NCBI RefSeq assembly: GCF_001559775.1
Contig: NZ_LOHX01000152.1
Coordinates: 62,001-126,000 of the forward strand
DNA length: 64,000 nucleotides
Origin: Streptobacillus felis
Lineage (GTDB): Bacteria > Fusobacteriota > Fusobacteriia > Fusobacteriales > Leptotrichiaceae
Reading direction: 5' to 3'
The notes below the pieces were generated by a model that made no database searches, was not told the DNA's origin, and saw only the letters and a program-made list of their open reading frames with translations. Below are positions 1 through 64,000 of the stretch, in pieces. A program made the translations under genes and the position numbers. The number at the start of each line of letters is the position of its first letter. Positions within the stretch are counted from its first letter, which is position 1.

Positions 1-1104
1 TCTATGGATTTAATTTATTCATCTAAACTACTAGGACAAAGTAATTTTCAAACTTTATATAATATAATATTACCATTATCAAGACCTGCTATAATTACAG
101 GGATTATGTTGGTTATTATGGAAACTCTTAATGCTTTTGGTGTGCCATATTTTTTTGGTATTAGAGTTTTTAGTACAGGAATTTATGACAGTTGGATTAA
201 TAATTATGATTTAGATGGCGCCAATAAACTATCTTTAATTTTAATTATTGTAGTACTTCTGTTTCTATTTATAGAAAAATTAAGTAGGAGAAAAATAAAA
301 TATGTATTTAATAAAAACACAAAAATAAAAAGAAAAAAATTGATAGGTATTAAACATATATTAGTTTTATTATTCTTTTTTTCAGTATTTTTATTTACTT
401 TATTTTTCCCGATATTATATATATTTAGATGGATGTATTTATCTATAGGTTATGTATATTTTTCAGATATATTAATTAATACCAAAAATACATTGGGTAT
501 ATTAATGTATTCATCTTTTTTTGTCTTATTTATAGCAATTTATTTAACAAATACAAATAGACTTGATAAGAAAAAATGGATAATTAATAAACTTAGTTCT
601 ATTGGTTATTCTATACCGGGTTCAGTAATAGCGGTAGGTTTTTTATCTATATTTATTAGTATAGATTTATTGTTAATAAAATTAGGAATTACAGAGAGTA
701 TGACTCTTATAAAAAGTCCTATTATAATAATATTTGCATATACTACTAGATTTTTATCACTATCATATAATCCTATTGAATCAAGTATAGAAAAAAATGG
801 TAATAGTTTACATGAAAGTTCAAGATTATTAGGAATGAATAGATTGAATACATTTTTTAAAGTTGATATATTTATGCAAAAAACAGCTATTATTTCTTCT
901 TTCTTATTATTATCAATAGAAATAATAAAAGAAATGCCACTAGCATCTATGCTTTTAAGTAACAATACACTTTCAATACAAATGAAAAATTATGCAAGTG
1001 ATGAAGAATTAGTGTTGGTTGGTTTTCCAGCTTTAGTTTTAATATCAATAACACTATTTTTAATTAGTGTATATAATTATATAGATATGAAGGGAGAGGA
1101 ATAG
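1..1104 (+). CDS. ABC transporter permease, two-domain (iron/thiamine type), 5' truncated
   Basis: Inner-membrane permease of a FbpB/ThiP-type importer, cut by the window edge. The reading frame is open from base 1, and the ATG at base 4 is probably internal, because the first residues already form the cytoplasmic EAA coupling loop (SSKLLGQS..LPLSRPAI) of domain 1. A second full permease domain follows, with its own EAA-like loop around residues 275-300 (LHESSRLLGMNRLNTFFKVD). Family members have about 530 residues, so roughly the first third is missing. The gene ends one base before the TTG start of the partner ATPase. Substrate (ferric iron, thiamine or other) cannot be read from the sequence, since no binding protein is visible. 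Confidence 0.85.
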   Translation, partial: SMDLIYSSKLLGQSNFQTLYNIILPLSRPAIITGIMLVIMETLNAFGVPYFFGIRVFSTGIYDSWINNYDLDGANKLSLILIIVVLLFLFIEKLSRRKIKYVFNKNTKIKRKKLIGIKHILVLLFFFSVFLFTLFFPILYIFRWMYLSIGYVYFSDILINTKNTLGILMYSSFFVLFIAIYLTNTNRLDKKKWIINKLSSIGYSIPGSVIAVGFLSIFISIDLLLIKLGITESMTLIKSPIIIIFAYTTRFLSLSYNPIESSIEKNGNSLHESSRLLGMNRLNTFFKVDIFMQKTAIISSFLLLSIEIIKEMPLASMLLSNNTLSIQMKNYASDEELVLVGFPALVLISITLFLISVYNYIDMKGEE

Positions 1105-1105
1105 T

Positions 1106-1723
1106 TTGAAATTTTTAGAATTTAATAATGTAAGTTTCTCTTATGAAAAAGATCTTATAATCGATAATTATTCTTTTTCTATGGATAAATCAGAAATACT
1201 TATGATTAAAGGTAAGTCAGGTATAGGGAAATCTACACTTTTAAGGTTGATATCTGGTTTAGAAAAAATTAAAACTGGTACAATATTTTTAGATGGTGTG
1301 AATATAACTAATGAAAAAATAGAAAAAAGGAATATAGGGTATTTATTTCAAGAATTTGCCTTATTTCCACACTTAGATGTATTTCAAAATATTTCATTTG
1401 GATTAAATAAATTAAGTAAAAAAGAAAAAGAAGAAAAAGTTTTAGAAATGCTTGATTTAATTGAATTAAAAGGTTATGAAAAAAGATATCCCCATGAACT
1501 ATCTGGTGGGGAAAAACAAAGAGTTGCATTAGCAAGATCTCTTGCAGTTATGCCAAAGTTATTATTATTAGATGAACCATTTTCATCATTAAATATAGAG
1601 CTTAGAGAAAAGCTAAGACTGGAACTTAAAGAAATACTTAAAAAAGTAGGAATTACAACTATTATTGTAAGTCATGATTTAGATGATAGTACTATAGCAG
1701 ATAGAGTTATTAATATGAGGTAG
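1106..1723 (+). CDS. ABC transporter ATP-binding protein, short FbpC/ThiQ-like
   Basis: ATPase partner of the preceding permease. Visible motifs are Walker A (GKSGIGKST), Q-loop (LFQEFALFPH), ABC signature (LSGGEKQR), Walker B (LLLLDEP) and the switch histidine (SHD). The start is TTG, placed by the purine-rich ribosome site AGGGAGAGGA at 1091-1100. At 205 residues it stops just after the switch region. It therefore lacks the C-terminal TOBE regulatory domain of FbpC (about 350 residues) and resembles the compact ThiQ type. The stop codon lies inside the terminator stem. Confidence 0.88.
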   Translation: MKFLEFNNVSFSYEKDLIIDNYSFSMDKSEILMIKGKSGIGKSTLLRLISGLEKIKTGTIFLDGVNITNEKIEKRNIGYLFQEFALFPHLDVFQNISFGLNKLSKKEKEEKVLEMLDLIELKGYEKRYPHELSGGEKQRVALARSLAVMPKLLLLDEPFSSLNIELREKLRLELKEILKKVGITTIIVSHDLDDSTIADRVINMR

Positions 1724-1750
1724 AAGCAATGCTTCTACCTTTGTTTTTTT
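1719..1750 (+). terminator. Rho-independent terminator after ABC ATPase gene
   Basis: Perfect 9-bp stem GGTAGAAGC / GCTTCTACC with an AAT loop, followed by TTTGTTTTTTT. The stem begins within the last codons of the ATPase gene, so coding and termination overlap. Confidence 0.9.
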
Positions 1751-1756
1751 CAATAT

Positions 1757-1807
1757 TTGAAAATCACTTTCAATAAAAATTGATTTTTTTGAAAATCAAG
1801 GTATAAT
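1757..1807 (+). promoter_or_regulatory. Promoter and two palindromes upstream of murQ
   Basis: A candidate promoter has -35 TTGATT (1780-1785), a 16-bp spacer and -10 TATAAT (1802-1807). Two perfect inverted repeats overlap or flank it. One is TTGAAA-N5-TTTCAA at 1757-1773. The other is TTGATTTT-N4-AAAATCAA at 1780-1799, covering the -35 box and spacer. Because the operon encodes an RpiR-family (MurR-like) regulator, these are plausible operator half-sites. That link is inference. Confidence 0.6.
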
Positions 1808-1841
1808 ATATTATACAAAAATAGTAAAGGTGGTGAATGTG

Positions 1842-2753
1842 ATGGTAGACTTATCTAAATTATCAACAGAAAAGAATAACGAAAATAGTAAAGATATTGA
1901 GTTACAAGATAGTTATGAAATAGTAAGAAGGATAAATGAAGAAGATAAGAAAGTTGCTTATTGTGTTGAAAAAGCACTTCCTTCTATAGCTAAATTAGTT
2001 GATGAGATAGTTTTAAGAACTGCTCCTACTACAAGGATAATATATATAGGAGCAGGGACATCTGGAAGGTTAGGCGTTTTAGATGCCTCGGAATGCCCGC
2101 CAACTTATGGAGTTGATTTTGAAGTAGTTCAAGGTTTAATTGCTGGTGGTAAAGATGCTATGTTTAAAGCAAAAGAAAATGTTGAAGATAGCCCTGAACA
2201 AGGCAGAAAAGATCTTGAAGAAATAAAATTAACTAAAGATGATGTTGTTATTGGTATAACAGCTTCAGGAAGGACACCTTATGTACTTGGTGCTGTTAAA
2301 TATGCAAGAGAAGTTGGTGCACTAACAGGAAGTATTACTTGTTCTGAAGATTCAGAACTTTCTAGAAATGTTGATATACCTATAGAGGTTGTAGTAGGAG
2401 CTGAAATAGTTACTGGTTCAACTAGAATGAAATCAGGAACTGCACAGAAATTAGTTCTAAATATGATATCTACAAGTGTAATGATTAAAAGAGGAAAAGT
2501 TTTTTCAGGGTATATGGTCGATGTTAAAACTTCAAATTTAAAATTAATTGAAAGAGCAAAAAGAATTCTAATGAATACAACTAATATAAGTTATGAAGAA
2601 GCTGGAATTTATTTAGAAAAATCAGGTATGAGTGTTAAGGTTGCGATAGCAATGATATTATTAAAAATTGAGAAAGAGGATGCAGAAAAGAAACTTGAAC
2701 AATACAAGTTTAATGTTGCGCAATTGATACATGAGTTTACTAGTAAAGATTAG
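1842..2753 (+). CDS. murQ: N-acetylmuramic acid 6-phosphate etherase
   Basis: Cytoplasmic SIS-domain lyase that cleaves the lactyl ether of MurNAc-6-phosphate to give GlcNAc-6-phosphate and D-lactate. It shows the family N-terminus (LSTEKNNENSK), the sugar-phosphate loop (IYIGAGTSGRLGVLDASECPP) and the second conserved block (VGAEIVTGSTRMKSGTAQK). At 303 residues it is full length. An upstream in-frame GTG at 1830 exists, but AAGGTGG at 1827-1833 sits correctly for the ATG at 1842, which also matches the usual family start. The 3' end overlaps the regulator gene by 23 bases, suggesting translational coupling. Confidence 0.95.
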   Translation: MVDLSKLSTEKNNENSKDIELQDSYEIVRRINEEDKKVAYCVEKALPSIAKLVDEIVLRTAPTTRIIYIGAGTSGRLGVLDASECPPTYGVDFEVVQGLIAGGKDAMFKAKENVEDSPEQGRKDLEEIKLTKDDVVIGITASGRTPYVLGAVKYAREVGALTGSITCSEDSELSRNVDIPIEVVVGAEIVTGSTRMKSGTAQKLVLNMISTSVMIKRGKVFSGYMVDVKTSNLKLIERAKRILMNTTNISYEEAGIYLEKSGMSVKVAIAMILLKIEKEDAEKKLEQYKFNVAQLIHEFTSKD

Positions 2754-3576
2754 AGAAAATAAAAATTTTACGTCAAGTGAAACTGATATATCAAAATACT
2801 TGATGGAAAATTATAAAAAGATAAAGAATTTAGATGCAAAAAAAATTGCTTCTGACACTTATACAAGCATTTCAGCTGTAACTAGAACTTGTAAAAAAAT
2901 AGGATTGTCAGGATTTCAAGAATTTAAGATATCTCTGATAGAAGAGTTGGCAAATTTAGAAGAAAATAAGTTAGAATTTGAAAATGTAGATATTGAAAGA
3001 AATAATGATACTAAAATGATAATTGAAAAATTAAACAAACTTAGTATTAGTTCTTTAAGAGAAACTAAATTATTACAAGATGCAGTAATGATAGATAAAG
3101 TAGTAGATCTAATAAGAAGTAAAAAAGTTATTGATTTTTATGGAGTTGGAGCATCTCATATAGTGTGTTTAGATGCACAGTATAAGTTTATGAGAATAGG
3201 TAAAGTTTGTAATGCATTTGGTCCTTATGATTTACAGCATATACAGGCAATAAACAGTACTAGTGATAATCTTGCAATAATAATATCTTATTCAGGTATG
3301 ACTGAAGATATAGTTAAAATTAGTGAAGTATTAAAAAATAGAGGAATAGAGACTATATCTATTACTAAATATGGAAGTAATGAAGTTGCATCAAGAGCAA
3401 ATCATAATCTATATGTAACATCTAGAGAAGCATTAAAAAGAAGTGCTGCAATATATTCAAGAATTTCAATGCTAAATTTAATAGATGTTATTTATTTGAA
3501 ATATTCAAATATGAATTTTGATGAAGTAAGTACTAAAATTAATGAAACAAAAATAAAAAAAATAAAAGAAAAATAA
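2731..3576 (+). CDS. RpiR/MurR-family transcriptional regulator
   Basis: It has an N-terminal RpiR-type helix-turn-helix (about residues 1-77, including KKIASDTYTSISAVTRTCKK) and a C-terminal SIS sugar-phosphate-binding domain (about 125-250, with DFYGVGASHIV and IIISYSGMTEDI). Proteins of this family encoded next to murQ and murP (MurR) sense MurNAc-6-phosphate. By context this is the local regulator of the operon and the best candidate to bind the palindromes at 1757-1799. The ATG lies inside the murQ reading frame. Confidence 0.88.
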   Translation: MSLLVKIRENKNFTSSETDISKYLMENYKKIKNLDAKKIASDTYTSISAVTRTCKKIGLSGFQEFKISLIEELANLEENKLEFENVDIERNNDTKMIIEKLNKLSISSLRETKLLQDAVMIDKVVDLIRSKKVIDFYGVGASHIVCLDAQYKFMRIGKVCNAFGPYDLQHIQAINSTSDNLAIIISYSGMTEDIVKISEVLKNRGIETISITKYGSNEVASRANHNLYVTSREALKRSAAIYSRISMLNLIDVIYLKYSNMNFDEVSTKINETKIKKIKEK

Positions 3577-3592
3577 GAATGGAGTGAAATGT

Positions 3593-4999
3593 ATGGATGC
3601 TAAAAAAGTCGCAAAAGAAATCTTTGATGCCCTTGGTGGAAAAGATAATATTTTAAGTAATGCAGTTTGCATGACTAGATTAAGAGTTGGAACAAAACAA
3701 GAAGTTAATGTAGAAGCTCTTAAAAAAATTGATGGAGTATTAAGTGTTGTTGAAGCTGATACTTTACAAATAGTTTTAGGACCAGGAAAAGTTAATATGG
3801 TAGGTGATGAATTTACTAAATTAACTGGTATACCTTTAGGATTTGCTGATGTTAAAGACGTAGCTAATGAAAATAAAAAGGTAAATAAAGCTAAACATAA
3901 TGGTCCAGTACAACAATTTTTACAAAAAATTGCAAATATATTTGTTCCATTATTACCTGGAATTATTGCTGCAGGATTGATCTTAGGATTATCTAATGTA
4001 GTAAATGTTACAACTAAAGGAGCATTTGCAGGGCAATGGTGGTTTGCTGCTATTAAAACTATAGGATTTGGTATGTTTACATACTTAGCTATTTATGTTG
4101 GAATGAATTCTGCAAAAGAATTTGGTGGAACAGCTATTTTAGGTGGAATTATTGGAGCTTTATTTGTTGGTAATGCTGCACATCCATTACTTGCAAAGAT
4201 TAATGATGTACCAATGAATTTACCAATAGTTGATAAACCTTTCTCACCTGGTATTGGTGGATTACTTGCTTCTTTATTTATGGGAATTATAGTTGCTAAA
4301 TTAGAAAGAAGTATAAGAAAAGTTATGCCTACAATGTTAGACACATTCTTTACACCATTATTTACATTATTAATAAGTGTTTTCGTTGCTATTTTAGTAA
4401 TACAACCAGTAGGAACATTTGTAACTAAAGCAATATTTACTGTATTAGATGTAGTTTATAATAAATTTGGTATAGCAGGTGGATATATCTTGTCAGCTGG
4501 ATTCTTACCATTAGTATCAGTTGGATTACACCAAGCATTAACACCAATACACGTATTATTAAACAGCCCTGATGGACCAACTCAAGGAATTAACTACTTA
4601 TTACCTATATTAATGATGGCAGGTGGAGGACAAGTTGGAGCAGGACTTGCAATTTACTTTAAAACTAAAAATAAAAAACTTAAAACACTTACAAGAGACG
4701 CATTACCAGTTGGTATATTAGGTATAGGAGAACCATTAATGTATGCAGTTACACTTCCTTTAGGTAAACCATTCATTACAGCTTGTTTAGGTGCAGGTTT
4801 TGGAGGATTATTAGCATCATTATTCAAAGTTGGTACTATAACTCAAGGTGTTTCAGGATTATTTGGATTATTAATAGTTAAACCAGGAACATGGCATTTC
4901 TACTTAATAGCAATGATAGGTGCATATATAGGTGGATTTGTATTAACATATTTCTTTGGAGTAGATGAAGAAAGAATAGAAGAAATTTACGGTGAATAA
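3593..4999 (+). CDS. murP: PTS system MurNAc-specific EIIBC component
   Basis: Inner-membrane phosphotransferase permease that imports and phosphorylates MurNAc (or a MurNAc-containing sugar). The N-terminal EIIB domain (about residues 1-85) has the phosphocysteine motif NAVCMTRLR. The EIIC domain follows with many membrane helices and the GIGEPLMYAVTLP motif. No EIIA domain is attached, so a separate EIIA-Glc protein must donate phosphate, as in E. coli MurP. GGAG at 3581-3584 favours the ATG at 3593 (468 residues) over the in-frame GTG at 3584. Sugar specificity is inferred from the neighbours murQ and mupG. Confidence 0.9.
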   Translation: MDAKKVAKEIFDALGGKDNILSNAVCMTRLRVGTKQEVNVEALKKIDGVLSVVEADTLQIVLGPGKVNMVGDEFTKLTGIPLGFADVKDVANENKKVNKAKHNGPVQQFLQKIANIFVPLLPGIIAAGLILGLSNVVNVTTKGAFAGQWWFAAIKTIGFGMFTYLAIYVGMNSAKEFGGTAILGGIIGALFVGNAAHPLLAKINDVPMNLPIVDKPFSPGIGGLLASLFMGIIVAKLERSIRKVMPTMLDTFFTPLFTLLISVFVAILVIQPVGTFVTKAIFTVLDVVYNKFGIAGGYILSAGFLPLVSVGLHQALTPIHVLLNSPDGPTQGINYLLPILMMAGGGQVGAGLAIYFKTKNKKLKTLTRDALPVGILGIGEPLMYAVTLPLGKPFITACLGAGFGGLLASLFKVGTITQGVSGLFGLLIVKPGTWHFYLIAMIGAYIGGFVLTYFFGVDEERIEEIYGE

Positions 5000-5025
5000 T
5001 AAAATAAAAAACTAGGAGTGATTAT

Positions 5026-5811
5026 ATGAAAAAATATTTATTAATTTTTTTAATGTTTTTTGCAACACTGGGATACTCTTTTAAAAGAGAAGATATTAAA
5101 GTATTTTCAAAAGAAATGAATAAAGAAATACCGGTAACAGTAGTTTTACCAGATTCATATAGTAAAGATAATAAATATTCAGTAATCTATACATTACATG
5201 GATGGTCTGGATCAAATAAAAACTTTGTAGAAAAAACTCCTATTGGTGAATTAGCTGATAAATATAATGTTATTTATGTCTCTCCAGATGGAAATTATGA
5301 TAGTTGGTATGTTGATTCTGAAATAGTTAAAGAATCTAAATATGCTACATTTATTGCTAAAGAGTTAGTAGAAAGTATAGATAAAATGTATTCAACTGTT
5401 ACTGAATCTAAAAATAGAGCAATAACAGGATTAAGTATGGGTGGATATGGAGCATTTTTCATAGGTATACATAATCAAAAAGTGTTTGGTAATATTGGAA
5501 GTATGAGTGGTGGATTAATACCTGAAGATTATAAAGGAAATTGGGGAATTTCTAAATTCATCAATGCTAACTGGGAAAATTATAATATTGATTCATTAGC
5601 TCACAAATTATTATTTACAAAAACTAATATAATATTTGATTGTGGTGTAGATGATTTCTTTATAGAAGTAAATAGAGAAGTACATAATAAATTACTTTCA
5701 TTAAATATTAATCATGACTATGCTGAAAGACCTGGAATGCATAACTGGGTATATTGGGGTAACTCAATTAAATACCAAACATTATTTTTTGTAGAAAATT
5801 TTAATAAATAA
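5026..5811 (+). CDS. Secreted alpha/beta-hydrolase esterase (PF00756-like)
   Basis: Exported serine esterase of the esterase-D / tributyrin-esterase fold. A cleavable signal peptide (MKKYLLIFLMFFATLGYS) is followed by YTLHGWSGSNKNF (oxyanion region) and the nucleophile elbow GLSMGG (Ser137). Candidate acid residues are Asp209/210, and the catalytic His is His239 (GMHNW). It sits between murP and a beta-lactamase-fold hydrolase, 26 bases after murP, so it probably acts in the periplasm on a wall-derived substrate, perhaps removing an ester group from muropeptides or glycans. The substrate is inference; fold and active site are clear. Confidence 0.82.
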   Translation: MKKYLLIFLMFFATLGYSFKREDIKVFSKEMNKEIPVTVVLPDSYSKDNKYSVIYTLHGWSGSNKNFVEKTPIGELADKYNVIYVSPDGNYDSWYVDSEIVKESKYATFIAKELVESIDKMYSTVTESKNRAITGLSMGGYGAFFIGIHNQKVFGNIGSMSGGLIPEDYKGNWGISKFINANWENYNIDSLAHKLLFTKTNIIFDCGVDDFFIEVNREVHNKLLSLNINHDYAERPGMHNWVYWGNSIKYQTLFFVENFNK

Positions 5812-5825
5812 TTGGAAGTGAAATT

Positions 5826-7607
5826 ATGAAAAAAATACTATTGATTATAATTACATTGATATCAACGTTTTTTTCTTATAGTTTTCAATTAGTTAAAGAA
5901 TTTCCTACAACTAAAGGTTTTGACGATTCTATATTAACTAATCAAATGTTTGAATTTAAAGGATTTAAAGAACAGGGTTATCTAATATTAGAATATAAGA
6001 ACTTTAAAAAAGCTAACATTTTTATTAATGGTAAAAAATTATATTTAAATAATATAAAGGGAGAAGGTACTGTAAAAATTGATATATCAAAATATACAAG
6101 AAATGATAATAATATTTTTCAAATTTCATCACTAGATGGTGAAGTAAAAGTTAAAGTACCTTATCCTGAAATAAAAGTTAATTTAATAAAAAATGAGAGA
6201 ACTAAATTTTTAGACGAATTTTTAAACTCTCAAATTAAAGCAGGATTTCCATCTGCACAACTTAGTATAGTTAAAGATGGTGTATTAATATATCAAAATA
6301 GTTTTGGTTATGTTAATAACTATAAACAAGATGGTACTGTTTTAGAAAATAGAATAAAAGTAAATGATGACACTTTATATGACCTAGCTAGTAATACAAA
6401 AATGTATGCAACTAATTATGCAATTATGAAACTTGTATCTGATGGTAAATTAAAAGTTGAAGATTATGTAAATAAATATTTTCCTGAATTCACAGGAGGT
6501 GGGAAAGAAGAAATACAGGTAAGTGATCTTCTTAAACACCAAGCAGGATTTCCTGCAGATCCACAATATTTTAATGATGTATATGATAAAGATGATGGAA
6601 TAGTTAATGGTAAAAATGATTTATTTGCTATAGGTAAAGAAAATGTAGAAAAAGCAATCATGAAAACACCATTGATATATAAACCTAAAACTAGTACAAA
6701 GTATTCAGATGTTGATTATATGTTGTTAGGATTATTAGTTGAAAAAATATCAGGACAGGATCTAGATGTATTTTTAAATAATGAAATTTATTCAAAATTA
6801 TGTTTAAAACATACATATTTTAATCCATTAGAACACGGGTTTGTGAAAGATAATGTTGCTGCAACAGAGTTAAATGGTAATACTAGAGATGGATTTGTAT
6901 CATTTAATAATGCTAGAACATATACTATTCAAGGAGAAGTACATGATGAAAAAGCATTTTATTCTATGAATGGAATATCAGGTCATGCAGGACTTTTCTC
7001 TAATTCATTTGAAGTAGCTAAATTAGCACAAATAATGATAAATCAAGGAGGATATGGAGAATATAAATTCTTTAATAGAACTACTTTAGATCATTTTGTG
7101 AAGCCAAAAGATATTAATTCTAGCTATGGATTGGGATGGAGAAGACAAGGAGATTATATATATAGATGGGCTTTTTCAGGAATAGCTTCAAAAGATAGTA
7201 TAGGTCATACTGGATGGACTGGAACACTTACTATAATTGACCCTTCACAAAACTTAGTAGTTGTATTACTTACAAATGCTAAGAATACAAGTGTAATTAA
7301 TCCAAAAGCTAATCCAAATAAGTTTTACGGAGATAGATACTATGTTAAAAATTATGGAGCAGTAGCTTCATTGGCATATGATTTAGTATCAACTAAAACT
7401 AATTCTAAAGAAGATAAAATTAGATTAAATGAAACTCTAAAAGACTTAATTATGGGTAGATATAAATTAATGCAAGAAGATGCTAATTATACTACTAAAG
7501 CTGATTTTATGGAAGTGCTGGAATTAATTAACTTACTTGAAAAAAGAGAGGGTAAATTAAGTCAAGAATTTAAAGAAATAAAAAGGGAAATGGAAATAAA
7601 TAAATGA
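5826..7607 (+). CDS. Exported beta-lactamase-fold serine hydrolase (PBP4B / AmiE-like)
   Basis: Exported protein of 593 residues with a signal peptide (residues 1-19), about 100 residues of beta-rich N-terminal region, then a class C beta-lactamase / penicillin-binding fold. Catalytic motifs are SxxK at Ser189-Lys192 (SNTK), YSD at 293-295 and HTG at 461-463. Genes of this fold accompany murQP in other bacteria: yfeW (PBP4B) in E. coli, and amiE (MurNAc-L-alanine amidase) in Bacillus. It probably trims peptides from wall fragments before uptake. It could be a DD-carboxypeptidase, amidase or esterase. The last bases overlap mupG (ATGA). Confidence 0.85.
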   Translation: MKKILLIIITLISTFFSYSFQLVKEFPTTKGFDDSILTNQMFEFKGFKEQGYLILEYKNFKKANIFINGKKLYLNNIKGEGTVKIDISKYTRNDNNIFQISSLDGEVKVKVPYPEIKVNLIKNERTKFLDEFLNSQIKAGFPSAQLSIVKDGVLIYQNSFGYVNNYKQDGTVLENRIKVNDDTLYDLASNTKMYATNYAIMKLVSDGKLKVEDYVNKYFPEFTGGGKEEIQVSDLLKHQAGFPADPQYFNDVYDKDDGIVNGKNDLFAIGKENVEKAIMKTPLIYKPKTSTKYSDVDYMLLGLLVEKISGQDLDVFLNNEIYSKLCLKHTYFNPLEHGFVKDNVAATELNGNTRDGFVSFNNARTYTIQGEVHDEKAFYSMNGISGHAGLFSNSFEVAKLAQIMINQGGYGEYKFFNRTTLDHFVKPKDINSSYGLGWRRQGDYIYRWAFSGIASKDSIGHTGWTGTLTIIDPSQNLVVVLLTNAKNTSVINPKANPNKFYGDRYYVKNYGAVASLAYDLVSTKTNSKEDKIRLNETLKDLIMGRYKLMQEDANYTTKADFMEVLELINLLEKREGKLSQEFKEIKREMEINK

Positions 7608-8620
7608 GAATAGGATTTTCAATATATTTAAGCACAGAGCTTAATAAAAATAAAGAGATAATAGTTAAAGCAAAAAAATATGGAGCAGAATTTGTTTTTA
7701 CATCTTTAAATGTACAAGAAGAAGATGTTGACAAGGGTGATCAAATTAACGAAATAATTAAATTATGTTTAGAAAATGATGTCAAGTTAATTGTAGATAT
7801 AAATGAGAATAGTAAAAATATGCTTAAAACTCATGAAGGTGTATATTATAGAATAGATGATGGATATACTTTAGATGAAATAATTGAATTTAGTAAAAAT
7901 AATAAGGTAGTTTTAAATTCGAGTGTTTTAAAAGAGAAGGATTTAGAGTATATGAAATCAAAAAATGTTGATTTTAGTAATATTTTAAGTCTACATAATT
8001 TCTATCCTAAAAAATATACAGGTATATCTATAGATTTTTTAAGAGAACAAAATAAAAAATATTCTAAATATGGAATATTAAATATGGCATTTGTTCCAGG
8101 TGATGAAAAGAGAGGACCGGTTTTTGAAGGGTTACCAACAGTTGAATCACATAGAGAAAAAAGAATATTAACATCAGCACTAGAATTATTTGATAATTAT
8201 ACAGATGTTGTTTTAGTAGGAGATATAGATTTAAATGATGAAAATTGGGAAGAATTAAATTATTTAACTAAAGATATTATACCAATTAAAATTGAAGAAA
8301 AAATATTAGTTGGAAATGTATTTGAAGATAGAAGAGACTCATCTGAATATATAATTAGAAATATGGTACATAATAGAAAAGAATTTGAAAAATTTATACT
8401 TGAAAATGTTGATACGAATAATCTTGTTAGAGGTGAAGAAATAAAAATGGGAGATGTTTTAATTAGCAACCATCTTTATAAAAGATATTCTGGAGAATTA
8501 GAAATAGCACTTAAAGATTTAGGTTTGGATGAAAAAAGAGATAGACTTACTAGAGTAATTACTAATGATTTAGAACTATTAAAATATATTGGAAAGTTTA
8601 AGAAATTTATATTTATATAG
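7604..8620 (+). CDS. mupG: 6-phospho-N-acetylmuramidase (DUF871 family)
   Basis: Cytoplasmic TIM-barrel protein of the DUF871 family. Staphylococcus MupG, the characterised member, hydrolyses MurNAc-6-phosphate-GlcNAc to MurNAc-6-phosphate and GlcNAc. Visible family features are the N-terminal IGFSIYLS strand, FVFTSLNVQEED, LSLHNFYPKKYTGIS and MAFVPGDEKRGPVFEGLPT, with a smaller C-terminal domain after about residue 230. Length (338) is normal. Its presence with murQ and murP indicates that this cell imports a MurNAc-GlcNAc disaccharide as well as, or instead of, free MurNAc. It overlaps the preceding gene by four bases. Confidence 0.88.
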   Translation: MRIGFSIYLSTELNKNKEIIVKAKKYGAEFVFTSLNVQEEDVDKGDQINEIIKLCLENDVKLIVDINENSKNMLKTHEGVYYRIDDGYTLDEIIEFSKNNKVVLNSSVLKEKDLEYMKSKNVDFSNILSLHNFYPKKYTGISIDFLREQNKKYSKYGILNMAFVPGDEKRGPVFEGLPTVESHREKRILTSALELFDNYTDVVLVGDIDLNDENWEELNYLTKDIIPIKIEEKILVGNVFEDRRDSSEYIIRNMVHNRKEFEKFILENVDTNNLVRGEEIKMGDVLISNHLYKRYSGELEIALKDLGLDEKRDRLTRVITNDLELLKYIGKFKKFIFI

Positions 8621-8629
8621 TTATACATA

Positions 8630-8670
8630 AATATGCCCACAATTGTGGGCATATTAACTTGTAATTTTTT
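8630..8670 (+). terminator. Palindromic hairpin after mupG
   Basis: A perfect 26-bp palindrome at 8630-8655 (half AATATGCCCACAA) forms a GC-rich stem; the first T-run (TTTTTT, 8665-8670) comes about ten bases later. It probably ends the MurNAc operon, although the spacing to the U-tract is long for a Rho-independent terminator. As a DNA palindrome just upstream of the enolase promoter it could alternatively be a protein-binding site. Confidence 0.6.
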
Positions 8671-8687
8671 CCACACTGTGATATAAT
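8659..8687 (+). promoter_or_regulatory. Promoter of eno
   Basis: TTGTAA (8659-8664), a 17-bp spacer, TATAAT (8682-8687). The leader is about 30 bases and ends in GGAGG (8712-8716) before the ATG at 8724. Confidence 0.8.
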
Positions 8688-8690
8688 TAA

Positions 8691-10022
<1,332 letters not shown>

Positions 10023-10028
10023 TAAATA

Positions 10029-10060
10029 AAGAAGAAGGAATTTTTATTTTCCTTCTTCTT
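10029..10060. terminator. Bidirectional terminator between eno and the minus-strand lipoprotein gene
   Basis: 12-bp stem AAGAAGAAGGAA / TTCCTTCTTCTT with an 8-base loop, T-rich on the right for plus-strand transcripts and A-rich on the left for minus-strand transcripts. The stop codon of the minus-strand gene lies in the loop (10044-10046), so one arm encodes its last residues. Confidence 0.85.
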
Positions 10061-10910
10061 TTATTTTATATGTTTCTAATAATTTGTTATTTTCAAGTAA
10101 CATAGCATGAGCTGTTGGTTGATTATATGAAGTATCATAATGATTCATTAGGTAATCATTAAGTTCTGTTTTATTATTAAATATTATTACTTGGTAAGGC
10201 TCTTGGAAAGATAATTTTTCTATGAATACAAACTTATCTTTATTTTTAACAAGTACTCCTATGTGACCTATAAATAGTGAATTTGGTTCATCAAGATCAC
10301 TATGTAAGAATACAGATATCATACTAATATTATCATTAGTGAAGCTTATTTTTCTATTTTCCCATTCAGTCTGTATATTTTTTAAATGTATGTTATAGTC
10401 TTTAGTTTTTTCAGTAGGTATATCTGTATAAAGAGAAATAAATTTATCTCTATCAAGTTTTAGTTCTAGCGGTATGTTTTCAAGACTGTTTTTGTCTAAG
10501 AATAAGAAATTAGAACTACCATTTATTTTACCATCATTTTCTATATTAATTAAATCTTTCATTATAGTATATGAAGTTATTCTGCAATTACATCCTACAA
10601 AATCAGGATATTTTTTTTCAAGCTTTTCTATCATAAACTCAACATCATATTCTAAAGACTCTAAATTGTCAATTTGTTTAAAATCATCAATTAAATCTTT
10701 ATTTTCAACTGCTTCATTAAATAGTTTAACTTGTTCTAAAAATGAATCTACATTTTCTTCTTTAATTCCATTTTCAATTAATAAATTTTTTACAAAAGTC
10801 TGTGATTTTTCACCTGCTAGATTACTATACATAATTACATCATTATTTGCTTTTTGATTACAAGAAATGATAGTAATAACAGTAATAATTATTATTAAAA
10901 TTTTTTTCAT
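10044..10910 (-). CDS. Putative lipoprotein, DUF4300-like
   Basis: A 288-residue exported protein with lipoprotein signal MKKILIIIITVITIISC (Cys17 in the lipobox), so it is probably anchored in a membrane facing the periplasm. The conserved-looking core has GCNCRITSYTIMKDLI, SSNFLFLDKNSLEN and HIGVLVKNKDKFVFIEKL, with a Cys-Asn-Cys-Arg element near residue 110. The pattern recalls the DUF4300 family of uncharacterised lipoproteins, from memory and not verified. It follows the NlpC/P60-like gene with one base between stop and ATG and shares its operon. The two may act together on an extracytoplasmic substrate, but the function is unknown. Confidence 0.7.
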   Translation of the reverse strand: MKKILIIIITVITIISCNQKANNDVIMYSNLAGEKSQTFVKNLLIENGIKEENVDSFLEQVKLFNEAVENKDLIDDFKQIDNLESLEYDVEFMIEKLEKKYPDFVGCNCRITSYTIMKDLINIENDGKINGSSNFLFLDKNSLENIPLELKLDRDKFISLYTDIPTEKTKDYNIHLKNIQTEWENRKISFTNDNISMISVFLHSDLDEPNSLFIGHIGVLVKNKDKFVFIEKLSFQEPYQVIIFNNKTELNDYLMNHYDTSYNQPTAHAMLLENNKLLETYKIKEEGK

Positions 10911-10911
10911 G

Positions 10912-11472
10912 TTATTCTTCTCCTAAATATATGTTTTCTAATTTTTCGCTATAGAAAAAATCAAATGGAAGTATAGGGAATCTATTTTTAACTAAATTAA
11001 TTTCTTCCATATTAAGATTTTTACTTGCTTCGTTAAATATGTTAAATACAAAATTTGAACAGTAAGTATAAAGATTATCGGGATCATTACCTACAAATAC
11101 TGTGTAATGTTTGTTATAGTATTTTGGTAATAATCTATCTATTTCATTTGATAACTCTTCTGTCATATTTTTGTATCTTAATATAGATATTTTTCTATCT
11201 TTTATATGTGCGAATGAATAAATTGGATTATCTGAATAATATTCACTCATCCCTTTAATTTCAACTAATTTTTTATCCTTGTTTATTATAAATAAATGTC
11301 CAAACTGTTGAGTTATTTCTTTACCTCTACTTAAAACTACTATATCAAATGGTTCTAATTTACTAATATTTCTATTTACATGTCTAAAAGTATACCAATG
11401 GAAATCATCAAGATTACTTGAAAAAATATTTAATGATAAAAATAGTGTAAGTATTAATATTATTTTTTTCAT
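10912..11472 (-). CDS. Exported permuted NlpC/P60 (YiiX-like) cysteine hydrolase
   Basis: A 186-residue protein with a signal peptide (about residues 1-19). It has FDIVVLSRG, then FGHLFII (His59) followed by a polar strand with Glu71, and later YTYCSNFVFNIF (Cys138). His before Cys is the order of circularly permuted papain-like enzymes (YiiX/YaeF group of NlpC/P60), which include peptidases, amidases and lipid hydrolases. It overlaps the helicase stop codon by one base (TAATG) and is followed by the lipoprotein gene, so helicase, hydrolase and lipoprotein form a minus-strand operon. The substrate cannot be inferred. Confidence 0.72.
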   Translation of the reverse strand: MKKIILILTLFLSLNIFSSNLDDFHWYTFRHVNRNISKLEPFDIVVLSRGKEITQQFGHLFIINKDKKLVEIKGMSEYYSDNPIYSFAHIKDRKISILRYKNMTEELSNEIDRLLPKYYNKHYTVFVGNDPDNLYTYCSNFVFNIFNEASKNLNMEEINLVKNRFPILPFDFFYSEKLENIYLGEE

Positions 11473-13679
11473 TAATCTAACCTTTCTAAGAATTTTTCAG
11501 CAAATTTTAATGCTATTTTCTTTGTCCCTAACGAGAAGTTTACACTTATTGATTTTGGTGTTATTTCTTTTACTACTCCAATACCATATTCATTATGCTT
11601 AACTTTATTTCCTACTTTAAAATTAGTTTCTATTTCTGGTATATTAATTTTAGTGTTGTTAATAAACTTGAATGGATTAAAATTTTCTATAGATTTTTTG
11701 TTAGGATTTACATATCTATAATTTTCTAAATCTTCATCTTTTTTATTAGTTCTGATATTTGGATTAAATATTTCTGTTTTAAGATTACTACTTATTTCTC
11801 CAATAAATCTAGATGGTCTAATAAAATAGTTAGTCATACTTCCCCATGTTTTTCTTTCAAGGGAATGTGAAATAAATAAATTCTCTTCAGCACGTGTAAC
11901 AGCTACATAGAATATTCTTCTTTCTTCTTCAAGTTCTTCTTCTACAAGTGAATTATCTTCATTAGGAAATAAACCTTCTTCTACTCCTACTAAAAATACA
12001 GTGTTAAATTCTAAACCTTTAGATGCGTGTATAGTCATAAGTTTAACAAAATTTTCTTCTTCAACTAGATTATCAGAAGGTGAGTTTAAAGCAACATTCT
12101 CTAAGTATTCCTCTATTGATAAAAATCCGGTTTCTTCTTCCATAGTTATTATAGAGTTTATTAATTCTTGTATGTTTTCAGCTCTATCTTCTTTATTTTC
12201 ATAAGTATCTAGTGCAGAATTATAGTCTATATCATCCATTAATTCTCTTAATATTTCAGATGTTGTTAATTCATTTTTAAGCATAATATATTTATCAATT
12301 AAGTTTTTAAATGCTGTTATTTTACTTTTTGCACTAGCGCTAATCTCATTTTCTATACTTAGTATTGCATCATATAAAGATAATTGATTTTTTGTAGCTA
12401 TTTGAACTAAAGTTTCTATAGTTTTAGGTCCTATAGATCTTTTAGGGAAGTTTATTATTCTTTCAAAGCTTAAATCATCTTTGGTATTATTTATTAATAA
12501 TAAGTATGAAATTATATCTTTTATTTCTTTTCTATCAAAGAATCTTAACCCTCCGTATACTTTGTATGGTATCTTGTTTTGAATTAAACTTTCTTCTAAA
12601 GCTCTCGATTGAGAATTAGTTCTATATAGTATTGTAAAGTCTTTATATTCTTTATCTTTTTTTATTTTTAATTCTGATATTTTATTTGTTACAAAGTTTG
12701 CTTCGTCAGATACATTTGTTGCTGTATAAATTCCAATTTTTTCACCAGCATTATTGTCTGACCATAATTTTTTACCTTTAGAGGTTTTATTATTTCTTAT
12801 TACTGAATTAGCTGCATTTAATATAGTTTGAGTAGATCTATAGTTTTGCTCTAATTTAATAATTTTAGCATTAGGATAATCTTTTTCAAAGTTTAATATA
12901 TTTTTTATGTTAGCTCCTCTAAAAGCATAAATACTTTGATCTTCATCACCAACTACACATATATTCTTATATTTTTTTGCTATTTTTTTTACTATTTGAT
13001 ATTGTATTTCATTAGTATCTTGATATTCATCTATTAAAATATATATGTATCTATTTTGAATTTTATCTAAAACATAGTCATCATCTAAAAGAGCTTTTGC
13101 ATTTACTAATAAATCAGAAAAATCCATAGCATTACTTCTTTCAAGTTTTTCTTGATATTCTCTAAATATTTCTTTAAATTCTCTGTTGAAAGGTAAATTC
13201 ATATCAAGTTCCATACCTAAATTAGTGTAATTTAAGCCTAATTCTTTTAATCTACTGATTTTAGAAATAATCTGTGATTCTTTGTATTTTTTTTCAAAAC
13301 CAAGACTTTTTAATATTTTTTTTATTATGGACTTTTTATCATTACTATCATAAATATTAAAGTTTGTAGTATATCCAATTCTTTCGGCATAAGTTCTTAA
13401 TAATCTAACAGCAAAAGAGTGGAAAGTTGAAATTAAAACATCGTTATAGTCTCCTACTAATGTACCAACTCTTTCTTTCATTTCTTTAGCTGCTTTATTG
13501 GTAAATGTAAGCGCTAATATATTTTTAGGATTAATATTTTTTTCTTTTATCATATATGCTATTTTAAAAGTTAAAGTTCTTGTTTTACCACTACCTGCTC
13601 CAGCTAATATTAATGTTTGTCCTTCTATTAATTTTGCAGCTTCCTTTTGCTGTGGGTTTAAGTTGTTAATGATACTCAA
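11472..13679 (-). CDS. pcrA: ATP-dependent DNA helicase PcrA/UvrD family
   Basis: Superfamily 1A 3'-5' helicase for repair and removal of stalled complexes. Motifs are Walker A (LAGAGSGKTRT), motif II (LIDEYQDTNE), motif III (VGDEDQSIYAFRGA), motif IV (LEQNYRST), motif V (VKLMTIHASKGLEF) and motif VI (YVAVTRAEENL). The C-terminal Tudor-like tail (KVGNKVKHNEYGIGVVKEI) is the RNA-polymerase-binding element of PcrA. An ATG at 13688 abuts GGGAG with no spacing; the in-frame TTG at 13679 lies nine bases from it and gives the family-like start 'MSIINNLN'. I therefore prefer TTG (735 residues). Confidence 0.92.
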   Translation of the reverse strand: MSIINNLNPQQKEAAKLIEGQTLILAGAGSGKTRTLTFKIAYMIKEKNINPKNILALTFTNKAAKEMKERVGTLVGDYNDVLISTFHSFAVRLLRTYAERIGYTTNFNIYDSNDKKSIIKKILKSLGFEKKYKESQIISKISRLKELGLNYTNLGMELDMNLPFNREFKEIFREYQEKLERSNAMDFSDLLVNAKALLDDDYVLDKIQNRYIYILIDEYQDTNEIQYQIVKKIAKKYKNICVVGDEDQSIYAFRGANIKNILNFEKDYPNAKIIKLEQNYRSTQTILNAANSVIRNNKTSKGKKLWSDNNAGEKIGIYTATNVSDEANFVTNKISELKIKKDKEYKDFTILYRTNSQSRALEESLIQNKIPYKVYGGLRFFDRKEIKDIISYLLLINNTKDDLSFERIINFPKRSIGPKTIETLVQIATKNQLSLYDAILSIENEISASAKSKITAFKNLIDKYIMLKNELTTSEILRELMDDIDYNSALDTYENKEDRAENIQELINSIITMEEETGFLSIEEYLENVALNSPSDNLVEEENFVKLMTIHASKGLEFNTVFLVGVEEGLFPNEDNSLVEEELEEERRIFYVAVTRAEENLFISHSLERKTWGSMTNYFIRPSRFIGEISSNLKTEIFNPNIRTNKKDEDLENYRYVNPNKKSIENFNPFKFINNTKINIPEIETNFKVGNKVKHNEYGIGVVKEITPKSISVNFSLGTKKIALKFAEKFLERLD

Positions 13680-13711
13680 TTTTTTCATCTCCCTTTAAAA
13701 ATATTATATAA

Positions 13712-13739
13712 ATTATATCATAAAAATGAGAAACTGTAA
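13712..13739 (-). promoter_or_regulatory. Possible promoter of the pcrA operon
   Basis: On the minus strand, TTACAG (13739-13734), a 16-bp spacer and an extended -10 TGATATAAT whose TATAAT is at 13717-13712. The -35 box lies inside the sppA terminator stem, so termination and initiation would share sequence. Confidence 0.4.
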
Positions 13740-13757
13740 CTATAAAGTTACAGTTTC
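13722..13757 (-). terminator. Terminator of sppA
   Basis: 12-bp perfect stem (GAAACTGTAACT / AGTTACAGTTTC, loop ATAA, 13730-13757) directly after the sppA stop. On the minus strand it is followed by TCATTTTT. It separates sppA from pcrA. Confidence 0.75.
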
Positions 13758-13760
13758 TTT

Positions 13761-15512
13761 TTAATATTCAAGTGGAAGGATGTCAGAATAGTACATTGCC
13801 TTACCTTTTTGATTTAATATAAATTGTAATTTTTCTTCTATTTGGTTTATTGCTTCAATTTTTTTGTTTTTTAGTTTAAATTTTATGAAAAATCTATTAA
13901 ATAAAGAGAATACATCTTCATAATTTTGTTCAGAATATATATTTACTATATTATAGTCTTCATTTAATTTTAAATCTTTTTGTAGTGAATTAATAGTGTG
14001 ATTTAAACCACCAAATTCATCAACTAGTTTAAGATTTAGTGCCTCTGACCCTAACCAAACTTTACCTTGTGCTATAGATTCTAAACTATCTGGTGTAAGT
14101 TTTTTATTATTGCTTAATATATCGTTTTTAAATTCTTCATAAACATCTTGAAGTTTTCTTTGGTATACATTTCTTTCTTCATCATTTAGTTCTTTTTCTG
14201 GATCTAATAATCCTATATATTTTCCTTTATTTACTCCATCTATATTAATTCCAAATTTTTGTAAAGTTCCATAGTATTTTGGTATCATAGAAACTACTCC
14301 AATAGAACCTGTTAGTGAAGATGGGTTAATAAATCTCTTGTCCCCAGCACTAGAGATATAGTAACCACCACTTGCGGCTATATCTCCTATAGAAATATAT
14401 ACTGGAACTTTAGAATTCATTATTCTTTCATATATTTGTTTAGCTTCTATTGCGGAACCACCAGGAGAGTTGATTCTAATAACTATACCTTTTAGACCAT
14501 CTAATTTCTCTGCTTTTTCCATTTTATAATTAAAGTTATCATAAGAAATGAATGGTATAGAAGGATTATTATTGTATTCTGAAATATCTCCATCTAAATA
14601 TATTACTGCAATTTTATTTGAACTAGTATTTATTTCTTTAACTTTTTTTTCTGCATATACTTGTATAGGTGTTGTATTTTCTTCATTTAGTTCTATTTTT
14701 TCAGATAATTTATCATAGAACATTAAATGATCTATAAGTGATAAATCTCTTGCTTTCTCAGGACTAATATATGCATATTCTCCATTTAATAATTTATCTT
14801 TAAATGTTTCTGAATTAATTTTTCTAGCATTCGAATTTTTCTCTATGAAATTATTTAATCTCTTATCAAGTATTCTAGTTAATGTTTCTTTTTCTTCTTC
14901 ACTTATACTATTTCTAACATAATTCTGCCCGAAACTTTTATGTGTTCCTACATGTATTACTTCAAATTTAAATCCATATTTATCAAATAAATCTTTATAA
15001 TATTTATTGCTATTTGAATAACCAGTTAGTATAATATCTGAATTTTGTGTATCAGGCATTATTATTTCGTTAGCATAAGTTGCAATACCATAATTCCTAT
15101 TATTTATTACAGTACCATATGCGTATATTTTTTTATTTGATTTTTTGATTTTATCTAAAACAGTATCTAATTCTTCAAGCTGTGTAGGAGAAAATGCAGT
15201 AGTATCCAAGTTAATAAATATGTTTTGTACTTCATCATCTGATGCAATTAAATCAAGTGATGAATATATATCTGAAAAACTTATTTCTTTTCCTTCTATG
15301 TATTTTATAGAATTTGAAAATTTATCTTCTCCAGGGAAGTATATATCAGAAATAAGTATGTTAGTATTATTTGTATGAATTTCTTCCTTAACTAGTAATC
15401 CTCCGATTATTGCTGTAAATACTATGAATAACAGGAAAATATATACAAAAAAAGAATAAATTTTCTTTAAAGTATAAACAAAAAGATTTTTTAAAAATTT
15501 AAAAATAAACAT
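13761..15512 (-). CDS. sppA: Signal peptide peptidase SppA, long (67K) type
   Basis: Inner-membrane serine protease that degrades cleaved signal peptides. An N-terminal membrane anchor (about residues 15-40) is followed by two tandem SppA domains, as in the E. coli-type long form. The catalytic lysine is in VGTHKSFGQNYVR (Lys192) and the nucleophile serine in GDIAASGGYYIS (Ser381); VIRINSPGGSA forms the oxyanion region. The reading frame is open up to 15578, but AAGGAG at about 15525-15531 and the KFLKN-hydrophobic start favour the ATG at 15512 (583 residues). Confidence 0.92.
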   Translation of the reverse strand: MFIFKFLKNLFVYTLKKIYSFFVYIFLLFIVFTAIIGGLLVKEEIHTNNTNILISDIYFPGEDKFSNSIKYIEGKEISFSDIYSSLDLIASDDEVQNIFINLDTTAFSPTQLEELDTVLDKIKKSNKKIYAYGTVINNRNYGIATYANEIIMPDTQNSDIILTGYSNSNKYYKDLFDKYGFKFEVIHVGTHKSFGQNYVRNSISEEEKETLTRILDKRLNNFIEKNSNARKINSETFKDKLLNGEYAYISPEKARDLSLIDHLMFYDKLSEKIELNEENTTPIQVYAEKKVKEINTSSNKIAVIYLDGDISEYNNNPSIPFISYDNFNYKMEKAEKLDGLKGIVIRINSPGGSAIEAKQIYERIMNSKVPVYISIGDIAASGGYYISSAGDKRFINPSSLTGSIGVVSMIPKYYGTLQKFGINIDGVNKGKYIGLLDPEKELNDEERNVYQRKLQDVYEEFKNDILSNNKKLTPDSLESIAQGKVWLGSEALNLKLVDEFGGLNHTINSLQKDLKLNEDYNIVNIYSEQNYEDVFSLFNRFFIKFKLKNKKIEAINQIEEKLQFILNQKGKAMYYSDILPLEY

Positions 15513-15549
15513 TATATAATATATCTCCTTTCTTTTTCTTTCATTGTAA

Positions 15550-15615
15550 ATAATATCACATTTGGTATATAAAAGCAATTTAAAGTTGTTAAAACATGTA
15601 TAGTTATGATATAAT
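15550..15615. promoter_or_regulatory. Divergent promoters of sppA (-) and pdxS (+)
   Basis: Minus strand: TTGCTT (15578-15573), 17-bp spacer, TATTAT (15555-15550) preceded by TG. Plus strand: TTGTTA (15586-15591), 18-bp spacer, extended -10 TGATATAAT with TATAAT at 15610-15615. The two -35 boxes are only about seven bases apart, so the polymerases may interfere with each other. Confidence 0.65.
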
Positions 15616-15646
15616 TAAGAAAAAAATAAATATAAGGGAGATAGAT

Positions 15647-16522
15647 ATGGAAAATAACAGATATGAACTTAATAAAAATTTAGCACAAATGTTAAAAGGT
15701 GGAGTTATAATGGATGTATCTACACCAGAACAAGCAATAATTGCTGAAAGAGCTGGAGCATGTGCAGTAATGGCATTAGAAAGAATACCTGCAGATATAA
15801 GAGCAGTTGGAGGAGTAGCTAGAATGAGTGATCCTGCGATGATAAAAAGTATACAAGAAGTAGTAAGTATTCCTGTAATGGCAAAAGCTAGAATTGGACA
15901 TTTTGTAGAAGCTCAAATATTAGAGGCAATAGAAATAGATTATATAGATGAATCTGAAGTATTAACGCCAGCAGACGATGTTTTACATATAAATAAAAAA
16001 GATTTTAAAGTTCCTTTTGTTTGTGGAGCAAAAGATTTAGGTGAAGCATTAAGAAGAATTAATGAAGGTGCATCTATGATAAGAACTAAAGGTGAACCTG
16101 GAACAGGTGATATAGTACAAGCAGTTAGACATATGAGGGCTATGCAAAATGAAATAAGAAGAATCGCTTCTTTAGATGAAAGAGAGTTATATAATGTTGC
16201 TAAAGAACTACAAGTTCCATATGATTTATTAAGATATGTTTATGAAAATAAAAAATTACCAGTAGTTAATTTTGCAGCAGGTGGAGTAGCTACTCCTGCA
16301 GATGCAGCATTAATGATGCAACTTGGAGCAGAAGGTGTATTTGTTGGTTCTGGTATATTTAAATCTGGAGATCCAGAAGCAAGAGCAAGAGCTATAGTAA
16401 AAGCAGTAACAAACTATAATGATCCTAAAGTTTTAGCAGAGGTATCAAGTAATCTAGGTGAAGCTATGGTAGGAATTAACGAATCTGAAATTAAAATTTT
16501 AATGGCTGAAAGAGGGAAATAG
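15647..16522 (+). CDS. pdxS: Pyridoxal 5'-phosphate synthase subunit PdxS
   Basis: Synthase subunit of the DXP-independent vitamin B6 pathway, condensing ribose 5-phosphate, glyceraldehyde 3-phosphate and ammonia into PLP. TIM-barrel features include [41 protein letters not shown] with the active-site lysine, [19 protein letters not shown] and [20 protein letters not shown]. An in-frame ATG at 15596 is upstream and overlaps the promoter; AAGGGAG at 15634-15640 supports the ATG at 15647 (291 residues, normal length). It is followed two bases later by pdxT. Confidence 0.97.
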
Positions 16523-16524
16523 TA

Positions 16525-17103
16525 ATGTTGATAGGTGTATTAGCATTACAAGGCGCTTTTGCAGAACATAAAAAAATATTAGATAAATTAAATGTTGAAA
16601 GTTTTGAAATAAGACAAAAAAAAGATATTCTTAAAGAATTTGATGCTGTGATCTTACCTGGGGGTGAAAGTCCTGTTATTGGTAAATTACTTAAAGAATT
16701 GGATATATTTGAAGAACTTAAAATTAAAATAGTAAATGGTATGCCAGTATTTGGTACTTGTGCAGGAATGATACTACTTGCAAAGGAAATTGAAAATGAT
16801 GATAGAAGACATTTGGCGCTTATGGATATTAAAGTTAAAAGAAATGCCTATGGTAGACAATTGGGTTCTTTTACATGTAGTGAAAAATTTGGTTTAATAG
16901 AACAATTTCCTATGGTATTCATAAGGGCACCTCATGCTATAAATGCAGGTTATAATGTTGAAGTTTTATCTGTAGTAGATGATAAAATAGTTGCAGCTAG
17001 ACAAAACAATATTCTTGTTACAGCATTTCATCCGGAACTTACTGATGATACTAGAATACATGAATATTTTATAGGAATGGTAAAAGAAAATGATAGAGTT
17101 TAA
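16525..17103 (+). CDS. pdxT: Pyridoxal 5'-phosphate synthase glutaminase subunit PdxT
   Basis: Class I glutaminase that supplies ammonia to PdxS. The nucleophile is Cys79 (FGTCAGM); His169 and Glu171 (FHPEL) complete the triad. The usual GGEST motif reads GGESP (Pro50), a departure close to the oxyanion region that may or may not matter. Length (192) is normal. It is cotranscribed with pdxS, and its end overlaps the acetyltransferase gene by 14 bases. Confidence 0.95.
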   Translation: MLIGVLALQGAFAEHKKILDKLNVESFEIRQKKDILKEFDAVILPGGESPVIGKLLKELDIFEELKIKIVNGMPVFGTCAGMILLAKEIENDDRRHLALMDIKVKRNAYGRQLGSFTCSEKFGLIEQFPMVFIRAPHAINAGYNVEVLSVVDDKIVAARQNNILVTAFHPELTDDTRIHEYFIGMVKENDRV

Positions 17104-17539
17104 ATTATTAGATCCTATTAAGGATGAAAATATATTGTATTCTATAGTTGAACTTGAAGATGTTATATTTGAAGGGGCATCTATAGGTAACTATAATATT
17201 AAGCCTATGGCTAAATATGGAAGAGTATACGCTTTGTTAAATGGTGAAGAAATTGTATCAGTAATAGAAGTTATGTCATCTTTTAATAGAGAACTTGCAT
17301 ATATTTATGGATTATTTACTAACACTAAATATCAAAATCAAGGTATGGGTCATAAGATTTTGGAATTAGTATTAAAAGAATTAAAAAAAATAGGTATAAA
17401 AAAAGTACAATTAACAACTGGTACGGGAAATGTTAAAGCAAATAAACTTTATCTAGATTTTAATTTCTATATTAAAGAACTTCTTAAAGATGAATACAAG
17501 GATGGAGAAGAAAGATATCTTTATGAAGTTTTAATTTAA
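17090..17539 (+). CDS. GNAT-family N-acetyltransferase
   Basis: A 149-residue single-domain GCN5-related acetyltransferase. The acetyl-CoA-binding motif A is seen in IYGLFTNTKYQNQGMGHKIL, and the family's later strand and helix in VQLTTGTGNVKANKLYLDFNF. The acceptor is unknown. It starts inside pdxT and is the third gene of that operon, so it is translated with the PLP synthase, but no functional tie to B6 metabolism is evident. Confidence 0.85.
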   Translation: MIEFKLLDPIKDENILYSIVELEDVIFEGASIGNYNIKPMAKYGRVYALLNGEEIVSVIEVMSSFNRELAYIYGLFTNTKYQNQGMGHKILELVLKELKKIGIKKVQLTTGTGNVKANKLYLDFNFYIKELLKDEYKDGEERYLYEVLI

Positions 17540-17547
17540 GGAGTAGC

Positions 17548-18153
17548 ATGAATCACTATTATACAAACAACACTGATTTAAAAACAAATAGAAAAGAAAT
17601 GCAAATAGAATTTTTGAATAGAAAATACACCTTTATTACAGATATAGGTGTATTTTCTAAAAATAAGTTAGATTTTGGTACAGAGGTAATGCTTGAAGAA
17701 TTTATAAAAAATAATAAAAAGAATAAGTTTTCTTTATTAGATATAGGTTGTGGATATGGAACAGTTAGTGTCATCTTATCTAAATTTTTTAATGATTCGT
17801 TTTATACATTAACTGATGTTAATGATAGAGCTTTAGAACTTGCAGAATTAAACTGTGTTAATAATTTGGTTAATAATTATAATATTTTTAAATCAAGTTC
17901 TTTTGAAAATATAAATGAAAGTTTTGATGTAATAATATCAAATCCACCAATTAGAGCAGGGAAATCAACTATATTTGATATTTATGAAAATTCATTTAAA
18001 TATTTAAATTTTGATGGGGAATTTTATTGTGTAATTCAAACTAAGCATGGAGCTAAAAGTACTGAAAAAAAACTATTAGAAATATTTGGAAATTGTAAAA
18101 CTTTAGGAATACATTCAGGTTATAGGGTTTATTATTGTAAAAAGGAAAAATAA
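17548..18153 (+). CDS. Class I SAM methyltransferase, RsmC/YbxB-like
   Basis: A 201-residue methyltransferase with the N-terminal HYYTNNTDLKTNRKE pattern typical of YbxB-type proteins. The SAM-binding loop is LLDIGCGYGTVSV, an acidic residue sits in LTDVNDRALELA, and the catalytic motif is ISNPPIRAGKST. NPP marks N-methylation of an exocyclic amine, and the RsmC group methylates guanine in 16S rRNA. rRNA methylation is therefore likely, but the exact nucleotide is not determinable here. It lies eight bases after the acetyltransferase gene. Confidence 0.82.
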   Translation: MNHYYTNNTDLKTNRKEMQIEFLNRKYTFITDIGVFSKNKLDFGTEVMLEEFIKNNKKNKFSLLDIGCGYGTVSVILSKFFNDSFYTLTDVNDRALELAELNCVNNLVNNYNIFKSSSFENINESFDVIISNPPIRAGKSTIFDIYENSFKYLNFDGEFYCVIQTKHGAKSTEKKLLEIFGNCKTLGIHSGYRVYYCKKEK

Positions 18154-18154
18154 G

Positions 18155-18847
18155 ATGAAAATATTAATACCTACAGCAAAACAAATGAAGGAAAGAAAAG
18201 AAGTTGAAAAAAAGGGAATTAGTGATAAAAGTAGAAAAGTACTTTTATCTATATTAAAAGTTGAAGACTTAGCAAAATTTTTTAAAATTAAAAATGAACA
18301 GGCTATAGTTGAAAGAAAAAGATTTGAAGATATTAAAAATAATAGATCTAAGGAATATTGTGCATTGGAATTGTTTGATGGTTTAATGTACAGAAATATT
18401 AAAAGAGATAACTTAAATGAAGTAGAAAAAAAATATTTGAAAAATATTTTTATTACTTCATCTTTTTATGGAATAATTAATGTTTTAGATAATATTTCCC
18501 CACATAGATTGGATTTTTTAAACAATTTAGATGTTGAAGGTGAAAGTTTAAAAAAATTTTGGCAAAATGAATATGATGATGCTTTAAAAAATGAAGAAAT
18601 TATTTTATCATTGTTATCTTCAGAATTTGAAGAAGTTTTTAGTAAAGAAATAAGAGAAAAAATGTATAAGGTAGTATTTAAAGATAATGGTAAAATTCAT
18701 TCAACAATTTCTAAAAAAGCAAGAGGGATGTTTATTACTAAAATGATGGAAGAAAATATTCTAGATATAGAAGAAATTGAAAATATTGAATTTGAAGGAT
18801 ATAAATTGAAGGAAAAAAAAGAAAGATTATATATTTTTGAAAGATGA
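18155..18847 (+). CDS. yaaA: YaaA (UPF0246) family protein
   Basis: A 230-residue cytoplasmic protein of the YaaA/DUF328 family; the E. coli member limits intracellular iron and protects DNA during hydrogen-peroxide stress and binds DNA. Family marks are the N-terminal KILIPTAKQM, YCALELFDGLMYRNI, ITSSFYGIINVLDNISPHRLDF and the late SKKARGMFITKMM. It begins one base after the preceding stop and runs slightly past the start of the next gene's ribosome site, consistent with one operon. Confidence 0.85.
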   Translation: MKILIPTAKQMKERKEVEKKGISDKSRKVLLSILKVEDLAKFFKIKNEQAIVERKRFEDIKNNRSKEYCALELFDGLMYRNIKRDNLNEVEKKYLKNIFITSSFYGIINVLDNISPHRLDFLNNLDVEGESLKKFWQNEYDDALKNEEIILSLLSSEFEEVFSKEIREKMYKVVFKDNGKIHSTISKKARGMFITKMMEENILDIEEIENIEFEGYKLKEKKERLYIFER

Positions 18848-18854
18848 GGTATTT

Positions 18855-19631
18855 ATGTTAAGTAATGAATTAATTACAAAAGTTATAGAAATTGTAGTAG
18901 AAGCAGGGAATCTAATAGAAGGTACAGAAATTAGTAATATTTATTCTAAAGGTGATTTAGTAAATGTGGTAACTGATGTAGATATTAAAAGTCAAAATTT
19001 CTTAATAAAAAACTTGAATCCATTAATAGAAAATGCAATTTTTTTGGCAGAAGAAAAAGAAAATGAAATTCTAACTGATGAATATACATGGATAATAGAT
19101 CCTATTGATGGTACTACAAATTACACATATTCATTTAAACACTCTGCAGTATCAGTGGCATTATTAAAAAATAAAGAAGTAATATTAGGTGTTTGCTATA
19201 ATCCATATTTAGAAGAAGTGTTTTATGCAATAAAAAATAATGGTTCATATTTAAATGGAGAATTATTAAAAATAGAAGATAAAAAGTTAGAAGAAAGTTT
19301 GATAATGTGTGGAACTAGTCCATATAAAAAAGAATTAGCAGATGAAACTTTTAGAGTAATGAAAGTACTTTATTTAAAAGGTAAAGATATAAGAAGAAGT
19401 GGTTCGGCAGTAAATGATCTATGTTATTTAGCTGCAGGTAGAGTAGATGGATTTTATGAAGGTGAACTTGCTATATGGGATTTTTCTGCTGCAAAATTAA
19501 TAATAGAAGAAGCAGGAGGGGTATTAGAGATATTAAATGGAAAATGGGGAGATAAACATTCGGTTAAAGTAATAGCTGGTAATAAAAAAAATATATCTGA
19601 AATTAAGGAAATAGTATTAAAAAATAAATAA
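18855..19631 (+). CDS. Inositol monophosphatase family protein
   Basis: Mg-dependent phosphatase of the SuhB/CysQ superfamily. Metal-binding motifs are present: EEK near residue 70, DPIDGTTNYTY, and WDFSAAKLIIEEAGG toward the C-terminus. Possible substrates include inositol phosphates, 3'-phosphoadenosine 5'-phosphate or other sugar phosphates; the sequence does not decide. The frame also has a TTG at 18837, but GAGG at 18846-18849 with five-base spacing supports the ATG at 18855 (258 residues). It is the last gene before a 303-base intergenic region. Confidence 0.88.
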   Translation: MLSNELITKVIEIVVEAGNLIEGTEISNIYSKGDLVNVVTDVDIKSQNFLIKNLNPLIENAIFLAEEKENEILTDEYTWIIDPIDGTTNYTYSFKHSAVSVALLKNKEVILGVCYNPYLEEVFYAIKNNGSYLNGELLKIEDKKLEESLIMCGTSPYKKELADETFRVMKVLYLKGKDIRRSGSAVNDLCYLAAGRVDGFYEGELAIWDFSAAKLIIEEAGGVLEILNGKWGDKHSVKVIAGNKKNISEIKEIVLKNK

Positions 19632-19644
19632 TTTTAAAAAATAC

Positions 19645-19673
19645 TTGCAATTATATAGAAATTAGAGTATAAT
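19645..19673 (+). promoter_or_regulatory. Promoter of the small RNA candidate
   Basis: TTGCAA (19645-19650), exactly 17 bp, TATAAT (19668-19673). Predicted start is near G19680, at the first base of a hairpin. No open reading frame follows before a strong terminator. Confidence 0.75.
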
Positions 19674-19679
19674 AACTTT

Positions 19680-19753
19680 GACTAACATAGCGTTAGTCAA
19701 CCTCAATTAACCCCCCCTTTAAGGGTTACCCGGCAGGGTAACTCTTTTTTTTT
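19680..19753 (+). ncRNA. Small RNA candidate, about 74 nt
   Basis: An autonomous transcript is predicted between the promoter at 19645-19673 and the terminator ending at 19753. A 5' hairpin (GACTAAC / GTTAGTC, loop ATAGC, 19680-19698) and the 3' terminator hairpin flank a single-stranded C-rich stretch with CCTC (19701-19704) and seven Cs (19711-19717). Such CU-rich segments in other small RNAs pair with ribosome-binding sites. TAACCC (19708-19713) could also pair with GGGTTA (19723-19728) and disrupt the terminator, which an attenuator would do. No start codon with a ribosome site is present. I do not recognise the family. Confidence 0.6.
19722..19753 (+). terminator. Terminator of the small RNA candidate
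   Basis: 10-bp stem AGGGTTACCC / GGGTAACTCT (one G-T pair) with a GGCA loop, merging into a run of nine Ts. The remaining bases 19754-19862 are AT-rich and I see no feature in them. Confidence 0.88.
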
Positions 19754-19862
19754 AAAAGTGTTGGAAAGCTAGAAAAATGATTTTGAGAAAAATATACTTT
19801 AATATAGATAATTATTTGCTCTAAGGTTATTTTTTTAGCATGATTGAATTTTCAAATAAATA

Positions 19863-19891
19863 TTGACAAAAAAACAGAAGTAAGGTATAAT
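19863..19891 (+). promoter_or_regulatory. Consensus promoter of the outer-membrane protein gene
   Basis: TTGACA (19863-19868), 17-bp spacer, TATAAT (19886-19891): both hexamers match consensus, consistent with a very abundant product. The leader of about 37 bases carries AGGAGG just before the ATG at 19935. Confidence 0.9.
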
Positions 19892-19934
19892 ATTTTTGAA
19901 AATATATAATAAAATAAAATTAGGAGGATAAGAC

Positions 19935-22037
19935 ATGAAAAAAATCTTATTAGGAGTTATAGCATTAACTTCTGCTGCATCTTTTGGTGCTAAATATGAA
20001 CACTTACATGGTTACTTAGAATTAGAAGGTAAAGCTTCTGTTGAAAAACCAGTAACTTATGAAGAAGTAGATGGAGAAGTAAAAGTTAAAGATTTAGGTT
20101 CTCAAGAAGATGTAACTTATAAATTAGGTGCAAAAGGTGACTTAGGTGTATTTATGCACAAAGATAAAGAAGTATTTGCATTTATAGGAACAAACTTAAG
20201 TGGAACTAAAAAAGGTCAAGAAGATCTAGCATTTAATCAAAAAACTCCATATCATTTTGGATTAAGATGGGATTCTGACATAATTGATACATTTAATGTA
20301 CAATTAACTGCAGCTCACAGAAGAGGTGGAGAAGGAATTGCATGGGTTGAGAAAACTAAATTAAATGATGAAAAAGAAAAAGTACACAACGTAAATGGAA
20401 TCAAATACGCAGTTGAAAAACACTTAGGAGCTAAAGGTAAAGAAACTAAAGCAACTACAGATCAAGGATACAAATTAAGACCAGAAGATACATTCTTATT
20501 ATCAGGTGTATTAAATGGTAAAATTTACAACAACTTTGAATTAACAGTAGCTGGATTATATAACTCAGCTGATTTCAAAGATGGTACACATGAATTAGAA
20601 ACTTATGTTAAAACTAATGGAAATTTAAGAGAAAACGTAAGAATAGCTAATGCTGAAATCAAACATACTTTAAACAGTGCTAACTATGATAGAATAGGTA
20701 AATTATATGGAGACGTTAAAGTTGAAACTAAAGCAAGCGATGTTGTTGAATTAACTAACGAAGCTAAATTTACTTTAGATAGCATCTTAAAAGGTCAAGA
20801 AAGAAAAACTAAAGTTGAAGTATTAAACCACGGTAAATATACTGGAATCAAAAATGTTGAGTTAAGAGGAGATGTAAACTATACTTTAGGAATTAAAGAA
20901 ACAGCAGCAACTGAATTAACTCACGAACCAGAAGCTAAATTAGGAATTACTTTCAAACCAGTAGCTGGTTTAACTGTAAGTTCTGATAATACAAACAAAG
21001 TTACTTATAAACATGAAGTAGGTCAAGCAGGAACTGAATTTAAAAACAACTTTAAAACTACAAACAAAATTATGTACAATGTTGCTAAAGGTGTAGATTT
21101 ACATACATTAGCAGAATACAAATTAGAATCTAACTTATTAAGCAATGCTTCAGACCCTAAACATTCACATGCTGTATTAGCAGGTGCTGGATTAAATGCT
21201 AACACAGAAGTAGCAGGAGCTAAAGTAGAATCTTCATTAGAAGGAAGATACTTATTCAATGCTAAATCTAAAGATGCAAATAAAGAATTCAGACATCAAG
21301 GATTTGTATGGTCAGAAAATAAAGTATCATATGATATTAACGATAACAACAAATTAAGTGGAAAAGTTAATTTATATAACTATATTAACTTATCGACTAA
21401 AGATGATAACGGTAAACATAAATTAGATAAAGCAAAAGATTTTGGTGATGTATTCTTAGCAAACGTTGCTGTTGATTATACTAACATGACAGGGAAATTT
21501 ACTAACAAAGTTTATGTAGATGCTAAATATGGACTAGAAGCTGAATTAAAAGCTAAAGAAATTAAACAAGGTGTTATAGTTGGGTTTGGTGGAGAAACTT
21601 CATTCAAAGCTAGTGAAAATGTTGATGTAATCTTTACATTAGATAATGAATATACATTAAATGGATTAAATGGAGATGTTCATGGAGTTTATGTAGATTA
21701 CATTAAAGATGCATCTAATTATCAAGAAAACGTTCATGCATATGCTGCTGATAAATATGATGCTTCTAAACAACATGATTTAAGAAAAGCTAAAGACACA
21801 ATTAAAGATTTAACTGATGGTGCTTTACAAACTAAAGAACAATTAGAAGCTGTTAAACATGATTTATCAGTATCACCTAAATTAACAACTAAATTTACTT
21901 ATGTAGATGGTAGATTAGTAGTTAAACCATGGATAGGTGCTGGATTTGACTTTAATAACAGAGGAACTGAAAAAGAAGGATTTGCTTTAAGAAAAATAAG
22001 TGGAAATGCTGGAGTAAACGTTAAATATACTTGGTAA
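19935..22037 (+). CDS. Major outer-membrane beta-barrel protein (porin-like)
   Basis: A 700-residue protein with a signal peptide (MKKILLGVIALTSAASFGA) and alternating polar/hydrophobic strands throughout (for example LHGYLELEGKASV near the N-terminus and GNAGVNVKYTW at the end). A terminal aromatic residue is the usual signal for BAM-assisted outer-membrane insertion. It is Lys/Glu/Asn rich and has no mature cysteine visible. The consensus promoter, strong ribosome site and frequent AAC, TTC and GAC codons point to high expression. It resembles large Fusobacteriota outer-membrane proteins, but I cannot assign a transported substrate. It is monocistronic, bounded by a terminator on each side. 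Confidence 0.82.
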   Translation: MKKILLGVIALTSAASFGAKYEHLHGYLELEGKASVEKPVTYEEVDGEVKVKDLGSQEDVTYKLGAKGDLGVFMHKDKEVFAFIGTNLSGTKKGQEDLAFNQKTPYHFGLRWDSDIIDTFNVQLTAAHRRGGEGIAWVEKTKLNDEKEKVHNVNGIKYAVEKHLGAKGKETKATTDQGYKLRPEDTFLLSGVLNGKIYNNFELTVAGLYNSADFKDGTHELETYVKTNGNLRENVRIANAEIKHTLNSANYDRIGKLYGDVKVETKASDVVELTNEAKFTLDSILKGQERKTKVEVLNHGKYTGIKNVELRGDVNYTLGIKETAATELTHEPEAKLGITFKPVAGLTVSSDNTNKVTYKHEVGQAGTEFKNNFKTTNKIMYNVAKGVDLHTLAEYKLESNLLSNASDPKHSHAVLAGAGLNANTEVAGAKVESSLEGRYLFNAKSKDANKEFRHQGFVWSENKVSYDINDNNKLSGKVNLYNYINLSTKDDNGKHKLDKAKDFGDVFLANVAVDYTNMTGKFTNKVYVDAKYGLEAELKAKEIKQGVIVGFGGETSFKASENVDVIFTLDNEYTLNGLNGDVHGVYVDYIKDASNYQENVHAYAADKYDASKQHDLRKAKDTIKDLTDGALQTKEQLEAVKHDLSVSPKLTTKFTYVDGRLVVKPWIGAGFDFNNRGTEKEGFALRKISGNAGVNVKYTW

Positions 22038-22055
22038 TTATAATTAATATAAATT

Positions 22056-22085
22056 GACTACAACTTAGGTTGTAGTCTTTTTTTT
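22056..22085 (+). terminator. Terminator of the outer-membrane protein gene
   Basis: 9-bp stem GACTACAAC / GTTGTAGTC with a TTAG loop and a run of eight Ts. Confidence 0.92.
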
Positions 22086-22109
22086 CTACATATATTTTAC
22101 TTATAAAAC

Positions 22110-22139
22110 TTGAATTTAATAGGCATAATATGATATAAT
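22110..22139 (+). promoter_or_regulatory. Promoter of the parvulin chaperone gene
   Basis: TTGAAT (22110-22115), 18-bp spacer, extended -10 TGATATAAT with TATAAT at 22134-22139. GGAGG follows before the ATG at 22174. Confidence 0.7.
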
Positions 22140-22173
22140 TACATATAAAACATTTAATAGGAGGAACAAAAAA

Positions 22174-23973
22174 ATGGCATTAAAAAAAATGGGAAGACCT
22201 ATGAAAATTATTACGGTCTTTATAGCAATTGCAATGCTAATTCCAGTATTTATGTCTGCTTATACTTACTTTACTAATAAAGAGAGCAAAACTGTTATAT
22301 TAAAAATTGATGGAGAAAAAATATATAAAGAGGATTTTGAACAAAAATTCGCTGATTTTTCAAAACAAATTGAAGGCTTAAACGAGCAAGTAATTAAAGC
22401 AAATAACTTGGATAAAGAAAAATTTGAAGCTTTGCCTGAAGAAATTACAAAAGGGTATGTATTAGCTGGACAAATTTATGAAGCATTAAGCAATGTACTT
22501 ACAACTGAATTAGGAGCAACAGTTTCTAAAACTGAGATTAATCAAAAATTTAAAGAATTAGAAGATCAAATGGGTGGAAGTAAAGGTCTTGTAGCAGCTT
22601 TAAATGCTCAAGGACAAACTATAGAAGGTTTAAGAGAAACAATAAAAGGTTTCTTATTAAATGATAAAAAATTAGATATTATTAAACAAAAAATATCAGT
22701 TTCTGATACAGAAATTGAAAATAGATTTAATCAACAAAAATTCACTGAATTTGAGGGTAAATCATTTGCTGAAGTTAAGGATGATGTTAAAAATCAAATA
22801 TTAACTGAAAAAGCAAGAATATATGAAAAATCTTTAATGGAAAATAAGTTTAACACTGCTAATTTTTCTGTAAGTGATAAAACTATTGAACCAGTTTTAA
22901 ATAAATTAAAAGAAATAATTTTTGAAAAAGATGAATATAAATTTACATATATGGATGTAATATCTCAAGTAGTAAATTTATTCTTCCAAGAAGGAAAAGG
23001 ATATACTGAAGAATTCCAAACTAAAGTAAGAACTTTACTAGAAACTGATTTAGATAAAAAAATTAGAATTAAAGATAAAGCATTAGAAGCTGGATTATCA
23101 TTAAATCAAGATTTATTACCAAAATATCAATTAGAATATATAGCTGAAGATTATGTTTCTCAATTATTAGGGTCATATAAAGCTAGTGAAGAAGAAATGA
23201 GAGCTATATTTAATAAATATGAAGGTGCATTTGATATACCACATACTGTGAGTGGTGAAATAATAGGTATGGCATTTATACCAAATGATGAAGATGCTAA
23301 AGAAACTGAAGCTAAGGTTGCAGAATTAATGAAAACAATTACTAAAGAAAATTTTGCTGAAAAAGCAAAAGAATTATCTAAAGACCCAGGAAGTGCACAA
23401 AATGGTGGAGATTTAGGTAAGGCAAATATTAATAATTATGTACCTGAGTTTAAAGAAGCAGTTGCAAAAGCTGAAGCAGGAACTATAGTAGGACCTGTAA
23501 AAACACAATTTGGATATCACATTATCTTAGTTGAAGAAAAAGATAAAGATAATAAAGATATTGCAACATTAAAACATATATTAATAGGTGTTGAACCTGG
23601 AGATAAAACTAAAGAAGAAACTAAAGGTAAAGTTTTAGAAATAAAAGATTTAATTACAAGTAAAAAATTAACTTGGGAAAATATTACTAGTGATACAACT
23701 GGTAAGTATAAAGAATTTGGTATTAAAGATCATTTCTCAAAAATAAAAGAAAATGATAAATTACCTGTAGTTGGTTATGATAAAGCTATTAATTCAAAAT
23801 TATTCTCAGCAAATGTAGGGGAATTTATAGAAATATCATTAGAAGATTCTTTTGTAATTATTCAAAAAACAGAAGATATACCATATAAAAAAGTTGGATT
23901 TGATGAAGTAAAAGAAAAATTAAACTACATCGCAGCAACTGAATATGTTACAAAACATTTATTAGAAATATAA
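22174..23973 (+). CDS. Membrane-anchored peptidyl-prolyl isomerase (PpiD/SurA-like)
   Basis: Periplasmic folding factor of 599 residues. An uncleaved-looking N-terminal membrane segment (residues 10-31) precedes a helical SurA_N-like region with DGEKIYKEDFEQKF. A parvulin domain at about 355-460 has HTVSGEIIGMAF, DPGSAQNGGDLG, and VGPVKTQFGYHIILVEE. A second, degenerate parvulin-like segment follows (IATLKHILIGVEPGDKT). The architecture matches PpiD. It sits directly after a major outer-membrane protein gene, whose product such chaperones assist, but it has its own promoter. Confidence 0.87.
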   Translation: MALKKMGRPMKIITVFIAIAMLIPVFMSAYTYFTNKESKTVILKIDGEKIYKEDFEQKFADFSKQIEGLNEQVIKANNLDKEKFEALPEEITKGYVLAGQIYEALSNVLTTELGATVSKTEINQKFKELEDQMGGSKGLVAALNAQGQTIEGLRETIKGFLLNDKKLDIIKQKISVSDTEIENRFNQQKFTEFEGKSFAEVKDDVKNQILTEKARIYEKSLMENKFNTANFSVSDKTIEPVLNKLKEIIFEKDEYKFTYMDVISQVVNLFFQEGKGYTEEFQTKVRTLLETDLDKKIRIKDKALEAGLSLNQDLLPKYQLEYIAEDYVSQLLGSYKASEEEMRAIFNKYEGAFDIPHTVSGEIIGMAFIPNDEDAKETEAKVAELMKTITKENFAEKAKELSKDPGSAQNGGDLGKANINNYVPEFKEAVAKAEAGTIVGPVKTQFGYHIILVEEKDKDNKDIATLKHILIGVEPGDKTKEETKGKVLEIKDLITSKKLTWENITSDTTGKYKEFGIKDHFSKIKENDKLPVVGYDKAINSKLFSANVGEFIEISLEDSFVIIQKTEDIPYKKVGFDEVKEKLNYIAATEYVTKHLLEI

Positions 23974-23977
23974 TTTG

Positions 23978-24011
23978 AATAAGGACAATCTTTTTTTAGA
24001 TTGTCCTTATT
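23978..24011 (+). terminator. Long hairpin between the parvulin gene and ktrB
   Basis: 13-14-bp perfect stem (AATAAGGACAATC / GATTGTCCTTATT) with a T-rich loop right after the stop codon. The 3' side is followed by As, not Ts, so it is not a classic U-tail terminator. It may stabilise the upstream mRNA end or be an inefficient terminator, since no clear promoter for ktrB is visible after it. Confidence 0.5.
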
Positions 24012-24029
24012 AAAAAAATGGAGTGTAAA

Positions 24030-25358
24030 ATGGGAAAAAAAATATCACCATATATATTGATAGTATTTTCATTCATATCAATAATTATATTAGGTGCAAT
24101 CTTATTAACATTTAGAATTAGTCTTAAAAATGGAATAAATATTACTTTTTTTGATGCATTATTTACTGCTACGTCCGCTGTAACTGTTACAGGTTTAAGT
24201 GTATTAGATGTAAGCAAAACGTTTAATGGATTTGGTAGGGTAATAATATTAATATTAATACAACTTGGAGGATTAGGAGTATTAACTTTTTCTTCACTTA
24301 TTGTTTTGCTAATTTCTAAAAAAATAGGATATTATACCAAAAAATTAGTTAGGGAAGATTTAAATTTTGAAGATAAATTAGATATTTATTTATATATTAA
24401 AAAAGTTGCTATGGTAGTATTTGGAATAGAATTACTAGGAGCGTTCTTTTTACTAACAGATTTTTTAAAAAAATATAGTTTAGGTAAAGCAATTTTTTAT
24501 TCGATTTTTCATTCTATTTCGGCGTTTTGTAATGCAGGTTTTTCTTTATATAGTGATAATTTAGAGGGGTTTGTTGATAATATATATGTAAATATTATTA
24601 TTGCATTATTAATATTTACAGGTGGGGTAGGATTTGCAGCAATTATAGATATATATAATTATATTAATGGTAAAAGTAGAAGATTAACTATAAATACTAA
24701 ATTTTCTATAAATATTACTGTTTCACTTTTATTAATTGGTATGTTTATGTTCTTTATATTTGAATATACTAATTTAAGTAGTATAGGATCAATGTCTATA
24801 GGGAAAAAGATACTCGCAAGTTTCTTTCAATCTGTAAGCTTAAGAACTGCAGGATTTAATACTGTAAATTTAAATGAATTAAGAGTACCAACTGTGTTAA
24901 TTTCTTGTGTACTAATGTTTATTGGTGCTTCTCCTGGATCTACAGGTGGGGGAATAAAAACAAACACTGTAGGAATACTATTTTTAGGTATCAAAGCATC
25001 ACTTAAGAATAAAGGAGAAATGGTATTTTCAAAAAGAAGTATTTCATTTAAAACCTTTAATAAGGCTGCTGCTTTATTACTAATAGCAATATCATATGTT
25101 TTCTTTATATTCGCATTAATGAGTATATTTGAAAGTGATAAAGATATAGTGAAAGTTTTATTTGAATTAATTTCTGCTATGGGTACTGTTGGATTAAGTA
25201 TGGGTATTACAGCAGAACTTACAGTTTACTCTAAAATATTAATAATAATAACTATGTTTTTAGGTAGAGTTGGTTTATTAACTGTAGTATTAGCTTTATC
25301 TAGAAATACAGGTAAAGGTAAATATGCATATCCAGAAGAAAATATATTAATTGGTTAG
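24030..25358 (+). CDS. ktrB: Potassium uptake protein, KtrB/TrkH family
   Basis: Inner-membrane K+ channel-like transporter of 442 residues with four pore-loop repeats. Examples are TATSAVTVTGLSVLD (repeat 1), SISAFCNAGFSLY (repeat 2), SLRTAGFNTVNL (repeat 3) and SAMGTVGLSMGIT (repeat 4), the Gly of each lining the selectivity filter. An ATG at 24018 lies upstream, but GGAG (24020-24023) places the start at 24030. It is coupled to its regulator ktrA eight bases downstream. Length fits KtrB rather than the longer TrkH. Confidence 0.92.
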   Translation: MGKKISPYILIVFSFISIIILGAILLTFRISLKNGINITFFDALFTATSAVTVTGLSVLDVSKTFNGFGRVIILILIQLGGLGVLTFSSLIVLLISKKIGYYTKKLVREDLNFEDKLDIYLYIKKVAMVVFGIELLGAFFLLTDFLKKYSLGKAIFYSIFHSISAFCNAGFSLYSDNLEGFVDNIYVNIIIALLIFTGGVGFAAIIDIYNYINGKSRRLTINTKFSINITVSLLLIGMFMFFIFEYTNLSSIGSMSIGKKILASFFQSVSLRTAGFNTVNLNELRVPTVLISCVLMFIGASPGSTGGGIKTNTVGILFLGIKASLKNKGEMVFSKRSISFKTFNKAAALLLIAISYVFFIFALMSIFESDKDIVKVLFELISAMGTVGLSMGITAELTVYSKILIIITMFLGRVGLLTVVLALSRNTGKGKYAYPEENILIG

Positions 25359-25365
25359 GAGAATT

Positions 25366-26019
25366 ATGAAAAATTTTTTAGTAATAGGTTTAGGAGAATT
25401 TGGAAAGTCAGTTGCAAGAACTTTATATAAAAACGGTAATACAGTTTTAGCATTAGATTCATCTGAAGAACTAGTTAGACAAGCTTTAGAAGAAGAGATA
25501 GTTGATGAAGCTATAATACTTGATGTTACAGATGAAACAACTTTAAAAAATGTAATAAAAGATGATTTCGATGTTGCTTTTGTATGCATTGGAACAAATA
25601 TACAATCTAGTATTTTAGTTACTTTACAATTAAAAGAATTAGGAATAAAAAAAATAATTTGTAAGGCTGTCTCTCATACTCAAGGTAAAGTATTAAAAAA
25701 AATTGGTGCTGATATGGTTGTTTATCCTGAGGAATCTATGGGAGAAAAAATAGCTTTAGCATCTTTAAGACCAACTGTAGTTGAGCATTTTAGATTTTCT
25801 GAAGAATATTCAGTTTTTGAAATAATTATGCCTGAAGACTTTATTGGTAAAACTTTAAAAGAACTTGATTTAAGAAATAAATATGAAGCCAATGTTATGG
25901 CATTAAAATATTCAGATGGAACTATGAATGTTACACCAAATCCAAATGATATTTTAAGGGAAAATGATATGTTAATAATGTTGCTTAAAACAGAAATGAT
26001 AGATAGAATAATAAAATAG
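25366..26019 (+). CDS. ktrA: Potassium uptake regulatory subunit KtrA/TrkA
   Basis: Cytoplasmic gating ring subunit of 217 residues. The N-terminal RCK domain has the nucleotide-binding [14 protein letters not shown] motif and Asp at the end of strand 2 (LALDSS). The C-terminal RCK_C domain (about 135-217) has [15 protein letters not shown] and [14 protein letters not shown]. One RCK_N plus one RCK_C is the KtrA layout, whereas TrkA is doubled. AGGAG at 25357-25361 sets the start. It forms the channel complex with the preceding gene product. Confidence 0.93.
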
Positions 26020-26027
26020 GGGTGAAT

Positions 26028-27938
26028 ATGAATAATAAATACGATATTCTAGTAATAGGAGCTGGGCATGCAGGTATAGAAGCAGCTCTTGCTGGTGCTA
26101 GATTAGGATTAAAAACAGCTATGTTTACAATTACATTAGATAATATTGGGGTTATGTCATGTAATCCTTCAATAGGTGGACCAGCTAAGTCACATCTTGT
26201 AAAAGAACTTGATGCGTTAGGTGGACAAATGGCTAAAACTATAGATAAGTCTTTTGTACAGATAAGAATTTTAAATACAAAAAAAGGTCCTGCAGTTAGA
26301 GCTTTAAGATCACAAGCTGATAGAAAAATTTATGCAAGAAATATGAAAAAAATAGTTGAAAATCAAGAAAATCTTGATGTTGTACAAGATATAGTTACAG
26401 AATTAATATACGAAAAGGATAATGAAAAAGAATTTGTAGTTAGAGGGGTAAAAACTAAAAATGGATTAGAATTTTATGCTAAAAGTGTAATTATTTGTTC
26501 TGGAACATTTTTAAATGGATTACTTTACGTAGGAGATAAAATTATAGAAGGTGGACGTATGGGTGAACTTTCAGCAAAAGATTTAACTTCTTCTTTAGTT
26601 GATATGGGCTTAGCTGTTAGAAGGTTTAAAACAGGAACTTCACCAAGAATAGATGCAAGAACTATTAATTTTGATATACTTGAAGAACAACCAGGTGAAA
26701 CAGATAAAGTAATAAAGTTTTCTAATTCTACACCAGATGAAGTGATTGAAAATACAAAACAACTTTCTTGCTATATAACTAGAACAAACCTAGATTTACA
26801 TAAAATAATAAGGGATAATTTAAATAGATCACCATTATTTAACGGAACTATTAAAGATTCTGTAGGTCCAAGATATTGCCCATCTATAGAGGATAAAGTA
26901 ATTAAATTTAATGATAAAGATTCCCATCATTTATTTTTAGAGCCCGAAGGATTTGATACAAATGAAGTATATATTTCTGGATTATCTACATCTTATCCTG
27001 CAGATTTACAACAAGAGATGGTAAGACAAATTGAAGGATTAGAAAATGCAAGAATTATGAGATATGGATACGCAGTAGAATATGATTTTGTAAATCCAAA
27101 TGAACTTGAATATACTTTAGAAACGAAAAAAGTAAAAGGTCTTTATTTAGCAGGACAAATAAATGGAACAAGTGGATATGAAGAAGCAGCTGTTCAAGGC
27201 TTAATTGCAGGAATTAATGCAAGTTTAGCTATAAAAGGAGAAGAACCTCTTTTATTAGAAAGAAATAATTCATATATTGCAACTTTAATAGATGATTTAA
27301 TTACTAAAGAAATTGAAGAACCATATAGAATGTTTACAGCTAGATCCGAATACAGACTAATACTTAGAGAAGATAATGCTGATTTAAGATTATCTCATAT
27401 AGGACATAAAATTGGACTTGTAGATGATGCCACTTTTGGTAAAGTATTAGATAAAATGAATAATGTAGCTAAAACTATAGAAGTATTAGAAAATACTAAA
27501 CTAGGTGTAAGTAACAAAAAATTAGTTGAAGTATTAGAAAAAAATAATGAAACATTAAAGAGTGGAACTACATTAAAAGAATTACTTCGTAGACCTAGTT
27601 TTACTTATGATGACATTAAATATATATCTGAAGATATAGAAAATATGGAAAATATTCATTTTGATGAAGAAACAGAATATCAAATTGAAGTACAAATTAA
27701 ATATGAAGGATATATTAACAAAGCAAATGCAATGATAGAGAAACAAAGAAAATTAGAGGAAAAAATAATTCCAAGTGAATTAGATTTCTTAGAAATTAAA
27801 GGTATAACTGGAGAAGCTAAACAAAAACTACATGAAAGAAATCCGCATACTGTAGGTCAAGCTTCTCGTATAGCAGGTGTTACACCAGCTGATATATCAG
27901 TTTTATTAATGTATTTAGATGGAAAAATAAAAATATAG
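26028..27938 (+). CDS. mnmG: tRNA uridine 5-carboxymethylaminomethyl modification enzyme MnmG
   Basis: FAD-dependent partner of MnmE in modifying U34 of tRNAs. It has the FAD-binding [17 protein letters not shown], the [18 protein letters not shown] block, [15 protein letters not shown], and [25 protein letters not shown]. The C-terminal helical domain contains YEGYI and ITGEAKQKL. Length (636) is normal. The in-frame GTG at 26022 is rejected because it forms part of the AGGGGTG ribosome site; ATG at 26028 is used. mnmE is not in this window. Confidence 0.97.
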
Positions 27939-27953
27939 AAGAAAGGAGAATAA

Positions 27954-29807
27954 ATGGATAAAAAAGAAAAAACATTTTCTAAAAAGAAAAAAGAGCTAGA
28001 TGAAAAAATGAAAGCTATGAAAGAACTTTTTGAAGAAGACGAAGTTATATTAAAAAATAAGAAAAATAATATATCTAAAAGTAAAAAAGTAAAAAAAGTT
28101 GAAGAAAAAATTGAAGTAGTTGAAAAAGTTAATGATGTGACTACTGATAAAACATACATAATTCCATTAGGTGGATTAGAAGAAATAGGGAAAAATATGA
28201 CAGTTATCCAGTATAGAGATGAAATGATAGTTATAGATGCTGGACTTACATTTCCAGAAGATGAACATTTAGGTATAGATTTGATTATACCAAGTTTTGA
28301 ATATTTATCTTCAAATGTATCTAAAGTTAAAGCCTTACTTATTACTCATGGCCATGAAGATCATATAGGAGCTGTTCCATATTTTTATCAAAAATTAGGT
28401 TCAGAAATACCTATGTATGGTGGTAAATTAAGCTTAGAATTAGCATTAGCTAAATTTGAAAAAATAGTGACTAAAAAACCAAGATGTAATTTTATTTCAA
28501 ATAGAAATGAAGTTAAAATTGGTAAATATTTTACAGTAGAATTTATAAGTGTAACACATTCAATACCTGATTGTTATGCGATAAGAATAAAAACACCTAC
28601 AAGCACTATATTACATACAGGAGATTTTAAAGTAGATTTAACACCTATTAATGATGAGAAATTTGATTTTGGTAGATTAGCAACTATAGGGGAAGAAGGG
28701 GTTGATTTATTACTTTCAGATAGTACTAATGCTCAAATTCCAGGATCTACTCCATCGGAGTCAGTAGTTGGAAGAAGTATAGATGCAGAAGTTTCAAAAG
28801 CAACTGGAAGAGTTATACTTGCTTCGTTTGCATCACATGTACATAGAATACAACAAATTATATTAATAGCACAAAAATATGGTAGAAAAATTGCGATTGA
28901 TGGTAGAAGTATGTTAAAGATATTTGAAATCTGTTCTAAATTAGGATATTTAAAAATTCCTAAGAGTATGGTTATTACACTAGAACAGGCTGAAAATTTA
29001 CCAGAAAATAAGGTGATGATAATTTGTACAGGTACACAAGGAGAACCTTTATCAGTATTATCTAGAATAGCTAATGGTACACATAAGTCTATTTCATTAA
29101 GAGCTAATGATAAGGTAATTATTTCAGGCTCACCTATACCTGGGAATGAAAAAGCAGCATATAAAAACATTAATCAATTATTGAAAAAAGAAGCATCAGT
29201 AATATTTGAAAAAATAATGGGAATACATGTTTCAGGACATGGATGTCAAGAAGAACAAAAATTAATGCTTAATTTAATAAAACCAAAATATTTTATGCCA
29301 GTACATGGTGAATATGTAATGCTTAAAAAACATAAAGAGTTAGCTATGCAAGTTGGAGTTCCGGAAGATAATATTTTACTTGCAGAAAATGGTTCTAAAT
29401 TAGAACTAACACCAAATAGCTTTAAAAATGTTGGCAAAGTTCCAAGTGGAGCTGTATATATTTATGGTGATAGTGTTGGTAATGTAAGAGAACATATTTT
29501 AAGAGAAAGACAATCTTTAGCAGACAACGGAGTATTGACAATATCAGTTGTTCAAAATTCTGATTTGAAATTTATTGGAGATCCAATAATATTTAGTAAA
29601 GGTTTCTTATATAAAAAAGATGATAGTACTTCTCAAATTTCTGAGAGTATGAAGGAGGTTGTTAACTCTAAACTTGCAACATTGGAGCAAAATAAAGAAC
29701 AAGATATAGAAAAAATTAAGAATGGTATCGTAAATACTTTAAATAATTTCTTTAACGATAATATAGGTAAAGTTCCTACGGTTATAGTTACAGTTGTAAG
29801 AATATAG
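27954..29807 (+). CDS. rnj: Ribonuclease J
   Basis: Metallo-beta-lactamase/beta-CASP endo- and 5'-exoribonuclease. Catalytic zinc ligands are in THGHEDHIG (His132, His134, Asp136, His137), HTGDFKVD and FASHVHRIQQ; GTQGEP and SGHGCQEE belong to the beta-CASP part. The protein is 617 residues, about 60 longer than usual at the N-terminus because of a Lys/Glu-rich extension (residues 1-64) that could bind RNA or partners. It is 16 bases after mnmG. RNase Y is also encoded at 44263, giving a Firmicute-style decay machinery in a Gram-negative. Confidence 0.95.
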   Translation: MDKKEKTFSKKKKELDEKMKAMKELFEEDEVILKNKKNNISKSKKVKKVEEKIEVVEKVNDVTTDKTYIIPLGGLEEIGKNMTVIQYRDEMIVIDAGLTFPEDEHLGIDLIIPSFEYLSSNVSKVKALLITHGHEDHIGAVPYFYQKLGSEIPMYGGKLSLELALAKFEKIVTKKPRCNFISNRNEVKIGKYFTVEFISVTHSIPDCYAIRIKTPTSTILHTGDFKVDLTPINDEKFDFGRLATIGEEGVDLLLSDSTNAQIPGSTPSESVVGRSIDAEVSKATGRVILASFASHVHRIQQIILIAQKYGRKIAIDGRSMLKIFEICSKLGYLKIPKSMVITLEQAENLPENKVMIICTGTQGEPLSVLSRIANGTHKSISLRANDKVIISGSPIPGNEKAAYKNINQLLKKEASVIFEKIMGIHVSGHGCQEEQKLMLNLIKPKYFMPVHGEYVMLKKHKELAMQVGVPEDNILLAENGSKLELTPNSFKNVGKVPSGAVYIYGDSVGNVREHILRERQSLADNGVLTISVVQNSDLKFIGDPIIFSKGFLYKKDDSTSQISESMKEVVNSKLATLEQNKEQDIEKIKNGIVNTLNNFFNDNIGKVPTVIVTVVRI

Positions 29808-29819
29808 GTAGGTAAATAT

Positions 29820-31433
29820 ATGGAATTGATATTAAAAGACAGTATTAATTTTAATTTTAATATATCTGATTTTGAATTAGACCCACTAAATAATACTTTA
29901 ATAACTACTGGTGAATCATTAAATTTTTTGAAGGATTTAAAAGTATTTAAAAGTATAAAGGGGAAAATGAAAAATTCTGAAAGTATTACATTTATTAAAT
30001 ATGAAAATCAGTTATTTCAAAGTAATGACTTATATATAGTCTCTATGGATAATAAGATATTTAAAGTAGATGGTAAAAGAAAAAAAATTGTTAATGAAAT
30101 TATATTACCAATAAATAACATAGAGAATATAGTTGTAAGTAAATCTGGTAAGATAGCATATATTTCTAATGGTATACTTTATGTAAATGAAGTAGATTCA
30201 GAAACTTTAAAAGCCTTTCCTTTAACAGAAAATGTTGAGGGTAGATTTAAAATATATATTAGTGGTGAAAATATTTTGATAAAGTACAGAAAAATGCATG
30301 AAAGTACTATAAAAATAATTATTTTCTCTTTACAAAATTTAAAAAAAATTGCTGAAATTAGTTCAACAACTAATCATATTTATTCTAAAATAGATAAATT
30401 GGATTATGTTGCTTCAACTGATGAAGGATATATAGAAATTTGGGATATTTTAGAATCACAAATAAAAGAATCGCATAGAATTTCTAAATATAAGATAACA
30501 TATATAGAAAAAGATGAAGACTATTTTTATTTTGGTAATATTAATGGAGAATTAATAGTAACAGATAGTAATTTAAATATTTTAAAAATATATAAGATTT
30601 TTCAAGAAGAAATTAAAAAAATACAAATATTTGATACAAAAATTTATGTGCTTTCATTTAGCAATAGAATGAAAATATTTGATAAAATAAATTCTGAAAA
30701 TAAATTTGATGATGTTGTAAATGAATTTATGTATAAATACAAAATACATGAAAGTTATAAAGATTTTTTCGATATTAATATAGTTTCAAAAATTAAAGGA
30801 TTTATAGATAATTTAGATGCAGATTATGTAAGTTATACACCAAGTTCAGAAAAAATATTTAAAGCTTTAAATCAAGATATTTCTAATATTAAAGTTTGTA
30901 TTATGGGTAAAGATCCATACTTTCAAAGAGGCGTTGCAACAGGACTTGCTTTTGAAGTAGAAAGTGATAATTGGCATGATGAGAAAGTAAATACATCTCT
31001 AAAGAATATTTTGAAATTGATATATAAAACATATACAGGTAAGATGGGAGATATTTCTGAAATAAGAAATTCTATATTAAAGAAAGAATTTAATATTTTA
31101 CCACCAAATAAAATATTTAAGAGTTGGGAAAAACAAGGTGTATTATTATTGAATTCCTCTTTAACAACTTTAATTGATAAAGCAGGTGCTCATCATAAAT
31201 TTTGGGAGAATATAATTAATGATTTAATAGTATATATTAGTAACAAAAACCTAAATATAACATATCTATTATGGGGTAATGATGCTGCCTTAATGGAAAA
31301 ATATATAGCTAATGGAGAAATAATTAAACATAATCATCCAGCTATATGTGGTAACTTAAAAAATGAAAATGATTTTATGTTAGGTAAATCTTTTGAATTA
31401 ACAAAAAAATATATAAATTGGTTAGGAGTGTAG
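29820..31433 (+). CDS. Beta-propeller-like domain fused to a uracil-DNA glycosylase-like domain
   Basis: A 537-residue two-part protein. Residues 1-290 form a run of short beta-strand repeats (such as IAYISNGILYVNEVD, EGYIEIWDI, YFYFGNINGELIVTD) like a WD40-type propeller. Residues about 315-537 resemble Ung family 1: GKDPYF (363-368) at the water-activating loop normally GQDPYH, GLAFEV, LNSSLTT (444-450) with GAHH, LLWGNDA (483-489) and HNHPAI (504-509) at the HPSPLS position. The catalytic Asp365 is kept, but Gln and His of the first motif are Lys and Phe. It is probably a DNA repair glycosylase with altered specificity, or an inactive derivative. Start ATG at 29820 follows rnj by 12 bases. 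Confidence 0.75.
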   Translation: MELILKDSINFNFNISDFELDPLNNTLITTGESLNFLKDLKVFKSIKGKMKNSESITFIKYENQLFQSNDLYIVSMDNKIFKVDGKRKKIVNEIILPINNIENIVVSKSGKIAYISNGILYVNEVDSETLKAFPLTENVEGRFKIYISGENILIKYRKMHESTIKIIIFSLQNLKKIAEISSTTNHIYSKIDKLDYVASTDEGYIEIWDILESQIKESHRISKYKITYIEKDEDYFYFGNINGELIVTDSNLNILKIYKIFQEEIKKIQIFDTKIYVLSFSNRMKIFDKINSENKFDDVVNEFMYKYKIHESYKDFFDINIVSKIKGFIDNLDADYVSYTPSSEKIFKALNQDISNIKVCIMGKDPYFQRGVATGLAFEVESDNWHDEKVNTSLKNILKLIYKTYTGKMGDISEIRNSILKKEFNILPPNKIFKSWEKQGVLLLNSSLTTLIDKAGAHHKFWENIINDLIVYISNKNLNITYLLWGNDAALMEKYIANGEIIKHNHPAICGNLKNENDFMLGKSFELTKKYINWLGV

Positions 31434-31435
31434 AA

Positions 31436-32896
31436 ATGAGTAAAATTGTATTAGAAGGATTAACTTTTGATGATGTATTATTAATACCTCAAAGTTCAAC
31501 TATTATTCCAAGTGAGGTAGATTTAAAAACTAAATTAACAAAAAAATTAACGTTAAATGTACCTATTATTAGTGCGGCTATGGATACAGTTACTGAAGCT
31601 GAACTTGCTATTGCTATAGCAAGAGAGGGTGGTATAGGATTTATTCATAAGAATATGACTATAGAAAGACAAGCAGAAGAAGTTAATAAAGTTAAAATAT
31701 TTGAAAGTGGTATGATAACTAATCCTATTACTTTAAATGTTGGATCTGATTTACAAGAAGCAAACGAAATTATGAGAAAATATAAAATTTCTGGGTTACC
31801 TGTAATTAATGGTGAAAATGAATTATTAGGTATAATAACTAATAGAGATTTAAAATATAGAGAAGATTTAACTTCAAAAGTTGTAGATGTAATGACTAAA
31901 GAAAATTTAATTACTGCAAAAGTTGGAACTACATTTGAAGAAGCAAAAAAAATATTATTAGAACATAGAATAGAAAAATTACCTATAGTTGAAAATGGTA
32001 AATTAAAAGGATTAATTACTATTAAAGATATAGACAATGTTTCAAATTACCCTAATGCATGTAAAGATGATAAAGGTAGATTAAGAGTTGGAGCAGCAGT
32101 TGGGATAGGAACTGATACTTTAAGAAGAGTTAAAGCATTAGTAGAGGCAGGTGTAGATATTATTACTGTAGATTCTGCTCATGGACATTCTCATGGAGTT
32201 ATAGAAAAAATAAAAGAAATAAGAAGAGAATTTCCTAATTTAAATCTAATAGGTGGTAACATTGTTACTAAAGAAGCTGCTATAGCATTAGTAGAAGCTG
32301 GAGTAGATGCAGTTAAAGTAGGAGTAGGACCAGGATCTATTTGTACAACTCGTGTTATTTCTGGAGTGGGAATGCCTCAATTATCAGCTGTAATGGAAGT
32401 TGCTGAATACTGTAATGAAAAAGGTATAGGAGTAATTGCTGATGGAGGAATAAAACTTTCTGGAGATATAGTTAAAGCTATTGCTGCAGGTGCTGACTGT
32501 GTTATGTTAGGAGGATTATTAGCAGGAACACATGAATCACCAGGTGAAGAAATTCTATATAATGGAAGAGCTTATAAGAGTTATGTTGGAATGGGTTCAT
32601 TAGTGGCTATGAAAAGAGGAAGTAAAGATAGATATTTCCAATTAGAGTCTGCAACTGATAAACTAGTACCAGAAGGTATAGAATCTATGGTTCCATTAAA
32701 AGGAAAATTAAAAGACGTATTATTCCAATTATGTGGTGGATTACGTTCAGGAATGGGATATTGTGGTACACCTACTATTGAAGATTTAAAAGTTAATGGT
32801 AAATTTGTTAAAATTACTAATGCTGGATTAAAAGAATCACATCCTCATGATGTTATAGTTACTAAAGAAGCACCAAATTATAGTGGAATTAAATAG
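31436..32896 (+). CDS. guaB: Inosine-5'-monophosphate dehydrogenase
   Basis: Oxidises IMP to XMP in GMP synthesis. The barrel start is [13 protein letters not shown]; two CBS domains lie at about residues 90-205 ([27 protein letters not shown]). The catalytic cysteine is Cys303 in GPGSICTTR, followed by [20 protein letters not shown] and the flap region. Length (486) is normal. AGGAGTG at 31424-31430 selects ATG at 31436 over an upstream in-frame GTG. It follows the glycosylase-like gene by two bases and precedes ligA. Confidence 0.97.
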
Positions 32897-32904
32897 GAGA
32901 TAGA

Positions 32905-34920
32905 ATGTTGCTTTTTGATTTCGAAAATTTAGAGGATAAAAAAAAAGAATACGAAAAATTAAGACAAGATATAGAAAAATATAATCACTATTACTATAAT
33001 CTTGATGAAAGTTTAATCACAGATCAAGAATATGATATGTTGTTGAAAAAATTAGAACAAATGGAAAAGGATTTTCCAGATTTTAAATTGGACAACTCAC
33101 CCACGGAAATATTAGGTGGGAAATCTAGTGAAAAATTTAAAAAAGTTAAACATAAAAATCCTATGCTGAGTCTTTCTAATACATACTCTATGAATGATCT
33201 TAGAGCTTTTGATTTAAGAATAAAAAAAGATACAGGAGAAAATGTAGAATATATACTTGAATTAAAACTTGATGGATTAAGTATAAGTCTTATTTATGAA
33301 AAAGGTAAATTAGTTAAAGCAGTCACTAGGGGAGATGGAAGTATAGGAGAAGATGTTACAGAAAATGTTTCTCAAATTTTTAGTATTCCAAAAGTATTAA
33401 AAAAAGAAATTGATTTGGAAGTTAGAGGAGAAATAGTTTTACCTTTAAAAGAATTTGAAAGAATTAATCTTGAAAGAGAAGAAAATGGAGAAACTGTTTT
33501 TGCAAATCCTAGAAATGCTGCTGCTGGAACTATTAGACAGTTAGATAACACTATAGTAAAAGATAGAAATTTAGATTGTTACCTATATTATTTAGTTAAT
33601 CCAGAAAAATATGGAGTTTCTACACATCTAGAGTCTATTGATTTTATTGAAAAATTAGGATTTAAAACTACAAAAGTTTTTACTAAATGTAATTTTATTG
33701 ATGATTTAGAAAAAGAAATAGAATTTTGGGATAAAAATAGAAAAAATCTAGAATATGAAACTGATGGGTTAGTTATAAAAGTAAATGAATATAAATGGTA
33801 TAACATTTTAGGATTTACATCTAAATCACCTAAATGGGCTATAGCGTATAAATTTAAAGCTGAACAAAAAGAAACTAAAGTATTGGATGTAAGTTTTCAA
33901 GTTGGTAGAACAGGTGTCATAACACCTGTTGCTGAACTTGAGCCTGTAAATATATCAGGTTCTGTTGTTAAAAGAGCTTCATTACATAATATGGATGAAA
34001 TAGAAAGATTAGGCTTAAAAATTGGTGATACAGTATTAATAGAAAAAGCTGCAGAAATAATACCACAAGTAGTTAAAACTATATTTGAAAAAAGAGATGG
34101 TTCTGAAAAAAATATAGAATATATAAAAAAATGTCCTAGTTGTAATAGTGATGTAATAAAAGAAGAAGGACAGGTTGCAATTAAATGTAAAAATTTAAAC
34201 TGTCAAGAAAAATTGAAGAGAAAAATAGAATACTTTGTAAGTAGAGATGCATTAAACATACAAGGACTAGGTAATAAGATAGTTGAAAAATTCGTTGATT
34301 TAAAATTGATAAAATCTGTTACAGATATTTTTTCTTTAAAAGATTATAGAGAAGAATTAATGAGTTTAGATAAAATGGGTCAAAAAAGTGTTGATAATTT
34401 ATTAAACAATATTGAGAATTCAAAAAATATTAGTTTTGAAAAGTTTTTTTATTCTTTAGGTATTGAATTTGTAGGTAAAACTACATCAAAATTAGTGGTA
34501 AAGCATTTTAAAACTATAGATAAAATTATTGATTCAAGTCATGAAGAGTTAATGTCTATAGAAGGTGTAGGAGAAAAAGTAGCTTCTTCTATATATAACT
34601 ATTTTAAGGACACAGAAAATATCTTATTAATAAATGAATTTAAAAATATTGGCATTAATTTAGAATACATAAGTGATGAAATAGTAAATAATGATTTCAT
34701 AACTAATAAAAAATTTTTAGCAACTGGTAAGTTTACAAATTTAAAAAGAGAAGAAGTTAAAGAATTGATAGAAAAAAATGGAGGAATCTATTTATCATCT
34801 GTTAGTAAAAATTTAGATTATTTAATAGTTGGTGAAAAAGCAGGTTCTAAATTAGAAAAAGCTAATAAATTAGGGGTTAAAATATTAACAGAGGAAGAAT
34901 TTTTAAAATTGAAAGGTTAA
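32905..34920 (+). CDS. ligA: NAD-dependent DNA ligase LigA
   Basis: Joins Okazaki fragments and repair nicks using NAD. Domain order is Ia (YNHYYYNLDESLITDQEYD), the adenylation domain with nucleophile Lys121 in LKLDG, an OB fold (FQVGRTGVITPVAELEPV), a Cys4 zinc finger (CPSC...CKNLNC), helix-hairpin-helix repeats (QGLGNKI, IEGVGEKVASSI) and a C-terminal BRCT domain (FLATGKFTNLKREEV). At 671 residues it is complete. Confidence 0.98.
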   Translation: MLLFDFENLEDKKKEYEKLRQDIEKYNHYYYNLDESLITDQEYDMLLKKLEQMEKDFPDFKLDNSPTEILGGKSSEKFKKVKHKNPMLSLSNTYSMNDLRAFDLRIKKDTGENVEYILELKLDGLSISLIYEKGKLVKAVTRGDGSIGEDVTENVSQIFSIPKVLKKEIDLEVRGEIVLPLKEFERINLEREENGETVFANPRNAAAGTIRQLDNTIVKDRNLDCYLYYLVNPEKYGVSTHLESIDFIEKLGFKTTKVFTKCNFIDDLEKEIEFWDKNRKNLEYETDGLVIKVNEYKWYNILGFTSKSPKWAIAYKFKAEQKETKVLDVSFQVGRTGVITPVAELEPVNISGSVVKRASLHNMDEIERLGLKIGDTVLIEKAAEIIPQVVKTIFEKRDGSEKNIEYIKKCPSCNSDVIKEEGQVAIKCKNLNCQEKLKRKIEYFVSRDALNIQGLGNKIVEKFVDLKLIKSVTDIFSLKDYREELMSLDKMGQKSVDNLLNNIENSKNISFEKFFYSLGIEFVGKTTSKLVVKHFKTIDKIIDSSHEELMSIEGVGEKVASSIYNYFKDTENILLINEFKNIGINLEYISDEIVNNDFITNKKFLATGKFTNLKREEVKELIEKNGGIYLSSVSKNLDYLIVGEKAGSKLEKANKLGVKILTEEEFLKLKG

Positions 34921-34923
34921 AAA

Positions 34924-35937
34924 ATGAAATTATTCGTACCAGAGGGATATAAAACAAGTTTAAATATTATGCAAACAGAGGTTGCAATTAAGGAAATTAA
35001 AGATTTTTTTGAGAGAGGTCTTGCAGATGCTCTTAATTTAACAAGAATTTCAGCACCTCTATTTGTAGTTAAATCAACAGGACTAAATGATAACTTAAAT
35101 GATGTAGAAAGACCAGTTGCATTTGACATGAAGGAAAGTCCAGAAACAACAATTGAAATTATACATTCACTTGCAAAATGGAAGAGAATGGCATTAAAAA
35201 GATATGGAATAAAAGAAAATTATGGTATATATACAGATATGAATGCCATAAGACGTGATGAAGATTTAGATAATACTCATTCAATATATGTAGATCAATG
35301 GGATTGGGAATTAGTAATATCAAAAGAAACTAGAGAAAGAGGAATAGAATTCTTAAAAGAAACTGTAACTAAGATATACAAGGTATTTTTAGCAACAGAA
35401 TCATATGTTAATATGAAATATCATGATTTAAAACAATTATTACCTAATGATATTTATTTCTTAACTTCTCAAGAACTTGAAGATATGTATCCAAACTTAA
35501 GTCCAAAAGAAAGAGAAAATGAGATTACAAGAAAACATAGAGCAGTATTTTTAATGCAAATAGGTAAAGAATTAAAAAGTGGAGAGAAACACGACGGAAG
35601 AGCACCAGATTATGATGATTGGGAGTTAAATGGTGATATATTAGTATGGAATGATATTTTAAAATCAGCATTTGAATTATCGTCTATGGGAATTAGAGTA
35701 GATAAAGATACATTAAGAAAACAATTAGAGATTTCAGGTAATAAGGATAGAGAAAATTTAGATTATCATAAAATGTTATTGAATGATGAATTACCACTAA
35801 CTATTGGTGGAGGATTAGGACAATCAAGAATATGCATGTTTTTTTTACAAAAAGCTCATATAGGAGAAGTACAGGCTTCTATTTGGACTAAAGAAATTGA
35901 AGAAGAATGTATAAAAAATGGGATAAATTTATTATAA
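34924..35937 (+). CDS. asnA: Aspartate-ammonia ligase (asparagine synthetase A)
   Basis: ATP-dependent synthesis of asparagine from aspartate and ammonia; class II aminoacyl-tRNA-synthetase-like fold. It shows LTRISAPLFVVKSTGLNDNLNDVERPV, the substrate region YTDMNAIRRDEDLDNTHSIYVDQWDWE, RAPDYDDW and the closing GGGLGQSRICMFFL. It is 337 residues, full length, three bases after ligA, and the operon ends in a strong terminator. Confidence 0.97.
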   Translation: MKLFVPEGYKTSLNIMQTEVAIKEIKDFFERGLADALNLTRISAPLFVVKSTGLNDNLNDVERPVAFDMKESPETTIEIIHSLAKWKRMALKRYGIKENYGIYTDMNAIRRDEDLDNTHSIYVDQWDWELVISKETRERGIEFLKETVTKIYKVFLATESYVNMKYHDLKQLLPNDIYFLTSQELEDMYPNLSPKERENEITRKHRAVFLMQIGKELKSGEKHDGRAPDYDDWELNGDILVWNDILKSAFELSSMGIRVDKDTLRKQLEISGNKDRENLDYHKMLLNDELPLTIGGGLGQSRICMFFLQKAHIGEVQASIWTKEIEEECIKNGINLL

Positions 35938-35961
35938 AAAACCTCACTGTGTGAGGTTTTT
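35936..35961 (+). terminator. Terminator after asnA
   Basis: Stem AAAAACCTCAC / GTGAGGTTTTT with a TGT loop, continuing into a T-rich run; the left A-tract starts in the asnA stop region. Confidence 0.9.
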
Positions 35962-35989
35962 ATTTTTCAAAATTGTATGCATTACAAAC

Positions 35990-36018
35990 TTGACAAAAAT
36001 ACAATGAGGTTATATAAT
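35990..36018 (+). promoter_or_regulatory. Promoter of the Fur/PerR-family gene
   Basis: TTGACA (35990-35995), 17-bp spacer, TATAAT (36013-36018), a fully consensus promoter. The AT-rich sequence around -10 could hold an autoregulatory box, but no convincing palindrome is seen. Confidence 0.85.
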
Positions 36019-36045
36019 AAATAAAACAATATATAAGGTGGTAAT

Positions 36046-36447
36046 ATGCATTTAATAGAAAAATATTTAAAAGATAAGGGAATAAAACCCTCAATACATA
36101 GGATAAAAATTCTTGATTATTTACATTCTAATCACATACATCCAACTGTAGATAAGATATATAAAGATTTATTGCCAGAGTTGCCAACTTTATCTAAAAC
36201 TACAGTATATAATACTTTAAATTTATTTGTAGAAAATAAAATTGCAAATGCAATAGTAATAGAGGGCAATGAAACAAGATATGATGTTGAAAATTATCCA
36301 CATGGACATTTCAAATGTTTAAACTGTGGTAAAATGGTTGATTTTGAGATAGATTATAATAAATTTGATTTAGAAATATTAAGAGAAATTAGTATAGATG
36401 ATGTACAATTCTACATAAAGGGTAAATGTAAAAAATGCAAAGATTGA
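36046..36447 (+). CDS. Fur-family transcriptional regulator, PerR-like
   Basis: A 133-residue metal-dependent repressor. The winged helix spans about residues 1-80 (KPSIHRIKILDYL, TLSKTTVYNTLNLF). A structural Cys4 zinc site is formed by Cys91/Cys94 and Cys128/Cys131. Regulatory-site candidates are His32, Asp80, His86 and His88. Length and the two CxxC pairs resemble PerR, the peroxide sensor, but Fur or Zur cannot be excluded. It is monocistronic with its own promoter and stands just upstream of the oligopeptide transporter genes. Confidence 0.87.
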   Translation: MHLIEKYLKDKGIKPSIHRIKILDYLHSNHIHPTVDKIYKDLLPELPTLSKTTVYNTLNLFVENKIANAIVIEGNETRYDVENYPHGHFKCLNCGKMVDFEIDYNKFDLEILREISIDDVQFYIKGKCKKCKD

Positions 36448-36448
36448 T

Positions 36449-36472
36449 ATTATATATATTTATATATATAAT
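36449..36472. repeat. All-AT palindrome after the Fur/PerR gene
   Basis: A perfect 11-bp inverted repeat (ATTATATATAT on the left) around a TT centre immediately after the stop codon. It contains only A and T, so as RNA it would be weak. It may be a binding or DNA-melting site, or chance in AT-rich DNA. The rest of the gap to 36560 contains only the ribosome site AAAGGAG of the next gene. Confidence 0.4.
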
Positions 36473-36560
36473 TTATATAGTTAATATATGGAAAAAAAAT
36501 AAAAAATGTAGTAAAATAGTAATTAAGTGAATGAAATAAGTAGAAAGGAGTAGAATTAAT

Positions 36561-37577
36561 ATGGACGATAAAAAACAAAATGATCTACTATTAGAAGTAA
36601 GAAATTTAATAACAAGTTTTCGTATAAAAGATACATATTATAATGCTGTTGATGGTGTAAGTTTTGATTTAAGAAAAAATGAGGTTTTAGCCATAGTTGG
36701 TGAGTCTGGTTGTGGTAAATCTACACTTGCAACTTCAATAATGGGATTACATAATCCAATATATACAAAAGTTTCTGGAGAAATTAATTTTGAAGGAAAT
36801 AATTTAGTTGATTTTACAGAGAAAGAATTCAATGATATAAGAGGAGCTAAAATAGGAATGATATTCCAAGATCCATTATCTGCATTAAATCCTTTAATGA
36901 GAATAGGGAATCAAATAGAAGAAGGATTAAAATATCATACAAATTTAACTCCAGAAGAAAGAGTAAACAGAGTTAAGGAATTAATAACAAAAGTAGGGAT
37001 AAATAATCCAGAAAGAGTTATGAGACAATTCCCGCATGAGTTATCTGGAGGAATGAGACAGAGAATAATAATAGCTATTGCACTTTCTTGTAGACCAGAT
37101 ATACTAATTGCTGATGAACCTACAACAGCATTAGATGTTACTATACAAGCTCAAATTCTTGATTTAATTCGTGAATTACAATCAGATATAGGAGCGGGTA
37201 TAATACTAATTACACATGACTTAGGAGTAGTTGCTGAGATAGCTGATAGAGTTGCTGTAATGTATGCAGGAGAAATTGTAGAGCTTGCTTCAGTATATGA
37301 TTTATTTAGAAATCCGCAACATCCATATACTAAATCATTATTAAGTTCTATACCACAAATGGATTCAAACTCTGATGATGATTTACATGTTATACATGGT
37401 ACAGTTCCATCATTAAAAAATCTTCCAAGAAAAGGATGTAGATTTAGACATAGAATTCCTTGGATAGCAGAAGGGGAACATGAAGAAGTACCAACATTGC
37501 ATGAAGTTGAAGAAGGACACTTTGTAAGATGCACATGTTACAAAAACTTCTATTTTGCAAAAGAAGGTGAGGAATAG
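36561..37577 (+). CDS. oppD: Oligopeptide ABC transporter ATP-binding protein, OppD type
   Basis: First ATPase of a peptide importer; 338 residues with Walker A (GESGCGKST), Q-loop (MIFQDPLSALNP), signature (LSGGMRQR), Walker B (ILIADEP) and switch His (THD). The C-terminal oligopeptide-transporter extension is present (GTVPSLKNLPRKGCRF...GHFVRC). Two of the cysteines normally binding an iron-sulfur cluster are missing: RIP replaces RCP, and there is no Cys in EGEHEE. It leads the operon D-F-B-C; neighbours overlap or are 3-12 bases apart. Confidence 0.93.
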   Translation: MDDKKQNDLLLEVRNLITSFRIKDTYYNAVDGVSFDLRKNEVLAIVGESGCGKSTLATSIMGLHNPIYTKVSGEINFEGNNLVDFTEKEFNDIRGAKIGMIFQDPLSALNPLMRIGNQIEEGLKYHTNLTPEERVNRVKELITKVGINNPERVMRQFPHELSGGMRQRIIIAIALSCRPDILIADEPTTALDVTIQAQILDLIRELQSDIGAGIILITHDLGVVAEIADRVAVMYAGEIVELASVYDLFRNPQHPYTKSLLSSIPQMDSNSDDDLHVIHGTVPSLKNLPRKGCRFRHRIPWIAEGEHEEVPTLHEVEEGHFVRCTCYKNFYFAKEGEE

Positions 37578-38524
37578 TGAGCAAATTAATTAAATTAGAA
37601 GGACTTAAAGTTCATTACCCAATTAGAGGAGGTTTTTTTAATACTATTCAAGATTATGTTAAAGCCGTTGATGGTGTAAGCATGGAAATAGAAAAAGGAA
37701 AAACTTATGGATTAGTTGGAGAATCTGGTTCTGGAAAGTCAACTATAGGGAAATCTATAATAGGATTAGAAAAAATTACTGAAGGCAAACTTTTCTATGA
37801 AGGTGAAGAAATTAATTTAAATAGAGTAAAGAGAAAATCAATGTATAGAAAGAATGTGCAAATGATATTCCAAGATTCAATGTCTTCATTGAATCCTAAA
37901 AAAAGGGTTTTAGATTTATTATCTGAACCTTTAAAAAACTTTGAGAACTTTACTCCAGAACAAGAAAGAAAAAGAGTAGTAGAATTACTTGAAATAGTTG
38001 GTATGACTGAAGATAATATAGTTAAATACCCACATGAGTTTAGTGGAGGACAAAGACAAAGATTAGGTGTTGCAAGAGCGATAGCAACTAATCCCAAATT
38101 AATAATAGCAGATGAGCCTGTATCAGCTTTAGATTTATCTGTACAAGCTCAAGTATTAAATTACATGAAAAAAATACAAAAACAATTAGGTTTAAGCTAT
38201 ATATTTATATCTCATGATTTAGGTGTTGTAAAACATATGTGTGATCATATTTCTATAATGTATAAAGGAAGATTTGTTGAAACAGGAGATAAAAAAGTAA
38301 TTTACTCTCAACCACAACATATTTATACTAAGAGATTAATAGCAGCTATACCTGATGTTAATCCTTTAATTAGAGATGAAAAGAGAGACTTTAGGGTACA
38401 AATTGATAAAGAATATAAAGAATTAGAAAAAGTATACTATGATGAAAATGGAAAAGTATTTGATTTAGAATTATTTGATGAATCAAATGAACATTATGTT
38501 GCTTTAAAAAAGGGAGGTAAATAA
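37577..38524 (+). CDS. oppF: Oligopeptide ABC transporter ATP-binding protein, OppF type
   Basis: Second ATPase of the importer (315 residues). Motifs are Walker A (GESGSGKST), Q-loop (MIFQDSMSSLNP), signature (FSGGQRQR) and Walker B (LIIADEP). The start is GTG, sharing its first G with the last base of the oppD stop and preceded by GGTGAGG. The C-terminus lacks the cysteine-containing extension usual in OppF and instead ends in a charged tail. Confidence 0.93.
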   Translation: MSKLIKLEGLKVHYPIRGGFFNTIQDYVKAVDGVSMEIEKGKTYGLVGESGSGKSTIGKSIIGLEKITEGKLFYEGEEINLNRVKRKSMYRKNVQMIFQDSMSSLNPKKRVLDLLSEPLKNFENFTPEQERKRVVELLEIVGMTEDNIVKYPHEFSGGQRQRLGVARAIATNPKLIIADEPVSALDLSVQAQVLNYMKKIQKQLGLSYIFISHDLGVVKHMCDHISIMYKGRFVETGDKKVIYSQPQHIYTKRLIAAIPDVNPLIRDEKRDFRVQIDKEYKELEKVYYDENGKVFDLELFDESNEHYVALKKGGK

Positions 38525-38527
38525 AAT

Positions 38528-39490
38528 ATGTGGAAAACGGTTTTAAGAAGAGTTATTGCAATGATTCCTCAATTATTTATCTTAAGTATTATAGTATTCG
38601 TGGTTGCTAAGTTAATGCCAGGGGATCCGTTTACTGGGTTAATATCTCCGACAACACCACCTGAAGCAATAGAAAAATTAAGAAGAGAAGCAGGGTTATA
38701 CGATCCTTTATATGTTCAATATGTTAATTGGATGAAAAGAGCATTTAGTGGAAATTTTGGTATAAGTTATACATATAAATTACCAGTAACAAGAATAATA
38801 GGTGAAAGAATATATAATACATTTTTCTTATCATTATTATCAGTTATTTTAATGTATTCAATTGCAATTCCTTTAGGGATTTTAAGTGGAAGATATGATG
38901 GTTCAAGATTAGATAAAATTGTTACAGTTTATAACTTTATAAGTTATGCAATGCCTACATTTATCTTATCATTATTAATGGTATTTATTTTTGGATATAA
39001 ATTAAGAATATTCCCTACTGGAGGTTCAGTAGATTTAGGATATACACCTGGTACTTCAGCTTATGTAATTAATAAGATATATCACTTATTATTACCAGCT
39101 ATAACATATGCTTTACTTGCTACAACATGGACTATAAGATACTTAAGAAGTGAAATTATAGATTCAAAATCATTAGATTATGTTAAAACAGCAAGAGCAA
39201 AAGGTGTACCTGAATCAGTTGTTTATTCAAAACACATCTTTAGAAACTCTGTATTACCTATAGCAGCTTTCTTAGGTTATACTATTACAGGTTTATTTGG
39301 TGGATCTATATTTATAGAAACTATATTTAATTATCCAGGTATGGGACAATTATTTATTTCATCAATATCATCTAGAGATTATTCAGTTATTACAACATTA
39401 ATATTATTTTATGGATTCTTAAGTTTATTAGGTTCATTATTATCTGATATCTTATTAATGATAGTAGATCCAAGAATTAGAATAGAGTAA
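38528..39490 (+). CDS. oppB: Oligopeptide ABC transporter permease, OppB type
   Basis: Inner-membrane permease of 320 residues with six membrane helices. The N-terminal block includes LMPGDPFTGL, and the EAA loop is at about 218-240 (YVKTARAKGVPESVVYSKHI). The closing ETIFNYPGMGQLF is characteristic of the OppB/DppB family. It is three bases after oppF. Confidence 0.94.
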   Translation: MWKTVLRRVIAMIPQLFILSIIVFVVAKLMPGDPFTGLISPTTPPEAIEKLRREAGLYDPLYVQYVNWMKRAFSGNFGISYTYKLPVTRIIGERIYNTFFLSLLSVILMYSIAIPLGILSGRYDGSRLDKIVTVYNFISYAMPTFILSLLMVFIFGYKLRIFPTGGSVDLGYTPGTSAYVINKIYHLLLPAITYALLATTWTIRYLRSEIIDSKSLDYVKTARAKGVPESVVYSKHIFRNSVLPIAAFLGYTITGLFGGSIFIETIFNYPGMGQLFISSISSRDYSVITTLILFYGFLSLLGSLLSDILLMIVDPRIRIE

Positions 39491-39502
39491 AGGAGGAGAA
39501 AA

Positions 39503-40453
39503 ATGAAGACAAACGAAGATTTAGAATTAGAAATGGATGAAATGCACGAAAAATCAGAACAAAAAGAAAATGTTGATAATTTTAAAAGTGAAGTTCCATC
39601 AGGATTTAATGTAATTAAAAGAGAGTTTCAGAAAGATAAAGCTGCTTTATTTTCTCTAACTTTATTTGTAAGTTTAATATTAATAATATTTATATCTGCA
39701 ACATTTTTCTTAGATGTTAACGATGTAATGAAGGTTAGGTTATTAGATAAGTATGCAGCTCCATTAGAAGGTTATTGGTTAGGAGCTGACTATGGTGGGC
39801 GTAGTATACTAGGTCAGTTAATTATTGGTGCTAGAAACTCAATAGTAATAGGATTCTCAGTAACTATAATTACATCATTTATTGGAATAGTAGTAGGAGT
39901 AATTATTTCTTATTATGGTGGTTGGATAGAAAATATTGCAATGAGAATTATAGATTTCATAAGTATTTTACCAACTACATTAATAATAATAGTTTTTGTT
40001 ACTATAGTGCCTCAATACAATGTTGTTACATTTATATTAATAATGTCAGTATTTTATTGGACAGGAACAGCAAGACTTATTCGTAGTAAAGTATTATCAG
40101 AAGTTAGAAGAGACTATATTAATGCATCAAAAACTATGGGTACTAGTGATGTTAAAATAATTTTTAGAGAATTATTACCAAATATTTCATCTTTAATTAT
40201 TGTTGGTTTAACTTTAGGTTTTGCAGGGAATTTAGGGATAGAAACAGGATTAACTTTCTTAGGTTATGGTTTACCTCCTCAAGTTCCATCTTTAGGAATA
40301 TTAATAAGTTATGCAACAGCTCCAGAAGTACTTGCTGATAAATGGTGGGTATGGATGCCAGCATCATTATTAATCTTAGTTATTATGTTATGTATTAACT
40401 ATATTGGAGAAGCATTAAAGAGAGCTAGTGACGCTAGACAAAGATTAGGATAA
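39503..40453 (+). CDS. oppC: Oligopeptide ABC transporter permease, OppC type
   Basis: Partner permease of 316 residues. It has a charged N-terminal tail (residues 1-35), then the OppC_N segment, GADYGGRSILGQLIIGAR, the EAA loop (YINASKTMGTSDVKIIFREL) and ETGLTFLGYGLPPQVPSLG. It is the last gene of the operon. No oligopeptide-binding protein (OppA) gene is adjacent, so that component must be encoded elsewhere. Confidence 0.94.
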   Translation: MKTNEDLELEMDEMHEKSEQKENVDNFKSEVPSGFNVIKREFQKDKAALFSLTLFVSLILIIFISATFFLDVNDVMKVRLLDKYAAPLEGYWLGADYGGRSILGQLIIGARNSIVIGFSVTIITSFIGIVVGVIISYYGGWIENIAMRIIDFISILPTTLIIIVFVTIVPQYNVVTFILIMSVFYWTGTARLIRSKVLSEVRRDYINASKTMGTSDVKIIFRELLPNISSLIIVGLTLGFAGNLGIETGLTFLGYGLPPQVPSLGILISYATAPEVLADKWWVWMPASLLILVIMLCINYIGEALKRASDARQRLG

Positions 40454-40482
40454 AAAAAGCTGAATTTTAATTCAGCTTTTTT
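40453..40482. terminator. Bidirectional terminator between oppC and the M24 peptidase gene
   Basis: 12-bp stem AAAAAAGCTGAA / TTCAGCTTTTTT with a short loop. T-runs exist on both strands, and the right arm touches the minus-strand stop codon (40481-40483). Confidence 0.88.
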
Positions 40483-41488
40483 ATTTTATATATTTAGTTA
40501 AAACCTTACATCCATCTTCAGTTACAAATATGTCATCTTCAATTCTAATACCTACTTTATCAGGTATATATATACCTGGTTCAATAGTAAATGTTATCCC
40601 TGGTTCTAATAAATCTTTTGTTTTTTCTGATACATCAGGGTATTCATGACAGTCCATACCTAATCCATGACCTAATCTGTGATTGAAATATTTTCCGTAT
40701 CCAGCTTCAGTAATTATATCTCTTGCAATTTTATCTAAATATGCAAATGATATTCCAGGTTTTACAGCCTTTATTGCCTCTGTATTTGCACGTAATACTA
40801 AATCATATATTTCTTTTTCAAATTTTCCAACTTTACCAAATTCTATACATCTAGTAATATCGCTTGCATATCCTTTGTAATAACATCCTAAATCTAGTAA
40901 AACATATTCATTTTCTTTAAGTTTTCTAGAACCGCTTACACCATGTGGACTAGCTGCATTTTCACCGAATAATACAATAGTATCAAAACTCATTTTACAA
41001 ATATTATGTTTTTTTATTTCATTTTCTATTATTGATTTTAATTCAAGTTCAGTAATACCAACCCTTAAATTTTTAACTGCAATATCTATACATATATCAG
41101 CATAATATGCTGCCTTTTCCATAAGCTCTAATTCTTTATCATTTTTTTTCTTTCTAAAATTTCTAACCAAAGATGAAATATCTTTTACTTCAGAAACATT
41201 ATATACATCTTTTATAGATTCATATCTTGATACTGTTAAATGATCTTTTTCTATTCCCAATTTACTTATATCAGAAGTATATTTTTTTAAAACTTCATAT
41301 GGATTTTGTGTATCTAAGTATCCGATAACTGTAATATCATTTGTAGATTTTTTCGCATCTTCTTCCTCTAATTTAGGACATAGAATAAATTCTTCACCTT
41401 TATTATTTAAAGCATATATCAATGTTCTTTCGTGAGGATCACATGCAAAATTTGTTAAGTATTCTACATTTTTTGGTGTTGTAATCAT
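40481..41488 (-). CDS. M24-family metallo-aminopeptidase (Xaa-Pro type), N-terminus disrupted
   Basis: Open part of a Xaa-Pro aminopeptidase/prolidase-like enzyme (335 residues). The creatinase-type N-domain is followed by a pita-bread catalytic domain with metal ligands in LLDLGCYYKGYASDITR (two Asp), RLGHGLGMDCHEYP (His), TFTIEPGIYI (Glu) and RIEDDIFV (Glu). The first methionine here (ATG 41488) has no ribosome site. The natural start is 18 codons upstream at 41542 in the same frame but is separated by a TAA. Either translation reinitiates at 41488, the gene is a recent pseudogene, or the stop is a sequence error. Confidence 0.85.
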   Translation of the reverse strand: MITTPKNVEYLTNFACDPHERTLIYALNNKGEEFILCPKLEEEDAKKSTNDITVIGYLDTQNPYEVLKKYTSDISKLGIEKDHLTVSRYESIKDVYNVSEVKDISSLVRNFRKKKNDKELELMEKAAYYADICIDIAVKNLRVGITELELKSIIENEIKKHNICKMSFDTIVLFGENAASPHGVSGSRKLKENEYVLLDLGCYYKGYASDITRCIEFGKVGKFEKEIYDLVLRANTEAIKAVKPGISFAYLDKIARDIITEAGYGKYFNHRLGHGLGMDCHEYPDVSEKTKDLLEPGITFTIEPGIYIPDKVGIRIEDDIFVTEDGCKVLTKYIK

Positions 41489-41542
41489 TATTGTATCAAG
41501 TTTTTAATTTTGAATAAATTCTAGTAATTCTTTCTTTTTCAT
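41489..41542 (-). pseudogene. Displaced N-terminus of the M24 peptidase with in-frame TAA
   Basis: Reading from ATG 41542 (ribosome site GAGGTG seven bases before it) gives MKKKELLEFIQN, then TAA at 41506-41504, then KLDTI, and runs in frame into the ATG at 41488. Without the stop, the joined sequence reads as the normal start of the family (helix, then LDTIMITTPKNVEYLTNF). A one-base change, for instance CAA, GAA or AAA to TAA, accounts for it. As it stands it is a 12-residue open frame preceding the main gene. Confidence 0.75.
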
Positions 41543-41560
41543 ATTATCACCTCTTTTTTT

Positions 41561-41589
41561 ATTATACTCGTATAATTTGAATATTGCAA
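41561..41589 (-). promoter_or_regulatory. Promoter of the M24 peptidase gene
   Basis: On the minus strand: TTGCAA (41589-41584), 17-bp spacer, TATAAT (41566-41561). The predicted transcript starts shortly before GAGGTG, supporting ATG 41542 as the original start. Confidence 0.7.
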
Positions 41590-41639
41590 TAAAAAAATAT
41601 GCAAATTCCAATAATAAACTTATAACTCTATTAGTTCCA

Positions 41640-41668
41640 TTGACATTTGATTTTATTCGGTGTATCAT
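41640..41668 (+). promoter_or_regulatory. Promoter of the repeat lipoprotein gene
   Basis: TTGACA (41640-41645), 17-bp spacer, TATCAT (41663-41668). It is followed by an AGGAGAGGTG ribosome site at 41681-41690. Confidence 0.75.
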
Positions 41669-41696
41669 TAGTGTATAACAAGGAGAGGTGAAGAAA

Positions 41697-43757
41697 ATGA
41701 AAAAAAATTTAAGAAATTTATTTATTGGTATAGTAGTAAGTTTATTTATTACGTCATGTTCTGCTTTAACAGCAAAAGAACAATATGAAAGAGGAGATTA
41801 TATAGGAGCTCTTGAAACTACAGCATATGAACTGAAAAATGCTAAAGGTCCTGTTCCTGTAGAAATTGAAAGAGAAATCATAAACAGAATAAGAGAAACA
41901 GAAAATAGGTATGTTTCTATAATAAATAATGCAACAGATGAAAGAACTATTTCAAATACATATTTTGAATTATGGCAGATGGGTAGTATTATAGAAAAAA
42001 ATCCTATTTTAGAAAAATATACAGATTTTAGATTAAGACAAGATAATTATAGAAATTTAAATAAAGCTATTGAATCAATTAAAAAATATGCTAATTATGA
42101 CTTAAACGATAGAATTAATTCTTTAGGGGAATTTATTAATAAATTAAGAAATGCTGGTGCAAAAAACGGACAATATTCATCATTATTTGAATCATTTGCA
42201 AGATATACAGCAGATATATATATTAATAAAGCTGAAAGTTTAGAAAGACTTGCAAAATTTGAAGAAGCTAAAGAATTATATTATAGAGGATATGAATCAT
42301 ATAAAGACTTTAGTGATAATTATAGAAATTCTCAACAAAAATACATTAACCTTAAAAAAGATATTGATTTAGCTTTAGCTTCTGAGTATTATACTTCTGG
42401 AATAAGCTTATATAATTCATCAAGATTTTCTGAAGCTAAAACTAAATTAGAACAATCAAGATCTATTTATTATAAATATTCTATGAGTAGAAATGTTGAT
42501 CAAATTGATACTTATTTAAAAGATATTAAACGTAGAATAGACTTTGATGTTGCAAATAGAAATTTTGATGAAGCTAAGAAAAACTATAATTCAGGTAGCT
42601 ATGACAGAGCTAAAACAAGATTTTTAGAAGCTAAGAAAATTTATGAATATTATGGTAATTATACTTTATCTAGAGAAATTGATGTATATTTAGAAAATAT
42701 AAAATATAGACAAGAATTACAAATAGCAGATAAATATTTTGAAGAAGGTCAAAGAAACTATAACTTACAAAGATATGATGTAGCAAAAACATCATTTGAA
42801 AAAGCAAGAGAAATATACATTTCTCGTGGTGAAAGATCTAAAGTAAGTCAAATAGATGTATATTTAGAAAATATTAGAACTAGAACAGGAAACAATCAAG
42901 CTAATAATTTTGATGTATATTACAGACAAGCTATGTCATATAGAGAACAAGGTGATAAAGCTTATAGATTAGACGATGCAAATTATTACTATAAATTAGC
43001 AATAGATAGTTTTAAAAAAGCTTTAAATTATACAAATGATTACTATAAACGTAATGAAGTTAATAGATTAATACAAGATTTAGAATTAAAAATAAAAAAT
43101 AATAATTCTAATTATGAAAAAGAATATAAGTTTGTACAAGAGTTTAATAAGGCTGTAGAGTTTGTAAATTTAGGAGATAAACAAACTACTTATGAGAATG
43201 CAAATTATTACTATAAACAAGCAATAACTGCATATAAAAATGCATATGATTTAACTAATGATAGAAATAGAAAAAATGAAATAAACACATATATTAAAAA
43301 TTTAGAGCAAAAAATAAATCAAAATAATAAAGAGATAAGTAATTTGTCAAAATATACAGAATTATATAACAAAGCTAAAAATCTTATAAAACTTGGAGAA
43401 AGTAAACAAAATAGATTTGATGCTAATTACTATTTTAGACAAGCAATTAACTTATTAAATGATTCTTTAAAATATACTAAAGATTCTAAAATGATTAAAG
43501 ATACAAAAAATTTAATTTCTGATTTAGAAAAAAGAATTAATATGGATTTCTATATCAATGATTTCACTAAAATGTACAATGAAGCACAAGAATTTGTTAA
43601 ATTAGGTGATAGTAAAATAAGAGTTGAAGATTCAAATTATTACTATTTAAAAGCAATAGAAACATTTGAAAGAGCAATTAAATATACAACTGATCAAACA
43701 AAAATAAATGAAATAAATATTATTATAAAAGATTTAAAAACAAGAGTAGTGTTCTAA
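41697..43757 (+). CDS. Large repeat-containing lipoprotein (TPR-like)
   Basis: A 686-residue lipoprotein with lipobox LFITSC (Cys21). The mature protein is almost entirely helical and rich in Tyr, Asn, Lys and Glu. Two repeat families follow a non-repeated N-terminal third: three units of 58 residues (core xxYNSGxYDxAK...IDVYLENI) and four units of 70-74 residues (core ANYYYKQAI...A..YT.D). Helical hairpins of this kind suggest a TPR-like scaffold facing the periplasm, perhaps for envelope complex assembly. The in-frame GTG at 41688 is part of the ribosome site; ATG 41697 is used. I know of no named family. Confidence 0.8.
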   Translation: MKKNLRNLFIGIVVSLFITSCSALTAKEQYERGDYIGALETTAYELKNAKGPVPVEIEREIINRIRETENRYVSIINNATDERTISNTYFELWQMGSIIEKNPILEKYTDFRLRQDNYRNLNKAIESIKKYANYDLNDRINSLGEFINKLRNAGAKNGQYSSLFESFARYTADIYINKAESLERLAKFEEAKELYYRGYESYKDFSDNYRNSQQKYINLKKDIDLALASEYYTSGISLYNSSRFSEAKTKLEQSRSIYYKYSMSRNVDQIDTYLKDIKRRIDFDVANRNFDEAKKNYNSGSYDRAKTRFLEAKKIYEYYGNYTLSREIDVYLENIKYRQELQIADKYFEEGQRNYNLQRYDVAKTSFEKAREIYISRGERSKVSQIDVYLENIRTRTGNNQANNFDVYYRQAMSYREQGDKAYRLDDANYYYKLAIDSFKKALNYTNDYYKRNEVNRLIQDLELKIKNNNSNYEKEYKFVQEFNKAVEFVNLGDKQTTYENANYYYKQAITAYKNAYDLTNDRNRKNEINTYIKNLEQKINQNNKEISNLSKYTELYNKAKNLIKLGESKQNRFDANYYFRQAINLLNDSLKYTKDSKMIKDTKNLISDLEKRINMDFYINDFTKMYNEAQEFVKLGDSKIRVEDSNYYYLKAIETFERAIKYTTDQTKINEINIIIKDLKTRVVF
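42381..42878 (+). repeat. Repeat family A within the lipoprotein, three units
   Basis: At protein level the elements SLYNSSRFSEAK, KNYNSGSYDRAK and RNYNLQRYDVAK recur exactly 58 residues apart. Each is followed by a charged helix and IDTYLKDI or IDVYLENI. DNA identity between units is low, so these are old duplications. Confidence 0.8.
42915..43754 (+). repeat. Repeat family B within the lipoprotein, four units
   Basis: The elements ANYYYKLAID, ANYYYKQAIT, ANYYFRQAIN and SNYYYLKAIE are spaced 74, 74 and 70 residues apart. Each is preceded by a LGD/LGE or QGD turn and followed by an A..YT.D stretch and a lysine-rich helix. Confidence 0.82.
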
Positions 43758-43762
43758 TACTT

Positions 43763-43793
43763 AAAAGACTAGTAAAAACTAGTCTTTTTTTTT
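43763..43793 (+). terminator. Terminator after the repeat lipoprotein gene
   Basis: Stem AAAAGACTAGT / ACTAGTCTTTT with an AAAA loop, followed by more Ts (nine in a row). Confidence 0.92.
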
Positions 43794-43849
43794 AGAAAAT
43801 AATTGAAAAAAAAGTAAAAATATGATAGACTGAATATAATGGGAGGAAT

Positions 43850-44245
43850 ATGAAAAGATATATATTTCTAATGTTTTATTTACTATTGTTAAGCTGTTCA
43901 AGTATTGAAAATAAAGCAACGATAACTAACTTTGAAAAAAAAATTATTTCAAATGAAGTAATTAAAGTGCAAAATGAAATTATTGATTTAGCAAAAATAG
44001 ATAATAAAGACGAAATAAAAAAAAGGATAGTAACAACACTTAAAAATGAAATGATATTGTCACACTTATCAAATTATAATTTTTCAGAGTTTATAATTAT
44101 GTTTTCTGAAGAATTAGAAGTATTATCAAGTAATAAAGTAAAATCTATTTTATTAATAAATTATGAAACAGAAACTTGGTATTTTGATATAATTTGGGAG
44201 AAAGAAGATAATAATTGGATGATTAGTAGTGTTGAATTTGAATAA
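43850..44245 (+). CDS. Small putative lipoprotein, unknown function
   Basis: A 131-residue protein with lipobox LLLLSC (Cys16) after a short hydrophobic signal. The mature part has a helical half and ends in strands (SILLINYETETWYFDIIWEKEDNNWMISSVEFE), which recall small NTF2-like or DUF4878-type folds. That resemblance is weak. GGGAGG at 43841-43846 precedes the ATG. RNase Y follows 17 bases later, so they may be cotranscribed. I do not recognise the family. Confidence 0.7.
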   Translation: MKRYIFLMFYLLLLSCSSIENKATITNFEKKIISNEVIKVQNEIIDLAKIDNKDEIKKRIVTTLKNEMILSHLSNYNFSEFIIMFSEELEVLSSNKVKSILLINYETETWYFDIIWEKEDNNWMISSVEFE

Positions 44246-44262
44246 AAAAGAAGGGAGAAAAA

Positions 44263-45828
44263 ATGGTTGTTTATATATTAATCATCTTAATTGCGGTAAT
44301 TATTGTTTTAGTTGGATATAATTTAACTAAAAGTAAATTTACTAAAAAATATGGTGAATATAGTGACTTAGAATTGAAAATATTTAATTTAAAAAGAAAA
44401 TTAGAAACTACAAAAAAAGATGTAGAAAGAGAAATTGAATCATACAAAAAAGAAGAAACTTTAAAAGTTAAAGAAGAACTTTTAGCTCAGAGAAAATTAG
44501 TTGATGAAGAAATTAAAGTTATGAAGTCTGAAATTTTAGTTAAAGAGGAAAGGATAGCTAAAAAAGAAGAAAATTTAGAATTAAGAACTAATAAATTAGA
44601 AGAAAAAGAAGCTAAATTAGAAGAAAGAAAAGAAAAAATTGTTGAAATTGAAAATGAATTAAATTCAATGATAGAAAAAGAAGAAAAAGAATTAGAAAGA
44701 ATTTCAGGTCTTACTTCTGAACAAGCAAAAGAGATAATTTTAATTAAATTAGAAGATGAATTAGAATATGATAAAGCTCGTTTAATTAGAGATTATGAAT
44801 ACAATTTAGAAAGAGAAAAAGAAAGATTAGCAAAATCTGCAATAGCAATTGCAATAAATAAATCAGCTTCAGATTATGTTGCTGATGCAACTATTTCTGT
44901 AGTTCAATTACCTAGTGAAGAAATGAAGGGTAGAATTATAGGTAAAGAGGGAAGAAATATTAGAGCTTTAGAAGCTGCAACAGGTGTTGATTTAATTATA
45001 GATGATACTCCTGAAGCTGTTGTACTTTCATCTTTTGATGGAGTTAGAAGAGAAGTTGCAAGACTAGCTCTTGAAAAATTAATACAAGATGGAAGAATAC
45101 ACCCTACTAAGATAGAAGAATTAGTTGAAAAATGTCAAGCAGAAGTTGAAAATTCAATGATAAGTGCAGCTGAAGAAGCAATATTAGAAGTTGGAATTCC
45201 TGCTTTACCAAAAGAAGTTTTAAAAACTTTAGGTAAGCTTAAATTTAGAACATCTTTCGGGCAAAATATATTACAACATTCAATAGAAGTTGCACATTTA
45301 TGTTCTGCCTTAGCAACTGAATTAGGTGTAAATGTTGATTATGCAAAAAGAGCTGGATTATTACATGATATAGGAAAAGCATTCTCTCATGAACAAGAAG
45401 GTTCTCATGCAATTAATGGAGCAGATTTCTTAAGAAGATTCTCTAGAGAAAATGAAATAGTTATTAATGCTGTAGAGGCACACCACAATGAAGTTGAACC
45501 TACTTCAGTTGAAGCAATTATTGTACAGGCTGCAGATGCAATTAGTGCTGCAAGACCAGGTGCTAGAAGAGAAACATTATCAAATTACTTAAAACGTTTA
45601 GAGCAATTAGAAGAAATTGCAAATTCACATCATGGAATAGAAAGTTCATATGCTATTCAAGCTGGAAGAGAGTTAAGATTAATTGTTAAACCAGAAGAAA
45701 TTAGTGATGATCAAGCAGTAATATTATCAAGAGAAGTTGTTAAAGATATTGAAGAAAAAATGCAATATCCAGGACAAATAAAAGTTACTGTTGTTAGAGA
45801 AACAAGAGCAACTGAATATGCAAAATAG
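44263..45828 (+). CDS. rny: Ribonuclease Y
   Basis: Membrane-anchored endoribonuclease that initiates mRNA decay. It has an N-terminal membrane helix (residues 1-20), a long charged coiled coil (about 25-200), a KH domain (GRIIGKEGRNIRALEAATGVDL), and an HD domain (IEVAHLCSALA, LLHDIGKAFSHE). It is 521 residues, the expected length. It is followed by ymdB, a neighbour seen in many bacteria. Confidence 0.97.
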   Translation: MVVYILIILIAVIIVLVGYNLTKSKFTKKYGEYSDLELKIFNLKRKLETTKKDVEREIESYKKEETLKVKEELLAQRKLVDEEIKVMKSEILVKEERIAKKEENLELRTNKLEEKEAKLEERKEKIVEIENELNSMIEKEEKELERISGLTSEQAKEIILIKLEDELEYDKARLIRDYEYNLEREKERLAKSAIAIAINKSASDYVADATISVVQLPSEEMKGRIIGKEGRNIRALEAATGVDLIIDDTPEAVVLSSFDGVRREVARLALEKLIQDGRIHPTKIEELVEKCQAEVENSMISAAEEAILEVGIPALPKEVLKTLGKLKFRTSFGQNILQHSIEVAHLCSALATELGVNVDYAKRAGLLHDIGKAFSHEQEGSHAINGADFLRRFSRENEIVINAVEAHHNEVEPTSVEAIIVQAADAISAARPGARRETLSNYLKRLEQLEEIANSHHGIESSYAIQAGRELRLIVKPEEISDDQAVILSREVVKDIEEKMQYPGQIKVTVVRETRATEYAK

Positions 45829-45852
45829 TTTTTAAGTTAATTAAGTAGAATA

Positions 45853-45889
45853 TTAAGCAGTCATATTTAATTGACTGCTTAAATTTTTA
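45853..45889 (+). terminator. Terminator between rny and ymdB
   Basis: 11-bp stem TTAAGCAGTCA / TGACTGCTTAA with an 8-base loop followed by ATTTTTA. The next gene begins at 45903 without an obvious separate promoter, so read-through may be common. Confidence 0.82.
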
Positions 45890-45902
45890 GAATGGGGAAA
45901 TT

Positions 45903-46682
45903 ATGAAATTTGCAATTATAGGAGATGTAGTTGGATTACCAGGAGAAGATACACTTTTTAAATTTTTATCAAAAAGAGCAAAAAATTATGATTTTATTAT
46001 AGTAAATGCAGAAAATATAGATAGAGGTTTTGGTATAGTACCAAATAATGCAAAAAGTATGTTTAATTATGGTGTTGATGTAATAACTTTAGGAAATCAT
46101 ACTTTTGATAAAAAGGAAATTTATGATTATTTAAATAATGAAGAAAGAATAATAAGACCATATAATTTTTCTAAGGAAAATCCGGGAAAAGGTTATGCAA
46201 TAATCAAAAAAAATAATGTTAAAATAGCAGTAATAAGTTTACAAGGTAAAGTATATATGAATACAAATCATTGTCCTTTTTTAGCTGTAGATGAATTGAT
46301 TGAGGAGTTAAAATCTGAGGTGGATATAATCATTGTAGATTTTCACGCCGAGGTTACGTCTGAAAAAAATGCTATGGGATGGAATTTAGCAGGTAAAGCG
46401 TCATTAGTATACGGTACTCACACCCATATACAAACGGCTGATGAAAGAATATTGTTAAACAAAACTGGATATATTACAGATGTTGGTATGACAGGTGGTC
46501 ATGATGGTATAATAGGTATGAATAAAAAAGAGATAATAAAGAAGTTTAAAAATGGAATGCCAACTAAATATACTGTATGTGAAGAAAATAAGAGAATTAA
46601 TGGTATAGAGGTGGTTATAGATCCAAAAAACGGTAAAACAACTTCTATTACGAGAATAAATTTATCATATGAAGAAATATAG
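45903..46682 (+). CDS. ymdB: YmdB-family metallophosphoesterase
   Basis: A 259-residue phosphodiesterase related to Bacillus YmdB, which acts on 2',3'-cyclic nucleotides and affects RNase Y-dependent regulation. Metal ligands appear in IIGDVVG (Asp), VNAENIDRGFG (Asn, Glu), LGNHTFDK (Asn-His), DFHAEVTSEK (His) and GTHTHIQTAD (two His). The position next to rny matches that functional link. Its last 14 bases overlap an upstream in-frame ATG of cmk, but the true cmk start is further on. Confidence 0.93.
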   Translation: MKFAIIGDVVGLPGEDTLFKFLSKRAKNYDFIIVNAENIDRGFGIVPNNAKSMFNYGVDVITLGNHTFDKKEIYDYLNNEERIIRPYNFSKENPGKGYAIIKKNNVKIAVISLQGKVYMNTNHCPFLAVDELIEELKSEVDIIIVDFHAEVTSEKNAMGWNLAGKASLVYGTHTHIQTADERILLNKTGYITDVGMTGGHDGIIGMNKKEIIKKFKNGMPTKYTVCEENKRINGIEVVIDPKNGKTTSITRINLSYEEI

Positions 46683-46692
46683 AGGTGAAAAA

Positions 46693-47352
46693 ATGATAAT
46701 TGCTATTGATGGTCCATCAGGTAGTGGGAAAAGTAGTGTAGCTAAAGCTATAGCAAAAAAATTAAATATTACTCACTTAGATACAGGAGCTATGTATAGA
46801 TTATTAGGATATAAAATAATTAAAGATAATTTAGATATTAATAATATTAATAATATTAATAATATTAATAATATTTTGAAAGAATTAAATATTGATATTG
46901 TAGGAGAAAAATTCTTTTTAGATGATATAGATGTAACTAAAGAAATTAGGGCAAATAATGTATCTATGATGGCTTCTTCAGTTTCTAAAATTAAAGAAGT
47001 AAGAGAATACATGGTTGCAATGCAAAGAGAAATATCTAAAAATAAATCTGTCATATTAGATGGTAGAGATATAGGTACAGTTGTATTTCCAGATGCTGAT
47101 ATAAAAATATACTTAAATGCATCTGCAAGTGTAAGAGCGAATAGAAGATATTTAGAAGATAATAAATTAGACTATAATAAAATACTTGAAGATATTATTA
47201 AAAGAGATTATGATGATATGAATAGAGAGCACTCTCCTTTAAAAAAGGCAGAAGATGCTATAGAAATAAATACTGATAATTTATCATTTGAAGAAGTATT
47301 AAATAATATATTAGAGTTGGTGAGTGATTATGTGTGCGTATGCAATAATTAA
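46693..47352 (+). CDS. cmk: Cytidylate kinase
   Basis: Phosphorylates CMP/dCMP to the diphosphates. P-loop IAIDGPSGSGKSS, THLDTGAMYR (CMP site), LDGRDIGTVVFPDADIKIYL and the RDYDDMNREHSPLKKAEDA segment with catalytic arginines are all present. AGAGGTG (46681-46687) selects the ATG at 46693, giving 219 residues. Unusual: near residues 49-62 a tandem 9-bp repeat encodes repeated Ile-Asn-Asn in the variable region after the first helices. It overlaps alr by 23 bases. Confidence 0.95.
   Translation: MIIAIDGPSGSGKSSVAKAIAKKLNITHLDTGAMYRLLGYKIIKDNLDINNINNINNINNILKELNIDIVGEKFFLDDIDVTKEIRANNVSMMASSVSKIKEVREYMVAMQREISKNKSVILDGRDIGTVVFPDADIKIYLNASASVRANRRYLEDNKLDYNKILEDIIKRDYDDMNREHSPLKKAEDAIEINTDNLSFEEVLNNILELVSDYVCVCNN
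46836..46876 (+). repeat. 9-bp tandem repeat inside cmk
   Basis: Four perfect copies of ATATTAATA (46836-46871) plus a partial fifth copy. The unit is three codons, so gain or loss by slippage keeps the frame and changes only the number of Ile-Asn-Asn triplets. Confidence 0.9.
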
Positions 47353-48355
47353 TTTGGATGCTTATGAAAGAAATTTAAAAAAAATAATTGATAAAGTACC
47401 ATCTGAAAAAATTATGGCCGTTGTAAAGGCTAATGCTTATGGACATGGTTCATTAGAAATTGTAAAAAGAGCTATTAAGTTAGGTGTAAACTTTTTTGGT
47501 GTTGCAAGAAAAAGTGAAGCATATGAGATAATAGAAATGTTTTCAAATGTAAATGTTTTAATACTTTCACCTATATCTAGAAGTGAAATAAAAGAAGCAG
47601 TTTCAAAAGGAATACATTTAACTATTTCTAATTTTGAAGATATAGAATATATTTTAGAAAATAAAATAGTAGGTAATTTTCATTACGCTATAGAAACTGG
47701 TATGGGTAGAATAGGTTTTATGGAAGATGAAATTGAAAAAGCATATAATTTATTAAAACCTGTTGGTATATTTTCACATCTATCTTCTGCAGACTTTGAT
47801 GAAGAATATACAAAATTACAAATAGAAAAATATGCTAGAATAGTTTCAAAATTAGATGTAAAATATAAACATTTGTTGAATAGTTTTGGAAGTATTAAAT
47901 ATAATAAAGAATATGATTTATATAGAGTTGGAATAATAATGTATGGTGGAGAAATGAATGAAATATTTGAACCTGTTATGACTTTTAAAGCTAGAGTAAA
48001 TCATATTAAAATATTAGAAGATGATGCATTTATTGGGTATTCAAAAACTTATTTTGCTAAAAAAGGAGATATAATTGCAACTGTATCTTGTGGTTATGCA
48101 GATGGAATGTTGAGATATATGTCTAATAAGTCTAGAGTTTATTTTAATGGTAAATTTTATCCTATAGTTGGTAATATATGTATGGATCAATTTATGATTA
48201 AAGTTGATGATGAAATAAAAATTGATGATTTTGTTGAAATTTTTGGAGAACATATATTGGTAAATGATTTAGCTAAAGAGTTAAATACCATTAGTTATGA
48301 ATTATTATGTGCTGTTTCTTCGAGAGTTGAAAGAAGTTATTGGACGGAGGAATAA
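47330..48355 (+). CDS. alr: Alanine racemase
   Basis: PLP enzyme producing D-alanine for peptidoglycan. The PLP lysine is in MAVVKANAYGHG, and the catalytic tyrosine in VSCGYADGMLR. The fold type III barrel is followed by the C-terminal beta domain (VGNICMDQFMIKVDD, VEIFGEH). It is 341 residues, slightly short for the family. The start at 47330 lies inside cmk, with a GGTGAG site; its stop shares one base with the next start (TAATG). Confidence 0.95.
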   Translation: MCAYAIINLDAYERNLKKIIDKVPSEKIMAVVKANAYGHGSLEIVKRAIKLGVNFFGVARKSEAYEIIEMFSNVNVLILSPISRSEIKEAVSKGIHLTISNFEDIEYILENKIVGNFHYAIETGMGRIGFMEDEIEKAYNLLKPVGIFSHLSSADFDEEYTKLQIEKYARIVSKLDVKYKHLLNSFGSIKYNKEYDLYRVGIIMYGGEMNEIFEPVMTFKARVNHIKILEDDAFIGYSKTYFAKKGDIIATVSCGYADGMLRYMSNKSRVYFNGKFYPIVGNICMDQFMIKVDDEIKIDDFVEIFGEHILVNDLAKELNTISYELLCAVSSRVERSYWTEE

Positions 48356-48912
48356 TGATTTTAGATATATTAATTGTGATATTAACAATATTTTTTATAA
48401 TAGGTGGTTATAGAAAAGGTTTTGTCAAGTCTGCTTTTAACTTGATAAAACTTTTAGTAGTAATTTATTTTACTCCTATATTCTTACCTTTAGTGGAGCT
48501 ATTTACTAATATCAAAACAGATAATACATTATTTAGATATGTAGCATATTTCTTGATTTTTATATTCTTATATATATTAATATCTATTTTGGTAAATTTT
48601 ATTACAAAATTATTATCAATTACGCCATTAGGTATAGTAAATAAATTATTAGGAGCTGTTTTTGGATTTATTAAATCAAGTATTATTATTCTTATTACTA
48701 TAATAATATTATTATTTCTTTCAAACAAAACAGAAAGTGCGAAAGAGTTATTAAATAAATCGGTATTAGTAGAATATATTTCAATATATACAGGTAGATA
48801 TAATTCTTTATTTCCTAAGTTTATTTCTGAAAAACTTGATGAATTTAGAATAGAAAATCTTGAAAAGAATTTTAAAAGAAGTCTTTTAAAAGATATAGAA
48901 GAGGGTAAGTAA
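48355..48912 (+). CDS. CvpA-family membrane protein
   Basis: A 185-residue inner-membrane protein with four predicted helices and the family opening LDILIVILTIFFIIGGYRKG. The CvpA family was named for colicin V production; its general role is in envelope homeostasis. GGAGG precedes the ATG, which overlaps the alr stop by one base. The tail after residue 140 is charged and probably cytoplasmic or periplasmic. Confidence 0.85.
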   Translation: MILDILIVILTIFFIIGGYRKGFVKSAFNLIKLLVVIYFTPIFLPLVELFTNIKTDNTLFRYVAYFLIFIFLYILISILVNFITKLLSITPLGIVNKLLGAVFGFIKSSIIILITIIILLFLSNKTESAKELLNKSVLVEYISIYTGRYNSLFPKFISEKLDEFRIENLEKNFKRSLLKDIEEGK

Positions 48913-48913
48913 T

Positions 48914-50134
48914 ATGGTGAAAATAGTAGATATTTTGGGTATAAAAACAATAATTAATAAAATTGAAGATGATGCTTCATTTACATTATCTATATGCTTT
49001 AATACAGGTTCTATGGAGGAAAAAGAAAATGAAAAAGGTATTTCTCATATGTTAGAGCATATGATGTTTACAGGAACAAATAAAAGAAATAATTTTGAGA
49101 TATCAGAAGAAATGGATTTTTATGGAGCTAAGTACAATGCTTATACTTCTAAAGAAATAACTTGTTACTACTTTACTTCTTTATCTAATAAGCAAAAAAT
49201 TACTTCCGAAATATTTTTTGATATGATAACGGATCCAATTTTCCCTGAAGATCAAATAAAAAAAGAAAAAGAAATTATCTTTGAAGAAATAAAGATGTCT
49301 AAAGATGATATATGGTCAGTTGTTTATGAACAAATGCAAGAAAATTTATTTAAAGGTAATGTTAAATATAATGTTATAGGAACAGAAGAAAGTGTAGGTA
49401 TAATTAATCGTGATATGTTAATTGATTACTATAGAAGAAACTATACTAGAGATAATATGATAATTTCTGTTTCGGGAAATTTTGATGAATTATTATTAGA
49501 AAATCAAATTAAAGAATATTTTTCAAGATTATTACCTAATAAAACTATATTAGATTTTGAAAAAAATGATTTAATAAAAATTGATTATATAGATCAAAAA
49601 GTAATTAATCAGGTCAACATATATTTACTAACTAAAAATACTAGTTATAAAAAAACAATTAAAGATTATTATATAGAATTTTGTTTAGAATGTATAATGG
49701 GAGATGGATTTAGCTCTAGATTATTTCAAGAAGTTAGAGAAAAAAGAGGTCTTGCATATTTAGTAAATACTATTAATCTTGAATATCAAGATTTAAAAAC
49801 TTTTGCTATATATATAGGTACATCTACTAATAAGTATAAAGAAGCTATAGATGTTACATATAATGTAATAGATGATTTAATAAAAAATGGAGTTACAGAA
49901 AGAGAATTAGAAAAAGTAAAAAATTCTATACTTTCTTCTCGTGCAAGTTCTAAAGAAAATAGTAAAATAGTAGGTAAGTATATAAATATGTATAGAAAAT
50001 TTGGTGATATATATACAGATAAAGAAGTAGAAAAAATATTACTTTCAATTACTGTAAAAGATATAAATGAAAAAGCTAAATCATTATTAAAAGATTTTAG
50101 TACGTGTGTAATAGGAGATATAGATGGTAAATAA
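48914..50134 (+). CDS. M16-family zinc protease
   Basis: A 406-residue insulinase-type peptidase. Inverted zinc motif HMLEH (His45, Glu48, His49) and the downstream Glu in EKEIIFEEIKMSKDD complete the site. The C-terminal M16 domain contains the substrate-binding RLFQEVREKRGLAY. There is no signal peptide, so it is probably cytoplasmic, like Bacillus MlpA/YmxG. It is one base after the cvpA stop and overlaps rodA by 11 bases. Confidence 0.93.
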   Translation: MVKIVDILGIKTIINKIEDDASFTLSICFNTGSMEEKENEKGISHMLEHMMFTGTNKRNNFEISEEMDFYGAKYNAYTSKEITCYYFTSLSNKQKITSEIFFDMITDPIFPEDQIKKEKEIIFEEIKMSKDDIWSVVYEQMQENLFKGNVKYNVIGTEESVGIINRDMLIDYYRRNYTRDNMIISVSGNFDELLLENQIKEYFSRLLPNKTILDFEKNDLIKIDYIDQKVINQVNIYLLTKNTSYKKTIKDYYIEFCLECIMGDGFSSRLFQEVREKRGLAYLVNTINLEYQDLKTFAIYIGTSTNKYKEAIDVTYNVIDDLIKNGVTERELEKVKNSILSSRASSKENSKIVGKYINMYRKFGDIYTDKEVEKILLSITVKDINEKAKSLLKDFSTCVIGDIDGK

Positions 50135-51239
50135 AAGAAATTTAACTAAATTAAAAAGTAAAATTGGAAGATTAGATAAAAGATTACTTCTAATTGTTTA
50201 TTTGCTTGTTTTCATTAGTACATCTTTTGTTTATAGTGCTACAAGATCTATGTATTATGTCAAAAATAATTTATTGTGGATTGCAGTAGGAACTATAATT
50301 CTTTTTATGTCTGTATTTATTGATTATAGATTTACTAAGAAGATAATGAAACCAATATATGTATTTTCATTGTTGATATTGATTTATACACGTTTTTTTG
50401 GAGTTGTTAAGTTGGGTGCTAGAAGGTGGATAAATATAGGGATTACACAAATACAACCATCTGAATTTGTAAAAATTTTATTGATAATGATTTATTCTTT
50501 CTGGTTTGTAAAAAAGTTTTCAAACGGAATAAATTCTTTTAAAGCTATTGTTTTAGCTTTTATACCAGGTATACCAATTTTAGGATTACTATTATTACAA
50601 CCAGACTTAGGGACTACATTAATTTTATGTTTTTCATTTTTATGTATGCTATATCTATCTAATGCAAATATAAAACCAATTTTAGTAATATTTATGATGG
50701 TTGGAATTTTAAGTATTCCTACATATATGTTTGTTTTAAAAGATTACCAAAAAACGAGAATAGAAGTTTTTTTGAATCCTGAAAAAGATTTAAAAAATAA
50801 GGGTTGGCATGTTGCTCAATCTAAAATATCAATAGGTTCTGGAGGTATAACTGGTAAGGGGTATTTAGAAGGAAGTCAAAGTAGACTTAAATTTTTACCA
50901 GAACCACAAACAGACTTCATATTTTCAGTTATAGGTGAAGAAGTTGGGTTTATTGGTTCTACATTTGTATTATCACTATATTTTTTACTTATTTACACTA
51001 TTATAAATATTTCAAGAAAAATAATTGATGATTATGGAAGAATAATATTATATGGAATTTCTGGAGTATTTTTAGCACATGTAATAATAAATGTTGGTAT
51101 GACACTAGGTATAGTTCCAGTTACAGGTAAACCTTTATTATTAATGAGCTATGGAGGGTCTTCATTTTTATCTTCATTTATTATGATAGGTTTAATACAA
51201 AGTATTAAAATACATAATGGTGATGATGATGATAAATAA
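50124..51239 (+). CDS. rodA: Rod-shape peptidoglycan polymerase RodA
   Basis: SEDS-family glycosyltransferase of 371 residues, about ten membrane helices. GARRWINIG, IQPSEFVKI, the catalytic Asp in LLQPDLGTTL, IGSGGITGKGYLEGSQ, RLKFLPEPQTDFIFSVIGEE and LMSYGGSSFL fit RodA better than FtsW. It implies a rod-shaped cell. The C-terminus DDDDK comes from a GAT run that also contains the start codons of the next gene. Confidence 0.92.
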   Translation: MVNKRNLTKLKSKIGRLDKRLLLIVYLLVFISTSFVYSATRSMYYVKNNLLWIAVGTIILFMSVFIDYRFTKKIMKPIYVFSLLILIYTRFFGVVKLGARRWINIGITQIQPSEFVKILLIMIYSFWFVKKFSNGINSFKAIVLAFIPGIPILGLLLLQPDLGTTLILCFSFLCMLYLSNANIKPILVIFMMVGILSIPTYMFVLKDYQKTRIEVFLNPEKDLKNKGWHVAQSKISIGSGGITGKGYLEGSQSRLKFLPEPQTDFIFSVIGEEVGFIGSTFVLSLYFLLIYTIINISRKIIDDYGRIILYGISGVFLAHVIINVGMTLGIVPVTGKPLLLMSYGGSSFLSSFIMIGLIQSIKIHNGDDDDK

Positions 51240-52071
51240 ATATATAGTTGATAATGAACATGCTAATATGAGGTTGGATAAATTTATTAGAAAATATTCA
51301 AAAGAAGAAAGTCTTTCGGTAATTTTTTCTTTAATTAGAAAAGGTTTTATCAAGGTTAATGGAAGAAAAAGTAAAGAAAATTATAGGCTTATCTTAAATG
51401 ATGAAATAAATTTCCCTGATGAAGCAAAGATTAATATGGGCAAAAAAGTTAAAGATGAAAATATGAAAACAGATTTACTGAAGAATAATATAGTTTTTGA
51501 AGATGAAAATATATTTATAGTAAATAAGCCTAACAACATACCTATGCATAAGGGAGATAAACATAAGTATGGTTTATCTGAAATGGCAAAAATATATTAT
51601 AATAGTAATAATGTAAATTTTGCAAATAGATTGGATCTTGAAACAGAAGGTTTAGTTATAGGTTGTAAAAATTTAAAGATATTAAGAAAAATAAATGATG
51701 AAATAAAAAATAAGAATATAATAAAGAGATATATTGCTGTGGTAAAACAAAAAGAACTGAAATTAAATGATGAATTTATGTCTAACAAATTTATTAAAGT
51801 ATTAGAAAATAAAGTAATAGTTTCAAATGAAGGGCAATTTGCTAAAACTTTCTTCAAGGTAATAGATATATTTGATGGTAAGGCATTATTAGATATAGAC
51901 TTAATTACTGGCAGAAAACATCAAATTAGAGTACATTTGTCAGATTTAGGATATCCTATTATTGGAGATAGGAAATATGGTAAAAATAATGTAAATTCAA
52001 GAATGTACCTTAAATGTTACTATATAAAATTTTTAGATTATGAAATAAAAATTGAAAGAAATTTTAATTAG
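51229..52071 (+). CDS. RluA-family pseudouridine synthase
   Basis: RNA pseudouridine synthase of about 280 residues: N-terminal S4 RNA-binding domain (MRLDKFIRKY...IKVNGRK), central VNKPNNIPMHKG, the catalytic Asp in NRLDLETEGLVIG, and C-terminal ITGRKHQIRVHLSDLGYPIIGDRKYG. It belongs to the RluC/RluD side, so 23S rRNA is the likely target. The start is uncertain: in-frame ATGs occur at 51217, 51223, 51226 and 51229. I use 51229 because GGTG at 51219-51222 is six bases before it. Confidence 0.9.
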   Translation: MINKYIVDNEHANMRLDKFIRKYSKEESLSVIFSLIRKGFIKVNGRKSKENYRLILNDEINFPDEAKINMGKKVKDENMKTDLLKNNIVFEDENIFIVNKPNNIPMHKGDKHKYGLSEMAKIYYNSNNVNFANRLDLETEGLVIGCKNLKILRKINDEIKNKNIIKRYIAVVKQKELKLNDEFMSNKFIKVLENKVIVSNEGQFAKTFFKVIDIFDGKALLDIDLITGRKHQIRVHLSDLGYPIIGDRKYGKNNVNSRMYLKCYYIKFLDYEIKIERNFN

Positions 52072-52085
52072 TATGATAATGACTA

Positions 52086-52113
52086 TTGACTTTTTATGAA
52101 TTCGAGGTATAAT
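52086..52113 (+). promoter_or_regulatory. Promoter of the cold-shock gene
   Basis: TTGACT (52086-52091), 16-bp spacer, TATAAT (52108-52113). The 5' leader is about 40 bases, much shorter than the cold-sensing leader of E. coli cspA. Confidence 0.8.
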
Positions 52114-52158
52114 CTATTATAACTTGGTGTAATGCCAATAGGAATAGGAGGAAGTATT

Positions 52159-52356
52159 TTGTTAGGTAAAGTTAAATGGTTTAACGAGAAAAAAGGATTT
52201 GGATTTATTTCTGGTGAAGATGGAAAAGATTATTTCTTACATTTCTCAAAAATAAACAAAAGTGGGTTCAAAACTGTTAATGAAGGTGAAGAAGTAGAAT
52301 TCGACGTAGAAGATGGAGAAAAAGGACCACAAGCAACAAACGTAGTTTCTAAATAA
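52159..52356 (+). CDS. csp: Cold-shock domain protein, CspA family
   Basis: A 65-residue single OB-fold nucleic-acid chaperone. RNP1 is [15 protein letters not shown] and RNP2 is [29 protein letters not shown] closes the fold. An in-frame ATG at 52132 would add nine residues (MPIGIGGSI) that are encoded by the ribosome site itself. AGGAGG at 52147-52152, six bases before TTG 52159, shows that the start is TTG. It is monocistronic, with promoter and terminator. Confidence 0.95.
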
Positions 52357-52388
52357 TAGATCTAAAATAGATAAATAGAATTAGTTTG

Positions 52389-52419
52389 GCTATCTCTTTT
52401 AAAGAGATAGTTTTTTTTT
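52389..52419 (+). terminator. Terminator of the cold-shock gene
   Basis: Stem CTATCTCTTT / AAAGAGATAG with a minimal loop and nine Ts. Confidence 0.9.
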
Positions 52420-52433
52420 AGAAAAGAGGTTAG

Positions 52434-53369
52434 ATGTTAAAAAAAATTTTTTCGAAATTATTAAGATCTTTAGTAGTTATAATTTCAGTAATTACTTTAA
52501 CTTTTTTTATGATACATGCTCTACCTAATAATTTTATAGATGAGGAATTAGATGAAAGTGTTAAAGAACAAATTATAAAAACATACAATTTAGATAAACC
52601 TATAACAGAGCAGTATGTAAAATATATTAAAAACGTAGTTAAAGGAGATTTTGGCAAGTCTATAAAATATGAAAATATAAAAGTAGTAGATGTAATTAAA
52701 AAAAATTTTCCTACATCTCTAGATTTAGGATTAAGAGTAATATTGATTTCATCAGTTATTGCTTTATTATTAGCTATGCTATCAATTAACTTTGAAAAAA
52801 TAGATAGGTTATTCTTACTTTTTTCTAGTATTTTAGTAGCTATTCCCAGTTTTGTTGTTGTTGGATTATTACAATTTTATGCAGTATATATACATAAAGA
52901 ATTATTAGGTTTTTCAAAAATAAGTATTATTGGTTATTATGGTAAGGGAGAAAAAATATTACCAGTATTAACTTTAGTACTTTATTATTTACCAATAATT
53001 TTTAAATTACTTAGAAAAAAAATAAAGGAAGAATTTAAAAATGAATATGTAGAATTTGCTATGAGTAAAGGATTTAGTATTAATTATGTAATAAGAAAAC
53101 ATATTTTAAAAAATATTTTTCCATCATTAATTACTAGTTTGATGCCTTACTTTGTTTCTTTGATTACAGGATCATTCATAGTTGAAACCTTATTTGGTAT
53201 ACCAGGATTAGGTAGATATTTTACAACTTCAATAATAGAAAGAGATTATCCTATGATAATGGGACTAACAATTTTTTATACTATTATTTTAGTAATTATA
53301 TTTAGTATTATGGATATTTTAGTTCTTTTACTTGATAAAAGGTTGAAGGTGATAGAAGATGAAGAATAA
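52434..53369 (+). CDS. Peptide/nickel ABC transporter permease, DppB/NikB type
   Basis: A 311-residue permease, first gene of a second Opp-superfamily importer. It has the N-terminal membrane helix, IIKTYNLDKPITEQYVKYIKN, EAA loop (YVEFAMSKGFSINYVIRKHI) and ETLFGIPGLGRYFTTSIIERDYP. The operon order B-C-D-E with short ATPases is that of NikBCDE or Dpp-like systems; the substrate is not readable. It overlaps the next gene by 11 bases. Confidence 0.9.
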   Translation: MLKKIFSKLLRSLVVIISVITLTFFMIHALPNNFIDEELDESVKEQIIKTYNLDKPITEQYVKYIKNVVKGDFGKSIKYENIKVVDVIKKNFPTSLDLGLRVILISSVIALLLAMLSINFEKIDRLFLLFSSILVAIPSFVVVGLLQFYAVYIHKELLGFSKISIIGYYGKGEKILPVLTLVLYYLPIIFKLLRKKIKEEFKNEYVEFAMSKGFSINYVIRKHILKNIFPSLITSLMPYFVSLITGSFIVETLFGIPGLGRYFTTSIIERDYPMIMGLTIFYTIILVIIFSIMDILVLLLDKRLKVIEDEE

Positions 53370-54138
53370 TAAGACTTTTATAATATTTTTAATAGTAATT
53401 TTATTGTTAATTTTATTAGAAAAAATATTTAATCCATTTAATTATAGTAATCAAAATCTAAATGAAATAGACATGTCTATATTTCAAAATGGACATATAT
53501 TAGGTACAGATTTCTTAGGCAGAGATATTCTAGCAAGATTATCAGAAGGTATATTAATATCTTTGCTTATTACTATAATTGTATGTATAACCTGTTTGTT
53601 TTTTTCTCTTTTAATAGGTAGCGTTATGGGTTATTATGGTGGTAAAATTGATAAATTATTTATGATGTTAATTGAATTAATATTATCTATACCTAGTATT
53701 ATTATTATAATATTCATACTATTAATTTTTGGAAATAGTTTCATACTACTTGTTATTGCAATTAGTTTAACTAGAACTATCAGACTTAGTATATTAGTAA
53801 GGAATGAAGTAAAAAAAATAAAGATTTTAAATTATGTAGAAGTTGCAAAAAGTATGGGGGCAGATACTTTTTATTTATTAAAAAGACATATTATCCCTAA
53901 TATTTTACCTATAATATTTGTTAGAATAACTTTAATGATACCAGGTATAATCTTTACTGAAAGTTATCTATCATTTATGGGTATAGGAATTAAACTTCCA
54001 ACACCATCTTTAGGTAATTTAATTTCTAGTGGTTTTTCTAGATTTTTAGTTCAACCTAAACAATTTCTTCTTGCAAGTTTTGTATTGATAATTATTACTC
54101 TAATTTTTGGAGGTATTTATGAAAATAGTAGAGATTAA
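53359..54138 (+). CDS. Peptide/nickel ABC transporter permease, DppC/NikC type
   Basis: A 259-residue permease with GTDFLGRDILARLSEG, the membrane core, EAA loop (YVEVAKSMGADTFYLLKRHI) and ESYLSFMGIGIKLPTPSLG. It lacks the long N-terminal tail of the OppC protein at 39503 and is close to NikC in length. It overlaps the following ATPase gene by 20 bases. Confidence 0.9.
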   Translation: MKNNKTFIIFLIVILLLILLEKIFNPFNYSNQNLNEIDMSIFQNGHILGTDFLGRDILARLSEGILISLLITIIVCITCLFFSLLIGSVMGYYGGKIDKLFMMLIELILSIPSIIIIIFILLIFGNSFILLVIAISLTRTIRLSILVRNEVKKIKILNYVEVAKSMGADTFYLLKRHIIPNILPIIFVRITLMIPGIIFTESYLSFMGIGIKLPTPSLGNLISSGFSRFLVQPKQFLLASFVLIIITLIFGGIYENSRD

Positions 54139-54829
54139 TAATTTAATTATAAAAAGTTTAGAAAAAAATATAGTAGATAATATTAGTTTCTATATTAATA
54201 GTGGAGAGGTATTATCTCTTATTGGTAGTTCAGGTAGTGGTAAAAGTCAAATAGCAAAAACCATTAAAGGTATTTCAAAATTAATAATTAATGGCGAAAT
54301 AAAATTAAATAATATAGATAAAAATGAAATAGGGTATATATTTCAAGATTTTTCTTTAAGTTTAAATCCAGTATTAAAAATAAAAAATCAATTAATAGAA
54401 GCTGTAATATATCATAAAAAAATGAAAAGAAATTTAGCTATAGAAAAAGCTAAAAATATTTTTAAATATTTAAATTTAGAAGAAAGTATATTAGAAAAAT
54501 ACCCTTTTGAATTAAGTGGTGGTCAAAAACAAAGAGTTGTAATAGCTATATGTTTGATGATGGAACCTAAGTTATTAATATGTGATGAAATAACAACTGG
54601 ACTAGATAATATAAATGAATATGAAATATTAAAGTTAATAACGAGTTTAAATATTTCTGTGCTGTTGATAACTCATAATATTTATGCAGTAAAAAAATTA
54701 AGTAATAGAATTTTACTTTTAAATAAAGGAAAAATTTTACAAGTTGATAATATTGAAGAATTAAAAAAATATAATGACATAGAATATATAAATGCAATGA
54801 ATAGGGTGTTTTTAAATGAAAATTATTAA
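54119..54829 (+). CDS. Peptide/nickel ABC transporter ATPase, DppD/NikD type
   Basis: A 236-residue ATPase: Walker A (GSSGSGKSQ), Q-loop (YIFQDFSLSLNP), signature (LSGGQKQR), Walker B (LLICDEI) and switch His (THN, with Asn instead of the usual Asp). The Walker B glutamate is kept in DEI. It lacks the C-terminal oligopeptide extension. GGAGG (54109-54113) selects ATG 54119 over an in-frame TTG at 54107. Confidence 0.88.
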   Translation: MKIVEINNLIIKSLEKNIVDNISFYINSGEVLSLIGSSGSGKSQIAKTIKGISKLIINGEIKLNNIDKNEIGYIFQDFSLSLNPVLKIKNQLIEAVIYHKKMKRNLAIEKAKNIFKYLNLEESILEKYPFELSGGQKQRVVIAICLMMEPKLLICDEITTGLDNINEYEILKLITSLNISVLLITHNIYAVKKLSNRILLLNKGKILQVDNIEELKKYNDIEYINAMNRVFLNENY

Positions 54830-55493
54830 GTTTTCTAATGTATATAAGAAATTTGAGTCTAAATATGCATTAAAAGGTATAGATTTAGAAATAAAAAAGA
54901 ATAGTATAGTAGCTATAATAGGTGAAAGTGGAAGTGGTAAGAGTACCATAGGAAAAATAATATCTGGATTAATTTTACCAACTAAAGGTGAAGTAGAAAT
55001 AAGTGGAAAAAGTTCAATGATATATCAAGAATATACAACATCTATTAATCCTAAATTTTCAGTTTTAGAAGTTTTAGAAGAAGTATATAGAATTAAAAAA
55101 TGCAGTATAGATATGGAAAAGATTCATGAAATACTAAAATTTGTTTCACTTAATGAAATTAATTTAAATATGAATTCCATGCTTTTATCTGGTGGTGAAA
55201 AACAAAGGTTAGTTATAGCAAGAGCTATAATATATAATCCAGATATATTTGTTTTCGATGAAGCAATTTCTTCACTTGATATACATCTACAATTACAAAT
55301 AATAGATATCATTAAAGGTATTAATAAAGAATTCGGTAAAACAATAATATTTATTACACACAATATTGAATTATTGAAAAATTTAACGGAAGATATAATA
55401 GTATTACAAAAAGGGAAAATAGTAGAAAGAGGTAATATTTTAAAAGAAAGTAAAAATGAATATACCAAAAAATTATTAAATATATGGAGATAG
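54816..55493 (+). CDS. Peptide/nickel ABC transporter ATPase, DppF/NikE type
   Basis: A 225-residue ATPase: Walker A (GESGSGKST), Q-loop (MIYQEYTTSINP), signature (LSGGEKQR), Walker B (IFVFDEA) and THN at the switch. It is short like its partner, overlapping it by 14 bases. This is the last gene of the four-gene operon; no substrate-binding protein is encoded. Confidence 0.88.
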   Translation: MKIIKFSNVYKKFESKYALKGIDLEIKKNSIVAIIGESGSGKSTIGKIISGLILPTKGEVEISGKSSMIYQEYTTSINPKFSVLEVLEEVYRIKKCSIDMEKIHEILKFVSLNEINLNMNSMLLSGGEKQRLVIARAIIYNPDIFVFDEAISSLDIHLQLQIIDIIKGINKEFGKTIIFITHNIELLKNLTEDIIVLQKGKIVERGNILKESKNEYTKKLLNIWR

Positions 55494-55522
55494 CATAAAA
55501 AATAGATTTTTTCAGTGTTTTA

Positions 55523-55531
55523 TGGTATAAT
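55523..55531 (+). promoter_or_regulatory. Extended -10 promoter of the O-methyltransferase gene
   Basis: TGGTATAAT, an extended -10 element (TATAAT at 55526-55531), with no convincing -35 hexamer. The ribosome site AAAGGGA at 55546-55552 and ATG 55557 follow. Confidence 0.5.
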
Positions 55532-55556
55532 TTATGAAAAGTGTGAAAGGGATTTT

Positions 55557-56186
55557 ATGATACAAAATTTTGAAAATTCTAGTATTTATGCTAGAGAATT
55601 GTTTAAACTTGATGAGAAAAAGAAAAATTTAGAAAAAATTGCTCTTGAAAATAATATACCAATTATTACAAGAGAAGTATTAAAATATATGCTTTTTTTA
55701 GCAAAAAATATTAATGCAAAGAATATATTAGAAATTGGAACTGCAACTGGGTTTTCTAGTATTTTTTTAGCTGAAATTTCTAAAGAAAATAATGGAAAGT
55801 TAACTACAATAGAAATTGATGAGGAAAGATATATAGAAGCTAATAAAAATTTTGTAAACTTCAATCTAACTAAATATATTGAAAGTATTAATGATGATGC
55901 ATTAAATATTTTACCAAATTTAAACAAGGAATTTGATTTTATTTTTATAGATGCATCTAAAAGTAAATATGAGTTATTCTTTGATTATTCATTTAAGTTA
56001 TTAAAAAATGGTGGAATAATATTCATAGATAATTTAATGTTTAGAGGATATGTAGCTGAAAATGAAGCACCAAAAAGATATAAGACTTTGGTAAAAAATC
56101 TTAAACACTTTATAAATAATTTAAATGAAAAATATAATTTTACGTTATTGCCTTTTGGTGATGGTGTAGGTGTAGTAATAAAATAA
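55557..56186 (+). CDS. O-methyltransferase family 3, TrmR/YrrM-like
   Basis: A 209-residue SAM-dependent methyltransferase: SAM loop ILEIGTATGFSSIFLA, TTIEIDEERYIEANKNF, FDFIFIDASKSKY and GGIIFIDNLMFRGYV with the metal-binding Asp-Asn. In Bacillus the homologous TrmR makes 5-methoxyuridine at tRNA position 34; small-molecule O-methylation is the alternative. The frame is open from 55515, but AAAGGGA sets the start at 55557. Confidence 0.85.
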   Translation: MIQNFENSSIYARELFKLDEKKKNLEKIALENNIPIITREVLKYMLFLAKNINAKNILEIGTATGFSSIFLAEISKENNGKLTTIEIDEERYIEANKNFVNFNLTKYIESINDDALNILPNLNKEFDFIFIDASKSKYELFFDYSFKLLKNGGIIFIDNLMFRGYVAENEAPKRYKTLVKNLKHFINNLNEKYNFTLLPFGDGVGVVIK

Positions 56187-56197
56187 TGGAGGTAAAA

Positions 56198-57517
56198 ATG
56201 AAAAAATTATTAATGGGTATAGCTTTTGTAAGCTTTTTAATTTCTTGTTCTTCAGTAGTAGAGAAGGTAGATATATATAAAGATTATCAACCTAAATATG
56301 AATTAGGTGAAAAGAAAAATGTAGAAGAAGAAATTAAAATAACATCTAAAACTACTAATGAGGAAATCCTAAATAGTGAAAAATTAAGTACAGTAATATT
56401 TAACAGAGAAAATAGAAAAATAAATAAAAATCTAAAGGGAGTTTGGGCAGCGTCAGTAATTAATTTAGACTTCCCTAAAACTACTTCTGCAGAAGATCAA
56501 AAAAGAGAAATTGATGAAATGATGGATAATATTAAAAAATGGGGATTGAATGCAGTTTTTTTCCATGTAAGACCATCTGCAGATGCACTATATGAATCTG
56601 AATTTGAACCTTGGTCTATATATTTAACTGGAGTTCAAAATAAATATCCTGGATATGATCCACTTGAATATGCTGTTAACTCTGCTCACAAAAGAGGAAT
56701 TGAATTACATGCATGGATAAATCCATATAGAGCATCTATGACTACAGATTTAACACAACTTTCAGATAAAAGTATTGTTAAAAGAAAACCAGAATGGATA
56801 TTTGAATATGAAGGAAAATACTATATGAATCCTGGAAATCCTGAAGTGGTTAATTATGTTTCTAATGCAATCGAAGAGATAGTTGAAAAATATGACATTG
56901 ATGGATTACATTTAGATGACTATTTTTATCCATATCCATCAGCAACTGCAAAAATGGGAGATAATGTAGATCAAAAAGAATTTGATACTTATGGTAAAGG
57001 ATATAATACTAGAGGAGAATGGAGACGTGATAATGTTAATAATATGATTAAGAATTTATCTGTTTCAGTACATAAAATAAAACCAAATTTATCATTTGGA
57101 GTAAGTCCATTTGGTATATGGAGAAATATAGATAATGATATGAGAGGATCTAAAACAAAAGGATTACAAAGTTATGATTCACTTTATGCTGATAGTTTAA
57201 AATGGATGAAAGAAGGATGGGTTGACTATATAGCACCTCAAATATATTGGAATATTGGTTTTGAAAAAGCAGACTATGAAGAATTAGTTAAATGGTGGGC
57301 AGAAAAATCAAAAGAAACTAATACTCCTTTATATGTTGGACATGGTATTTATAAATATTTAGAAAATAATCCATGGAAAGATCCAAATGAAGTAGAAAAA
57401 CAATTAAAATTCAACGAAAATTTTGATGCTGTAAATGGTTCTATATTCTTTAGATACGGAACATTATTAGAAAATCCATCTAATATATTAAAGCAAATAG
57501 AGGATAATTTAAAATAA
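56198..57517 (+). CDS. Glycosyl hydrolase-like lipoprotein (GHL10 / DUF187)
   Basis: Exported lipoprotein of 439 residues (lipobox FLISC, Cys18). A TIM-barrel domain of the GHL10/DUF187 type spans about residues 75-400: LKGVWAASVINLDFP, WGLNAVFFHVRPSADALYES, GIELHAWINPYR, DGLHLDDYFYPYP, SFGVSPFGIW and WVDYIAPQIYW. Members are thought to cleave peptidoglycan or other glycans at the cell surface; activity is inferred from the fold. ATG 56186 is rejected because GGAGG immediately follows it and serves ATG 56198. Confidence 0.9.
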   Translation: MKKLLMGIAFVSFLISCSSVVEKVDIYKDYQPKYELGEKKNVEEEIKITSKTTNEEILNSEKLSTVIFNRENRKINKNLKGVWAASVINLDFPKTTSAEDQKREIDEMMDNIKKWGLNAVFFHVRPSADALYESEFEPWSIYLTGVQNKYPGYDPLEYAVNSAHKRGIELHAWINPYRASMTTDLTQLSDKSIVKRKPEWIFEYEGKYYMNPGNPEVVNYVSNAIEEIVEKYDIDGLHLDDYFYPYPSATAKMGDNVDQKEFDTYGKGYNTRGEWRRDNVNNMIKNLSVSVHKIKPNLSFGVSPFGIWRNIDNDMRGSKTKGLQSYDSLYADSLKWMKEGWVDYIAPQIYWNIGFEKADYEELVKWWAEKSKETNTPLYVGHGIYKYLENNPWKDPNEVEKQLKFNENFDAVNGSIFFRYGTLLENPSNILKQIEDNLK

Positions 57518-57528
57518 GGAAGTAAAAA

Positions 57529-59505
57529 ATGGAATTTAAATTACATTCAGAATATAAGCCTACAGGAGATCAGCCTAAAGCTATAAAACAGGTAGTTGAA
57601 AATATAAAAAATGGTATAAGTGATCAAATAATATTAGGTGTTACAGGGAGTGGAAAAACATTTACTATAGCAAATATTATTAATGAACTTAATAAACCTG
57701 CATTAATAATGGCACCAAATAAAATTTTGGCAGCACAGTTATATAATGAATATAAACAATTTTTTCCTGAAAACGCAGTAGAATATTTTGTTTCATATTA
57801 TGATTACTATCAGCCTGAAGCATACATACAGTCTACTGATACATATATTGAAAAAGATTCAGCAATAAATGAAGAAATTGACAAATTAACACATGCGGCA
57901 ACTGCAGCCTTATTAAATAGAAAAGATGTAATTGTTATTGCATCTGTTTCAGCAATTTATGGTCTAGGTTCTCCTAATTCTTATTCTGATAGAAGTATAT
58001 ACATAGATGTAGATTTAAATGGTATAGAAAGAAAAGAATTGATAAAATCATTACTCTCATTAAGATATGAAAGAAATGATATGATACTTGAAAGAGCCAA
58101 GTTTAGGGTTAAGGGTGATGTTATTGATGTTTACCCTATATATCAAGATACAGTATATAGATTTGAGTTCTTTGATGATGAACTAGAGAAAATTTCAGAA
58201 CTTAATACTTTAACATATAAAAAAGTTAGAGATATTAAAAGACTTAATTTAATGCCTGCGACTCATTATTTATCTGAAGTAGATACTAATACATTGGTGC
58301 AAAATATTAGAGAAGAAATGAATGAAAGAATTAAGTATTTTGAAGATAGATTACAACTTGTAGAAGCACAAAGAATTAAGCAAAGAACTGAATATGATTT
58401 AGAAATGATAAGAGAAATAGGATATTGTAAGGGTATGGAGAATTATTCAAGATATTTAACTGGAAAGAAAGTTGGAGAAGCTCCTTACACATTATTAGAC
58501 TATTTCCCTGAGCCACCAGTAGTATTTTTAGATGAATCACATATAATGGTTCCACAAATAGGTGGTATGTCTAATGGTGATAGAAGTAGAAAAGAAATGT
58601 TAGTTAATCATGGATTTAGATTACCAAGTGCTTTGGATAATAGACCTCTAAGGCATGAAGAATTTTTCAATAAAGTAGAACAGGTAGTTTATGTTTCTGC
58701 AACACCTAGCGATTATGAAATTAATGAATCTAACGGTGAAATTATTGAATTACTTGTTAGACCTACGGGTATAGTTGAACCTAGTATAGAAATTAGACCA
58801 ACAAAAAACCAAGTAGATAATCTTATGGATGATATAAATGAAAGAGTATCAAAGGGTGAAAGAATTTTAGTTACAACTTTAACTAAAAAGATGGCTGAAG
58901 AGTTAACAGAATATTATTTAAGTTATGGAATAAAAGTTAAATATATGCATTCTGAGATTTCAACTATAGATAGGGTTGAAATTGTAAAAGGATTAAGAAA
59001 CGGAGAATTTGATGTTTTAGTTGGTATTAATTTATTAAGAGAAGGATTGGATTTACCAGAGGTTTCTTTAGTAGCTATCCTTGAAGCAGATAAAGAAGGA
59101 TTTTTAAGATCGAGAAGATCTTTAATTCAAACTATGGGAAGAGCTGCAAGAAATGTAAATGGTCATGTAATACTATATGCTGATAAGATTACTAAATCTA
59201 TGAAAGAGGCGATAGATGAGGTAAATAGAAGACGTGAAGTACAATTAAAATATAATGATGACAATAATATCATTCCAAAAAATGTAAAAGCACATATTAC
59301 AGAATCTTTATTAGAATATAGTGATGAAAATGAAGATAAGGTAATAAATAAAATTGAATTTAAATCAGTTAAAGATTTAGAGAAAGAAATAAAAAAAGTA
59401 GAAACAGAAATGAAAAAGTTAGCTGAAAACTTCCAGTATGAATATGCTATAGAAAAACGTAATAGATTAAATGAATTGAAAAAAATGTTGATGGAGGTAA
59501 TGTAA
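57529..59505 (+). CDS. uvrB: Excinuclease ABC subunit B
   Basis: Damage-verifying helicase-like subunit of nucleotide excision repair, 658 residues. Walker A is GVTGSGKTFT, the beta-hairpin is YYDYYQPEAYIQSTDTYIEK, DESH box LDESHIMVP, motif V GINLLREGLDLPEVSLVAILEADKEGF (helicase core), motif VI QTMGRAARN, and the C-terminal UVR domain lies at about 615-650. uvrA and uvrC are not in the window. Confidence 0.98.
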   Translation: MEFKLHSEYKPTGDQPKAIKQVVENIKNGISDQIILGVTGSGKTFTIANIINELNKPALIMAPNKILAAQLYNEYKQFFPENAVEYFVSYYDYYQPEAYIQSTDTYIEKDSAINEEIDKLTHAATAALLNRKDVIVIASVSAIYGLGSPNSYSDRSIYIDVDLNGIERKELIKSLLSLRYERNDMILERAKFRVKGDVIDVYPIYQDTVYRFEFFDDELEKISELNTLTYKKVRDIKRLNLMPATHYLSEVDTNTLVQNIREEMNERIKYFEDRLQLVEAQRIKQRTEYDLEMIREIGYCKGMENYSRYLTGKKVGEAPYTLLDYFPEPPVVFLDESHIMVPQIGGMSNGDRSRKEMLVNHGFRLPSALDNRPLRHEEFFNKVEQVVYVSATPSDYEINESNGEIIELLVRPTGIVEPSIEIRPTKNQVDNLMDDINERVSKGERILVTTLTKKMAEELTEYYLSYGIKVKYMHSEISTIDRVEIVKGLRNGEFDVLVGINLLREGLDLPEVSLVAILEADKEGFLRSRRSLIQTMGRAARNVNGHVILYADKITKSMKEAIDEVNRRREVQLKYNDDNNIIPKNVKAHITESLLEYSDENEDKVINKIEFKSVKDLEKEIKKVETEMKKLAENFQYEYAIEKRNRLNELKKMLMEVM

Positions 59506-59850
59506 TTGAAGTTAATATGTTATCCAAAATGTAGTACATGTCAAAAAGCACAAAAACATTTAGAATCTAAAAAACTTGTTTTTGAAAAGAGACATATAGT
59601 TGAAGAAAAATTAAGCATGGAAGAATTAAAAGAAATATATGAAAAATCAGGATTGGATATAAAAAAAATGTTCAATACTAGTGGGAATATGTATAAAGAG
59701 TTAAATTTAAAGGATAGATTAAACACTATGACTTTAGAAGAAAAGTTAGAACTGTTATCAACTAATGGCATGTTAGTAAAAAGACCTATATTATTATTTA
59801 GAGATAATGTAATAATAGGTTATGATGAAGAAAAATATAATAATATTTAG
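59506..59850 (+). CDS. ArsC/Spx-family thioredoxin-fold protein
   Basis: A 114-residue protein with the redox-type CxxC motif CSTC (Cys9, Cys12) after the first strand, and the family C-terminus LLVKRPIL-like segment (MLVKRPILLFRDNVIIGYDEEKY). The Spx group regulates RNA polymerase under thiol stress, whereas the ArsC group reduces arsenate; the sequence does not settle which. The start is TTG 59506, directly after the uvrB stop, with GGAGG at 59493-59497. Confidence 0.85.
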   Translation: MKLICYPKCSTCQKAQKHLESKKLVFEKRHIVEEKLSMEELKEIYEKSGLDIKKMFNTSGNMYKELNLKDRLNTMTLEEKLELLSTNGMLVKRPILLFRDNVIIGYDEEKYNNI

Positions 59851-59858
59851 GAGTATTA

Positions 59859-61187
59859 ATGAATAAAGTATTAACAGTATCGGAAATAGGAGAAATCTTA
59901 GAAAGAACATTTAACCAGTTATTTTTAGATGCATATGAAATTGAAGGAGAAATTTCAAATATCACTTATCAAAATACAGGACATCTTTATTTTACATTAA
60001 AGGATAAAAATGCACAAATAAAATGTGCAGTTTTCAGATATAAAGACAAGGGTATTATAAGAGATTTAAAAGATGGTGAAAAAATACAGGTTAAGGGAAC
60101 TGTTAGTTTCTATAAACCTGGTGGTTCTGTTACTTTTAAAGTAACTAAATTACAAAGATTAGATTTGTTAGGTAAATTACATCAAGAATTAGAAAAACTT
60201 AAATTAAAATACTATGAAATGGGATATTTTGACGAAAACAAAAAAAAACCTATACCAAGAATAGTTAAGAGATTAGGTGTAATAACTTCACAAACTGGAG
60301 CTGCTATTCAAGATATAATAAATACTACACATAATAGAGATAAATATGTAGATATATTTCTTTATCCGGTAAAGGTGCAGGGTGAAGGTTCAAAAGAAGA
60401 AATCTCTAATGCTTTAAATTATTTCAATGATAATCAAGAAATATATAATTTAGATGCAATAATTGTAGGTCGTGGTGGTGGATCTATTGAAGATTTATGG
60501 TCTTTTAACGAAAAAGAAGTGGTTGAGGCTATATATAATTCAAAAATATTTGTAGTATCTGCAGTAGGACATGAAACAGATACACTTTTATCAGATTATG
60601 TTGCAGATTTAAGAGCTTCAACACCTACGCAGGCAGCAGAAAAAATAATAAAGAAATTAGAAGATGAAGAAAATACTTTAAAAACGTTTGAATATAAGAT
60701 AAATAAAAGTTTAGAGAATAAATATAAAGTATTGAAAAATGAAATATTAAGTATTAAAAATTCATATATAATTAGAAAATTTGATGAAAGAATAAGTGAA
60801 AAAAGAATTATTTTATCTGATTTAGAAGATAAATTGATACAAAAATTAGAATATAAGTTTGAAAAGGTTAAGAATAATTTTGATAATATTAAATTGAAAA
60901 TTAATATAAATAATGTCTATACAAAAATTGAGATGTTAAAGAACATGATAAATAATGAAAAAGTAAATTTAATTAAAAATATGAATATTAAAATTGAAAA
61001 GAAAAAGAATGAATTAGAGAATTTAAGATTAATTACGTCAAAGCATTCTAATGAAGATATACTTAAGAAAGGCTATACTATAACTACATATAAAGGTAAA
61101 GTAGTAAAGAGAAGTATAGATCTTTCTAAAGGAAGTAAAATTGAAACTATGTTTCTTGATGGATGTGTTGAAAGTAAAGTTGAATAG
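59859..61187 (+). CDS. xseA: Exodeoxyribonuclease VII large subunit
   Basis: A 442-residue nuclease subunit degrading single-stranded DNA. N-terminal OB fold (EGEISNITYQNTGHLYFTLKD) and catalytic core VITSQTGAAIQDI, IIVGRGGGSIEDLWSFNE, VSAVGHETD and LRASTPTQAAE, then a long coiled coil (about 265-400). The small subunit gene xseB, often next to it, is not adjacent here; a dCMP deaminase gene follows instead. Confidence 0.96.
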   Translation: MNKVLTVSEIGEILERTFNQLFLDAYEIEGEISNITYQNTGHLYFTLKDKNAQIKCAVFRYKDKGIIRDLKDGEKIQVKGTVSFYKPGGSVTFKVTKLQRLDLLGKLHQELEKLKLKYYEMGYFDENKKKPIPRIVKRLGVITSQTGAAIQDIINTTHNRDKYVDIFLYPVKVQGEGSKEEISNALNYFNDNQEIYNLDAIIVGRGGGSIEDLWSFNEKEVVEAIYNSKIFVVSAVGHETDTLLSDYVADLRASTPTQAAEKIIKKLEDEENTLKTFEYKINKSLENKYKVLKNEILSIKNSYIIRKFDERISEKRIILSDLEDKLIQKLEYKFEKVKNNFDNIKLKININNVYTKIEMLKNMINNEKVNLIKNMNIKIEKKKNELENLRLITSKHSNEDILKKGYTITTYKGKVVKRSIDLSKGSKIETMFLDGCVESKVE

Positions 61188-61195
61188 GAGGTATT

Positions 61196-61675
61196 ATGAA
61201 AAGAGAAAATTATTTATCTTGGGATGAATATTTTATGGGAATTGCTTTTTTATCAGCTAATAGAAGTAAGGATCCTGTTACTCAAGTTGGTGCTTGTATA
61301 GTAAAAGACAGTAAAATTGTAGGAATAGGATATAATGGATTTCCTATGGGATCTAGTGATGATGAAATACCTTGGGGTAAAGAAGGTGATTTTTTAAATA
61401 CTAAATATGCATATGTAGTACATGCTGAATTAAATGCAATACTAAATAGCAATAGAGATCTTAAAGGTTCAACAATTTATGTGACACATTTTCCTTGTAA
61501 TGAATGTGCAAAAAGTATTATTCAAACAGGAATATCTAAAGTAGTGTTTTATTCTGATAAACATAAGGATAAAGACAGTAGTATAGCATCAAGAAGAATG
61601 CTTAATAATGCTGGTATAGAAATAGTTAAATTAGAATTAGGTATAGATGAATTAGTTATAAAATTTAAAGATTAA
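61196..61675 (+). CDS. dCMP deaminase (ComEB-like)
   Basis: Zinc-dependent deaminase of 159 residues making dUMP for thymidylate synthesis. Zinc ligands and catalytic Glu are in HAELNAIL, and the cysteines in PCNECAKSIIQTGI. The N-terminus WDEYFMGIAFLSANRSKDPVTQVGACIV is typical. It is placed eight bases after xseA and 11 before smc. Confidence 0.93.
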   Translation: MKRENYLSWDEYFMGIAFLSANRSKDPVTQVGACIVKDSKIVGIGYNGFPMGSSDDEIPWGKEGDFLNTKYAYVVHAELNAILNSNRDLKGSTIYVTHFPCNECAKSIIQTGISKVVFYSDKHKDKDSSIASRRMLNNAGIEIVKLELGIDELVIKFKD

Positions 61676-61686
61676 GAGGATAAAAA

Positions 61687-64000
61687 ATGTATTTAAAGGC
61701 GTTAGAAATAAATGGATTTAAGTCTTTTTCAACTAAGACAGTAATAGATTTTACTCAAGGAATTACATCTATTGTTGGCCCTAATGGGAGTGGTAAAAGT
61801 AATATATTAGATGCAATACTATGGGTATTGGGAGAACAAAGCTATAAAAACATACGTGCTTCTATGAGTAGTGATGTAATTTTTTCTGGTGGAAAAAATA
61901 AAAAACATGCAAATAGTGCAGAAGTAAGCTTATTAATAGATAATGAAGATAGATATTTAGACTATGAAGCTGATGATGTAAAGATAACTAGAAGAATCTA
62001 TAGAAATGGTGAAGGTGAATATTTAATTAATAATAAAAAATCAAGATTAAAAGATATTCATAATCTTTTCATGGATACAGGTATTGGTAAACAAGCTTAT
62101 TCTATTATAGGACAAGGTAGAGTAGAAAGAATAATTGGTTCTAATCCAAAAGAAATAAGAGAAATACTTGAAGAAGCAGCTGGAACTAAAAGAGCTAAGT
62201 TAGAAAAAGATGATGCTTTAAAAAAATTATCAAATGTACAGGTTGAATTAGAAAAAATTACTTATGTAGAAAGAGAATTAGAACAAAGAGTAAAAAGATT
62301 AAAAGAAGAATCTGAAAAAGCAGGGCTATATAATAGTTTAGTCCATCAAATTAATGTCAATAAATATATGCTTTATGAATTTAATATTAACAAAATTGAA
62401 GTAGAACAAAATTTACTTATATTAGAAAAAGAAGCAAATAGTAAAAAAATTGAAAATATTCAAGAAAATCTTGAAAAAGAAAATGAAAAATTAAAGGAGA
62501 CTTCAATAAAGAAAAATGAGATGATACATCTTATTGAAGTAGAAAAAAATAAATTAACATTAATATTTAATGAATTAGATGTTTTAAAAGAAGAGTTAAA
62601 CTCAATATTATTAGAAAAATCAAATTATGAAGTAAAACTTGCTGAGAAGTTATTAATAAAAGATAAATTGTTAAGTGATGAGAAGATTTATGATGATAAA
62701 ATAAAGGTAGAAAATAAAGAAATTAATCATTTAAATAAGGACTATATTAAGAAAAAAGATTCTATAGATAATTTAAAAGAAAAAATAGAATATTTAACGA
62801 AATTACGTAATGAAATAGAAGAAAAATTATCAATTCATGAAAAAACTATAAACGAAATTGAAATGAAAAGATATAGATTAAGAGGAGAAAACGAAGATTT
62901 AGATAGAAAAAATAAATTGACTGAAAATAATAAAATTAAATTGGAAGAAGAAAAAAATAACATCTTACTTAATTTAAAAAAGGTTAAATTGGAATTTGAT
63001 GCCTTAAAGAATAGAGAGAGTAATCATGAAAAGTCTAATAAAAGTATTATAGATAAACAAAAAAAATATACAGAAGAGATTTCTATTTTAGATAAAGAAA
63101 GAAAAATTCTAAATAATGAAAGTCAAAAAATAATATTTGAAAAAGAATCTAAATTATCTAAATTCGAATCTATACAAAAAACTTTAGATGATAATGTATT
63201 TTTAAATGCTTCAAGTAAGTTTATTCTAGATAATTTTAAGGATGATAATAATGTTATTAATACAGTATCAAATCTTTTGGATATACCAGAAAAGTATCTT
63301 ACAGCTATTTCGGTATTAGTAGGTTTTAGTCTAAATGATATAGTAATTAAAAGAGCAAGTGAAAGTAAAAAATATATAACTGAATTGAAAAATAAAAAGA
63401 TAGGAACAATATCTTTTTTACCTTTAGATAATATCAAGACTTTTTCAAAAATCACTAAATTACCAGAAGGTGATGGTGTAATTGATTTTGCAAGAAATGT
63501 TGTGAAAATAAAAAACTCTGAATATGATAAAGTTTTAGATTTCATATTTTCAAATGCTTTAATAGTTGAAGATATAGACATAGCGAATAAATTAATAAAA
63601 AATGGATTTAGTGACAGAGTAATTACTTTAGATGGAGATCTTGTTACTGCAAGAGGTAGAATATCTGGCGGATACAAAAAAAATAAAGTAGATTTAACGT
63701 TAAGTAAAAAAGATGAATTAAGAACTATAAAAAGAGATATGGAGTTATTGGATAAAAAGAAAAAAGAAATTGACGATAAATACAAAAATATCTTAGAAAA
63801 AATTGAAGATTTTGAAGAAAAGTTAAGCAATGAAAATGAAAAAGTTAATAAATATAAGTTAGAATATAACGATATTAAATATTTAATAGATATGAAAAAC
63901 AATGAAATTTCTAGTTTAGAAAGAAAAATAGATACTATAGATTATGAAATTAAAGATAGCAACTTAATTATTATTGAAAATACAAATAAAATTGATAAAA
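61687..64000 (+). CDS. smc: Chromosome segregation protein SMC, 3' truncated by window end
   Basis: First 771 codons of the bacterial condensin ATPase; the frame is still open at the window edge. The N-terminal ATPase half has FKSFSTKT, Walker A VGPNGSGKSN and ALEINGFKSF at the start, then QGRVERII (Q-loop region) and EEAAGTK. A long coiled coil (about 170-500) leads to the hinge (about 505-665, ending DLVTARGRISGG), after which the returning coiled coil begins. The signature and Walker B lie beyond the window. AGAGGA precedes the ATG at 61687. Confidence 0.95.
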   Translation, partial: MYLKALEINGFKSFSTKTVIDFTQGITSIVGPNGSGKSNILDAILWVLGEQSYKNIRASMSSDVIFSGGKNKKHANSAEVSLLIDNEDRYLDYEADDVKITRRIYRNGEGEYLINNKKSRLKDIHNLFMDTGIGKQAYSIIGQGRVERIIGSNPKEIREILEEAAGTKRAKLEKDDALKKLSNVQVELEKITYVERELEQRVKRLKEESEKAGLYNSLVHQINVNKYMLYEFNINKIEVEQNLLILEKEANSKKIENIQENLEKENEKLKETSIKKNEMIHLIEVEKNKLTLIFNELDVLKEELNSILLEKSNYEVKLAEKLLIKDKLLSDEKIYDDKIKVENKEINHLNKDYIKKKDSIDNLKEKIEYLTKLRNEIEEKLSIHEKTINEIEMKRYRLRGENEDLDRKNKLTENNKIKLEEEKNNILLNLKKVKLEFDALKNRESNHEKSNKSIIDKQKKYTEEISILDKERKILNNESQKIIFEKESKLSKFESIQKTLDDNVFLNASSKFILDNFKDDNNVINTVSNLLDIPEKYLTAISVLVGFSLNDIVIKRASESKKYITELKNKKIGTISFLPLDNIKTFSKITKLPEGDGVIDFARNVVKIKNSEYDKVLDFIFSNALIVEDIDIANKLIKNGFSDRVITLDGDLVTARGRISGGYKKNKVDLTLSKKDELRTIKRDMELLDKKKKEIDDKYKNILEKIEDFEEKLSNENEKVNKYKLEYNDIKYLIDMKNNEISSLERKIDTIDYEIKDSNLIIIENTNKIDK

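What the first reader, a model, noticed from the sequence alone, without database searches (positions are those of the whole stretch)
19645..19753. Free-standing small RNA of about 74 nt upstream of the major outer-membrane protein gene
Seen: a near-consensus promoter with 17-bp spacing, a predicted start at the first base of a hairpin, an unpaired CCTC and C7 stretch, and a strong terminator, all within 110 bases and with no coding potential. The downstream outer-membrane protein gene has a separate consensus promoter. CCTC-AATT in the RNA can pair with the GAGG and AATT around that gene's ribosome site (4+4 with a two-base bulge). Known: C/U-rich loops of small RNAs commonly block ribosome sites. 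Inference: a regulator of envelope proteins.
Basis: partly seen in the sequence, partly recalled or inferred. Interest (0 to 1): 0.65.

Follow-up and report, generated by a model that had tools for sequence, protein, structure and literature searches.

The report
Conserved DNA-uptake-silencing small RNA candidate
A roughly 74-letter RNA beside an outer-membrane protein gene has kept an identical 22-letter core across a whole bacterial family, and that core matches the ribosome sites of DNA-uptake pilus genes and a secreted nuclease-like gene better than it matches its neighbour, so it is probably a family-wide switch for those genes.

Summary
Window 19680-19753 is a free-standing small-RNA gene: promoter, 5' hairpin, open C-rich core, terminator. 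The 22-nt core (19699-19720, AACCTCAATTAACCCCCCCTTT) occurs once per genome in 27 of 33 genomes of the family (named relatives: Streptobacillus, Leptotrichia, Sebaldella, other Leptotrichiaceae). It is invariant but for one C in one genome, while both flanking stems change sequence and keep pairing. No other family of the order has it within 2 mismatches, and Rfam has no model for it.
The gene moved next to the outer-membrane protein gene only in Streptobacillus. That protein was found in no other genus, and its mRNA pairs with the core worse than 98% of shuffled cores.
The core instead pairs strongly with the ribosome sites of a secreted nuclease/phosphatase-like gene. This held in genera not used to find it and failed in three genomes lacking the RNA. 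It also pairs with type IV pilus genes (9 of 28 unselected leaders at or below -14 kcal/mol, against 2 of 163 neighbouring genes, p=4e-7) and with dprA in two genera.
Best reading: a trans-acting sRNA that represses DNA-uptake/pilus genes, working like Legionella RocR with a FoxI/RoxS-like C-rich seed. Expression and regulation are untested.

The parts
19645..19673 (+). sigma-70-type promoter of the sRNA (TTGCAA-17-TATAAT)
   Evidence: recurs in all four Streptobacillus genomes
19680..19753 (+). small RNA, about 74 nt
   Evidence: fold z -5.1; 4/4 genus and 27/33 family genomes; transcription itself not shown
19680..19698 (+). 5' hairpin GACTAAC-ATAGC-GTTAGTC
   Evidence: sequence replaced in other genera (AGATC..GATCT) with pairing kept
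19699..19720 (+). single-stranded core AACCTCAATTAACCCCCCCTTT, the proposed seed (modules ACCTC and TAACCCCCCCTTT)
   Evidence: same in 27 genomes of 9 genera except one C fewer in G007; unpaired in all 27 predicted folds apart from its edges
19721..19753 (+). intrinsic terminator with 9-T tail
   Evidence: 6 of 7 pairs show two-sided changes across the family
19863..19891 (+). separate promoter of the downstream gene (neighbour, not part of the sRNA)
   Evidence: 12/12 match to TTGACA-17-TATAAT
19935..22037 (+). outer-membrane protein gene, 700 aa: neighbour and rejected target
   Evidence: found only in the four Streptobacillus genomes; no pairing above chance

Best explanation
The locus encodes a trans-acting base-pairing sRNA of the family Leptotrichiaceae. 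Its 5' hairpin and terminator protect the ends and leave a 22-nt core single-stranded. The core pairs with G-rich Shine-Dalgarno regions (C7 plus UUU with AAAGGGGG; CCUCAAUUAACCC with GGGUUAAUUGAGG) and so should block ribosome binding. The conserved predicted targets are a secreted nuclease/phosphatase-like (EEP) protein, type IV pilus genes (pilC, pilM, pilQ, pilins) and dprA, with comM, a ComEA-like gene and nrdF as weaker candidates. The RNA would therefore restrain DNA uptake and pilus assembly. Shown here: the gene, its structure, its conservation, and the statistical excess of pairing. Inferred: that it is transcribed, that pairing happens in cells, that the effect is repression, and what signal controls it.
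For: Core conserved in 27/33 genomes, one copy each, in 9 genera; hairpin - open core - terminator in all 27 folds; terminator covaries. EEP leaders: -20 to -29 kcal/mol in g3, g4, g9 (sRNA-bearing), g10 and all but one g6 genome (G008 -11.8), -17.9 in g7, -13 to -18 in Streptobacillus; 306 background leaders average -7.7 (sd 2.6), 1% quantile -14.2; g1, g7, g9 and g10 were not used to find this target; three genomes without the sRNA give -8 to -11. Unselected type IV pilus leaders: 9/28 at or below -14 vs 2/163 neighbours (p=4e-7); a 16S anti-SD control shows no difference (p=0.73); 0/100 shuffled cores match the shift. pilC -27.2 (G013), -26.5 (G024), -19.7 (G010); dprA -22.4 (G013), -24.3 (G021). 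Pfam confirms T2SSF, Secretin, DNA_processg_A, N_methyl, HHH_3.
Against: No expression data. Duplex energies ignore mRNA structure, and start codons were chosen by rule. Targets were first met in pattern searches, so only part of the support is out of sample. Sebaldella shows little pilus enrichment (1/7). In the window's own genome the EEP pairing is weak (-13.3) and no gene in the window is a strong target. Full-length complementary sites are not in excess genome-wide. The DNA-uptake theme was recognised after the fact.
Confidence: 0.58

Rival explanations
1. A trans-acting C-rich sRNA whose main job is envelope-protein control, as FoxI does in Fusobacterium nucleatum; the pilus pairing would be a by-product of G-run ribosome sites.
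For: FoxI uses a C stretch in a long linear region and represses envelope proteins (PMC11005410). In Streptobacillus AAGGGGG-ATG sites exceed the reversed-pattern control in two of three genomes (20 vs 4; 11 vs 2; 13 vs 8) and include a YadA-like surface protein.
Against: No excess of signal-peptide proteins among AAGGGGG leaders (14/68 vs 70/277); neighbour outer-membrane protein not a target; the pilus shift is absent in an anti-SD control and in shuffled cores.
Confidence: 0.15
2. The core binds a protein or another RNA (sponge or decoy) rather than mRNAs.
For: 22 nt almost without change across a family is stricter than many seeds; other C-rich sRNAs are themselves controlled by sponges (RosA and RoxS, PMC8216469).
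Against: Conserved complementarity in mRNA leaders that differ in sequence between genera.
Confidence: 0.12
3. A cis-acting leader or attenuator of the downstream gene.
For: The RNA lies upstream of a same-strand gene in every context examined; several Leptotrichia genomes show no clear promoter before that gene.
Against: The downstream gene changes between genera; consensus promoters follow the terminator in Streptobacillus, and promoter-like sequences in Sebaldella, G007 and G008; the Sebaldella paralogues seen in G028 and G030 have a convergent gene downstream; no conserved antiterminator pairing by inspection.
Confidence: 0.06
4. Only the terminator of the upstream operon plus a chance promoter.
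For: It follows a gene on the same strand at about 70 nt; promoter matches alone are at chance level.
Against: An invariant unpaired core with varying stems across 9 genera does not fit a plain terminator.
Confidence: 0.02

Closest known systems
FoxI and FoxJ sRNAs of Fusobacterium nucleatum
   Same: Same phylum; poly-C seed (in FoxI in a long linear stretch); predicted to act at ribosome sites
   Different: FoxI and FoxJ are sigma-E dependent and repress fomA (PMC11005410). Here promoters are TATAAT type, the core is absent within 2 mismatches from the other families of the order, and the predicted targets are pilus/DNA-uptake genes.
RocR sRNA of Legionella pneumophila
   Same: One sRNA pairing with 5' regions of several DNA-uptake mRNAs (PMC7973641 abstract)
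   Different: No sequence relation known; RocR works with the FinO-domain chaperone RocC; different phylum; regulation here is only predicted
C-rich-region sRNAs of Firmicutes (RoxS, FsrA, CsfG; RsaE)
   Same: C-rich regions that pair with mRNA targets, often at ribosome sites (PMC8216469)
   Different: No Rfam match; different phylum; a single 22-nt invariant core

Membership tests
FoxI/FoxJ sRNAs | C-stretch seed in an unpaired region | tested here: met
FoxI/FoxJ sRNAs | sigma-E dependent promoter | tested here: inconclusive
   TATAAT-type -10 in all 27 genomes by inspection; the sigma-E motif is not written out in the held paper
FoxI/FoxJ sRNAs | sequence homology to FoxI | tested here: inconclusive
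   no core within 2 mismatches in the other families of the order; only weak covariance-model matches there; FoxI sequence not held and genomes unnamed
FoxI/FoxJ sRNAs | repression of FomA or a major envelope protein | not testable with these tools
   needs experiment; pairing to the local outer-membrane protein is below chance
RocR-type competence silencer | pairs with 5' regions of several DNA-uptake mRNAs | tested here: met
   in silico only: pilC, pilM, pilins, dprA, EEP
RocR-type competence silencer | FinO-domain chaperone partner | not tested
   no search made for a FinO/ProQ-domain protein
Firmicute C-rich sRNAs (RsaE/RoxS) | match to an Rfam family | tested here: not met
   no match at gathering threshold in the window and none at E up to 1 over the sRNA
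trans-acting bacterial sRNA (general) | own promoter, terminator, no ORF, conserved open seed | tested here: met

The most novel reading that the evidence does not exclude
A family-wide, previously undescribed sRNA, with one almost invariant 22-nt core, is a master post-transcriptional silencer of natural transformation and type IV pili in Leptotrichiaceae. Its targets keep complementarity through different sequences in different genera. In most genera it would be controlled by a response regulator binding tandem TTTAAT boxes, a control lost when the gene moved in Streptobacillus.
Probability: 0.4. Interest if true: 0.75.

Novelty: new member of a known kind. Interest (0 to 1): 0.58.

Why it matters
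It gives Leptotrichiaceae, for which the literature searches found no described sRNA, a conserved sRNA with a testable target list. It suggests that silencing of DNA uptake by a multi-target sRNA evolved independently in a phylum reported to lack common chaperones such as Hfq and ProQ (said of F. nucleatum in PMC11005410), and that C-run sRNAs are a recurrent solution in low-G+C bacteria.

Tried and rejected
Outer-membrane protein as target: rejected. Full-length complementary target sites: no genome-wide excess over the reversed-pattern control, although recurrent members led to the real candidates. Signal-peptide enrichment among AAGGGGG leaders: none. Conserved pairing with neighbouring genes: none overall; rlpA leaders in Sebaldella and G007 carry AAUUGGAGGUU. 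Pho link: one genome has pst/phoU genes nearby, the apparent others were unrelated ABC genes. Promoter-box regulon: the pattern finds mainly the sRNA promoters themselves. FoxI homologue in the other families: none convincing. Viral contigs and plasmids: no match. Exact core match in a Vulcanisaeta record: judged chance. Prior-art check: no paper found; a survey that scanned Leptotrichia buccalis lists 10 unnamed sRNA candidates whose supplement I could not read (PMC11109978).

Full report
OBSERVATION. The promoter is TTGCAA-17-TATAAT, and the start falls on the first base of the hairpin. The RNA folds as hairpin, open C-rich core and terminator at -25.1 kcal/mol, against -12.2 for shuffles (z -5.1, 0/200). 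The promoter match alone is not above chance. Conservation is what makes the case. There is no ORF of 60 aa or more, no Rfam match and no tRNA.

CONSERVATION. All four genomes of the genus carry the RNA. A 22-nt core, AACCTCAATTAACCCCCCCTTT, occurs exactly once per genome in 27 of 33 genomes of the family. It is absent within 2 mismatches from the other 63 genomes of the order. One genome, G007, has one C fewer. Named matches are Streptobacillus notomytis, Leptotrichia, Sebaldella and other Leptotrichiaceae, so I take the family to be Leptotrichiaceae and the window's genus to be Streptobacillus. The handles themselves are unnamed. On genus counts: (BLAST, E up to 1) tallied 9 of 11 genera and (pattern) tallied 8 of 27 in the order; the extra one is a chance terminator match in g11, so the strict count of genera with the core is 8 (g1, g3, g4, g5, g6, g7, g9, g10). 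Where other sections of this report say 9 genera, or eight further genera besides Streptobacillus, read 8 and seven.

STRUCTURE ACROSS THE FAMILY. Around the fixed core both stems are different sequences in different genera: GACTAAC/GTTAGTC in Streptobacillus, AGATC/GATCT elsewhere, with several terminator sequences. All 27 fold alike, with the core open apart from its edges. In the model alignment 6 of 7 terminator pairs have two-sided changes; the 5' hairpin pairs are undercounted because that hairpin differs in length and register. A fixed open stretch between changing stems is the mark of a seed.

LOCATION AND PROMOTER. In the other genera the gene lies upstream of an rlpA-like/fabG block, usually beside argS (gene names by reading the proteins). 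In Streptobacillus it sits next to the outer-membrane protein gene, and all four species keep that arrangement. Most other genera have tandem TTTAAT boxes 11 bp apart, at a fixed distance from an extended -10. That looks like response-regulator control and is an inference. Streptobacillus has a TTGCAA -35 instead.

THE PROPOSED TARGET FAILS. The outer-membrane protein was found only in Streptobacillus. Its leader pairs with the core at -6.2 kcal/mol, worse than 98% of shuffled cores; the relative G001 is similar at -7.3, worse than 97.5%.

A BETTER TARGET. Recurrent complementary sites led to a secreted lipoprotein with weak, below-threshold similarity to the endonuclease/exonuclease/phosphatase family. 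Its ribosome site reads AAGGGGUUGAUUGAG-AUG in Leptotrichia, with close variants in two other genera: 13 contiguous pairs, about -22 kcal/mol. Orthologues in genera not used to find it have different leader sequences but keep strong pairing: -20.8 and -21.8 (g9), -17.9 (g7), -23.5 to -28.9 (Sebaldella), and -13.3 to -17.9 (Streptobacillus). 306 background leaders average -7.7 with sd 2.6. Three genomes without the sRNA give -8.4 to -11.3. One Leptotrichia, G008, is weak (-11.8). For G021 (g7) the rule picked a wrong start and gave -10.9; the start next to the conserved G-run gives -17.9.

A DNA-UPTAKE SET. Leaders with AAGGGGG before ATG include pilQ, pilC, pilins, dprA, comM, a ComEA-like HHH protein, ssb, recA, ruvA, priA and xseA; Pfam confirms the main ones, the rest are my reading of the sequences. 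I then tested whole type IV pilus clusters, leaving out the genes that had led me there. 9 of 28 leaders reach -14 kcal/mol, against 2 of 163 other genes in the fetched regions, with the previously known hits left out (p=4e-7). A 16S anti-SD control shows no difference (p=0.73), so this is not simply strong ribosome sites. None of 100 shuffled cores gives the same shift. pilC stands out: -27.2, -26.5 and -19.7 in three genomes of two genera. dprA is -22.4 and -24.3 in two genera. nrdF carries a 10-12-nt match about 45-60 nt upstream of its start in three genomes of two genera. The shift is clear in Leptotrichia and g9 and not in Sebaldella.

MECHANISM. Most likely the RNA pairs through its core with G-rich ribosome sites and blocks translation of secreted nuclease-like, pilus and DNA-processing proteins. 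Transcription, pairing in cells and direction of effect are not shown.

COMPARISON. It works like RocR of Legionella (target class; PMC7973641) and like FoxI/FoxJ and RoxS/RsaE (C-rich seed; PMC11005410, PMC8216469). It matches none of these by any sequence test I could run. It is filed as a new member of the known kind 'trans-acting C-rich sRNA', with a predicted regulon that would be new for the phylum as far as the searched literature shows.

LIMITS. Energies ignore mRNA structure. Start codons were chosen by rule. The functional theme was recognised after seeing hits, although the pilus and EEP tests used genes or genera outside the selection.

Noticed in passing
L117 (G028), L118 (G030), L119 (G027): Sebaldella-type genomes carry a second related sRNA gene with AACCTCATAACCCCCCCTTT: both modules kept, linker shortened, and a 5' stem that can cover CCTC.
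   Followed up: partly
L348, L349, L350, L351: A third sRNA type in Sebaldella-like genomes: TACCAATAAAGAATATTTTTCTTCATAACCCCCC followed by varying terminators, with a TATAAT-like box upstream.
   Followed up: partly
window 19935-22037; G001:C1:952173-953441, 1049404-1051421 and others: The outer-membrane protein has many partial copies lacking ends in G001 and G002, beside one full copy downstream of the sRNA; this could be a gene-conversion reservoir.
   Followed up: no
L361, L362, L371, L372: Genes that look phage-derived in Leptotrichia carry AGGGTTAATTGAGG-like sites, 11-12 nt complementary to the sRNA core, in their leaders.
   Followed up: no
L278, L280, L274: A lipoprotein gene in several Leptotrichia has a promoter resembling the sRNA promoter boxes (TTTAAT plus TGTATAAT), a possible co-regulated gene.
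   Followed up: no
L292 (G040), L294 (G046), L120 (G035): In the order's largest other family, genus g13 genomes have intergenic C-runs before a terminator, candidates for FoxI-like sRNAs.
   Followed up: no
G000:C152:44620-45387: The EEP-family orthologue of the window's own genome lies on the same contig about 17 kb before the window start; pairing with the sRNA is modest (-13.3 kcal/mol).
   Followed up: yes
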